Shown here: positions 1-33,236 of the stretch, piece by piece
Position numbering within the stretch: the stretch's first letter is position 1
Layout: the number at the start of each line of letters is the position of its first letter
Virus record (IMG/VR): IMGVR_UViG_3300000553_000167
Coordinates: 1 to 33,236 of that record
DNA: 33,236 nucleotides
Direction: 5' to 3' (one strand)
Source of the DNA: a virus
Program-made: the position numbers and the translations under genes
Notes under the pieces: model-generated
Databases searched by the model: none
Told to the model about the DNA's origin: nothing
What the model saw: the letters and a program-made list of their open reading frames with translations, nothing else

Positions 1-144
1 AATCGCCTTAAATAGGTTCGGGTTATCGTAGCGGATATAAACTATCGGCGGGGAGTGATTCGAGCCATATTTTGAGCCGAAGCAAAAAGCAAGAAACATC
101 ATTAAGACGCAAAAGACTAAATATAATCCGTCGCTCTTACTCAT
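1..144 (-). CDS. Small membrane protein, 3' end cut by window edge
   Basis: The first 48 codons of a gene running off the left edge are visible. It starts with ATG at 144, overlapping the TGA of the upstream holin-like gene as ATGA, with an AAGGA ribosome site about six bases before. Residues 6-24 form one hydrophobic segment rich in Leu, Phe, Met and Cys, followed by a short polar stretch. Its place directly after a holin-like gene suggests a lysis role such as a spanin-like protein, but this is inference from position only. No family is recognised. Confidence 0.6.
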   Translation of the reverse strand, partial: MSKSDGLYLVFCVLMMFLAFCFGSKYGSNHSPPIVYIRYDNPNLFKAI

Positions 145-545
145 GATTTTTCCTTTGAGGCCAATTGTAGGCCAATGCTGTCAACTTTTTTGTCAATGTT
201 TTCTATCCGCAAACTATTGTTACTGACACTGTTAGTTATTGCGGATAAATGAGTCATTACTTCAACGTGATTATCCCGGAATACATCTGTATTCTCTACG
301 ATAATCGTGCCATGATGCCGACAGGTTTCATGCATATCTAATGCGTTTTGGTGATGTGTCGCCAGCATGATCGACATTTGGTTCATGAGTGTCGTCGATG
401 ACTTGATACTATCAGTAGAGTTGACAATAAAGTCCCTGAACTCCTTTCCCACAAAATAAAGGATTCCCGCTAAAAAGATTACCAGGATTCCAGTTGGTCC
501 GATTGCCTTCCAAACATCAATAAACATGTAACCGAATTCTGCCAT
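141..545 (-). CDS. Holin-like or XhlA-like membrane protein
   Basis: This 134-residue protein starts at the ATG at 545, preceded by GGAGGT six bases upstream; an upstream in-frame ATG lacks such a site and would overlap a plus-strand gene. Residues about 11-33 form one membrane segment (IGPTGILVIFLAGILYF). The rest is polar and predicted helical with repeated small and charged residues, resembling the hemolysin XhlA layout of a helical domain with one membrane anchor, here with the anchor at the N terminus. It lies after the ejection-protein genes at the end of the visible late operon, where lysis genes usually sit. A holin or holin-associated role is inferred. Confidence 0.55.
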   Translation of the reverse strand: MAEFGYMFIDVWKAIGPTGILVIFLAGILYFVGKEFRDFIVNSTDSIKSSTTLMNQMSIMLATHHQNALDMHETCRHHGTIIVENTDVFRDNHVEVMTHLSAITNSVSNNSLRIENIDKKVDSIGLQLASKEKS

Positions 546-547
546 AC

Positions 548-575
548 TTGTACCTCCGTAGTTTTGTGGTAAAAT
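548..575 (+). promoter_or_regulatory. Putative sigma70 promoter for plus-strand small gene
   Basis: TTGTAC (548-553) and TAAAAT (570-575) are separated by 16 bases on the plus strand. The predicted start point falls just before the ribosome site of the gene at 598. It lies over the 5' end of the minus-strand holin-like gene. Confidence 0.4.
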
Positions 576-597
576 GGTTGCGAAAGGGGTTGATAGA

Positions 598-771
598 ATG
601 GGATGGTACTTGTTTTTCCCGCTGTTTATTTTGTTGGTAATTGGCGGTGTTCCTGTGGGAAAATTTGATCTTGTTTTATGGAAAATTACTACCATCGAAA
701 ATCCGCTTGGGATGAGTATTATTTTGTATCTTGTTCTATATCCCACCTACTGTTATTTTAGGAAGACTTGA
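598..771 (+). CDS. Small two-helix membrane protein, opposite strand
   Basis: A 57-residue protein reads against the late operon. ATG 598 is preceded by AGGGGT seven bases upstream, whereas the earlier in-frame ATG at 574 overlaps the putative -10 box. Two hydrophobic segments are seen at about residues 3-19 and 37-51, with a short loop between and a basic C terminus (FRKT). Its last 14 bases overlap the end of the large convergent gene at 758. It has its own promoter candidate, so it may be a moron expressed from the prophage, for example in exclusion or membrane defence; that function is inference. No family is recognised, and it could still be a chance ORF. Confidence 0.4.
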   Translation: MGWYLFFPLFILLVIGGVPVGKFDLVLWKITTIENPLGMSIILYLVLYPTYCYFRKT

Positions 772-3700
772 GTGCCTTTAGTTTAGGTTGAATGGTTTTT
801 AGTTCATCGGGCGTAGCGGTTTGCATCCAATTATTGATCTTTTTAACTAGGGTTTCTTTAATTTGTGCTTTTTCCTGTGGGTTGGCTACTTTGTAAACGT
901 CTAACGCCTCATCAAGTTTAAGGTCTTTAAACTGATTGACAATAGGTGGATTAGTATCGGTTAATCGTTTCGTTAGTTCTTCCGGCTTAATAAGTCCTTT
1001 TGCCATTTCCTCTTTCGCAATGGAATTGTAATCAGGGCTTTTTGATTTATAGGCCAATACTATTCTTTGCATAGATTGATTTTTATCAAATTCAGACTGG
1101 GTTTTAAGTTGTGGCATGCGCCGTTGCAAAAACTCTGACGCCATTTCCTGCGCTGCTGTTTTGTTGATTGAACCAGGTGCCGGAGTAATGCCGATAAAGT
1201 TTTGTAGTTTTATTCCTAGTGGTTGATCTTTTTGTTGCTCCATTCCTCTGAAAGAAAACGGGATTAAAGACTTTGCTGCATGGCCGGCAAGTTTCTCTAA
1301 AACATTATCTCCCTGGTGCCAAATTTCCGTTCCATAAAAGTCTTTGTTGTTCAGCATTTCGCCGATAGTAGCTAACATAGGATGAAGTTTATTTGAAATA
1401 GTTTGCTTCGGATCGTTGTAATAGTGGTAAACGTCTTTCATGTAGGACGGCATAGAAATTCGTTGCGGATCTCCGTTTTTATCAAATTGACCATTTTTAG
1501 GGAAGAAATAATCTTTTAGTTCAGATGGACCTTTACCGGTTATCATATATTGATACATTGCTCCCAAGGTTCCAACAGTCAACGGCAAAGCCACGGCATA
1601 TCCGGCTCGGTATCCGCTTTCAGGAGTCTTTAATTTTCCGGCTGATGCCGCAATGTCTTTAATCCCGCCGCCAAGCTCCAAGAATGTACCTTCATTCCAC
1701 CCGACAGAACGAACCGTAACCATTGATAAATCTTTAGCGGTCTTGTTCCAAAACTGGTTGTCGTAAGTCATTTGACCCATTCTGTTGTCAACGGATTGCC
1801 AAGCCTTTTGAAGTACCTTTCTAGCTATTTCGGGATGACTCAACAGATCAGGTCTTTTTTCAAGTTCATATTCAACCATTTTAGCGTAAATACCGAGTTT
1901 TTGCCGAGGAACTAGATGCTCTAAAACCGCTACCGAAGGAAGTTCGAAAACTGCGCCAGGTATCCGGCGAACAACTCCCATTACGTCTTTGCTGCGCCAT
2001 GCCCTTTGGATATTATCAATCGTGCCGGTATGATAGACCTTATCCATCGTTACGCGACCGCCACCAAGTTCTAAGGCTTTCTTTTGCCATCCTCCCGCCT
2101 CTACCCCTTTAAGGAAAGTATTTCCTCTAAAAGGATTAATAGCGGCTTCTACTGGTGCGCCAACAATATCAAGAACACCTTTACCCACCATTTTAGGGTT
2201 AGCGGTTTTAATCCCTTGTCCAATTCGCATTGTTCCAATACCGACAGAAGACACCATGGCGTCAAGAGTAGTAAAACCAGCATGAAAAGCTGAAATACCA
2301 AGTTGAAATTGATTTAAGTGGTTTGCGGCATCTCGCATGAGTCTATACCCTGAGTGTCCAGATAACCCCTTGCCAAGCATGTTATTATATAATCTTGCAA
2401 CTTCCGGTTCGGCGTACCACATAGAATTACCGCCTAGCCGGTCAACAATAGGAATCCAGCCTTCTGGAACCGGATCGCCTCGTTTTATTTTTCCCATTAC
2501 TCCAAGTTGGCTAAAATCTGTTGCTGCTTCATTTGCTGCAATAAACTTTAATTTATTGGCATGGTCTTTCAGAAATAAATCTACCGGATGCGCTCCCGAT
2601 GGTTCTAGACCAATTTCTCTGCCAGTTTTAAAATCAGGAACAACACGTTCCTGCAAAAAACCAGTGTTGCCCTGCAATGGTGTCTGCGTACTTCTCCACC
2701 TGGCTATAATTTCGTTGTTTTTTAGCGTATCTTTCCATATTCCGGTTTGAGTGAAATAATTATCTATCCCGACATCAAAACCCATATTTTTTAGTTTTTC
2801 GACTCGCTGATTATCTACGGTTCCCATAGTATCCGCAATTTTTTGTAATATGGGAGAAGATTGCTTTTCGCCGGATTGAATCTTATCAATAAAATCATAT
2901 TGCCCTTCGGTTCCAAGTCTATCGAGTTCATGACTACCTTCTTTGAGGGATTTCCCAAGAGTATAAATACTATTAGCTGTTTCTGCCATGCCTTGTTTGA
3001 GTATTTCAGCGGCACGATTACCTGTTTCTCCTTGTACAGGGTCAAAAGCATTTCTTACGGATTGAAATGTATCAGATAATGCTTTGGGAACAGATAGATT
3101 TTTAGACAATTCTAATGTTTCTGCTTGTGTAATGGGAAGTTTCATCGTGCCTTGTTCGCTAGGAAGTAACTCGCTTATATTAGAAAATTGTTTAATAGGT
3201 TCAGCATTCGCAAGCGTATCTACCGCTGATGGTTGTTCTGCTACTGATTGTCTAACCTGCTGAAGAATATCATCAGGGGAAGGTTGCGCCATGGGTTTTC
3301 CTTGTTCTATTGTTGGAATTTCTTCAGCTATTTTAGTATCAAGTTTTCCTTTTGCTATTTCTGTGCCACGACGAAGACCTTTCACCGGCAAAGCAACCTG
3401 CCCGACGGCCATTGCCGCATTTGCTAATGTTCTGGCCGGATTTGCAGCAAACTTTTGCGCCAGTTCGGGGTCTTTAGCTATATCAACGGCAGGCCCATAG
3501 GTTGCCTGTCGTAGCCCTTCACCAACACCGCTTTTGTTGTACCCCTCTGCAAATTGTAGTGCGTACATAGCGGGAATGGCAATTGCGGGCGCAGCAATAG
3601 TTCCAGCGATCATAGCCGGTTGAGTAAGAGACTCACCTAATTGTGAGGTTGCCTTATTTGCTAAAGCTGTTTGGTAATCAAGATCATTTTGAGATATTCC

Positions 3701-3991
3701 TGGTTTTGGAACAAAGTTCATGTCCTTGTCAAAGTCGCCCATTTGAATAGTAGCGTCAAATTGCTTTTTATATTCTTTAGCCGCAGTAAATGGAGCGACA
3801 ACCATGTCTTTTATCGCGGTTGCAACATCGGGGATTATTTTTGATAGCCAATCTCCAGAAGATCCTAAAGTACTAATATCACTGGTAGGAACTTGTGAAT
3901 TATCTTGTCTGACATTTTGCAAAATTGCATTGGGGTCAATCGTGCTTGCGCGGACCCCTTGTAAAAGATCGTAAGGATTCGGTTCAGGCAT
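758..3991 (-). CDS. Very large virion protein, probable ejection protein
   Basis: This 1077-residue protein starts at ATG 3991, seven bases after GGGGG, rather than at the adjacent TTG. The N-terminal 60 residues are polar with repeated short motifs of the form D(I/L)LQxVR, which recur near residues 9-15, 23-29 and 242-248. Hydrophobic glycine/alanine-rich segments lie near residues 127-150 and 190-205. The long C-terminal half resembles the large podovirus proteins that carry polyvalent-protein C-terminal domains, with a conserved-looking run around YGTEIWHQGD near residue 920. Its size, last position in the structural cluster and membrane-active segments fit an internal virion protein injected with the DNA. 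The precise role is inferred. Confidence 0.6.
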   Translation of the reverse strand: MPEPNPYDLLQGVRASTIDPNAILQNVRQDNSQVPTSDISTLGSSGDWLSKIIPDVATAIKDMVVAPFTAAKEYKKQFDATIQMGDFDKDMNFVPKPGISQNDLDYQTALANKATSQLGESLTQPAMIAGTIAAPAIAIPAMYALQFAEGYNKSGVGEGLRQATYGPAVDIAKDPELAQKFAANPARTLANAAMAVGQVALPVKGLRRGTEIAKGKLDTKIAEEIPTIEQGKPMAQPSPDDILQQVRQSVAEQPSAVDTLANAEPIKQFSNISELLPSEQGTMKLPITQAETLELSKNLSVPKALSDTFQSVRNAFDPVQGETGNRAAEILKQGMAETANSIYTLGKSLKEGSHELDRLGTEGQYDFIDKIQSGEKQSSPILQKIADTMGTVDNQRVEKLKNMGFDVGIDNYFTQTGIWKDTLKNNEIIARWRSTQTPLQGNTGFLQERVVPDFKTGREIGLEPSGAHPVDLFLKDHANKLKFIAANEAATDFSQLGVMGKIKRGDPVPEGWIPIVDRLGGNSMWYAEPEVARLYNNMLGKGLSGHSGYRLMRDAANHLNQFQLGISAFHAGFTTLDAMVSSVGIGTMRIGQGIKTANPKMVGKGVLDIVGAPVEAAINPFRGNTFLKGVEAGGWQKKALELGGGRVTMDKVYHTGTIDNIQRAWRSKDVMGVVRRIPGAVFELPSVAVLEHLVPRQKLGIYAKMVEYELEKRPDLLSHPEIARKVLQKAWQSVDNRMGQMTYDNQFWNKTAKDLSMVTVRSVGWNEGTFLELGGGIKDIAASAGKLKTPESGYRAGYAVALPLTVGTLGAMYQYMITGKGPSELKDYFFPKNGQFDKNGDPQRISMPSYMKDVYHYYNDPKQTISNKLHPMLATIGEMLNNKDFYGTEIWHQGDNVLEKLAGHAAKSLIPFSFRGMEQQKDQPLGIKLQNFIGITPAPGSINKTAAQEMASEFLQRRMPQLKTQSEFDKNQSMQRIVLAYKSKSPDYNSIAKEEMAKGLIKPEELTKRLTDTNPPIVNQFKDLKLDEALDVYKVANPQEKAQIKETLVKKINNWMQTATPDELKTIQPKLKALKSS

Positions 3992-4002
3992 CAAAAAACC
4001 CC

Positions 4003-5292
4003 CTAATCCATAGTATAGTGCGTGGCTAAAAAGTCCCTAGCATCTTGATCGTTCATTCCGTGTTCATTGCGTAAAGTATAATAAATCTTGTTGTATTCAT
4101 CGCCACTGTTTAATTTGAGAGGTGCGGCAACGGCGGCTTGGTCTTTTGCAGTTTGCTCGGTTACGTTAGAATAGGGAGTTTGTTCTTGTCCACTCCCCTG
4201 CTTTACTGTTGGCTGTCCGACTCTTTGGTCTTGCCATTGTTTAGATTCGAGATACCCTTTATAATCGGGATAACTTGTCGGGTCCACGGGGATAGGATTA
4301 AAATTTGCATCTAGTCTAGGTTTTTGTGATTTTAACCACGAATTATATGCATTAATTCTGTTTTGGTGGATTTTTGCAATTTGAGGATCTTCTTTAGTTG
4401 CAGTGTTTCTTGCTGCCTCTCTCGCCTGTTGTCCCGCAAGAGTCTGATCTTGTCCTCGCATAGCCACATCAGCCGTTAACTGATGTTCCGCGCTTATACC
4501 CTTGACAATCTTACTGCCGATAGGGACAAGTTTGCTGCCATCTTCGTTGTGCGCGTAGTACTGGATTCCGTCGCCCGTGTCTACTTTGTCGATAGACATT
4601 TTGTTTTCAGCCAAAAGGTCTTTGATTGCTGCTATATCGACCGGAGGTTTTCCAACTTGCGTCAATCCCCTATTAACCTGCATAATGGTTTTTAGCGCAG
4701 CAGAGCGATTGTCCGCGACTGACAAGTCTTTACCAATTACTTCATCAAGTTTCGGGTAAAGAGAATTGGCGTATTGATTCGCCGCGACGTTGTAATCCTG
4801 CTCAATCCGCTTATTTAGTTCCCCGTCGACAGCCGCCGCTGCCTGTGCATAAGTCATACCCCTTTGGCTTGTCAATTGTTTGATTGCGTCTGCGCGCATA
4901 GACTTGTATTGGCCGATTAAATCGGTTTTTACAGGTGCCTGCTGCTCTGGTTTATTTACTACTGGTTGCGTAACAGGAGCGGGAGAAAAAGACAAAGACG
5001 GCTCAGGTGCTTTATATCCTGTGGATAGATCAGGAGCCTGAAAATCATAGTTAGGCGTATTTTGCGGGAAAAACCCTTGTGAAGTTACAGGAACAATTGG
5101 CGCAATGTTAGGTTGAACCGTTTGCGGGGATTGAACTGGCTGTTGCTGAACTTGTTGCGTTCCGAGGTTTGACAGTGTATCGGCAATACCAGCCTGGTTA
5201 CGCATAGCCGCACTTCTGCCCAACAATCCCCCGATAACAGCCGCTATTCCTGCATATGGGTTGTCGGCCGGCCGTACAATTTGAATTGACAT
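4003..5292 (-). CDS. Structural protein, probable internal virion protein
   Basis: This is a 429-residue protein whose ATG overlaps the TAA of the preceding gene (TAATG). The N terminus has a glycine/alanine-rich segment (about residues 13-30), then a long Gln/Pro/Val-rich low-complexity stretch to about residue 115. The rest is mostly helical and charged, with Gln- and Ala-rich runs. Such composition is common in podovirus ejection proteins and tail-needle-associated proteins. It sits between the Hint-domain protein and the 1077-residue protein, and the three probably act together in the capsid or at injection. I recognise no named family. Confidence 0.5.
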   Translation of the reverse strand: MSIQIVRPADNPYAGIAAVIGGLLGRSAAMRNQAGIADTLSNLGTQQVQQQPVQSPQTVQPNIAPIVPVTSQGFFPQNTPNYDFQAPDLSTGYKAPEPSLSFSPAPVTQPVVNKPEQQAPVKTDLIGQYKSMRADAIKQLTSQRGMTYAQAAAAVDGELNKRIEQDYNVAANQYANSLYPKLDEVIGKDLSVADNRSAALKTIMQVNRGLTQVGKPPVDIAAIKDLLAENKMSIDKVDTGDGIQYYAHNEDGSKLVPIGSKIVKGISAEHQLTADVAMRGQDQTLAGQQAREAARNTATKEDPQIAKIHQNRINAYNSWLKSQKPRLDANFNPIPVDPTSYPDYKGYLESKQWQDQRVGQPTVKQGSGQEQTPYSNVTEQTAKDQAAVAAPLKLNSGDEYNKIYYTLRNEHGMNDQDARDFLATHYTMD

Positions 5293-6374
5293 TATCCAAG
5301 CCCCCTCACCAAGAAGCTATTAGCATAGTAACTATTCGTTCCGGTAGTTTTAAGATAATATACTTCCATGGACCCCGCAGGCTCTACAGAGATATTTTGC
5401 ATCCCTTCGGTAGTCAATACCTCTTGGCCGTCTAAATCTGCAGGAACAACACTCCCTGTACCTGTAACAAAGGGTTGCGTAGCTGTGGCGAATACTGCTC
5501 TTTGGTTCGTTGCAATGGTGAAACATTCTTTCGTTTCAGGAATGGCGATTTCGAGAACAGTTTCCCATAGACCAAGATATTTATCAGCAAAAACTTTATC
5601 GCCAACTGAAATATCTTCGATAGGCCTTTCTCCTGTTTCGGTAATAACAAAAGTTCCTTTAGCCAAACAAGAACCGGTTTGAATCTTTGCCGCTCCCAGC
5701 GAACCAACGGCACTTAGCAATCCACCATTACTAGGCTGAACTGCAATGTCAGGCTTAGATGCAATCCTCTGTTGAGCCATTGCTTGCCAAAGATTATTGG
5801 TATCAGCTTGTTGACCGGAAGCAAGTCCCAGCAGTTTCCCGGGAATATCGATAGAAGCGTTTTGTGCGGCGTTTTGCAATTCCATCGGCATACTAAGCAA
5901 GCCCCGTTGCTGTTCAATACTTGCCGATTGAGCATTGAGGTCGTTGTTATAGTTTGCGGTGAGTGCCTGGTTGACTCCTTGGCCGATGTTGTAGAACGAT
6001 TGTCCTGTAGGCGAACTGCCAAGAACACCCCTAGACATAAGATCATTAACAGCATTACCCATCGTTCCGGTTAATTGCTGGTTCATAATTTCTCGTTCGT
6101 TGGCAAGTCTATTTGGGTCTACTACTCCTGCTCCTACTTGCGCTGCCTGCCGTTGGAGGTCTTGCGCCCCTGCCGTTGCCGTTCCTGCCATTTGGGTATA
6201 ATCCACAGGAACAATTCCAGGATTGTCAAGAAGCATATTCGCGCCTCTTTGTTGTAATGCTAATGCAGTGGGAGCCGTTTTCTCAGCGAAATTGGCCTGA
6301 ACATCCTGCAATCTGGTTTCTTCCGGCGTCGGAGGTGCCGGTTGCGATGTGTAAGTAGAACCTTTTCCTCCCAA
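5292..6374 (-). CDS. Virion protein with C-terminal Hint (intein-like) domain
   Basis: The 360-residue protein begins at a TTG preceded by AGGGGGTG. Residues 1-230 are Gln/Ala/Asn-rich and helical, like an internal virion protein. From Cys236 to the C terminus is a Hint fold: GSCLAKGTFVITETGERPIE opens block A, IEDISVGDKV follows, block B contains TATQPFVT (297-304), then VPADLDGQEVLT, and the end reads SYYANSFLVRGLG. In Hint proteins Cys1 makes a thioester with the preceding residue. The usual block B His is Gln300 here, and the usual terminal His-Asn is Arg-Gly, so full splicing is not expected. N-terminal cleavage, transfer to a nucleophile, or loss of activity are all possible. Confidence 0.75.
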   Translation of the reverse strand: MGGKGSTYTSQPAPPTPEETRLQDVQANFAEKTAPTALALQQRGANMLLDNPGIVPVDYTQMAGTATAGAQDLQRQAAQVGAGVVDPNRLANEREIMNQQLTGTMGNAVNDLMSRGVLGSSPTGQSFYNIGQGVNQALTANYNNDLNAQSASIEQQRGLLSMPMELQNAAQNASIDIPGKLLGLASGQQADTNNLWQAMAQQRIASKPDIAVQPSNGGLLSAVGSLGAAKIQTGSCLAKGTFVITETGERPIEDISVGDKVFADKYLGLWETVLEIAIPETKECFTIATNQRAVFATATQPFVTGTGSVVPADLDGQEVLTTEGMQNISVEPAGSMEVYYLKTTGTNSYYANSFLVRGLG

Positions 6375-6378
6375 AGTG

Positions 6379-6684
6379 TCACCCCCTAAGATTTTGGATA
6401 TTCCCTTTTAAAACGTGGTAGTGCCGGCCTTCAAACTCATAGTCATAGCTTCCCATATGCACCATTGACCATTTTCTGATGTGTGCCTTTGGATTTCGCG
6501 TTGTAGCCGTTACAATCCATTCTATATTTGCCGCTGTGCAAACTTCGCGGATAAATGCTTCAAAGTTCTTCATCTGCCCAAACATTTGCCCAATCCAGAA
6601 ATAAGGTGTTCCATCCTTGATTGCCAACTTCCACAACATAAACTCATCACCGACTAATTTTAAAGATAGGTCTGGTTCAAGCAA
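6379..6684 (-). CDS. Small late protein of unknown function
   Basis: This protein of about 101 residues starts at TTG 6684 with AGGTGA seven bases upstream; the frame stays open further upstream but has no ATG, GTG or TTG with a site. The C-terminal part, from about residue 43 (EAFIREVCTAANIEWIVTAT) to the end, faintly resembles the end of a GNAT acyltransferase fold, as seen in some podovirus internal proteins; this is a weak guess. It lies between the tail-fibre pair and the Hint-domain virion protein, and its TGA is a few bases from the next start. No motif settles its role. Confidence 0.5.
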   Translation of the reverse strand: MLEPDLSLKLVGDEFMLWKLAIKDGTPYFWIGQMFGQMKNFEAFIREVCTAANIEWIVTATTRNPKAHIRKWSMVHMGSYDYEFEGRHYHVLKGNIQNLRG

Positions 6685-6736
6685 GACGATTTCACCTGTT
6701 TTTTGTTCGTATTTGCGAATAGAATCTGCCAGCGTA

Positions 6737-7435
6737 TTAACTAGCCACCTCAGTTATTGTAATGGAGGATATAAGCGCGCCTCCCAAAAATCGATTTCCG
6801 GAAGTGCCATTAAATGTTAACGTACCAGCGTTGTTTCCTCCCGCTCTTACCTTAAATGTTGTTAGGCTTGTTGTTCCCGCTGTCATTTCATAGCGAACTA
6901 TTATGTTTTTTGGCCCTCCACCTATCGAGTCGTAATGCCATGATGATGCAAGAGCATTTGCTGTAGAATCCTGAAAAAGACAAACCATTATAACGGCAAT
7001 TACCGAATATGTCCCGTTTAAAATTACATCTATTATCAATTTATTTGTTGCACTTTTAGGCGTGATCGCGACCGACATAAATTGCGTTCCCTCGGAACTT
7101 TGAGGGATTGTATCGTCAAAGGGGATTAGCGTAGTTCCTGAAGAAACTGCTCCGGTTTGATAATTTACGACTTGTACTATGCTGCCTGATTTTACTGCCG
7201 GGTCTAATTTTGCTAACGTTACTGCGCCATCAGTAATTTTAGAAGTCGTTACAGAATTATCGGAAATTACAACTACCGCACCATCATTACCATTGCCAGT
7301 GTGAGCGTGACCGTCACTTTTCATTAAATTATTGACATCGGTATAAATCTTTTTTGTCTCATTATCGAGATTATGCAACACTTCTTGGGTCTGCTGATTC
7401 ACACTAAACGAATTCGGATATCCTTGCGCTAACAT
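6737..7435 (-). CDS. Tail fibre or receptor-binding protein, paralogue 2
   Basis: This 232-residue protein starts with ATG overlapping the previous TAA (TAATG). Residues 1-75 closely match the N terminus of the neighbouring fibre (QQTQEVLHNLDNETKKIYTD, then DGHAHTGNGNDGA), followed by short repeats of the form ADGAVTxxKL typical of fibre shafts. The C-terminal 130 residues are beta-rich and unlike its neighbour's, ending in a jelly-roll-like domain with several Gly/Thr/Ser strands. The shared head is likely the virion-anchoring part and the unshared end the receptor-binding part. The arrangement suggests duplication followed by exchange of tips. Confidence 0.7.
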   Translation of the reverse strand: MLAQGYPNSFSVNQQTQEVLHNLDNETKKIYTDVNNLMKSDGHAHTGNGNDGAVVVISDNSVTTSKITDGAVTLAKLDPAVKSGSIVQVVNYQTGAVSSGTTLIPFDDTIPQSSEGTQFMSVAITPKSATNKLIIDVILNGTYSVIAVIMVCLFQDSTANALASSWHYDSIGGGPKNIIVRYEMTAGTTSLTTFKVRAGGNNAGTLTFNGTSGNRFLGGALISSITITEVAS

Positions 7436-8160
7436 TAGGAAATCCTCTTAATAAAGTATATTCCATAATATGGGGGCATGTTATTATGCGCTTGGCTGCT
7501 ACCAGATGAAGACGTTAACCCAACATTTGCAACTGATCCATCACCTTGAATAGAATATCTTTCTGCCGCTCCGGCAAGTGCATCACGAATAGGATAATTA
7601 CTATTAGATAAATTTGATCCATAAGTTCCGCTTACCGCATCCGAATTAAATGAAAAATGCTGATGAGTTCCGTTTTCCGCAGGCGTTAATGCATGTGTCG
7701 TTTCTCCGCCTGTAGCACCTTGTGCATATGACCCCCCTGCTGCAATCGGCATGCGGTTTGTCATAGGCGTGTGAACAACCCAATTGGTATTGGGAACGCC
7801 ACCAATAACAGGATTTAAACCTGAAAAAGTTCCTTCAAACATCACAATGCTGCCAATAGGAACTAACGCTCCTGGAGGAATTACCGCAGAAGAGTCAAGT
7901 TTTGCTAGTGTGACAGAAGCATCATGTAGTTTATCGGCTGTAACGGCTCCATCGGCAATTTTAGCAGTAATTACCGCATTATCTGCTATTGCTACTAAAG
8001 CACCGTCATTACCGTTCCCAGTGTGAGCATGTCCGTCTGCGGCCATCAGCGTATTGACATCGGTATAAATTTTTTTAGTTTCATTATCCAGGTTGTGCAG
8101 TACTTCTTGCGTCTGCTGAACATTGCTGAATGTGTTCGGGAATCCTTGCGAAAGACTCAT
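7435..8160 (-). CDS. Tail fibre with collar-like C-terminal domain, paralogue 1
   Basis: This 241-residue protein has a GGGAGG-type ribosome site before the ATG. It has the same N-terminal anchor as its neighbour (residues 1-60), two shaft repeats (DGAVTADKLHDASVTLAKLD), then a domain with IGSIVMFEG, THALTPAENGTHQHFSF and a terminal HNNMPPYYGIYFIKRI. These His-rich and NMPPY features are the pattern of phage tail-collar domains at fibre tips, which often bind metal in a trimer. It likely contacts the host surface. It follows directly after the nozzle candidate, consistent with fibres attached to a short tail. Confidence 0.75.
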   Translation of the reverse strand: MSLSQGFPNTFSNVQQTQEVLHNLDNETKKIYTDVNTLMAADGHAHTGNGNDGALVAIADNAVITAKIADGAVTADKLHDASVTLAKLDSSAVIPPGALVPIGSIVMFEGTFSGLNPVIGGVPNTNWVVHTPMTNRMPIAAGGSYAQGATGGETTHALTPAENGTHQHFSFNSDAVSGTYGSNLSNSNYPIRDALAGAAERYSIQGDGSVANVGLTSSSGSSQAHNNMPPYYGIYFIKRIS

Positions 8161-8163
8161 ATT

Positions 8164-9612
8164 TTACCTCCCAATCTCAACGCATTGAATAGTCATGTCT
8201 CTGATCGCCAGCCGGCCCGTTTGAACCGTTAAAATCATCTGAATTGCCGCTGTACGTTTTCTTGTGTTCTTTTTCTTTACAGTGTAATCGCCAGGGGTAA
8301 CTGGGTCTATGTCGGTATTAGCTATGTCTGTGTCTGTGTTGGCAATATCTCCGGTAGAAGAAAATGAAACCGGCATAATCTTGTTTCCGACAGTAAGGAT
8401 ATAATTACCGGGGAAAAAGTTATACGTTACCAGGTTAATGTGTTTCATCAGGTACTTTTTGCGAAGAGGAAGAAAACGTTTCGATTCAATTGTGGCCGAA
8501 AAATGGTTTCCATCGTCAGTGTCAATATCATCGCTTATTAAGGCTATTTTGTTGCCATAAGCAATATAAACTGAAATTCCTTTAACCACTACATCACGAA
8601 TTGGATAAGCAAAAAATCTTTTGCTCCAAGCATTAATCCCGTAATGATAAATCAAAATTTCGTTTTGGTTTTTTGACTTGCACCATATCTGCCGCCGTGC
8701 CGGTACGTGCCATACTTTTGCCGTGCTGTCTACGTTTTGAGAATACCAACCATTGACCATGTATCCAGGCGAAGGATCATCAACCTTTACCCCGCCATAA
8801 TCGGTAACAGTAGAAAAAGAGTGAAATCCTTCTTGCCCGATGAAATATGCCTTATTGAACAGGTTTAGACCCGAATAGTGATTGAATGACTGCGTTTTTT
8901 GCGCTGCCGCTACTACGGAAATATTTGCAAAGTTCTGTTCGTTGATGATTCGATAGACGGCACCGGAAGTCTTGATAACAATGCTATCCTGTGAGAGCTT
9001 GATTGAGCAGGCAATATTGGAAGCATCTTTGTAACCGACATCAACGTATTGTGCCGAGCTAATATTAGCAGGGTTATTCGTCCAGGCTGTTCCCGACGTG
9101 CAATCACCGATAGCGGAATAATTTTTAAGATCGGAAATAATATTGTAGGCTTCTAGTCGGCCATTGTTATGCGCGCAATAGTGCGATGTCGGACTCCCGG
9201 AGATAGTAGAAAGCGTAGTGCCTCCTACGATCTTCTGTAGCTGTCCACCAGAGGCCACCACTACGAATGTATCAAACAAAGCATAAATAGGCGCGTATGC
9301 CCCCGTAAGCGTTCCTAGCGATGTTTTAGTGGTTAAGTTGGTAGAATATAACGTCGTGCCGTGTGAAAAGTACCAAATTGAATTAATCGGGTCGTAAAAG
9401 AGTGAATCGACCGTGCCCCCGTTGTCATATTGGCTGACTACCCCAGGGCATACTTGCGGCTGATTAAGACTTACGCCATATTCCCAATTGTCCATTTGCG
9501 CAACTGTTCCATCAGGAATAGATTCGGGATTGCTAATCAAACACAGTCCACCCATGACGTTTTGAAGGCTAATCGTAAATTGAGTAGGGTTTTTAGTTGA
9601 TTGTACCGGCAT
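8164..9612 (-). CDS. Tail nozzle candidate, P22 gp10-like
   Basis: The 482-residue protein starts with an ATG overlapping the preceding TAA (TAATG). It is almost all beta-strand with recurrent short repeats carrying aromatic and Gly residues (DSLFYDPINSIWYFSHG, then GAYAPIYALFDTFVVV, and so on), as in a beta-propeller. Length and fold match P22 gp10, the DNA-stabilisation protein that forms the tail nozzle (about 470 residues). Near residue 425 a repeat reads DIANTDTDIANTDID, encoded by a local duplication. It lies just after an adaptor-like protein and before the fibres, the order expected for a short tail. The call rests on size, fold impression and position. Confidence 0.6.
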   Translation of the reverse strand: MPVQSTKNPTQFTISLQNVMGGLCLISNPESIPDGTVAQMDNWEYGVSLNQPQVCPGVVSQYDNGGTVDSLFYDPINSIWYFSHGTTLYSTNLTTKTSLGTLTGAYAPIYALFDTFVVVASGGQLQKIVGGTTLSTISGSPTSHYCAHNNGRLEAYNIISDLKNYSAIGDCTSGTAWTNNPANISSAQYVDVGYKDASNIACSIKLSQDSIVIKTSGAVYRIINEQNFANISVVAAAQKTQSFNHYSGLNLFNKAYFIGQEGFHSFSTVTDYGGVKVDDPSPGYMVNGWYSQNVDSTAKVWHVPARRQIWCKSKNQNEILIYHYGINAWSKRFFAYPIRDVVVKGISVYIAYGNKIALISDDIDTDDGNHFSATIESKRFLPLRKKYLMKHINLVTYNFFPGNYILTVGNKIMPVSFSSTGDIANTDTDIANTDIDPVTPGDYTVKKKNTRKRTAAIQMILTVQTGRLAIRDMTIQCVEIGR

Positions 9613-10091
9613 TATTGACCGCCTTTAGCCGCAAATAGCGCAGCTTCATCAGAAGTAGCGAGTCCAACGTCTTGCGCGACATTTGCTTCAAAATCGTTGT
9701 TAATTTTGATGCAGACATAATCTACAAGTTCGCCGGCGCAATAATCGGGCAAAGGGATTGTATCAGAGATTGAAGTCAGCAAAGGTTTAAATGTGCTATA
9801 TTTGATCACTACCGAAGAAGGGGCACCATAGTCAAGGTCGATTGTGTATCCATTGATTTTTACTCGATAAGACCTTTTACTCGGGACAAAACCAAAAAAG
9901 TCTGAGGGTTTGGCGGTCGGTCCTGCTATGGTAAGTTGTTTAATCGCTTCGGGGTCAAGTGTCTTAATAAATCCGTTATTGATTCGCGCAATGCCCGAAT
10001 TGATATGGCTAATCATTACGTTTGGCACGTAATCATCAACGTCTAAATCAAGCCTTAATGCTACTAAGGCGATAACTTCAGAGACTAACAT
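9612..10091 (-). CDS. Head-tail adaptor-like protein
   Basis: This 159-residue protein starts at ATG 10091, seven bases after GGAGG; the longer frame upstream would overlap a neighbour and has no site. It is helical at the N terminus (residues 1-45, MLVSEVIALVALRLDLD), then beta-rich, then helical again with a conserved-looking CAGELVDYVCIKI near residue 120. This alternation is like podovirus adaptor proteins that sit between portal and nozzle (P22 gp4 role). Its gene is directly upstream of the nozzle candidate, with a one-base overlap. No exact family is claimed. Confidence 0.45.
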   Translation of the reverse strand: MLVSEVIALVALRLDLDVDDYVPNVMISHINSGIARINNGFIKTLDPEAIKQLTIAGPTAKPSDFFGFVPSKRSYRVKINGYTIDLDYGAPSSVVIKYSTFKPLLTSISDTIPLPDYCAGELVDYVCIKINNDFEANVAQDVGLATSDEAALFAAKGGQ

Positions 10092-10092
10092 A

Positions 10093-10395
10093 TTAAAACC
10101 TCCATTTAAACCTAAACTCATAAACCAAAGCACCGGCAACGCCAGCGGCCATGTCCCTTTTGTCGAAGACTGAATCTACCCACTTTTCTTTTGCATAGGC
10201 CGCGAAGGTACAGACTAACACCCTTTCCAGCGGGGTCAGGTTGGTGTGCTGTTTTAGTTCGTCGGCTAACAGGTATGTCATTCCGACGTGGGCGAATTTA
10301 TCCGTTCCGACTCGCGCCTGAAAATCAGATAGCGGATTCGCCAGGCAGATGCTTGGTAGAAGTAGCAGTAGAATTAGGATGATTAATTTTTTCAT
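10093..10395 (-). CDS. Secreted small protein, YfiM/DUF2279-like
   Basis: This 100-residue protein starts at ATG 10395, overlapping the upstream stop as ATGA, with GGAAG eight bases before. Residues 1-19 form a classic signal peptide (MKK, then a Leu/Ile core, ending SICLA). The mature part has DKFAHVGMTYLLADEL, KEKWVDSVFDKRDMAAGVAG and an aromatic-basic end (FRFKWRF). The DKxxH and later Asp-containing helix resemble the YfiM/DUF2279 periplasmic proteins. As a secreted protein in a late structural operon it may act in lysis or in changing the host envelope. The family link is tentative. Confidence 0.5.
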   Translation of the reverse strand: MKKLIILILLLLLPSICLANPLSDFQARVGTDKFAHVGMTYLLADELKQHTNLTPLERVLVCTFAAYAKEKWVDSVFDKRDMAAGVAGALVYEFRFKWRF

Positions 10396-11582
10396 CGCTT
10401 TAACTTCCATGTTACATTGCCGTCGTTGGGGAAGTAGCCGTTTGCCTGCGCGAAGGCTGCGCGGGAGGCTATGTCTAGGTCTGTGCGCTTGCTGCTCGAA
10501 AGACACATGTCGTAAAAAGCAGTATTCATGTAAGAAAATCCGTTATTCTGTCCGGGATAAATTGTGCTAAAACCAGAACTCGGTAACTTAGGATTGTTAA
10601 TTGTCGCAACAACAGAGCCGTTGATATACACCTTTGCGCTTATGGCGTCGAAACTTATTGCGAAGGCGGTGATACCATCTGGTGGGTCATTAAACGTGGT
10701 TGTGGTGACATTACTGGAATCGTCATACGTATTAAAGGTAAAATTAGCAGCGGTTGCAGAATGATATATCGTAAAAGCTGCTAATGAAGGGTTACTAACT
10801 CTTGGCATCGTTATCAGAATATTATATTGACCACTTACTTGCCTTTTGGTGACAGCGTTCATATTGCAGAGTATCTCTATCGTCCCCTGCGCGGGGTTAA
10901 GATAACTCCCCGGCACCGTCACGACTTCGGCGGCGCGGTTTGTGTCAATTACGCTTGTGCAATAGGCTTTAGACTCCGCTGTCATCCAGGCAATATTAAG
11001 CGACTGTGATGCGCTCGGAGAAGTCCCAAACCCAGTAAATAACGCAAAAGTAAGATTTGCGCCAATAGTTGCATTTTCTTGTTTTATTTCGTCCCACCCG
11101 CCACTTAATGTGATATTAGCGGGTACGGCACCAAATTGAACAGTAATGATCGCACCAGCGGAACCTTTAACAATCCACTTCCCTGACTTTGTTCCCGCTG
11201 TTAATCCAGCTACACTGATGCCAGATGCTGCACTTGCCGAAGTGATTACTTTTAGTGTGGGCTTCCCGCCGAACAAAACAGTATTGTCTTGCGCCCTGGT
11301 TGCGCCACCCAATACCGATATTTGACTAACATCACTAAAAGTATTAGTCGCACTGGCGGGTAATAGATTCGTCGTCCCTTCCTCCACCATTAACCTTTGC
11401 GGATAACCGTAGATGCGCGGAACGCCAGAGGGATACAGAATCCCTAGCGGGTCATACGCAGCAGATGCGCGGGAAAAGTTGAAATTGGCAGGGCTAATCG
11501 TAGGCACACCCTGCGCGCCGAAAGGGTTGATAATCGGGTTTATCAGCACTGATTTAAGCGGGTTTATCAAAGGTGATTGCAT
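10392..11582 (-). CDS. Lectin-like receptor-binding or tail-spike protein
   Basis: This 396-residue protein starts at ATG 11582, five bases after AGGTGG. Near residues 35-75 it has the pattern FSRASAAYDPLG, then GVPRI, then VEEGTTNLLP. Phage tail and carbohydrate-binding proteins commonly show this FSRAS and EE-TNLL pair ahead of a beta-sandwich. The C-terminal half (about 240-370) reads like a concanavalin-A or LamG-type sandwich with KVYINGSVVATINNP and FYDMCLSS. It probably binds host surface sugar. No catalytic motif was seen. It ends one base into the signal-peptide protein. Confidence 0.6.
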   Translation of the reverse strand: MQSPLINPLKSVLINPIINPFGAQGVPTISPANFNFSRASAAYDPLGILYPSGVPRIYGYPQRLMVEEGTTNLLPASATNTFSDVSQISVLGGATRAQDNTVLFGGKPTLKVITSASAASGISVAGLTAGTKSGKWIVKGSAGAIITVQFGAVPANITLSGGWDEIKQENATIGANLTFALFTGFGTSPSASQSLNIAWMTAESKAYCTSVIDTNRAAEVVTVPGSYLNPAQGTIEILCNMNAVTKRQVSGQYNILITMPRVSNPSLAAFTIYHSATAANFTFNTYDDSSNVTTTTFNDPPDGITAFAISFDAISAKVYINGSVVATINNPKLPSSGFSTIYPGQNNGFSYMNTAFYDMCLSSSKRTDLDIASRAAFAQANGYFPNDGNVTWKLKR

Positions 11583-11591
11583 AACGGCCAC

Positions 11592-11804
11592 CTACTTTTC
11601 AGCCGGAATAGCTTCGATGGGTTGTTCGATCGGGGCAGGATGATCAGCGGCGTACAGTGCGTCTATCCTCGCCGTGTCGTTGATAATCCACTCGCAGTCT
11701 TCTACAATTTCATCATTACCTCCCGAATACTGTAAAGCATTTTCAGGGACTTTATAAACATCGTTAATGGTTTTTCCGGCGCGAACCAAAACATATTTTT
11801 GCAT
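11592..11804 (-). CDS. Small late protein of unknown function
   Basis: A 70-residue protein, ATG 11804, eight bases after AGGAG; a GTG nine bases earlier lies on the ribosome site and is not used. The sequence is acidic with two Trp/Tyr-bearing stretches (YKVPENALQYSGGNDE, EDCEWIINDT) and a Pro-rich end (PAPIEQPIEAIPAEK). Small proteins of this kind are common as fibre chaperones or fibre-attached segments in phage late operons. Its position before the lectin-like protein suggests association with it, but nothing in the sequence proves that. Confidence 0.5.
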   Translation of the reverse strand: MQKYVLVRAGKTINDVYKVPENALQYSGGNDEIVEDCEWIINDTARIDALYAADHPAPIEQPIEAIPAEK

Positions 11805-11805
11805 T

Positions 11806-12447
11806 TTATGCACTCCTCATTCTAATGTAGGCACTAAATCCAGCAGATGCCCCCACAGCGACGGTATTAGACAACAGCAAGGCAGCACCGCAAGCCTGCG
11901 CTGTTAGGGTGACAGAAGCCGTTGCCGCGGCGTTATTCGAGATTGTGAAAGATGTATTCGCAGTAATTGTAAGGATGATAGTATTAGCCGGTATCCCCGC
12001 GCCGGTGATAATATCGCCGACAGCCAGTCCGGAGGTATCGGCGCAGGTTACTGTAGCCGATGCGCTTGTCGTGCCGCATGCCTTCGCGACAGGTGTCTTA
12101 TAAGGCGTTCCTACGTTGCCAATGTCGTATACAGGTTTCACAACGCCCATTGCCGTTAAACTACCATAAGTAACTGAAGCAGGAATAGTGAATGAATCAC
12201 CAAGGGCAAGTGGAGGATTAATCCCGCCAAGATTTTCAACCAGACAGTAAATTTGCGCCAGTAGTGGGACTGTAGTTGACGGGTTTTCGATGCTAATCTG
12301 ATTGTTCTCGTATAATGTTTCGGGAACTGGCAAGTAAACAGGAACATAAGTGGGGTTTGCGGCATTATTCACCCATGTTGCGGTCATATCCGCGCCGTTT
12401 AATGCACCGAGTATTTTTCTGCTAATGACAGATACAGGTTGCGCCAT
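11806..12447 (-). CDS. Beta-rich structural protein
   Basis: The 213-residue protein starts at ATG 12447 after GGAGG. Residues 25-110 form a beta-rich part with Pro-Val and Asn-rich strands. A second region (about 120-185) has alternating Thr, Ser and Ala strands of the form TTSASATVTCADTSGLAVGD. Such Ser/Thr/Gly-rich inserts occur in phage minor structural proteins and may be a separate small beta domain. It lies between the head-adaptor candidates and the lectin-like protein, so a head-tail or decoration role is likely. I do not recognise a named family. Confidence 0.5.
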   Translation of the reverse strand: MAQPVSVISRKILGALNGADMTATWVNNAANPTYVPVYLPVPETLYENNQISIENPSTTVPLLAQIYCLVENLGGINPPLALGDSFTIPASVTYGSLTAMGVVKPVYDIGNVGTPYKTPVAKACGTTSASATVTCADTSGLAVGDIITGAGIPANTIILTITANTSFTISNNAAATASVTLTAQACGAALLLSNTVAVGASAGFSAYIRMRSA

Positions 12448-12459
12448 TTCTCATACCTC

Positions 12460-13014
12460 CTAGAATCTCGTTATCCGCGGTCTTTTTTGTCCGTCTCTAT
12501 TGGCAATCAACCTGAGTGCCTGCGCTTGAACGTTTACAGGTTTCCCCGTAACCTGGTTGATAATATTGTCAGTGATTATATTGGTGAAACTTCCGGGTAA
12601 TGGAATTACTTCGGGATAAATTACCGACACTGAAGGCGAGTCCGTATATGTTCCAAACGCATAGAAGGGAGCGGCTTCTCGATAAAATATCAATACCGTA
12701 CTTCCCTCTGTTTTTATCGAGTTTCCTTCGATTTGATAAGTACAACTATTTAACGTTGCGTCGTTAGGAATCAATATTTTCGGATTATCTCTCCCGCCAA
12801 CACTGATCATAGACTCAAAATCGGCCGGCAAGTCAGTTGCGTTAGCCGTTAGTGCTAACGCAACTGAAGATGAGGTAAGGCTAGAGGTTATACCATTCAA
12901 GGCTGAATATACTTCGCTGATGACATAGTTAATGCCATCTACAATATCATAGATACTATATTTTTCATCCGGTAAAACGCCTCTTACGGCTGTATATAGT
13001 GCTTTTGTTTCCAC
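12460..13014 (-). CDS. Head-tail adaptor-like protein 2
   Basis: This 184-residue protein begins at a GTG six bases after GGAGG. The first 40 residues are helical (ALYTAVRGVLPDEKYSIYDI, VDGINYVISEVYSALN), followed by a beta-rich middle with LPADFESMISVGGRD and a C-terminal helix ending in basic RDGQKRPRITRF. The same helix, strand, helix layout is seen in the adaptor-like protein at 9612-10091 and in podovirus gp4-type adaptors. It could be the second ring protein or a paralogue. The claim is by architecture and position after the capsid genes. Confidence 0.4.
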   Translation of the reverse strand: METKALYTAVRGVLPDEKYSIYDIVDGINYVISEVYSALNGITSSLTSSSVALALTANATDLPADFESMISVGGRDNPKILIPNDATLNSCTYQIEGNSIKTEGSTVLIFYREAAPFYAFGTYTDSPSVSVIYPEVIPLPGSFTNIITDNIINQVTGKPVNVQAQALRLIANRDGQKRPRITRF

Positions 13015-13033
13015 TGGACACCTCCAATTAGGG

Positions 13034-13056
13034 AAGAGGGGTCGTTAGCCCCTCTT
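13034..13056 (-). other. Intergenic hairpin after Ig-like protein gene
   Basis: AAGAGGGG (13034-13041) and CCCCTCTT (13049-13056) form a perfect eight-base stem with a seven-base loop, at the stop codon of the gene at 13056-13490. No T run follows on the minus strand, so it looks more like an mRNA 3'-end stabiliser or partial attenuator than a strong terminator. Confidence 0.6.
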
Positions 13057-13490
13057 TAAGTGAACGTAATGGTATGGGTCAGATTTGCGCCTGACGGAGT
13101 AACGCCGTGAATAGCCTGCGCCGTCAAAACAATGGTATTCGCTCCTGCGTTGTTGTGGCAAGCGGCGTTGATCGCACAGGATACAGTGGCGACTCCATTG
13201 ACAAAAGCCACGTTTGCAGAGCCGGTAGGAGTCATGGTAATAGCTCCTGCGCTAGGCGTTGCGGTAACGGTATAACCTCCCTTACTGTACGAATTATGCA
13301 CATTACCGTCAGCGTCAACTAGCGAAAACTGAACGACTTTGGTTATGGTCGTATTGGCCTTAGCCTCGCTAACGTCGGCGGTTTTCGAGATGAGAATATT
13401 CGTTTCATCTCCACTAGTTAAATAGGCCATCATTTCAATATCTTTTGATTTGGTGTTCTTCTTGATTCGGCCTCCGGTGAAAAACTTCAC
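13056..13490 (-). CDS. Ig-like decoration protein candidate
   Basis: The 144-residue protein begins at GTG 13490 seven bases after GGAGG. From about residue 35 it reads as a bacterial Ig-like (Big) domain: alternating strands with VVQFSLVDADGNVHNSYSKG, TVTATPSAGAITMTP, VNGVATVSC and a C-terminal TIVLTAQAI and HTITFT strand. Phage head decoration and tail proteins often carry such domains to bind cell surfaces or stabilise the shell. It is two genes after the capsid protein and is followed by a hairpin, as the capsid gene is, consistent with high expression. Confidence 0.55.
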   Translation of the reverse strand: MKFFTGGRIKKNTKSKDIEMMAYLTSGDETNILISKTADVSEAKANTTITKVVQFSLVDADGNVHNSYSKGGYTVTATPSAGAITMTPTGSANVAFVNGVATVSCAINAACHNNAGANTIVLTAQAIHGVTPSGANLTHTITFT

Positions 13491-13502
13491 TGTAGCACCT
13501 CC

Positions 13503-13781
13503 TTATACATTTCCGTCGCATGTTTTGCATCCAGGATACATAGCTAGAATCAACTTAACGGCATTTTGATTCCCTGCCATTGCTTCCCTTAAAACGGGAT
13601 CACCCCTTAACAGATCATAAGGGATTCCTGCCACCCATTGCATTTCTCCACCCGGAGAGATACCTTTTCCTATTTGCTTGCGTATTTCTTGATTCCGCTT
13701 AAACTCCCTATCGAAATTGTAATAACTTCGAGTAAAAATGTCGCCTGATTTTGTTTTAAGGTTCTCAATTCCGAGTAGCAT
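13503..13781 (-). CDS. Small late protein near capsid gene
   Basis: A 92-residue protein, ATG 13781, four bases after GGGGG. The N-terminal half is basic and helical (FTRSYYNFDREFKRNQEIRK); the C-terminal half has GDPVLREAMAGNQNAVKLIL and ends with two Cys (PGCKTCDGNV), which might bind a metal. It lies between the capsid gene and the Ig-like protein gene. No family is recognised, so the role is open: minor capsid part or assembly factor. Confidence 0.5.
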   Translation of the reverse strand: MLLGIENLKTKSGDIFTRSYYNFDREFKRNQEIRKQIGKGISPGGEMQWVAGIPYDLLRGDPVLREAMAGNQNAVKLILAMYPGCKTCDGNV

Positions 13782-13794
13782 AGTACCCCCAGAA

Positions 13795-13812
13795 GGGGAG
13801 GTTTCCCTCCCC
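13795..13812 (-). other. Hairpin with GAAA tetraloop after capsid gene
   Basis: GGGGAGG, four loop bases, CCTCCCC form a perfect seven-base stem; on the minus-strand RNA the loop reads GAAA, a stable GNRA tetraloop. It starts two bases after the capsid stop. No U run follows, so it probably protects the upstream mRNA or reduces read-through. Confidence 0.65.
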
Positions 13813-13814
13813 GA

Positions 13815-14759
13815 TTAGCTTACTATCAGAGACTTAATGCGAAAGCCGGCCAGCGGGTTGAGCGCAAACATGCCGAACTCCCAAGTGACGTACTTCTCGA
13901 TCTTGTGCGCCGGCTGATTGCCGGACTCGCCCGATTTGGTTTTGGCTTCAAAGTTTTGCAGGAAACCTTTTTTCCAATACCGAGTATCGATCGCGTAGAA
14001 GTCAGTAGTCGGGGCTTGCCGGTCAATCTTGATCGCCAGGTCGCCGCAGGAAGTTTTGTAGATGTCAACAATTGAGCCAACTTCCGTGCTGTCTTTAGTA
14101 TCCATGCGAATTTTTCCACCAACAAAGTCATCGATCTGTTGTTTCATAACCGAAGAGCTATAACCTTGGAGTTGGTCAAATTCGTGGATGTCGTAAACCT
14201 TCTGTAGCCCGGTCAAGATATAAGCCTCAGTGATTTTCTTCGACAGTCCGTCAACGATATTGGTGTTGGCAAGCTGAGCATTGTTCGAAACGAACCAATA
14301 CGGTAACCCGCCGCAGACACCGGCAGTACCTTCAGCGTGCTTGACAGCCGTGGAGTTTTCAAACAGGGACTTATTGGCGTTACGCCGCATGCTGATTCCT
14401 GCCTGAACCATGCGCTTGTTGATGTCGGTATAGGTGTTGGATTTCTTGGCGACTGCTTCTTCGGTGGTGGTGATCATATACCCTTTGTCCTGCAACTGGG
14501 TATAGTTTTTGATTCTGGTCGGCAGGGCATGGCCGTCAACAGAAACAGCAGCACCTTCGGCAACGGTGTTGATAACCGGAGTTTCGAGCGATTCAACAGC
14601 CCAGGAATACTCGATGTTTTTGATGTCATCGCCTTCGCCAAGATCGCTGAACAACGGGGTTGATTTCGGGGTCGTGTTGAGAATAATTTGATGAAAATCT
14701 TCGGGGTTGACTGGTGCGCTATCAGCTGCATACGCATTTTCTACGCCAGTACGTGCCAT
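13815..14759 (-). CDS. Major capsid protein, SU10-type (DUF5309-like)
   Basis: The 314-residue protein starts at ATG 14759 after GAGGTG. It begins with MARTGVENAYAADSAPVNPE, has LNTTPKSTPLFSDLGEG near residue 27, IEYSWAVESLETP, and a long helix around IDDFVGGKI. This pattern and length match the SU10 major capsid protein family (HK97 fold). The scaffold gene is directly upstream and the hairpin that follows fits heavy expression. Many copies form the icosahedral head. Confidence 0.85.
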   Translation of the reverse strand: MARTGVENAYAADSAPVNPEDFHQIILNTTPKSTPLFSDLGEGDDIKNIEYSWAVESLETPVINTVAEGAAVSVDGHALPTRIKNYTQLQDKGYMITTTEEAVAKKSNTYTDINKRMVQAGISMRRNANKSLFENSTAVKHAEGTAGVCGGLPYWFVSNNAQLANTNIVDGLSKKITEAYILTGLQKVYDIHEFDQLQGYSSSVMKQQIDDFVGGKIRMDTKDSTEVGSIVDIYKTSCGDLAIKIDRQAPTTDFYAIDTRYWKKGFLQNFEAKTKSGESGNQPAHKIEKYVTWEFGMFALNPLAGFRIKSLIVS

Positions 14760-14775
14760 TAATAATCACCTCATG

Positions 14776-15786
14776 TTATTTTTTTGACATAAGTCTAGCC
14801 GCTTCTTCCACGGAATAGACTTTCTTTGGCTTGAACTTCGGCAATGGTTCCTTGTCCCCGCCTGATGTCTCTACCTTAACCGTAGGCTTGATTTGAACAC
14901 CCTTAGGGACTTCCACCTTTGGCTTGTCTTTCACACTGTACGCCTCTTTCTGCGCCATGTAAAACTTCGTGATTGTATCGACTTCTTTGGCCGATAGTTT
15001 TACCTGGCGAGGGTCTTTGCCGGCAGCAGCGAGAGAGTCGCGCTGTTGAAGTTTTAGGTAAACAGGATAAAGCTCATTGAATTGCTTGATGCCGGCTGCT
15101 CCTGATTGAGGAAGGTCGAACATGGCCTTTTCAGCCGACTGGTTAATCTGTTGGAAGTTTGGATCGGCGGCCACAGCTTGGATAGTTGCAATATAATTGT
15201 CTTCAATGGCCTGTTCCTGCCGCGCAGTATAGTCCGCTTCCATCGTCTCACGGTTGATGTCAGCCAATGCCTGCTGATATACCGCGAAGTGGACTCGGTT
15301 GATGGACGAATCCGGGAAGAAGTCATCTGCGCTAATGCCGAGCATCTTCATGGCTCTGTCAGTGACTTTTCTATCGAGCTCCTCATAGGCTTTAGCCAGG
15401 TCAACAGGCTCCGGCTTTACTGGTTGCGTTTCGAGTGCTTTGCGCTGGTCGGCAAGCTCCCTCATGCGCTGATTATAGTTACTGGCAAGTTGCGAGTCGG
15501 AGATAAGTTCCTGGATGGTCTTTTCCTGCTCTTGCCCGTTCGCCTTGAATTTAACTTTAGCGGACAAGTCAAGTTCGGCAGGGGGTTCAGGTTCTTCCTC
15601 TTTCTCGGGTTCAGATTCTTTGACCGGTTCTTCCGTTGCAGGTTCTTCTTTGGCAGGTTCAGCCGGTTTCGCGATGTCTTTAATCTTTGCGACCGCTTCT
15701 TCTACGCTGAGTTCAATAGGTTCAGCTACTTTTGGAACTTGCGGGACTTCCTCCGCAAAGAGTTGTAGATCAAACTTGATTCCCAT
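14776..15786 (-). CDS. Capsid scaffold protein
   Basis: The 336-residue protein starts at ATG 15786 (MGIKFDLQLFAEE), five bases after GGAGGG; the longer frame upstream has no site. The N-terminal FDLQLFAE motif is common at the start of Firmicutes phage scaffold and capsid proteins. Residues about 20-75 are extremely acidic with Pro/Glu repeats (EEPATEEPVKESEPEKEEEP), followed by helical, Gln-rich regions (YNQRMRELADQRKALE, and so on) and a basic C terminus (FKPKKVYSVEEAARLMSKK). Acidic plus helical with a basic tail is typical of scaffolds, which bind the capsid protein by the C-terminal helix. It lies directly before the capsid gene. Confidence 0.8.
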   Translation of the reverse strand: MGIKFDLQLFAEEVPQVPKVAEPIELSVEEAVAKIKDIAKPAEPAKEEPATEEPVKESEPEKEEEPEPPAELDLSAKVKFKANGQEQEKTIQELISDSQLASNYNQRMRELADQRKALETQPVKPEPVDLAKAYEELDRKVTDRAMKMLGISADDFFPDSSINRVHFAVYQQALADINRETMEADYTARQEQAIEDNYIATIQAVAADPNFQQINQSAEKAMFDLPQSGAAGIKQFNELYPVYLKLQQRDSLAAAGKDPRQVKLSAKEVDTITKFYMAQKEAYSVKDKPKVEVPKGVQIKPTVKVETSGGDKEPLPKFKPKKVYSVEEAARLMSKK

Positions 15787-15872
15787 TGTTACCCTCCGTG
15801 CAGGCTGTATAGCCGCCACCTGCGTTTTATTATATTAGTGCGCTGTAATAGCCGCCACGCACTTAATACCGA

Positions 15873-15995
15873 TTATTTCTTTTTCTTTTTACGCTTTCTT
15901 GACAATGCTTTGAAACTGGGACTCATAAACATTGGCCTGTTTTGTTGCATTACTTGCGGTGAAGGAATAAGTCCTGATATTCGCGCATTTTTCAT
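15873..15995 (-). CDS. 40-residue basic micro-protein
   Basis: ATG 15993-15995 is eight bases after AGGGG; that site lies inside the previous 17-residue ORF. It encodes 40 residues: a Met/Pro/Gln-rich middle (PSPQVMQQNRPMFMSPSF) and a strongly basic end (SRKRKKKKK). A poly-lysine tail could bind DNA or RNA, or be a chance of small-ORF coding. It is placed directly between the cold-shock-like gene and the scaffold gene. Confidence 0.4.
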   Translation of the reverse strand: MKNARISGLIPSPQVMQQNRPMFMSPSFKALSRKRKKKKK

Positions 15996-15997
15996 CT

Positions 15998-16051
15998 TTA
16001 CTTCCCCTTACATTTGCATTTTGCGGAACCGCATTTTTTACACTTAGCCAT
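15998..16051 (-). CDS. 17-residue Cys-rich micro-ORF
   Basis: The ORF encodes MAKCKKCGSAKCKCKGK. It has AGGAG eight bases before its ATG, and the ATG lies inside the end of the cold-shock-like gene (ATGGCTAA overlap). The four Cys (CxxC, then CxC) could bind one zinc. It is very short, so it may also serve to couple translation of the next ORF. Support is the strong ribosome site and overlap. Confidence 0.35.
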   Translation of the reverse strand: MAKCKKCGSAKCKCKGK

Positions 16052-16250
16052 TGTTATCACTCCTTTTTACTAGCGTTGCCTCGTTACCCCGTTTTCCCAT
16101 GCTAGGTTCAAAGTCAACTTCCTCGCCTACATCAAGACTAATATCAGTCGATTGAATTGCGGAGAAGTGACAGAAATAGCGTTTTCCATCAGAACCTTGC
16201 AATGTGCCGTAACCTTTATCAATGTCCCACTCTAAGCAAGTTCCTGTCAT
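16044..16250 (-). CDS. Cold-shock-domain-like protein
   Basis: The 68-residue protein begins at ATG 16250 after AGAGGG. It has the cold-shock layout: CLEWDIDKGYGTLQG, with an RNP1-like KGYGTL (residues 12-17), then an RNP2-like YFCHFSAI (25-32), and VGEEVDFEPSMGKRGNEATLV. These compare with KGFGFI and VFVHFS in CspA. Such domains bind single-stranded RNA or DNA. A copy inside a phage structural operon, between the portal and the scaffold, is unusual; it may promote translation of late mRNA, but that is inference. Confidence 0.75.
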   Translation of the reverse strand: MTGTCLEWDIDKGYGTLQGSDGKRYFCHFSAIQSTDISLDVGEEVDFEPSMGKRGNEATLVKRSDNNG

Positions 16251-16298
16251 TATATGTCCCTCTTCTTTTCTTGTTGCCAGTCATACCACTGATACATT

Positions 16299-16541
16299 TT
16301 AAAGATCCTTCTTCGCCTGCGCTTCCTTCTCCAAGTCTCGAATGCTACGTTTACTCATAGTGACATCGCCCTGCAGCTTCTTCTCGATCATGTCAAGCGC
16401 GATAAATTGGTAGTGTGCTGAAACTGCTTTGTCAGGGCTTTCAGCCACTAAATGGATTAGGTGGGCCTTGATTTCTCTCACTATATCCTGGAGGTATACC
16501 TGCACCTGTGGGGCTAGGTTGAGCCGTTCCAACTTGTCCAT
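16299..16541 (-). CDS. 80-residue protein overlapping portal 3' end
   Basis: ATG 16541 sits inside the portal gene, five bases after a perfect AGGAGG. The first 33 codons overlap the portal C terminus in another frame, and the protein continues about 140 bases beyond the portal stop. It is helical and charged (VQVYLQDIVREIKAHLIHLV, DMIEKKLQGDVTMSKRSIRD), with a basic-acidic end (EKEAQAKKDL), which suggests a coiled-coil head protein. The strong ribosome site makes it a likely real gene. Confidence 0.6.
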   Translation of the reverse strand: MDKLERLNLAPQVQVYLQDIVREIKAHLIHLVAESPDKAVSAHYQFIALDMIEKKLQGDVTMSKRSIRDLEKEAQAKKDL

Positions 16542-18594
16542 TTTGTCCTCCTGCTAATGTCTGAATATCTGCGCGGGTTACGTGTGGCGGGTTAAGATGA
16601 TGCACTAAAATGTCTTTCCCTGCTGCATGAATGGCTTTTTGTTCTTCTTTGGTCTGGTTGACAGCTAAATCGGTTTGAATAGTCTGCTCGAAGTCCTGCG
16701 GCGTTGCCTGGATTCCGGACTTAGCAAGAATCTGTATCTTCACACTGACAGGCAAGGTTGCGAAGTCGATTCGCAAGGACTCGCTGACAGGCTGAACCGG
16801 CGGTTGTTCTTGCATCGGCTCCTTGATATAGTCATCAGTATTTTTGATGCCAATCAGTTCAAGCATCTTTTTCTGTGCGTTATAGGCGTTCTTCTTGTCA
16901 GCCAGACCGGCCGCGATGAGAGTAGGCATGGAAGCCACAACGCCTTGCATATTCTGCACATCTTCTTGACGCACGCCTGCACCCAAACCTGCGTTGACGA
17001 TGTAGTTAAATTCTCCGGATAAGTTGTCTTTGTTGACTACCATGTCTTTGCCGGTCAGTCTAACTACTTGCTCATCGTCACTATACTTTTGGTTAAGAAA
17101 AATCATTCGCATGAATAGAGATTTCATGCCAGTCTCAGACATGTTACGAAGAATTAGGCCCATTGCCTTGCTACCCATGTTAGCGAGTAGCTTCATGCCG
17201 CCGAAAGTCTTTGTAGCCGTGTCTGGATCTGTACCCTGCGATATGCGGGATACCATACTTGCTTCTTCGCCCCAGCCTTTGACTATTTCGATGAGGTTTA
17301 GAGTGTACGAAGCTAAAGGAATCTGCGCCACGGGTTGCATTGCATCTTGTGTGGAGCCGTTGACGTCGATAAACTGCTCCCCGTCTAATACTTGGTTAAA
17401 ATCAGAGAAAGCAGCCGTACTGCACAACATCTGCGGATTGTTATTGATTGCAAGGTTCTCGACCGTCAACCGAATGATCGCCGTAAGTAAATCCTGCCAC
17501 TGTCCAAGAGCGTCCATGCCGGAGGTATACGGTACCACTCGAAACGGGTCAAACACGGGACTGATCATGCAGAAGGGGAAGCCGTCTTCGTTTTCCTCGT
17601 ACCGAATAAAGACGTTGCCCTCTTCGGCTACTGTAACAATGCAATCCTCTAACATCTTATCGCCGTTGATGTCGGCTTTGACAAAACACTCTGTTATCCA
17701 TACCTTGCGGTTCGGATCGTCAATATCATAGCTGGTGTCATCGTAATAACCTTGCCTGGTTGTGTCCATGTTGATATTATCGGTTGCCTGCGTAGTGCTG
17801 GAACCATTGGCCGCCAACTGCATAACAGCGGCTTTGTCATACATGCCAGTATATGTACCGTCTTTTTGCTTAGTCTTGATGTTGCGAACGAGGTAATCAA
17901 TGGTTACGGCTTTACGCCGGCCTACAAGCTCACAGTCATGAAATGTTTTACTCCCAGGAGTCCAGATAAGTTCTTCAGTTGGCACATTCTCAATAAGCGG
18001 ATAATTGTGCGTCAATTTCATGTATTTGATTGTGACGTTAGTAACGGGTTGCCCCTTTGCATCTTGCCCAGGCGTACCTGCATCAACAATATCGACGTTA
18101 TTGGCCTTTGCTGCGTCCATGAAGGCTTGCTCCTGTCCTAGTGGCACCGGAACTACTTCTTCTTTTTCCTCATATTCCCGCTTTTGCGTCACCATCACAA
18201 CAGAGTAAAGCTGATAGAGACTTTCTTTAACCCACCAGTAGAACTTTTGATAGCCAACGTTAGGATATTCTATTTGCCAGTTGCAATACTCTTGCATGAT
18301 CTCAGCATTATTATCATTTTCAGCCTTGCGCCCTTTGACTGAGCCAATGTCCGAAGAACCAAAGATACGCTCCATGACTTCTGCCGTCATACGCTCAACA
18401 GCCGACATAACAGATGTGTCCGCAAAGTCATATTTTAGATTCTGATACTTTGCAGCGTAAAACTCTTTGTCGGCATGGAAGCGTTGTAACCGCTCCTTAT
18501 CGCGTGGCGATATTTGCAGCAGTTTATGCTGTTTTGCTCGCTCAATCTTGGCGAGGACTTGCGTCTCTATTTTGTCTCGGTTAAGTTTAGCCAT
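16441..18594 (-). CDS. Portal protein
   Basis: The 717-residue protein begins at ATG 18594, overlapping the terminase stop by one base (TAATG). It has the helical N terminus and wing/stem of portal proteins: residues 60-75 (SVMSAVERMTAEVMERIFG), a central region with VVPYTSGMDALGQWQDLLTA followed by VENLAINNNPQML, and a Pro/Gln-rich C-terminal tail. It forms the dodecameric DNA channel at one vertex of the head. Position between terminase and scaffold and the size (P22 portal is 725) support the call. Confidence 0.85.
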   Translation of the reverse strand: MAKLNRDKIETQVLAKIERAKQHKLLQISPRDKERLQRFHADKEFYAAKYQNLKYDFADTSVMSAVERMTAEVMERIFGSSDIGSVKGRKAENDNNAEIMQEYCNWQIEYPNVGYQKFYWWVKESLYQLYSVVMVTQKREYEEKEEVVPVPLGQEQAFMDAAKANNVDIVDAGTPGQDAKGQPVTNVTIKYMKLTHNYPLIENVPTEELIWTPGSKTFHDCELVGRRKAVTIDYLVRNIKTKQKDGTYTGMYDKAAVMQLAANGSSTTQATDNINMDTTRQGYYDDTSYDIDDPNRKVWITECFVKADINGDKMLEDCIVTVAEEGNVFIRYEENEDGFPFCMISPVFDPFRVVPYTSGMDALGQWQDLLTAIIRLTVENLAINNNPQMLCSTAAFSDFNQVLDGEQFIDVNGSTQDAMQPVAQIPLASYTLNLIEIVKGWGEEASMVSRISQGTDPDTATKTFGGMKLLANMGSKAMGLILRNMSETGMKSLFMRMIFLNQKYSDDEQVVRLTGKDMVVNKDNLSGEFNYIVNAGLGAGVRQEDVQNMQGVVASMPTLIAAGLADKKNAYNAQKKMLELIGIKNTDDYIKEPMQEQPPVQPVSESLRIDFATLPVSVKIQILAKSGIQATPQDFEQTIQTDLAVNQTKEEQKAIHAAGKDILVHHLNPPHVTRADIQTLAGGQNGQVGTAQPSPTGAGIPPGYSERNQGPPNPFSG

Positions 18595-19847
18595 TAAATC
18601 GCTCCCCGCTTCGGCCCTGGCCGATCTCGTTTTACCTGTCTAACGAATTGCATGTCAATTTCTAGAGCATACCTGAGAGCATCAATGCCATGGTTATTTT
18701 TGTCAACCGGGTTCGGCAGTATTGCGCCTGTTGTCTTGTCCTGCTCTCTTTTGTACGCTCGGAACTCATTCAAAAACTGCGTGCATGTCGGATGAATTAT
18801 AATCTGGTGCTGCTGTATCCACTGTATACCCATATTGACGCTGTCTTTGCCCTTGATTGCCGCTGTTGCGCTTATACCCAAGTTGCGAAGCTCCTGGATG
18901 CTCTTAGGCTCTGCACTGTCGCAAGTGACTAGTGTCCTATCGCATACTCTGCGAATTTCAGCCGACAGTAGGTCGTTTGTTAAGCCCGTTTGGTAACTCT
19001 CGCCGCAGATGTAGATGATCTTGCGCATGCGGTCCAGATGACACAGTATGATTGCAGCCGGGTCGTCACCATATCCAAAGTCAACACCGGCCTTGTAATT
19101 GTCAAAATGTTTGCGGTCAAAGTCTTCGACCGTCCAATTGCGAAAGATGACTCCACCAAGTATTCCCCAGTTCCCAAGCGTGTAAACATCGTAGTAATAC
19201 TTATCAGTCTCGTTTTCAAGCTCTTTAATGTCATCCAGTTCGAGAAATTGATTGTCTTTGTATGTAGTTTTTAGGATTAACAAGTCATCGGCTCTTAGCT
19301 CATTTTTATCATCCTGCCAGCCCCCGAAATACTGCTTAAAAATCCAATGGTCTTGCAAAATAGGATTAAATGATTTTGTTCTGCGTTTGACTACTTTGCT
19401 TTGACCTCTTAGCCGCTTGCCAAGTTGCTTGTCATCAACTTCCTCATTCTCTGTAGCCTCTTCCTCCCACGTGTCCGTGAAAACCCCTTTGGCCGGCGTG
19501 ATCGACTTAACTTTTTCAACATCATCTAGGCCAACAAAAACAGCCTGGTATCCATTATTGCAAGTTATCAGCATATCAGACTGATTGACGGTGAATGTCT
19601 TAGTTAATTTCCACTCGTTTATAACCTTCGTTACTTCTGCAAATGAACTTTTACGTAAGGTTTTGGCTACTTTACGAGTGCACAAGTAGTTCCTCCGCCC
19701 GGACAATAAATCCATTACCAGTCTTTGAGCGATGAACTTTGACTTGCCACTTGATGACCCGCCATAAAATATTTGATTGCGGGTATCGTCATTTACGAAT
19801 GGCAGGTATGCCGGGTTAAAAAGTTTGCGATCAAGGGTAATTTCCAT
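18594..19847 (-). CDS. terL: Terminase large subunit
   Basis: This 417-residue protein is best started at ATG 19847, which has GGGAG about ten bases before; an ATG 27 bases further up has no site. The Walker A is GGSSSGKS (29-36), Walker B is in GVFTDTWEEE (121-130), and the nuclease has AGVDFGYGDDPAA (D256), TCDSAEPKSI (D310) and HGIDALRYAL (D389). It pumps DNA into the head by ATP hydrolysis and cuts the concatemer. The pattern fits the PBSX-type large-terminase family. Small terminase lies upstream and portal downstream. Confidence 0.93.
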   Translation of the reverse strand: MEITLDRKLFNPAYLPFVNDDTRNQIFYGGSSSGKSKFIAQRLVMDLLSGRRNYLCTRKVAKTLRKSSFAEVTKVINEWKLTKTFTVNQSDMLITCNNGYQAVFVGLDDVEKVKSITPAKGVFTDTWEEEATENEEVDDKQLGKRLRGQSKVVKRRTKSFNPILQDHWIFKQYFGGWQDDKNELRADDLLILKTTYKDNQFLELDDIKELENETDKYYYDVYTLGNWGILGGVIFRNWTVEDFDRKHFDNYKAGVDFGYGDDPAAIILCHLDRMRKIIYICGESYQTGLTNDLLSAEIRRVCDRTLVTCDSAEPKSIQELRNLGISATAAIKGKDSVNMGIQWIQQHQIIIHPTCTQFLNEFRAYKREQDKTTGAILPNPVDKNNHGIDALRYALEIDMQFVRQVKRDRPGPKRGAI

Positions 19848-19932
19848 TTTTTTAAGTCTCCCGCCCGTGGGCATATGGCACTCGATAGCTTAAATAGACT
19901 ATTCTTGTTTTTGGATAATTTCCAGTTTTGAC

Positions 19933-20370
19933 TTATTCGTCAGTTAAATCGGTGATTTTTACGATGTGAGATGCTCTTAAATCAATTTCAGTCTCCGTTT
20001 TTTCGGCCCATTGGTGATAGTTGTTAATAAGACCAAATTTAGCCCCGTGAGCATACGGTCCGTAGAGTTGTTCCTCACTGAAGTTCTCACATTCAGCCCT
20101 TGCACGTGCGATAGTCGCGAAAAAACTTTCTTCTTTTTTATAATTTAGCAACGTTGACCTATCACAATCCAAAGCCAAAGCAAGCCCTGACAACGTTTTT
20201 GGCAGCATATATTCTTCTTCGTATTGAGATCCGATCTTAGTTGTTACTATCCTTGTTTTATTCCTGCTTGCGAAATAATCTTCAATCCTAGACTCAAGCT
20301 CTTCAGCCGATTTAAACTTCACTGGTCGGCCATATCCCGCAGCAAACTTATTCCCCTTCGGTGCTGCCAT
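19933..20370 (-). CDS. terS: Terminase small subunit
   Basis: This 145-residue protein starts at ATG 20370 after GGAGGTG. The N terminus (MAAPKGNKFAAGYGRP) and the following SAEELESRIEDYFASRNKT are typical of phage small terminases. A helix-turn-helix-like stretch lies at TLSGLALALDCDRSTLLNYK (about 59-78), and the C terminus (NNYHQWAEKTETEIDLRA) is like other family members that contact the large subunit. It recognises the packaging site and starts packaging. Confidence 0.85.
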   Translation of the reverse strand: MAAPKGNKFAAGYGRPVKFKSAEELESRIEDYFASRNKTRIVTTKIGSQYEEEYMLPKTLSGLALALDCDRSTLLNYKKEESFFATIARARAECENFSEEQLYGPYAHGAKFGLINNYHQWAEKTETEIDLRASHIVKITDLTDE

Positions 20371-20393
20371 CTTATCACCTCCCGCCGTTATAA

Positions 20394-20444
20394 TTATAAA
20401 TCATCTGCTGTCTTTATCTCGCCAAGAACTCCTATGTACTTCAT
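20394..20444 (-). CDS. 16-residue ORF before small terminase
   Basis: ATG at 20444 is six bases after AGGGAGG and encodes MKYIGVLGEIKTADDL. The ORF ends 24 bases before the small-terminase start. The strong ribosome site inside another micro-ORF suggests a leader peptide or translation-coupling device. No known family. Confidence 0.3.
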   Translation of the reverse strand: MKYIGVLGEIKTADDL

Positions 20445-20508
20445 TTTTTGCCTCCCTGGCTTCGCGTCTAAGCCGTTTTAATTTATACCTTGCCCGGTAT
20501 CTGCTCAT
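20401..20508 (-). CDS. 35-residue basic micro-ORF
   Basis: ATG 20508 begins a 35-residue highly basic peptide (MSRYRARYKLKRLRREARE, and so on; more than ten Arg and several Lys). A GGGGTGGGA stretch is the only ribosome-site candidate. Its DNA also encodes the 16-residue ORF in another frame. If real it is the first gene of the late transcript; a nucleic-acid-binding role would be inferred only from charge. Confidence 0.3.
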   Translation of the reverse strand: MSRYRARYKLKRLRREAREAKNEVHRSSWRDKDSR

Positions 20509-20583
20509 CGGTCCCACCCCGCCGCTGATGTCGTTATCACATCATTTGCAGATACAACCCCAGCCGGTACCCGGCTCACCAGG

Positions 20584-20631
20584 CCCAACAAACAACAAAA
20601 GAGCCAAGACAGCCCTCTGCCCTTGACTCTT
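20584..20631 (-). terminator. Intrinsic terminator in the late leader
   Basis: On the minus strand AAGAGTCAAG, a 13-base loop, and CTTGGCTCTT form a ten-base stem (one G-U pair) followed by a T-rich run (TTGTTGTTTGTT). It lies about 45-90 bases downstream of the putative late promoter at 20682-20710 and upstream of all late genes, so late transcription would need read-through or antitermination. Confidence 0.7.
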
Positions 20632-20681
20632 GCGGCAGGGTATCTGTTTTGATACAAGTGCCGTAAATATGATCGATTATT

Positions 20682-20710
20682 ATTTTACCATTTCCCGGAC
20701 GTTTATGCAA
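20682..20710 (-). promoter_or_regulatory. Putative late leftward promoter
   Basis: On the minus strand TTGCAT (20710-20705) and TAAAAT (20687-20682) are spaced by 17 bases, in AT-rich DNA upstream of the small-terminase cluster. Diverges from the plus-strand consensus promoter 42 bases away. Confidence 0.5.
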
Positions 20711-20751
20711 TACCAATATAACAATTATTTTATTTATTTTTGATTTATGTG

Positions 20752-20789
20752 TTGACAATCAAAACTTGATATGGTATAATTAAATCAAG
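20752..20789 (+). promoter_or_regulatory. Perfect consensus promoter with operator dyad
   Basis: TTGACA (20752-20757) and TATAAT (20775-20780) have a 17-base spacer, an exact sigma70 consensus. CTTGAT (20765-20770) and ATCAAG (20784-20789) form an inverted repeat covering the -10, as expected for a repressor operator. It drives the two-gene plus-strand unit. Confidence 0.85.
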
Positions 20790-20810
20790 ATAGAGAGAGG
20801 AGCGAACGAA

Positions 20811-21014
20811 GTGGAAAAGATCATCGCGGTTTGTACCAAGTGCTGTCGGTCTGGGTACGGGACGAGAGACGAAATGAGAGCAAACGGCTGGAAATTTATC
20901 CCAACTACCTTGTGCTCGATATGCAATACTGCCCCGAAGCGCGGCCCGATCTATAAAGCAGATGAATGTTTTAATCACGACTGGTTAACCGGCGAAAGCA
21001 TCGATTGCGTTTAA
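20811..21014 (+). CDS. Small Cys-rich zinc-ribbon-like protein
   Basis: This 67-residue protein starts at GTG 20811, eight bases after GGAG, and about 31 bases after the -10. It has two Cys pairs, CTKC near residue 8 (VCTKCCRSGYGTRDEM) and CSIC near residue 35 (LCSICNTAPKRGP), the spacing of a small zinc ribbon. It is the first gene of the plus-strand unit, which may act between the two large operons. A nucleic-acid or protein contact role is plausible, but no family is recognised. Confidence 0.65.
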   Translation: MEKIIAVCTKCCRSGYGTRDEMRANGWKFIPTTLCSICNTAPKRGPIYKADECFNHDWLTGESIDCV

Positions 21015-21063
21015 AAAACAGCCGAAGCCGGGCGGCCAAAACCCGGCGAAGGAGGAAACAACA

Positions 21064-21546
21064 ATGAATATTTACGAAATCGCGAAACAACTTAAAGCTG
21101 ACGGATACAAGGTGCAATATCCATCAACAGACACACACAATGAAGCCATTTTTGCTGAAATCAACGGGAAAAGTATGAATATTGACTGCGACGCCGAATA
21201 CGACGATGTTATTGATCGCATTAAGGCGCTTGGCGACAGCGAAGTTCGTGGCGAAAGACTTAGCCACGGAGGCCACCGTCCCGGAGCCGGTCGCCCCGCA
21301 ACGGGCGCAAATCCTACCAGAACGTACCGACTGAGCGACGAGGAAAATGAAAAGGTACGGGAATTTATTAAAAACATGAGGGAGGCTAAGAAAATGGATA
21401 AAAAAATGGTGGTTTGCACTAACTGTAAAAATTGCTCGGCAGACATTAATAAGCCCTTTACTACAAAGTTTTGCTACGAATACCAGCGCAATTGCGCCGG
21501 AAAAGACGCTATTGATTGCAAACACTTTGACCCGCGCAACATTTAA
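21064..21546 (+). CDS. Probable regulator with GRP-type motif and Cys-rich end
   Basis: The 160-residue protein starts at ATG 21064 after GGAGG. Residues 1-65 look like a small alpha/beta domain. At about 69-80 is HGGHRPGAGRPATGA, the GxRxGAGRPxxG motif found in many phage and plasmid DNA-binding proteins, followed by TYRLSDEENEKVREFIKNMR, a helix resembling the ribbon-helix-helix end. The C terminus (VCTNCKNCSADINK, then CYEYQRNCAGKDAIDCKH) has several Cys for zinc. It may be two linked units, as the second part begins with Met. It probably regulates transcription; this is inference. Confidence 0.6.
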   Translation: MNIYEIAKQLKADGYKVQYPSTDTHNEAIFAEINGKSMNIDCDAEYDDVIDRIKALGDSEVRGERLSHGGHRPGAGRPATGANPTRTYRLSDEENEKVREFIKNMREAKKMDKKMVVCTNCKNCSADINKPFTTKFCYEYQRNCAGKDAIDCKHFDPRNI

Positions 21547-21568
21547 TAACTGCAGCCCAAAGAAAAAA

Positions 21569-21604
21569 CCCCTGGCTAATTGCCGGGGGTCTTGTTTTGT
21601 TTTA
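21569..21604. terminator. Bidirectional intrinsic terminator
   Basis: CCCCTGGC (21569-21576) and GCCGGGGG (21582-21589) pair over eight bases with one G-T. On the plus strand TCTTGTTTTGTTTT follows; on the minus strand TTTTTTC follows. It ends both the plus-strand unit and the minus-strand early operon. Confidence 0.85.
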
Positions 21605-21618
21605 GCAGATGTATTGGA

Positions 21619-22140
21619 TCATGGTGTTTCCTCCTTTCTGGCCCATTTCTCGCACGGCCTCGGGGATTGAAGTTGTGCTATTGGGCAGGTTCTTGGGATT
21701 CCTTCAACCGGAACAGTATACCTCCTTCTGCAGTTGAAGCAGTTTCGCAGCCGCACATTTTCGGCCTCGGCGGTAAGCCATTTATCCTGTGCTTCGCCAA
21801 GCGTTTTTCCCGTGTTATTGTTAACCATGATTAAGCGTATGACGCTCCCTTCCCATTGCCAATTATTTTTACCCTCGCACGGCTGACACTTGGAATAGTT
21901 AAAAGCATTTTTACCCCGATAGTTTGCGCAGTTTTTGCAGTTTCGCATCGCCACTATCTGCGCTTCTTTGGCGGCGAACTGTTGGCGGAGGTCGCACTTA
22001 TTTTTGCAACCGTCTTCGCGTAGTGCTATTTCGTCGCGAAGGTCAATTTCAGTTTGCGTCATCCCGCAAGTTAGACAAAACTCAATAGCAAAGTTTTCGC
22101 CGGATACTTTACCTATCTTGTCGTGCTGGCACTCGCTCAC
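21619..22140 (-). CDS. Cys-rich phage protein, putative zinc binding
   Basis: The 173-residue protein starts at GTG 22140 after GGAGG, in the GTGA overlap with the upstream gene. It has paired Cys in CLTCGMTQTE near residue 22, RNCKNCANYRGK near 66, CQPC near 85 and RNCFNCRRRYT near 131, plus further Cys toward the end. The two RNC(K/F)NC motifs resemble each other and are separated by about 65 residues, suggesting an internal repeat. It is the last early gene before the terminator. Such proteins in phages often bind zinc or act on host polymerase; no function is proven. Confidence 0.6.
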   Translation of the reverse strand: MSECQHDKIGKVSGENFAIEFCLTCGMTQTEIDLRDEIALREDGCKNKCDLRQQFAAKEAQIVAMRNCKNCANYRGKNAFNYSKCQPCEGKNNWQWEGSVIRLIMVNNNTGKTLGEAQDKWLTAEAENVRLRNCFNCRRRYTVPVEGIPRTCPIAQLQSPRPCEKWARKEETP

Positions 22141-22496
22141 TTATCCCCGCCTCCCTCTTGTCGTTCCAAATCCGCCACAGCATCCCGCGGGCTATCACCA
22201 AACCCAGCCAAAGATTCTTGTAGATTGATAAATCCATTCCTCGTAGCGCACCAAGACTTACCGTCTAAAAAAACATTAATATCAGTTTTCCACCATTTAG
22301 GTTCAGGGCCTAAGTTCCCAATTGGGTTTTGTGCGTTAAAATAGCAATAATCATTTCGGCAACGCCATCCGCCGCCGTAGTTAAATGTCGGCATTCCGCA
22401 CTGAGGACACGGCCCTAGAAATATATGCCACCCTTCTCCGGGTATTTTTTGACCGTATTCCCACGATGACCGCCCCGTATTATATTTTTTGATCAC
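22137..22496 (-). CDS. Zinc-ribbon protein of unknown function
   Basis: This 119-residue protein begins with GTG 22496 nine bases after GGAGG and overlaps the upstream stop (GTGA). It has CPQCGMPTF near residue 30 and CRNDYC near 46, fitting a zinc ribbon, and later a part with DINVFLDGKSWCATRNGFINLQES that resembles phage proteins linked to nucleotide metabolism. The end reads RQEGGGDK, the same ending as the upstream gene product. No exact family. Confidence 0.55.
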   Translation of the reverse strand: MIKKYNTGRSSWEYGQKIPGEGWHIFLGPCPQCGMPTFNYGGGWRCRNDYCYFNAQNPIGNLGPEPKWWKTDINVFLDGKSWCATRNGFINLQESLAGFGDSPRDAVADLERQEGGGDK

Positions 22497-22966
22497 TTAT
22501 CCCCGCCTCCTTCCCGCTTTGCCCTCCAAGCCTCAACCGTCGCGTCGCCTTCTGTTGCGATCCGCAGAGCTACACAAGCAACCTGTATAGCTTCTTTGTA
22601 AATCCGTTCCGGCGTTTCGTCCAGCAACGCCTTTGCCAGTTCGCCGACTTCTTCGGTTAGGGCCACCATAAGCAGATCATTGGCCGGAAACTTTTCCCGC
22701 ACCCGGTTTATTTCCCGGCCAGTATCTACTAAAGCCTCAATACCGCAACCTAGTTCTCTAAGTGGTTCTTCCCACCCCCGCAGCCGGTCAAGCTCGGCGA
22801 GGAGGGATGCGCCGGCGGTGGAGGAATTATAATAAACATCACATAAATTGAAGGTGTTCGGCATATAGCATCGATAATCGTCAGCATCATACCCCAGTTT
22901 TTCGCAGAGAAGCTTGATATAATCGCGATGGGATACCGTTGCAAATTCGGGCATCATATCAGGCAT
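22493..22966 (-). CDS. MazG-like or NTP pyrophosphohydrolase-like protein
   Basis: This 157-residue protein starts at ATG 22966, seven bases after AGGAGG; a TTG two codons earlier has a worse spacing. The C-terminal half has FPANDLLMVALTEEVGELAK, then PERIYKEAIQVACVALRIAT, the EExxE-type helix pattern of MazG/all-alpha NTP pyrophosphohydrolases. The N-terminal half (residues 1-85) is unlike known families, with DYIKLLCEKLGYDADDYR. The family hydrolyses NTPs, in phages perhaps for nucleotide cleansing. The last residues (EGGGDK) and the coupling sequence are shared with the next gene. Confidence 0.65.
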   Translation of the reverse strand: MPDMMPEFATVSHRDYIKLLCEKLGYDADDYRCYMPNTFNLCDVYYNSSTAGASLLAELDRLRGWEEPLRELGCGIEALVDTGREINRVREKFPANDLLMVALTEEVGELAKALLDETPERIYKEAIQVACVALRIATEGDATVEAWRAKREGGGDK

Positions 22967-23065
22967 CGTCAAACCTCCTACAATTCGTTTTAAGCCGTTT
23001 TATTTGCCGCCTACAGATTGGCACTCGTGGTATAGTTTCGCAAGCCTACGCGCACAGGGGATGGG

Positions 23066-23452
23066 TTAACGGGTGTTAGACGAGGGTAGTAGCTCGGGGT
23101 TCTCGTAGATGTTGCCAATGATCTCGATAGTTCCGATTGCCTCGTAGTGGCTTATTGCATTACAATCACAGTCTACGTGCGGTACAAGATCAAAAGCCGG
23201 GTATCCGTCATCACCCATATATTTTATCTGATAGATATTCGATTCTCCGTAACTCGTGGCCCGGACAATATCGCCATCATAAAGATCGACATCATTCATG
23301 TCCTGTAGGCCTATAAACTGCATAAGTGGCTCATTATTTTGCAGCTCGGGTATAATCAGATTACGCCACGTAAATAATGCAGGTACGGCTGAAAATAGAG
23401 TAAATATAATCATTTGATTTCTGGTAAAAACCCTGAATTTAATCTCACGCAT
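23066..23452 (-). CDS. YopX family phage protein
   Basis: The 128-residue protein starts at ATG 23452 after GGAGG. It has the family pattern: MREIKFRVF at the start, LMQFIGLQDMNDVDLYDGDIV in the middle, and IGTIEIIGNIYENPELL at the end. The function of this widespread phage family is not known. Residues 14-30 are hydrophobic here (MIIFTLFSAVPALFTWR), which is not usual in the family and may replace a common segment. The 93 bases up to 22973 hold no other gene that I can see. Confidence 0.8.
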   Translation of the reverse strand: MREIKFRVFTRNQMIIFTLFSAVPALFTWRNLIIPELQNNEPLMQFIGLQDMNDVDLYDGDIVRATSYGESNIYQIKYMGDDGYPAFDLVPHVDCDCNAISHYEAIGTIEIIGNIYENPELLPSSNTR

Positions 23453-23455
23453 AAC

Positions 23456-23863
23456 TCAAACCTCCGTAAATTTATATTCCGGGAACTTCTCTGCAAACAG
23501 TTTCCGCTTGATCATATACGCCGAAGTCTTAACCCCTTTGGTCTCTCTAACCTCCTTTGTGCCGTCAAGATGTGTTACAACGAAGTCGGCTATGTAGATT
23601 GTCGGGCGATACTTTTTCCGGCCTCTAGCGAAGCCTGGGACCACTTTAAACGGAACCTGCATGTCAAAGTCAAGTATCTCCCCAGCCTGTTTCCGTATTT
23701 TGAGTTCGCAGTATTCGTTTGCTTCGCGCTGGGAGTCGAATTTTATGTCGTCGATTACTGTTTTTCTGTTGCCGTACTTTGGCCGGTCCTTGGCTTGTTG
23801 CAGAAGTTCATCGGGAAGTTTCGCCCCGGCAGCGATTAAGTCGTTGATTTTGACGATCCCCAC
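23456..23863 (-). CDS. DUF1064-like PD-(D/E)XK nuclease
   Basis: This 135-residue protein starts at GTG 23863. The pattern KYGNRKTVIDDIKFDSQREANEY (split here over residues 29-51), YIADFVVTHLDGTKEVRETKG (90-110) and FPEYKFTEV fits the DUF1064 phage family. The likely nuclease residues are E47, D93, E107 and K109. Members are thought to resolve or trim phage DNA. The gene is placed where a junction resolvase often sits, between replication and small regulatory genes. Confidence 0.8.
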   Translation of the reverse strand: MGIVKINDLIAAGAKLPDELLQQAKDRPKYGNRKTVIDDIKFDSQREANEYCELKIRKQAGEILDFDMQVPFKVVPGFARGRKKYRPTIYIADFVVTHLDGTKEVRETKGVKTSAYMIKRKLFAEKFPEYKFTEV

Positions 23864-24129
23864 ACTCCCCCCGGTCGTTTCGTCAGCTTGTTCAGCAAAA
23901 CCTGATCCATAATGAGTATTGCAACCTCCTCTTGCCGCCTTTTGAAGGTCTTTGCCATTTCAGGCACCGATACACCATTGCGCCATTGTTCGCGGATGGC
24001 TTGTAGTTCTGATTCGTACCAGGTCAGGTCAAGATGCTCTGCGGCCTGGTAGAGTGGTTCCGGTGGCCGGAGTTTCCAGCGGTCATAGTGCGGCCGTTTT
24101 TCTCCTGCCGCCTCTGCCTGTACCCCCAT
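23836..24129 (-). CDS. Helix-turn-helix protein
   Basis: This 97-residue protein, ATG 24129, has its main motif in the middle: WYESELQAIREQWRNGVSVP, then EMAKTFKRRQEEVAILIMDQ, reading like a sigma-70-region-4 or small HTH. The N-terminal part is basic with Pro (EKRPHYDRWKLRPPEPLYQ). It overlaps the next gene by 28 bases, so translation is coupled. It may be a transcription factor for later genes. A long spacing between AGGGGG and the ATG leaves the exact start open. Confidence 0.5.
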   Translation of the reverse strand: MGVQAEAAGEKRPHYDRWKLRPPEPLYQAAEHLDLTWYESELQAIREQWRNGVSVPEMAKTFKRRQEEVAILIMDQVLLNKLTKRPGGVWGSSKSTT

Positions 24130-24259
24130 TGCAAGTTAACCCCCTTCTCTCGTGCCAATCTCGAATGGCCGAATAGCTGTACTGCAATTTATCAGCAATT
24201 TGCTTTGCTGTATGTCCTGCTGCGTGGAGCATTCGGCGTTGCTGTTCGTCTTGTGTCAT
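24083..24259 (-). CDS. Small HTH DNA-binding protein
   Basis: ATG 24259, six bases after a perfect AGGAGG, gives 58 residues; the longer upstream frame lacks a site. AAGHTAKQIADKLQYSYSAI and RDWHERRGL form a helix-turn-helix like that of resolvases or small regulators, followed by a Gly/Arg-rich tail (GGTGRGGRRK). It overlaps both neighbours in other frames. Probable regulator. Confidence 0.6.
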   Translation of the reverse strand: MTQDEQQRRMLHAAGHTAKQIADKLQYSYSAIRDWHERRGLTCNGGTGRGGRRKTAAL

Positions 24260-24863
24260 TGATTGCCTCCTTTCGTTTTGGGCACGGCCAAAGAAGATCT
24301 TCCAACCACCCATCCGGCGCAAGCCTCAACCCTTCAGTGTAGCCGTTGTACCGGCAATCCTTTGGCATCCATCGGCACCAACTGCAATATTCCTCTTGCG
24401 TCTGCGCCTTTGCCAGTTTGGTATAATTGCGCCAAATGATCGTGTCGCCGATCTCAGGGAAAAAGGACTTAGCATAATCCCGCACCTCGTCAAGACATTT
24501 ACCTTTGATCATGTCGTAGTCCGGGCCGGAGAATACCTTTGACTTGATTAACCTGGCACACATCAGGCCGTACTCTGTCGCAGGTTCGGGCAATCCTGGC
24601 AATTGTTCCATCGGCTTTGTGCGCTGTTCGCGGCTTAATTCGTCCAGAGCCTGCTGAATATCGCCGATGCCGGGGAAATAGCTGTACCTGGCAGGATTCG
24701 ACAGCATCACCAGGCGCAGGGCCGTTTCCATTTGATCATCGCGGCGATCCTTGAATGCTTCATACCAAAGTGTTTGGGTTGCTTTTGCTTCAATCGCCGT
24801 AAGCGGCTGGCGATAGTTCTGATTCGCGGCGGTGAATAATCGCGTCACCGTTTCGACTTGCAT
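24192..24863 (-). CDS. Helicase loader or replication protein, G39P-like guess
   Basis: This 223-residue protein begins at ATG 24863, nine bases after AGGAGG. The N-terminal part (VTRLFTAANQNYRQPLTAIE, then TQTLWYEAFKDRRDDQMETA, then NPARYSYFPGIGDIQQALDE) matches the pattern of phage loader proteins like G39P that bring the helicase to the origin. The C terminus (EEYCSWCRWMPKDCRYNGY, then WPCPKRK) has four Cys for zinc. It lies directly after the replication initiator and overlaps it by 74 bases. The name is a pattern-level inference. Confidence 0.6.
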   Translation of the reverse strand: MQVETVTRLFTAANQNYRQPLTAIEAKATQTLWYEAFKDRRDDQMETALRLVMLSNPARYSYFPGIGDIQQALDELSREQRTKPMEQLPGLPEPATEYGLMCARLIKSKVFSGPDYDMIKGKCLDEVRDYAKSFFPEIGDTIIWRNYTKLAKAQTQEEYCSWCRWMPKDCRYNGYTEGLRLAPDGWLEDLLWPCPKRKEAINDTRRTATPNAPRSRTYSKANC

Positions 24864-25608
24864 TTTGTTTCGCCTCCTGTTCTGCCATGAATTGCCGTGC
24901 GCCTTCGATGCTGCCGTCAGTCTTGCCCTTTTGTCCGCTCCCCGCTTTAATTTCCTGCCAATACCGGTCAATCACCCAAGATCGAATCACCTTATAGTCG
25001 TTCCGATACTCCCGGTACTTTTTCGGCGTGTTCGTCTTGTAGGCGTCAAGGATCTCGATAATACGCTTTACTCCACTATCAGAAAATTCTTGATACAAAG
25101 TCTTGTATTCACTGGGAGTCAAATAAACGGTATCGGCAACCTCGACCACATCTTTCCGGGAACCGCTGGGCACGTTCCTATTCTCTTCTATTCCCTTCTC
25201 TTCTATTCTCTTAGGTTCTATTAGGGGGGAATTTCCCGGAATTTCCCGGAAGTTCTCAAAATCGTCTTTTACTTTACCATAACAAGGGTTTTTTGGTTCA
25301 GTTCTTTTATGCAGCCCCTCTTGATGACATTCCCAGCGACAAAACTGCAAATATTGCTCGTCTTTATAAAAATATCTCCAAACTAAACCTGTCTTTTGTA
25401 TCGATGAAAGAGCTTTTTCGACTTGCTCGGAGGTATTTTTACGCATCGGGACCACTAAAGCCTTAATTTTCTTCGCCGATCCATGAATTATTCCGTAATC
25501 ATCGGCATGAGGGATAAGCCAAGAGAATAATAATGCGGCAAAGTCATCTAGTTCGTTTACTTGTTCGGATACACTTATTCCCTTGCTTAACATCCGTCTG
25601 TTTGCCAA
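24790..25608 (-). CDS. Phage replication initiator
   Basis: This 272-residue protein starts at TTG 25608 (MANRRMLSKGISVSEQ), with GGGGGCGG about six bases before. The N-terminal domain (residues 1-115, with DDFAALLFSWLIPHADDYGI and AKKIKALVVPMRKNTSEQVE) is the winged-helix type found in phage replication initiators. A linker around 125-147 has EPKRIEEKGIEENRNV, encoded by the direct repeats at 25175-25247. The C-terminal part (STAACEx type region absent) has SGVKRIIEILDAYKTNTPKK and WVIDRYWQEIKAG, a DnaD-like ending. It likely binds the origin inside its own gene. Confidence 0.8.
   Translation of the reverse strand: MANRRMLSKGISVSEQVNELDDFAALLFSWLIPHADDYGIIHGSAKKIKALVVPMRKNTSEQVEKALSSIQKTGLVWRYFYKDEQYLQFCRWECHQEGLHKRTEPKNPCYGKVKDDFENFREIPGNSPLIEPKRIEEKGIEENRNVPSGSRKDVVEVADTVYLTPSEYKTLYQEFSDSGVKRIIEILDAYKTNTPKKYREYRNDYKVIRSWVIDRYWQEIKAGSGQKGKTDGSIEGARQFMAEQEAKQNASRNGDAIIHRRESELSPAAYGD
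25175..25247 (-). repeat. Iteron-like direct repeats inside initiator gene
   Basis: On the minus strand, GAATAGAAG occurs twice (25185-25193, 25200-25208) with variants TAATAGAAC (25215-25223) and GAATAGGAA (25175-25183), at 15-base spacing for three of them. Two tandem copies of GGGAAATTCC follow (25228-25247). Such repeats in initiator genes are the origin in many Firmicutes phages. Confidence 0.6.
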
Positions 25609-25643
25609 TCTTTACCGCCCCCTAACGTTCTATAAGCACCGAT

Positions 25644-25910
25644 TTACCGACCAAATTCTCGCATCATGTTCTTAAACACCAAGGAGTGAAGCAATTTTTC
25701 ATCGGGATCATCACCGAAAGACGAGAGAATAACATGGACTTGATGCCTTGTTAATCCCTGATTGATTTTTGCAGGCTTATCGTTCACTTTAGCCATGACC
25801 TCCGGCGAAGATAAAAATCGTTTGGCCTCACCTATTGTGCAGGTTTCATACTCTGTCCATTTCTCCCTTTTAAAAGAGTATGAGCGTCCAGTAACTGTTG
25901 CTAATGGCAT
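25644..25910 (-). CDS. Small early protein of unknown function
   Basis: An 88-residue protein, ATG 25910 seven bases after GAGGT. It is basic at the start (SYSFKREKWTEYETCTIGEA), then KRFLSSPEVMAKVNDKPAKI, and ends in QVHVILSSFGDDPDEKLLHS and FKNMMREFGR. It is likely alpha/beta. It sits between the 3D-domain protein and the replication initiator. No family recognised. Confidence 0.55.
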   Translation of the reverse strand: MPLATVTGRSYSFKREKWTEYETCTIGEAKRFLSSPEVMAKVNDKPAKINQGLTRHQVHVILSSFGDDPDEKLLHSLVFKNMMREFGR

Positions 25911-25915
25911 TTTTA

Positions 25916-26413
25916 TTACCTCACTATCATTACTGATTTAGTCTGCCGCCCGAACTCTCGTGCCTCTTTTACCGCCATCATACCGACAAAAATATCTATG
26001 TGGTCGTCGCGCACCAATCCACCAGTATCAACGATTGTAACGATTCCAATGCCCGAAACTGCCAATCTGGTCCCCGCTGGATAAACGGCAGGGTCAGCAG
26101 CGGCCACTCGCCAGGCGTCGGCTTCGGTCAATATGTAGCCTGATGAGGTTACGCCATAGGTTGGATGATCGGGGCCCTTACCCGTACTTTCGGGGCCCGC
26201 AGTATAGGCGGTTATAGTCATGACGCGCCTTTGTACCGTGGGGCCCCTGCTTGCCCTGTCCAGCGCACGCAGCAGGTATTGGGTAGTTTGCTCTGCCTGT
26301 TGCCGTTCTGCGGCCTGAGCGATGCTGTGCGCAACGTAGGCGGGGGTTTGTGCAAAGACGTAGATTGACAGAGCGGCGGCTAGGAAGCAGGTGAGGATTA
26401 TGGCGCGGCTCAT
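25916..26413 (-). CDS. Secreted 3D-domain protein
   Basis: The 165-residue protein begins at ATG 26413, seven bases after GGGGG. Residues 1-21 are a membrane or signal segment (MSRAIILTCFLAAALSIYVF). From about 66 it reads as a 3D domain: TITAYTAGPESTGKGPDHP, TYGVTSSG, YPAGTRLAVSGIGIVTIVDT, GGLVRDDHIDIFVG, AREFGRQTKSVMIV, with D129, D137 and D140 as candidates for the three conserved Asp. The fold occurs in cell-wall lytic proteins (RlpA, MltA, YuiC). Its place in an early DNA-metabolism operon is odd. Confidence 0.75.
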   Translation of the reverse strand: MSRAIILTCFLAAALSIYVFAQTPAYVAHSIAQAAERQQAEQTTQYLLRALDRASRGPTVQRRVMTITAYTAGPESTGKGPDHPTYGVTSSGYILTEADAWRVAAADPAVYPAGTRLAVSGIGIVTIVDTGGLVRDDHIDIFVGMMAVKEAREFGRQTKSVMIVR

Positions 26414-26414
26414 A

Positions 26415-27413
26415 TTATTGCCCCCTCTCCATAATTGCGGCAAATATAGGCGCGGCTTGGGCTGGGACGCAACTATTTCCCAAACATTTTAGCCTCTTAG
26501 CCCTGTTCTTCTGCCCGGCGATGATGCGGGGCGGTTCGTAGGGGAATTGGCCCGTGTCTGAGTTGATGCAGTTACCAAGTTTAAGGGCGTGGCGCGTCCC
26601 TCGGTATTCCTTACCAAGTAAATCTCCACTTGTAGCGTCGAAACATTGCGGCGTTGGCCAATTACCAGCCCCCAATGGTGCAGGCCACCCCGGCCAGGGT
26701 TCGGGCGTGTCGCAGTCTAAATTAGTCCAGCCCAACGGAAAATTCATCAACAATTCGCACCAATCTGCCGATAACTGGCCGGAACATAACGCTTTCTGCT
26801 TTACCCAATGCCATTTCAAGCGTCGCCCTTGCGCCGGATCCGTCGTCTCGTCTAGTCCTCTGACTGTCGGTGTCGGCCAATTATTCGGCTGTACCATTCC
26901 CGGCAAGGCATAATTCCCGCGACTGTCCCGCTGATTTGGTCCGCCGTGTTCGCCGTCAGATGCGCGGGGCATCGGCCAGTTCTTGGCAACCTGCTCCAAC
27001 GTTGGCCCGAACTCAGGTGATGATTCGCCGCCGATCTTGTTGGCGCGGGGCGTGGGCCAAGCTTGCGACAATGAAGACCCTGTCCCTTTGATGCGGGGCG
27101 CCAACATCGGAAGCTCCATAGCAACACCAGCCAACACAATACCCCAGTGCGGCCAGGTCTGCGAGAACAGTTCCGAATCCTCCCCCGCCTCGCCCGGAAA
27201 CATCAGCAATTGACAAGAGCCCCCGGACATTTTCTGCCACCACCCAGAGTGGCTTAACTTCGCCAATGATACGGCGCATTTCTCCCCAAAGTCCGCTTCG
27301 GGTAACGTTCCCGTCGCTATCGCTGAAACCAGTTCTTTTACCTGCGCAGCTAACGTCTTGACAGGGTCAAGGGAACCCTCCGCAGACAATATCGATTCGT
27401 GCGTTTGGTTCAT
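26415..27413 (-). CDS. C5 methyltransferase C-terminal region, second frame
   Basis: This 332-codon frame begins at ATG 27413, inside the first methyltransferase fragment, and is shifted relative to it. It contains SQTWPHWGIVLAGVAMELPM (about 84-103), then QAWPTPRAN, NWPMPRASDGEHGGPNQRDS, NWPTPTVRG, CELLMNFPLGWTNL, and KCLGNSCVPAQAAPIFAAIM near the end, which reads like motif X of C5 methylases. The TWPRSG/WPTP pattern is familiar from phage methylase-linked proteins. The first 115 codons lie on top of motifs IV to VIII in the other frame. It may be a separate overprinted gene or the out-of-frame end of a broken enzyme. Confidence 0.6.
   Translation of the reverse strand: MNQTHESILSAEGSLDPVKTLAAQVKELVSAIATGTLPEADFGEKCAVSLAKLSHSGWWQKMSGGSCQLLMFPGEAGEDSELFSQTWPHWGIVLAGVAMELPMLAPRIKGTGSSLSQAWPTPRANKIGGESSPEFGPTLEQVAKNWPMPRASDGEHGGPNQRDSRGNYALPGMVQPNNWPTPTVRGLDETTDPAQGRRLKWHWVKQKALCSGQLSADWCELLMNFPLGWTNLDCDTPEPWPGWPAPLGAGNWPTPQCFDATSGDLLGKEYRGTRHALKLGNCINSDTGQFPYEPPRIIAGQKNRAKRLKCLGNSCVPAQAAPIFAAIMERGQ
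27013..27366 (-). pseudogene. C5 methyltransferase middle fragment after in-frame TGA
   Basis: In the same frame as the start fragment but beyond a TGA, this stretch reads PCQDVSCAGKRTGFSDSDG (motif IV, catalytic Cys intact), WVVAENVRGLL (motif VI), LADLAALGYCVGWCCYGASD and VGAPHQRDRVFIVAS (motif VIII), ending at a stop. There is no clear start of its own. It overlaps the second-frame ORF for its whole length. Confidence 0.65.
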
Positions 27414-27606
27414 CGGGCAACACCTCTTTCAGACTATCCGCTGTCAATAGGCGAATATCATCAAAAATAGGAACACCGGGGAACCGCAAGGAAAGGACTT
27501 GCTTTGCATAGGGGGCTATTTCACAAAAAGCAACCGTTTTAATTCCAGACATTTCGGCAGCAAGATCGAGACCTCCAACCCCTGCAAATAACGACAACAT
27601 GTTCAT
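27367..27606 (-). CDS. C5 DNA methyltransferase N-terminal fragment
   Basis: ATG 27606 overlaps the stop of the HNH gene (ATGA). The 79 residues hold motif I (NMLSLFAGVGGLDLAAEMSG), motif II (AFCEI), and end at DIVCGGFP, where a TGA interrupts just before the PCQ motif. Normally GGFPCQ is continuous; here six bases (TGACCC) come between Pro and the second Pro-Cys. The protein as written lacks the catalytic Cys and cannot work alone. Confidence 0.8.
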   Translation of the reverse strand: MNMLSLFAGVGGLDLAAEMSGIKTVAFCEIAPYAKQVLSLRFPGVPIFDDIRLLTADSLKEVLPDEPNARIDIVCGGFP

Positions 27607-27980
27607 TTTTTGGCAACCGCCTTTGCTTTGTTGTTTTTATGCCATTCGTGATGATGCTTTTGGCATAACCATCGTACAGACATGGGGAAATTATAGTCAT
27701 CGTGGTGCGCCTGAACCTCTCTCCTTCCATCTTGAAAAGTTCCGTTTGCCCCGCATTTTTCACACGGGGAAGGTATTAACGTTCCATTTCCGATTGCGGT
27801 TTCAACAATATCGTGAACTCTTCCATCCGCATGTGTCCCCCGGTAAAAATGATTTTCGGCCTTAAATTTCAATTGATTCCTGCGCGGAATATTTCTTACC
27901 CTTAAAATATCCCACATTGCCTGTCGTGTTACGTTGTAATATTCCGCTACTTTTTGGAGGGAAAATCCGGCTTGATACAT
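27603..27980 (-). CDS. HNH endonuclease with N-terminal HTH
   Basis: This 125-residue protein has an HTH at residues 7-30 (SLQKVAEYYNVTRQAMWDIL) and an HNH-type zinc domain: CEKC (73-76), VQAHHDDYNFP (89-99) and LCQKHHHEWHK (105-115). It is typical of small phage HNH proteins that cut or nick DNA. Codons before ATG 27980 are open back to the methylase stop (28014), so the true start might be non-standard. It ends one base into the C5 methyltransferase (ATGA). Confidence 0.8.
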   Translation of the reverse strand: MYQAGFSLQKVAEYYNVTRQAMWDILRVRNIPRRNQLKFKAENHFYRGTHADGRVHDIVETAIGNGTLIPSPCEKCGANGTFQDGRREVQAHHDDYNFPMSVRWLCQKHHHEWHKNNKAKAVAKK

Positions 27981-28013
27981 TTTTACGGCACCATCATACT
28001 CCTTTAGCGGGGG

Positions 28014-28862
28014 TCATAGGGCTAGTTCGGACTGTTCTGATGTTTCTTCGATACGATCTTCGTATTCTGCGAACATTTCTTCTTGAATCATGAGGTCAAA
28101 TTTCAGCATTTTATCCGTCGCCTCCCGATAAAACTTTTTGTCTACCTCGAACCCATAACAATGACGGTTTAATTCGGCGCAAGCCCTTAATGTGGACCCG
28201 CTGCCGGCACATGGGTCAATTACTACGTCCCATTCGTCAGTAAATATTTTGATCAACTGCTTTAATAGATTGACCGGCTTTTGCGTGGGATGAATTTTGG
28301 GATAATTTTGGGCGTTGTCCCGGTTCCACTCGAACCAGTTAAAGATCATCTTTTTATTGTTGTTGAACTTGGGCAGCTTATCCCGGTACAAAACTATTGC
28401 ATGCTCGACCGCTCCGACAATTTTCATGTTCGCTTTGAGAACTTGGGCAGAATAGTTTTTGATGAAATACAGGGGGTAACTCTTTTCAAACCCGCACTTT
28501 CTCCCGTTTTCAATAATCAGCGGAATTTGCTGGTGTGAGCAGAAGATGATCATCGCGGGAGATTGCCCTGCTTCTTTTGGCTCTTTTTTCAGTAACTTGC
28601 TGCAAAAATGGAAGTATTCAACGATGTTAAAATTGTTGTCAGTGTTGAAAAATTGTTTTCCGGCCTTCTCGCTTTCACCGTTTTTATTGTCGCCATCGGC
28701 GTACCATCTGGGATTTGAAGCATAAGCGTAATTCCCCAGGTTAAACGGTATGTCGGCTATAACCAATTGCGCTTTTGAAGGGATGCCATAGGATTTGTAG
28801 TTCTGAAAGTTGTCGTGGAACAATTGTATTTTTAGTTCTTTTTTATGCTGAGTTGATTCCAT
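28014..28862 (-). CDS. DNA methylase (beta class, DIPF motif)
   Basis: This 282-residue protein starts at ATG 28862, five bases after GGAGGG. Motif IV is DIPFNLG (37-43), where most relatives have DPPY; the next part has SNPRWYADGDNK and KQFFNTDNNF, as in phage N6-adenine methylases. Motif I comes last: HPTQKPVNLLKQL then DPCAGSGSTL (216-225), the beta-class order. It probably methylates adenine (or N4-cytosine), as protection from host restriction. The frame continues past its TGA into the HNH gene. Confidence 0.85.
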   Translation of the reverse strand: MESTQHKKELKIQLFHDNFQNYKSYGIPSKAQLVIADIPFNLGNYAYASNPRWYADGDNKNGESEKAGKQFFNTDNNFNIVEYFHFCSKLLKKEPKEAGQSPAMIIFCSHQQIPLIIENGRKCGFEKSYPLYFIKNYSAQVLKANMKIVGAVEHAIVLYRDKLPKFNNNKKMIFNWFEWNRDNAQNYPKIHPTQKPVNLLKQLIKIFTDEWDVVIDPCAGSGSTLRACAELNRHCYGFEVDKKFYREATDKMLKFDLMIQEEMFAEYEDRIEETSEQSELAL

Positions 28863-28863
28863 T

Positions 28864-29049
28864 TCATCCCTCCACCGCCGTATAAGCCTCATACCAGCCC
28901 TTTTCCGCATCGTGCTGCACCGGGCAAAGATACGGCCTTGGCACTTCCGTTGGCGTTAGACCTCTTGCCAGTATCAGGACAATGATTAGCTCCTGTGCTT
29001 CGGTGTAGGTAGCCGCTAGAACGCGGCTGGGGAAAAGAAATTTTGGCAT
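28864..29049 (-). CDS. Small early protein of unknown function
   Basis: A 61-residue protein, ATG 29049, eight bases after AAGGGAG. It has a hydrophobic stretch (AQELIIVLILARGLTPTEVP) and a C-terminal PRPYLCPVQHDAEKGWYEAY. Its end carries the ribosome site of the methylase gene, so they are coupled. Not recognised. Confidence 0.5.
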   Translation of the reverse strand: MPKFLFPSRVLAATYTEAQELIIVLILARGLTPTEVPRPYLCPVQHDAEKGWYEAYTAVEG

Positions 29050-29050
29050 A

Positions 29051-29428
29051 TCAATAACTCCCTTGCTCGCTTCGTATCATAATCTTTAAAACATCGCGTG
29101 TTTCCCGGTAGTTTTCCAGCGAGTTCGCATTTTCCGTTAAACTGTTCTCGGCCTTGATGTAATCCCTGCGCAACGCCGTCACGTTGTCCTGCCCTTCTGC
29201 CAGGGCGTTTAATTCGGTCGGGGTAATCTTCGTTCCCTCTGCGCCAAAATCGGCTCTTAGCTTAATCTTGGCGGTTACAAGGGCATTATTGTAATCCTCT
29301 TTGCGATTGCGGACCTGACACTCTATGCTGGTTACGATTGGCGAAAGTTGATTGATTAGGTTAGTTACTTGGCCCAGCAATGTCCGTAAATCAGACAGGC
29401 CGGGATTGTCGGGTATTATGATTGCCAT
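29051..29428 (-). CDS. Coiled-coil early protein
   Basis: This 125-residue protein starts at ATG 29428 just after GGAGGTG. It is mostly helical: residues 13-32 (LSDLRTLLGQVTNLINQLSP) and 60-110 with Glu/Lys/Leu heptads (NALAEGQDNVTALRRDYIKA, ENSLTENANSLENYRETRDV). It may form a helical bundle. It sits with other small early genes and ends one base from the next gene's stop region. Function unknown. Confidence 0.55.
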   Translation of the reverse strand: MAIIIPDNPGLSDLRTLLGQVTNLINQLSPIVTSIECQVRNRKEDYNNALVTAKIKLRADFGAEGTKITPTELNALAEGQDNVTALRRDYIKAENSLTENANSLENYRETRDVLKIMIRSEQGSY

Positions 29429-29429
29429 C

Positions 29430-29687
29430 CTACACCTCCAGCGAGCCAATCAAGGCATAAATCGCATCTAACCTCGTTACCAAAGCCCAGTAAGAATCAG
29501 GAACCGCGATATCGTGCTTTACGAAGCCCCTGATGGCCGCTTTAATTGTCGGGTAGTATCCAACGTCCCGCCAGACTTCTTTGCCGTTCCTAGACTCATC
29601 CTTGGACTTCTCAATAACAGTCTTTTTTTGCAAGCATACATTCATCGGGTCAATTTCAATGCGCCAATCATCGTTAATTTGAATCAT
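29430..29687 (-). CDS. Small early phage protein
   Basis: 85 residues, ATG 29687, seven bases after GGGAGG. It begins MIQINDDWRIEIDPMNVCLQ, with DVGYYPTIKAAIRGFVKHDI in the middle and a helical end (WALVTRLDAIYALIGSLEV). This pattern recurs in phage genomes as a small protein of unknown role. It overlaps the HNH gene end by 14 bases. Confidence 0.6.
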   Translation of the reverse strand: MIQINDDWRIEIDPMNVCLQKKTVIEKSKDESRNGKEVWRDVGYYPTIKAAIRGFVKHDIAVPDSYWALVTRLDAIYALIGSLEV

Positions 29688-30003
29688 TGTTTTCCCTCCC
29701 TGGTATTTGAAATCGTTCCCGCCTATCGGGATATAGTCGATCAAGATAATTTATACAGGCTTGCTTTATTGGTTCGCCGTTTTTGCTTTCGCGTTGTTGG
29801 TGGCACGAATAAGAGAGAAGACACATTTTTTCTGGTACGTCCTCCTTGTAACGTCCGCAGGGTTCATGATGTGGCTTCTCTCCTTCGCTTACATATTGTC
29901 CGCATCCGCAGACGCAGGTATTGTTGTCGCGAGAATGGATATAGGCGTTCAGTTCGGCCATTTCTTTGCCGTGCAGCCGGGTTGTGTGCGACTTGGGGAG
30001 CAT
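29674..30003 (-). CDS. HNH-like endonuclease
   Basis: This 109-residue protein starts at ATG 30003 in GTGATG, where TGA ends the upstream gene. The zinc and active residues are NTCVCGCGQYVSEG (C30, C32, C34), HHEPCG (H45, H46) and LLSYSCHQQRES (C67, H68), an HNH layout. It is a likely nuclease in recombination or DNA cutting, similar to phage NinG-like or homing types. The Cys-x-Cys-x-Cys spacing is tighter than usual. Confidence 0.7.
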   Translation of the reverse strand: MLPKSHTTRLHGKEMAELNAYIHSRDNNTCVCGCGQYVSEGEKPHHEPCGRYKEDVPEKMCLLSYSCHQQRESKNGEPIKQACINYLDRLYPDRRERFQIPGRENNDSN

Positions 30004-30731
30004 CACCGGGACGATACGGCCAGCACGCTCTCGGCGTAAAACTCGACCCCTGCCACAGGGATATTCCCTTTTGTTGACCGGGCGAATCCCGACAAAAGCG
30101 CATCATTCGGAATCAGGTATTCTCGCGGCAGCAGGGCAGGATCGGTAATGCGATATTTCCAGACCTCGCGGCTAGATACTCCGGCGGTTTTGGTTTCAAC
30201 CGTTTGGATAACCGGCACAAAAGCAAGGGTATTCATGGCGCGGTCCCGCAGTTCGTCGGCCTTTTCGTCCTTGCCCTTTGCGGCAGCGGCTTCGGCTTGT
30301 TTCGCCAATTTCTCCCGCTCTTTCCGGGCCGCTTCTTCAGCTTGCGCCCGAAGTTTGGCTTGCAGTTCTTCGGCCTTGCGCCGTTGTTCCTGGTCGTATT
30401 TCAGCACGGCAGATTTCAGATAGCTTTCGGCCCTGGTCAAAGGTTCGATTTCGGCCTTGTATGCGCTGTCGATGTCCCGGCCTGCGTCCAAGATAGGCTT
30501 TTTCTGCGCGGTTCTTTCGGCTTCCAGGTCGCCGGATACGCCCTTGATCTTTTTCAGCAGTTCGAGCATGTTGCTTTTCTGGTCATCGTTGGTGACGGTC
30601 AAACCCTTGCTTTCGTTGATGATGTCAGCCGCTTTGCCGGCCAATACCCGCGCCCGGTCGAACAGGGTTGTTAATGCCTTTACCGTTGTTTTAATCTCTC
30701 CGTTATTATCAAACTCAATCAGTTTGCTCAT
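30003..30731 (-). CDS. Coiled-coil recombination-associated protein
   Basis: The 242-residue protein starts at ATG 30731, eight bases after GGAGG. Residues 100-160 are a charged coiled coil (KYDQEQRRKAEELQAKLRAQ, EEAARKEREKLAKQAEAAAA). The C-terminal part with SSREVWKYRITDPALLPREY, LIPNDALLSGFARSTKGNIP and VAGVEFYAES is a common end in phage early proteins next to annealing proteins and exonucleases. It may bind DNA ends or act with the annealing protein encoded two genes away. The exact family name is uncertain. Confidence 0.65.
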   Translation of the reverse strand: MSKLIEFDNNGEIKTTVKALTTLFDRARVLAGKAADIINESKGLTVTNDDQKSNMLELLKKIKGVSGDLEAERTAQKKPILDAGRDIDSAYKAEIEPLTRAESYLKSAVLKYDQEQRRKAEELQAKLRAQAEEAARKEREKLAKQAEAAAAKGKDEKADELRDRAMNTLAFVPVIQTVETKTAGVSSREVWKYRITDPALLPREYLIPNDALLSGFARSTKGNIPVAGVEFYAESVLAVSSR

Positions 30732-31306
30732 TTTTGTTGCCTCCATCTCCAAATATTTAGGCAATTCAGGAAAATTTGAAAGTCCATCTTGTTTTCGCAC
30801 TTGGTCAACTTGTACTTGCCGTCGGGTAGTAGTTGTACCGAATATCTAGGCTGTTTTGACATGCCGTTTGCTTCAGCGTATGCGGCCAATTGCGGCCCAA
30901 TGGTCAGTTTATTCGGGGTTCCGGTTTTGATATCCACCAGAACGAGGGAGTCGCCGATCTTGCCAACCCGGTCTAGCGTTCCGGCGTACATGTGCGCCTC
31001 GTGGAATACTCTCTGCTCGATATGCAGCGGGATAAACCCTGCTTGCCGCTTAAACAGTCTCCACGCTTCGATATAGCCGTCAATAACCGGGTCGTAGTCT
31101 CCAAGGTTGTCCGCATCGTCCAGTGCTGTGGCGGCGTGTACCTGCGTCCCCAGGTTGCGCTTGTATTCCAGCACCGCAGGGTCGATCATGGTAAAGTCAT
31201 TTAGGATTGACAGCACCTGCGTAACCGATGGGACGATAATTTTGTTGTGCCGGTATTCGTGCCGGACTTCATCAAAGGTTACTTCTTCGGCTGGCATTTC
31301 GTGCAT
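30728..31306 (-). CDS. PD-(D/E)XK exonuclease-like protein
   Basis: This 192-residue protein starts at ATG 31306, seven bases after GGTGGG. It has the RecB-like layout: GTQVHAA (H57), then MYAGTLDRVGKIGDSLVLVD, with D112, D125 and K127 (VDIKTGT) as the metal site, and QLAAYAE (Q139, Y143). Phages use this type as an exonuclease for recombination. It overlaps the annealing-protein gene by 28 bases and the coiled-coil gene by four. Confidence 0.8.
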   Translation of the reverse strand: MHEMPAEEVTFDEVRHEYRHNKIIVPSVTQVLSILNDFTMIDPAVLEYKRNLGTQVHAATALDDADNLGDYDPVIDGYIEAWRLFKRQAGFIPLHIEQRVFHEAHMYAGTLDRVGKIGDSLVLVDIKTGTPNKLTIGPQLAAYAEANGMSKQPRYSVQLLPDGKYKLTKCENKMDFQIFLNCLNIWRWRQQK

Positions 31307-32118
31307 AGCAGTTCCCACCCTTTACCGGCGCACCAATCGGCGACTTTATGAGCTTGAACCTCGGTAGTTCCGATTGGAAGGCCGCACTTGGAGCAGTTCG
31401 GGATTTCGGAGGAAATGACTTCGCCTTGTACGGTGTCACCGGCCTTTGGTTGTGGCGGCTTGACAGGTTCAGTCGACGTGGCAATCGTGGCGTTCGGAAA
31501 GTCTTCAATGTCTTGGGTAAAAATGTCGCTGGCCCCGGTCGCCGAAAGAATGCCGTCCACATATGCCCGTTTTTTCGCCATCTTTAATACCGTGTTATAG
31601 GTGTCGGCAATATCGGGGTTTTCTTGTTTGCCGACAGGTTGCAGTTCGATCTCGGTATCGCCATCAGAGAATTTTGCTCCACACCCGCCACGCTTGGCAA
31701 AGCATAACCACCCGCCGCCATATTCCTTTTTCCCCTTGATTATCGCCTCGACCCCACAAGCCGGGCATTTGATCGCCGAATTGCGGTAACGGTATTTGCT
31801 TTCCATCGTGGAGCAGGAACCGACGCCGGTAGCCAATTCAAGCCCTTCGCTGTTGAGAATGTGGCAGTAGACGCTTACTTCTCGGTGGCCGTCGCTCATG
31901 TTGTCAATCCGAATGTCGCGGTCGTTGTCCATCACAGGCCGAAGTCTAAAAGTCAGGGACAACTTTTCCGCACCCGGTTTCAGTAGTGTCGGCTTGTCCC
32001 CGCAGCCGGGAACCTTTCCGTAGTGTGTGCCGTCCTTCATCACCGCCGCCATGATTTGTTGAATATGGTTGACTTGTGCGGTTATGTCGTTGGCCGATAA
32101 GATCATTAAGTCACTCAT
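31279..32118 (-). CDS. Putative single-strand annealing protein with zinc ribbons
   Basis: The 279-residue protein begins with ATG 32118, overlapping the previous stop (TAATG). It has KPTLLKPGAEKLSLTFRLRP (42-61), GVGSCSTMESKYRYR (98-112), a zinc ribbon (C118, C121, C139, C146), ENPDIADTYNTVLKMAKKRA (166-185) with ASDIFTQDIED after it, and a second zinc cluster (C242, C245, C272, C275). This pattern is common in Firmicutes phages next to an exonuclease. A role in annealing or in loading single-stranded DNA is inferred from that pairing. Confidence 0.65.
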   Translation of the reverse strand: MSDLMILSANDITAQVNHIQQIMAAVMKDGTHYGKVPGCGDKPTLLKPGAEKLSLTFRLRPVMDNDRDIRIDNMSDGHREVSVYCHILNSEGLELATGVGSCSTMESKYRYRNSAIKCPACGVEAIIKGKKEYGGGWLCFAKRGGCGAKFSDGDTEIELQPVGKQENPDIADTYNTVLKMAKKRAYVDGILSATGASDIFTQDIEDFPNATIATSTEPVKPPQPKAGDTVQGEVISSEIPNCSKCGLPIGTTEVQAHKVADWCAGKGWELLCTKCQPKK

Positions 32119-32324
32119 TAAAAATTCATCTCCTTGGCGTCATTGTCGGCCAGCGGTTGCGGCACGGGGCGCGAGATTTCTTCCGCAATCTTTTCAATCA
32201 TTACCTTAAATCCTTGGTCAATAAAAGGAGCCAAAACCCCCATCGCCTCTTCAGTGGTTTTGAACTTCAGCGCGAGAGACGAATAAGAGGTAGGGTCCGA
32301 TTCGTGGATTCTAATTTTAATCAT
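32118..32324 (-). CDS. Small early protein of unknown function
   Basis: 68 residues, ATG 32324 after AGGAGG. It is beta then helical (MIKIRIHESDPTSYSSLALK, then EAMGVLAPFIDQGFKVMIEK) with a Pro-rich end. It overlaps the upstream Cys-rich ORF by eight bases (ATGATTAA) and the next gene by one (TAATG). Not recognised; probably expressed with the annealing protein. Confidence 0.55.
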   Translation of the reverse strand: MIKIRIHESDPTSYSSLALKFKTTEEAMGVLAPFIDQGFKVMIEKIAEEISRPVPQPLADNDAKEMNF

Positions 32325-32427
32325 TATTTTCTTCCTCCTGTTGTTCTCGCTCCCACAATGGGCAACGGAAGCAATAATTTTCGCTTGGTGGGTTGCAATG
32401 GCCGGATTCTTGCCGCCAACAGGTCAT
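32317..32427 (-). CDS. 36-residue Cys-rich small protein
   Basis: ATG 32427, seven bases after GGAGG, encodes 36 residues beginning MTCWRQESGHCNPPSENYCF, then RCPLWEREQQEEENND. C3, C11, C19 and C22 could bind one zinc. It overlaps the upstream stop as ATGA and the next gene by eight bases. Confidence 0.6.
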   Translation of the reverse strand: MTCWRQESGHCNPPSENYCFRCPLWEREQQEEENND

Positions 32428-32600
32428 TTTGCTACCTCCTTCTTGCACTCGTCGCCCGGTTCGCAGGGCATCAATGTTACAGTGCAGTAGTGGCCGTCCT
32501 CGTCTTTGTCGCGTTGGTGGCAGAAACTAGAGGTATTCTTGCCGCCACAGTCCAGTTCGAGCCTAGCGACTTCGGAAACAAAATCATCACGGCTAATCAT
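32424..32600 (-). CDS. 58-residue Cys-rich small protein
   Basis: ATG 32600 lies inside the end of the upstream gene (eight-base overlap ATGATTAG). The 58 residues have five Cys at 18, 27, 39, 46 and 52 (LDCGG, FCHQRDKDEDGHYC, MPCEPGDEC) and end KKEVAK; its last codons carry the ribosome site of the next gene. A metal-binding function is suggested. Other coding frames in the stretch are weaker. Confidence 0.6.
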   Translation of the reverse strand: MISRDDFVSEVARLELDCGGKNTSSFCHQRDKDEDGHYCTVTLMPCEPGDECKKEVAK

Positions 32601-32766
32601 CAGGTTCGACCACCTTTCCCCACTTGTCGAACATTGTTCCGGTTGACACGGGTGGGGTTGGATTTAATGTCCCCATAATGTCACCGTCATTCCAGAAAAT
32701 AACATAGGGGTACATTGAAGCGTCATTCTCTGGTGTGTGGCCGATGACTTTTGAACCGTAGAACAT
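32593..32766 (-). CDS. 57-residue early protein
   Basis: ATG 32766, seven bases after GGAGG, overlaps the upstream stop as TGATG. The 57 residues begin MFYGSKVIGHTPENDASMYP and include YVIFWNDGDIMGTL and WGKVVEPDD. It looks like a small beta protein; not recognised. Confidence 0.55.
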   Translation of the reverse strand: MFYGSKVIGHTPENDASMYPYVIFWNDGDIMGTLNPTPPVSTGTMFDKWGKVVEPDD

Positions 32767-32987
32767 CACCGACCACCTCCCGGCGGTATCAGGCACCTGT
32801 CAAACGTATTGTCGAAGTCCTTGATCGCCTCGCCAATCTTGCCATACAGGTACTTAATCTCGTCCAGCTTATCGGCCAGGGCAGCGACATCATCAGCCGC
32901 CACTTTGCGGGGTTGCGGGATAAAAGGACGCAAGGCGGTTTGCATTATGGGGTTGATGTTGTCGAGCGATATGGCTTTTTGTGGCAT
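32766..32987 (-). CDS. 73-residue early protein
   Basis: ATG 32987 is about eleven bases after GGAGG, longer than the usual spacing. The protein has a Pro-rich start (MQTALRPFIPQPRKVAADDV), a helix (LADKLDEIKYLYGKIGEAIK) and a Gly/Pro end (IPPGGGR), whose DNA gives the ribosome site for the next gene. Not recognised. Confidence 0.55.
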   Translation of the reverse strand: MPQKAISLDNINPIMQTALRPFIPQPRKVAADDVAALADKLDEIKYLYGKIGEAIKDFDNTFDRCLIPPGGGR

Positions 32988-33003
32988 TGATTATTCAGCC
33001 TCC

Positions 33004-33236
33004 TTATTCGCCTATTTTTGGTTCATAAACCAGAAACACGCCATCCACCGTCATGCAAATTGGCAGATATCCGAGTTCGCATATTTCGACCAGCGGCGCC
33101 CATGGATTGTCCCAGTCAAGCTTATCTTCGACGATAATATAGGCGGCATCCCTGGCGGCATCCCAGGCGGCATCCCTGGCGGCACCCCTGGCGGCATCCC
33201 AGGCGGCATCCCAGACGGCATCCCTGGCGGCATCCC
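33004..33236 (-). CDS. DAAWDAAR-repeat protein, 5' end cut by window edge
   Basis: This partial gene enters at the right edge and ends at a TAA (33004-33006). In this frame the tandem repeat reads as four-residue units DAA(R/W), giving an alanine-rich helix with regular Asp, Arg and Trp, followed by a globular end YIIVEDKLDWDNPWAPLVEI, CELGYLPICMTVDGVFLVYE and PKIGE. Proteins with WDAAWDAA repeats and this type of end are found in phages and bacteria; function unknown. The other open frame through the repeat (MPPG repeats) lacks the natural-looking end. Confidence 0.65.
   Translation of the reverse strand, partial: DAARDAVWDAAWDAARGAARDAAWDAARDAAYIIVEDKLDWDNPWAPLVEICELGYLPICMTVDGVFLVYEPKIGE
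33139..33236 (-). repeat. 12-base tandem repeat, eight units visible
   Basis: On the minus strand GATGCCGCC(A/T)GG repeats eight times with few changes (one GGT for GAT, one GTC for GCC, last unit ending TAT). The array continues past the window end. It encodes the DAA(R/W) helix. Confidence 0.9.

Follow-up and report, generated by a model that had tools for sequence, protein, structure and literature searches.

Why does a phage protein end in a Hint (intein-like) domain whose catalytic residues have been exchanged, and could such a domain still act on the protein that carries it? The case comes from a virus record of IMG/VR, 33,236 bases long, the whole of which is called the window here. 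The record has genes for an SU10-type portal protein (16441..18594, minus strand) and an SU10-type major capsid protein (13815..14759, minus strand), the latter of which served as the query for close relatives. The protein in question is the product of a 360-aa ORF (5292-6374, minus strand), composed of a helical Gly/Ala/Asn/Gln-rich N-part (aa 1-235, 5670..6374) and a C-terminal Hint domain (aa 236-360, 5295..5669). The gene starts with TTG, 6 nt downstream of a AGGGGGTGA-like ribosome site, and its stop codon overlaps with the start of the next gene at TAATG. The N-part has the motif LTGTMGN...LMSRGVLGSS and a Gly-rich end.

The next gene encodes a 429-aa protein (4003..5292, minus strand), which is probably a second internal virion protein as judged from its position and a weak sequence match in the locus L309. 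The position of the following 1078-aa gene (758..3994, minus strand) suggests that its product is probably a large internal virion protein; relatives have proteins of about 1700-2700 aa at this place, several of them cut by the ends of the stretch. In several of the prophage regions that were read, the Hint-bearing protein comes after a homologue of the window's 482-aa product and is followed by a protein of about 420-760 aa and then by a very large one. A stretch of one such very large gene (L308:14402-20000) matches phage DNA methyltransferase profiles (phrog_6263, 8.9e-14), and its product is perhaps an injected DNA-modifying protein. Elsewhere in the window, a 232-aa probable tail fibre protein (6737-7435, minus strand) ends in a domain that matches the Pgp3 C-terminal domain (PF05475, E 1.6e-7, above the Pfam cut-off; the Pfam name refers to Chlamydia), and the product of the adjoining gene (7435-8160) is related to it in sequence.

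Is the N-part that of an ejection-type virion protein, as the first-pass annotation had it? Gene order and composition agree with this assignment, and the 360-aa protein is probably carried in the particle of a short-tailed phage. On the other hand, homology to the ejection protein family phrog_4287 was not found: its profile matched neither the window protein nor three related N-parts, and profile-profile comparison (hhalign) gave a probability below 1% with 6 against 5 sequences and with 20 against up to 7. Six ejection-type proteins of SU10-portal reference phages were compared with Pfam; three of them (L007, L009, and L010) end in a Peptidase_S74 domain, and the others (L005, L006, and L012) have no such C-terminal domain by Pfam. 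Peptidase_S74 is a self-cleaving chaperone. At the end of the phrog_4287/6121 proteins of phiM5, DB2, and pCB2047-A, it is a C-terminal module of a protein encoded among the structural genes of SU10-portal phages, and the phiM5 protein is recorded as detected in phage particles. However, Peptidase_S74 is unrelated to the window's Hint domain, and N-part homology was not found between the two protein sets. Thus, the S74-ended ejection proteins offer a possible analogy to the Hint-ended protein, a parallel in position only.

The presence of a Hint domain at the end of the protein was borne out by Pfam, PDB, and profile searches as well as by an AlphaFold2 model. The span first proposed for it, 5292-5669, is exactly the domain plus the stop codon, because the codon of Cys236 lies at 5667-5669; the domain itself runs over 125 residues from Cys236 to Gly360. 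It matches Pfam Hint_2 (PF13403) with E=5.9e-5, but at 23.9 bits it lies below the cut-off of 28.4, which the homologue L224 exceeds (32.4). A phmmer search of the PDB with the window domain found the bacterial intein-like (BIL) domain 2lwy (E=6e-4), and a profile made from five homologues matched the gp41-1 intein (2e-9) and 2lwy, a Clostridium BIL domain (1e-7), over nearly the full length. The AlphaFold2 model of residues 228-360 has the Hint fold with a pLDDT of 92.6. It superposes on the gp41-1 intein (6qaz and 6riz) with Z scores of 21.0-21.5 (rmsd 1.2 over 122 residues for the fit at 21.5), on the Ssp DnaB M86 G-1F/H73A intein (6fre) with 20.2, on the Hedgehog Hint domain (1at0) with 17.5, and on the BIL domain with 17.4. 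Since the alignment behind the model contained eleven Hint rows with a TxxH block B and five rows of the Q-type described below, the predicted fold is not independent of homology. The model of the full-length protein is poor (mean pLDDT 40), and the helices of the N-part are predicted with low confidence.

The window domain thus combines the predicted Hint fold with a Cys/Ser nucleophile at position 1, both of which characterize the HINT superfamily. In block B, it has TATQ in place of TxxH, a motif that is common but not universal in the superfamily (PMC7664689, partial text). Using the motif names of PMC4031507 (partial text), Cys236 is Cys1, Thr297 (codon 5484..5486) is the block B Thr (B:7), Gln300 (5475..5477) occupies the block B His position (B:10), Tyr340 (5355..5357) the block F Asp position (F:4), and Arg357-Gly358 (5301..5306) the position of the terminal His-Asn (G:6 and G:7). 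The first-pass reading of Cys1, of block B (TATQPFVT, with Gln for His), and of the domain end (YYANSFLVRGLG, with Arg-Gly and no His-Asn) was correct letter by letter. It had also called the altered domain unusual on a podovirus ejection-type protein. The residues are indeed altered, but the pattern is not peculiar to one phage and defines a clade of C-terminal Hint domains.

Domains of the same type as the window copy are called Q-type here. Among 36 non-redundant Q-type domains, Cys1 is kept in 35 and the block B Thr in all; B:10 is Gln in 33 and Glu in 3, never His, and the terminal Asn position is Gly in 35. F:4 is Asp in 31 of the 36 and Tyr in the window copy only, F:13 is Asn in 24 and Asp in 9 (F:4 and F:13 were placed by alignment and are less sure than the other positions), and the G:6 His position holds Arg, Glu, Lys, or Gln. 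The 43 other Hint domains have His at B:10 in 42 cases, the terminal Asn in 39, and Asn at F:4 in 39. A smaller count gave the same picture, with Cys1 and Thr B:7 in 23 of 23 Q-type domains, Gln in 20 and Glu in 3, and the terminal Gly in 22, against His in 36 and Asn in 36 of 37 other Hints. A bulky residue precedes Cys1 (position -1) in 15 of 23 Q-type rows versus 3 of 36 controls, a comparison that serves as a guide only, the rows being related; this residue is Met in L218 and Phe in L283 and L329, and the window copy has Ser there.

Partial domains and domains with large inserts were left out of these counts (those whose profile match began beyond 5-8, stopped short of 105-115, or spanned at least 175 residues), so endonuclease-bearing inteins are under-represented among the controls. 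Also outside the counts are L227 (truncated by its contig end behind Cys1), L219 (truncated ahead of any Hint), and L364, a Q-type domain found later. The controls were fetched mostly by block A or N-part patterns, which leave block B and the domain end free; thus their TxxH and His-Asn counts are unselected. The Q-type rows were found with profiles from Q-type sequences, and therefore their number is no census; the phylum-wide genome sample given below is in agreement.

Is the histidine-free pattern a local quirk? In a tree of 69 domains, a branch with support 97/95, found in 98% of bootstrap trees, separates the 27 Q-type rows from the rest. By this sequence comparison, the pattern is a clade feature rather than a local quirk, and the Q-type domains form one clade, which in the samples analysed comprises only Negativicutes and their phages. 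The window domain is 37-40% identical to its four nearest phage domains and sits on a long branch (1.57). One natural copy lacks the nucleophile: a Nif11-Hint relative (L347:1589-2521, minus strand) has Tyr for Cys1 and keeps TATQ and the terminal Gly.

How do the closest known Hint systems compare? The B-type BIL domains share with the Q-type the Hint fold, Cys1, and the absence of the intein-type C-terminal His-Asn, but those described keep the other intein motifs, so that only the C-terminal motif is missing (PMC7765530, partial text), whereas the Q-type has Gln/Glu for the block B His, an x-Gly end, and a position at the end of the protein. A-type BIL domains have a conserved C-terminal His-Asn where the window copy has Arg-Gly. 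A class 1 intein has a terminal Asn (or Gln/Asp) and a C-extein with a nucleophile at +1; the window copy has Gly358, two residues, and a stop codon. The gp41-1 mini-intein has the same fold, but natural inteins splice with a His-Asn and a C-extein, neither of which the window copy has. The Ssp DnaB mutant of 6fre, also of the same fold, lacks the block B His and has a bulky residue at -1. The Hedgehog Hint domain is similar in fold and in being a C-terminal module that acts on its N-part through Cys1. In contrast, it has TxxH and is followed in Hog proteins by a sterol-recognition region; the window domain has neither, and its protein ends two residues past Gly358. As for the Pfam families PT-HINT and Hint_2, some clade members exceed the cut-offs (L224 for Hint_2, host proteins for one or the other), while the window copy is below them; the other Hints found have TxxH and His-Asn in the proportions given above.

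Where do Q-type domains occur? The major capsid protein scan led to close relatives of the phage, and their homologues of the 360-aa protein led to more. One homologue lies in Sporomusa silvacetica DSM 10669 (prophage locus L251); thus, a Negativicute is the probable host of the phage. Of 380 Negativicutes genomes searched, 51 gave matches. Across the phylum, 9 of 398 sampled genomes had a match at E<=1e-6; the 4 Q-type genomes all belong to the Negativicutes search set and the 5 TxxH genomes lie outside it. Since canonical TxxH Hint or intein-type domains also occur in Negativicutes genomes (L342, L344, L345, and L346), host class alone does not account for the Q-type pattern. A Q-type Hint is found at the end of Nif11-leader proteins (L317:8541-9338, L318:245-970, L319:8833-9699, and L321:8913-9677; the leader is above the Pfam cut-off in L319 and L321, just below it in L318, and assigned by likeness only in L317), of a giant 3386-aa protein (L326:14-10174), of a different ejection-like protein (L314), and of a 305-aa protein (L312) whose gene lies close to that of a phage primase. 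The host copies, on Nif11-leader and giant proteins, are nested in phage copies in the tree (98/88 and 97/86), which would fit a transfer from phage to host, the root of the tree being uncertain.

The Hint domain behaves as a separable module. Among 20 N-parts compared, 15 have a Hint domain and 5 do not; the Hint-free proteins stand at two places in the N-part tree, which needs at least two changes. The Hint-free homologues stop at about the point where the Hint domain would start, in a Gly-rich hydrophobic tail: the Hint-free L360 ends in SGGGLLGGLFGGLF-stop, and the Hint-bearing L329 has SGGGGGFFSGLLGGIGSGLGGALF before Cys1, with a tail ending ...SGLLGGIGSGLGGALF-Cys. At the other end, the protein continues for a median of 8 residues past the terminal Gly in the 36 Q-type domains and of 113 past the Asn position in 42 TxxH domains. 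C-terminal cleavage would therefore release next to nothing, and its loss is costless. The dN/dS of the Hint part is 0.05-0.20 in six of seven pairs, the seventh being saturated, and the domain is thus, by these estimates, under purifying selection in the pairs measured. In two of the relatives (L219:16787-17698 and L227:7605-8675), both cut by contig ends, the N-part of this family is repeat-expanded.

How may these features be read together? I favour, at a little short of even chances, the view that this is an ejection-type virion protein whose C-terminal Hint domain is detachable and would be cut off at Cys1 by thioester chemistry. Cys236 would attack the preceding peptide bond (N-S acyl shift), and the thioester would then be hydrolysed or thiolysed, freeing the Hint domain. 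The N-part would be left with its Gly-rich tail as the end, which is the natural end of the Hint-free homologues. Splicing and C-terminal cleavage would have been given up, the terminal Asn having become Gly with almost nothing after it. The first-pass conclusion that the domain does not splice holds: the terminal Asn is absent and two residues follow Gly358 before the stop codon, and therefore there is no C-extein. The chemistry left to the Q-type domains would be that of Cys1, Thr B:7, and mostly Asp F:4. Cys1 and Thr B:7 have been kept while B:10, G:6, G:7, and mostly F:13 have changed, which argues against decay, where Cys1 would drift. The cleavage itself, its timing (at assembly or ejection), and the location in the virion are inferred.

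The lost histidines at B:10, G:6, and mostly F:13 would perhaps be offset by the Gln at B:10 and, in many members, by the bulky -1 residue. In the Ssp DnaB intein, the block B His is required with Gly at -1, but the H73A mutant regains its N-S acyl shift when the -1 side chain is large (PMC6333167, partial text). Some inteins work without the block B His (PMC7664689 and PMC7765530, partial texts), and B-type BIL domains, which have no C-terminal motif, cleave N-terminally (PMC7765530, partial text). By analogy, compensation for the lost block B His is chemically possible. The bulky -1 residues may merely continue the hydrophobic Gly-rich tail. The Ser at -1, the Tyr at F:4, and the long branch of the window copy mean that this copy possibly reacts more slowly or not at all, even should the clade be active. 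The Tyr at Cys1 of L347, the need for the block B His in Hedgehog (PMC9163320, partial text), and the failure to find homology of the N-part to known ejection proteins speak against the favoured reading.

A serious rival, although on the doubtful side, is a Hint domain that does not cleave and serves as a structural cap, folding aid, or docking domain; the protein would stay full-length, with Cys1 and Thr kept for packing. The changes at the catalytic His positions and the terminal Asn fit this, as do the inactivity of the Hedgehog block B mutant H329A, for which that His is required (PMC9163320, partial text), the missing F:4 Asp of the window copy, and the loss of Cys1 in one member; purifying selection fits a structural role equally well. 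However, Cys1 and Thr297 are among the most conserved columns despite the low identity to the nearest phage domains, and the change at B:10 is specific (Gln or Glu only) rather than random.

An improbable third reading is a ligase-type Hint, by which the Cys1 thioester would be passed to an amine or hydroxyl of a virion protein, an envelope component, or a lipid, and the N-part would become covalently attached in a Hedgehog-like manner. The Hedgehog Hint domain does only the first step before cholesterol attachment (PMC7664689, partial text), most Q-type domains keep the F:4 Asp, the N-part has a hydrophobic Gly-rich tail at its end, and the giant protein and the Nif11-leader proteins are other carriers. 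Against this, the few residues after the domain leave no acceptor-binding region, no acceptor is known, and the window copy is without the F:4 Asp. Lastly, a decaying remnant of an ordinary intein that had entered a phage gene at its end would agree with the sequence relation to phage inteins and BIL domains, but is contradicted by the residue pattern common to 36 domains and by a dN/dS well below 1; with the Q-type rows forming one clade and canonical TxxH domains present in the same class of genomes, it retains hardly any probability.

Does self-release at Cys1, the favoured reading, extend beyond this protein? A wider proposal from the same sequences, also on the doubtful side, is that the Q-type represents a histidine-free class of Hint chemistry (Cys1, T-x-x-Q, mostly F:4 Asp, terminal Gly) acting at the N-terminal bond only, with which phages of Negativicutes would trim or attach an injected protein, and that the hosts of these phages have the same module on Nif11-leader proteins and a giant protein. 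The Hint fold and this kind of module are already known. Hint cleavage without the block B His has been described in rare inteins (Tko CDC21-1) and in engineered mutants (PMC7765530 and PMC6333167, partial texts). Among the papers listed by searches of the open-licence PubMed Central literature, no report was found of a Hint domain on a phage ejection protein, of Nif11-Hint proteins, or of a conserved histidine-free pattern on C-terminal modules of phages and hosts; this is no proof of absence from print. If active, the Q-type would provide a natural, repeatedly occurring example of Hint domains that cleave in the absence of the block B His, and of a Hint module acting in a protein of the phage particle. 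If inactive, the Hint fold would be kept as a structural part with its nucleophile still conserved, which itself needs explanation. The terminal position of the domain, without a C-extein, makes it a simple single-reaction system for assay.

This phage lineage was tracked by the major capsid protein and not by the terminase. Viral contig scans with the full-length 360-aa protein or with the portal protein alone found no relatives; the terminase scan gave 78 loci, and no Hint was found when the records from which 29 of them came, along with 10 reference phages, were searched with a Hint_2 profile. With the Hint profile as the query, 31 loci were obtained from viral contigs; among the eight that were read, L364 is a new Q-type domain and the other seven are not. 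The matches in reference phages were no homologues of the N-part; they were inteins, scattered Hint matches, and internal-Hint proteins of Vibrio siphophages. In the last of these (L002:3167-5290 and L004:3148-5274), the Hint domain lies inside a protein encoded just after a portal-type gene. In the Mycobacterium phages Cane17, Blubba, ET08, Gizmo, and Colt, a Hint-like match was found within the annotated portal protein.

Follow-up and report, generated by a model that had tools for sequence, protein, structure and literature searches.

A phage C5-cytosine DNA methyltransferase locus predicted to encode two subunits in overlapping reading frames

When a phage C5 methyltransferase gene meets a stop codon at its catalytic motif and its last motifs continue in a different frame, does it represent a broken gene or two proteins? 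The locus that raises this question lies on the minus strand of the 33,236-base virus record IMGVR_UViG_3300000553_000167, the whole of which was analyzed and is here called the window. A sequence-only reading had correctly placed the locus at 26415-27606, with its second frame open from 27413, and inspection of the plus-strand frames of the locus revealed nothing there. We predict from the sequence, with a probability of about 0.7, that the locus encodes a two-subunit phage C5-cytosine DNA methyltransferase in two overlapping frames. An alpha chain (frame A) would be responsible for SAM binding and catalysis through motifs I–VIII, and a beta chain, starting inside alpha in the +1 frame, would contribute the variable (target-recognition) region, the WPTP units and motifs IX and X; by analogy with M.AquI, the two chains would assemble into one active enzyme. 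In the alpha frame of the window, a six-base insert introduces a TGA before the catalytic cysteine, with beta intact and both phases kept.

Both frames encode conserved protein (Table 1). Searched on its own, frame A, which runs from its ATG at 27606 through motif I, GGFP, the TGA, P-CQDVS, ENVRG and QRDRVFIVA to a stop at 27015-27013, matches PF00145 before (E=9e-13) and after (E=1e-21) the TGA, as well as phrog_363 on either side of it; all of the C5 catalytic motifs I–VIII are found in this frame, with the TGA immediately ahead of the catalytic PCQ. The other elements expected of C5 methyltransferases, motifs IX and X and the variable region, are present in frame B, which is open for 332 codons and reads TWPHWG, LAPRIKGTGSS, a series of WPTP/WPMP units, motif IX and motif X. 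In a separate search, residues 77-234 of this frame match positions 93-283 of phrog_1008 ("DNA methyltransferase", E=3e-17) and its motif X matches phrog_363. The gene that follows the methyltransferase (25916-26443, −) encodes a predicted 3D domain (PF06725) and shares its first 29 nt with the 3' end of frame B.

Table 1. Features of the methyltransferase locus (positions in the window).
Feature	Position	Strand	Basis
N4/N6 DNA methyltransferase gene, same cluster	28014..28910	−	PF01555, E=4e-25
Upstream gene, HNH-endonuclease-like, zinc-ribbon-like; 4-nt overlap (ATGA) with the alpha start	27603..27980	−	phrog_2340 endonuclease, E=1e-17
Frame A, putative alpha subunit, motifs I–VIII; in-frame TGA 27369-27367	27013..27606	−	PF00145, phrog_363, translation
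Frame B, putative beta subunit ORF, 332 aa, +1 of frame A; ATG with upstream AGAGG	26415..27413	−	phrog_1008, phrog_363, hhalign, start context
Six-base insert TGACCC between GGFP and CQD; makes the TGA, phase of both frames kept	27364..27369	−	Absent from L097 and L164
Inverted repeat CTTGAC-CCT-GTCAAG, 6 bp and perfect; the insert completes it	27357..27371	−	Read in the sequence
Alternative beta start, ATG within the alpha motif VI codons (GAA AAT GTC), giving MSGGSCQLLMFPGEAGE	27228..27230	−	ATG shared with L097 and L164
TWPHWG of frame B, over alpha codons just ahead of motif VIII	27141..27158	−	Translation; +1 model score 46.0 vs 12.3 for shuffles
Motif VIII (QRDRVFIVA), frame A; frame B also reads through it	27064..27090	−	Translation
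Motif IX, frame B, LSADWCELLMNFPLGWTNL	26718..26774	−	Translation
Motif X, frame B, LKCLGNSCVP, LKCLGNSCVPAQ	26457..26492	−	phrog_363 positions 283-314

Two starts appear plausible for beta, at 27413 and 27230. The first is preceded by a Shine-Dalgarno-like AGAGG and aligns with ATGs in the two nearest relatives of the locus, L097 and L164; the second is common to both of these (where it opens MSQDSC and MLQDSC, respectively), and the Asn codon AAT that creates it is found in 53% of the loci with a split layout (see below), compared to 22% expected. Alpha and beta overlap by 401 nt from the former ATG and by 218 nt from the latter. No frameshift site was found at 27040-27090, where both frames run straight through. 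Across the split loci, the alpha stops vary in identity (TGA, TAG or TAA) and in context, which makes separate initiation of beta likelier than a programmed shift; a fusion made by programmed frameshifting was rejected on the same ground, as no conserved stop context is seen.

Against L097 and L164, which have the identical two-ORF layout and an intact GGFPCQ, the window contains exactly TGACCC in addition, at 27369-27364. TGA terminates 15 of the 40 main ORFs of the window, the contig contains no tRNA genes and thus no suppressor tRNA, and the in-frame TGA occurs in no relative; stop-codon recoding of TGA was rejected on this evidence, and the combination of a recoded TGA and a frameshift, one of the possibilities raised by the sequence-only reading, finds no support in the usage of TGA as a stop or in the varied alpha stops of the split loci. 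Because TGA is a normal stop, with neither a suppressor tRNA nor a relative that shares it, the insert has probably inactivated the alpha chain of the window, or else the base calls are wrong. Inactivation of alpha with beta intact would be the simplest reading, and it would be recent because the rest of alpha is unbroken. That the six bases reflect a sequencing or assembly error, with alpha intact in the real virus, is a minority reading of appreciable weight, which agrees with the intactness of the remainder of alpha and of beta and with the GGFPCQ of the relatives; however, a clean, in-phase six-base insert that completes a perfect inverted repeat would be an atypical error, and the site is one that mobile elements use. 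Specifically, L151 (1590-3686) and L152 have an in-frame intein directly ahead of the catalytic cysteine, at the site of the window's insert, with a Hint domain, an intein-splicing domain and a LAGLIDADG-like domain; considering the L151 element, one may conjecture that TGACCC is a repair scar at a homing site.

Interruptions are also seen elsewhere in the family. In four loci from bacterial genomes (L334, L354, L381 and L382), alpha is broken by a stop and the +1 frame is open beyond it, the break of L381 being at motif IV too (GGFPC followed by the stop). In L370 (2994-3984), both frames switch near motif IV, alpha to +1 and the TWP frame to +2, as a one-base indel would make them do, whether by decay or by assembly error. 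Gordonia-type phage C5 methyltransferases (L126 and L143, both 2441-2994) have an in-frame insertion of ~180 codons after motif VI (ENVRGLLSATAHRP), in which no Pfam domain was found in L126, and other Gordonia phages have a gene annotated as a LAGLIDADG or HNH endonuclease within the methyltransferase.

Two-chain C5 methyltransferases are known from two restriction systems, and in one of them, M.EcoHK31I, the alpha gene also encodes the small chain in a different frame. In M.AquI of Agmenellum quadruplicatum, alpha contains motifs I–VIII and beta the distal variable region and motifs IX–X, while in M.EcoHK31I (YGGCCR) motif IX alone is in the second chain and motifs I–VIII and X are in the first; both enzymes need their two chains (PMC3404938). 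Compared by its described motif division, M.AquI is matched by the window, in which one ORF contains motifs I–VIII and another the variable region together with IX and X. The window may differ in its overlap, where beta and alpha share 218-401 nt, with beta in the +1 frame across motif VIII and the shared stretch under selection, and it does differ in having a stop at motif IV of its alpha frame. M.EcoHK31I, compared by description, resembles instead the nested relatives introduced below, whose +1 frame carries IX, with X in frame 0; unlike it, the window has motif X in beta too. Since the motif division of the window is that of M.AquI and the nested one that of M.EcoHK31I, and both of these are two-chain enzymes, the comparison favors the two-chain reading.

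How widespread is the arrangement? Compared at the DNA level with 50,697 phage records, the locus gave no match, and a search for related loci with the single beta sequence of the window found no relatives, so that alignments were needed. tblastn with frame B hit Mycobacterium, Gordonia and Arthrobacter phages, the matches lying in the +1 frame over annotated methyltransferases, and in Acinetobacter, Salmonella, Vibrio, Microcystis and Pseudomonas phages the +1 frame is open across nearly the whole methyltransferase gene; annotators call either frame, and some chose +1. Confirmed relatives number at least 550 among the matches listed from one viral-contig scan and 392 in bacterial genomes. All of the first 163 loci, most of them found via the +1 frame, have a methyltransferase match.

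Three layouts are distinguished: nested (IX in +1, X in frame 0), split (both in +1, as in the window) and single-chain (both in frame 0). The nested layout is found in 62 of 79 and in 67 of 80 loci; E. coli PT62 (L403) and a P22-like phage are among its carriers. In 32 split loci from viral contigs, phages and bacterial genomes, including the sequenced phages Orcanus and BellusTerra, alpha ends after motif VIII and a beta ORF with motif X follows in the +1 frame, the two overlapping by at least 182 nt. In a tree built from alpha catalytic domains, the window falls with L097, L164 and nested genes rather than with most of the other split loci, and motifs IX and X move between frames at least seven times; a single frame change between IX and X would, we infer, convert a nested gene into a split one.

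Selection on the +1 frame was assessed against a null model in which codons were shuffled within each gene among positions with the same amino acid, so that protein and codon usage were kept; the main sets, 79 related genes and 80 window-type genes, were both fetched by their methyltransferase frame alone. The 79 genes have 1.70 +1 stops per gene compared to 6.38 expected, and over catalytic-domain positions 41-172 there are none against 247.6 expected, the remaining ones being confined to the first and last segments; over motif VIII (141-172), the +1 frame is stop-free in 80 of the 80 window-type genes (0 versus 58.8 expected). Stops are not depleted in the +2 frame of the nested set, which even has a slight excess there, nor in the +1 frame of 810 flanking ORFs from the same contigs (ratios 0.95-1.01) or of 20 canonical single-chain C5 methyltransferases (139 observed, 137 expected). 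The +1 protein profile scores 275 on the real genes and 136 on their shuffles, with 79/79 genes beating all of their own shuffles, and the overlap of the window, scored with the +1 model of the nested lineage, reaches 46.0 versus a shuffle mean of 12.3 and maximum of 34.1 (0/500 reach the real value). The +1 frame is thus open and conserved beyond what frame A and codon usage impose, and selection keeps the overlapping reading open in hundreds of relatives. This strongly supports the genuine overprinted gene that the sequence-only reading had listed as one of its options; upstream of 27060, where a lack of conservation of the second frame had been named as the mark of simple decay, the +1 frame is conserved, and it is stop-free over motif VIII.

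General nucleotide conservation accounts for some of the HMM excess, for the +2 frame likewise beats the shuffles, less strongly (z 6.7 versus 10.3 for +1 in one set), as expected if selection on +1 holds the third positions of frame A. Because that selection also conserves the nucleotides read by +2, the latter is an imperfect null for the HMM test, and stop counts, flanking genes and canonical methyltransferases are better controls. In close pairs, the +1 protein is 57% conserved versus 55% for +2, and substitution counts by codon position are indecisive; selection is proven more firmly for the openness of the +1 frame than for every +1 residue.

In 14 genes that have motifs IX and X in frame 0, there are no +1 stops at positions 126-175, which cover motifs VI–VIII, versus 25.6 expected. 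Carriage of IX and X by beta does not on its own explain this openness, which points to a role of the TWP segment in addition to the carriage of the two motifs. The same 14 genes would fit a +1 product that is an independent overprinted protein, such as a regulator or a counter-defence factor, rather than a methyltransferase subunit; we consider this unlikely, since the +1 frame carries motif IX in the window, nested and split loci and motif X in the split ones, both of which the enzyme needs, and wherever the +1 protein occurs among the examined loci, the other frame encodes a methyltransferase. A wider and tentative proposal, possible but short of an even chance, is that phage and prophage C5 methyltransferases of this class are double-coded over most of their length, that the +1 product has a function beyond IX and X, and that the layouts interconvert by single frame changes.

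The beta ORF combines two kinds of sequence. The split beta proteins match the C-terminal halves of single-chain phage methyltransferases over the WPTP units and motifs IX and X (hhalign probability 100, E 2.6e-47), and the +1 protein of nested genes belongs to the same family as split beta (profile comparison, E 3.4e-27). The suggestion that the second protein was born from the motif VIII region holds for its TWP part, whereas the part with WPTP units and motifs IX and X is an ordinary single-chain C-terminal half. phrog_1008 (PHROGs, 329 positions) matches frame B, the frame-0 C-terminal halves of single-chain enzymes and the nested +1 frames alike, and PHROGs is silent on the fact that its first ~130 positions derive from a second frame laid over the catalytic domain of the methyltransferase; the Dcm-like families phrog_363, PF00145 and TIGR00675 share motifs I–VIII with frame A and differ in that TRD, IX and X lie in that same frame in their single-chain members. 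Modeled with AlphaFold, isolated beta (pLDDT 48) and a nested +1 protein (pLDDT 54) gave low-confidence, uninformative structures, and Foldseek returned no fold match for the beta model; one alignment of this structural work omitted rows taken from the annotated phage collection.

These comparisons bear on plain decay, in which a single-chain methyltransferase was broken by the TGA and a frameshift near 27060 and the family likeness of frame B is a shadow of frame A. Such shadow likeness is real, as the +1 model still gives 13-136 bits to related genes whose synonymous codons have been shuffled, and an in-frame TGA does stand ahead of the catalytic cysteine; yet the two-ORF layout recurs in the 32 other split loci, the stop depletion and score of the +1 frame exceed the shadow, and canonical C5 methyltransferases have no such effect, so that decay is improbable. 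Where a six-base insertion plus a frame change had been proposed as decay, the insertion is borne out by the nearest relatives and the frame change is contradicted by the identical layout of the split loci; the TGA is the one element of decay that survives. Bypass of the TGA, by a peptidyl-tRNA-Pro hop from CCU over UGA to CCC that would restore GGFPCQ and an active alpha or by read-through, is very improbable and the hop itself speculative, for although the CCU-UGA-CCC flanks suit it and a small hairpin can form there, the fold around the inverted repeat is unexceptional (z −1.3), TGA is an ordinary stop in the window, where no tRNA gene is found, and the feature is in no relative.

Among the relatives, the two-frame layout proves to be frequent in phages and prophages, where annotators have mostly overlooked it, and it explains the phage "TWP/WPTP" family phrog_1008. 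With no stops against ~248 expected, the locus class is among the cleaner examples of long double coding on one strand in prokaryotes. Our literature searches, which covered few subscription papers, turned up no account of this overlap in phages, and the extent of the double coding and the strength of selection on it appear to be unreported.

Two further features of the window lie away from the locus. A probable tail or structural protein (5292-6374, −) has Hint-like sequence at its end (CLAKGTFVITETGERPIEDISVGDKV; Hint_2, E=6e-5, under the curated cut-off), and tandem units of ~15 nt (GGCGGCATCCCTGGC-like) occupy 33140-33236 (+), where the right-hand contig boundary cuts them off.
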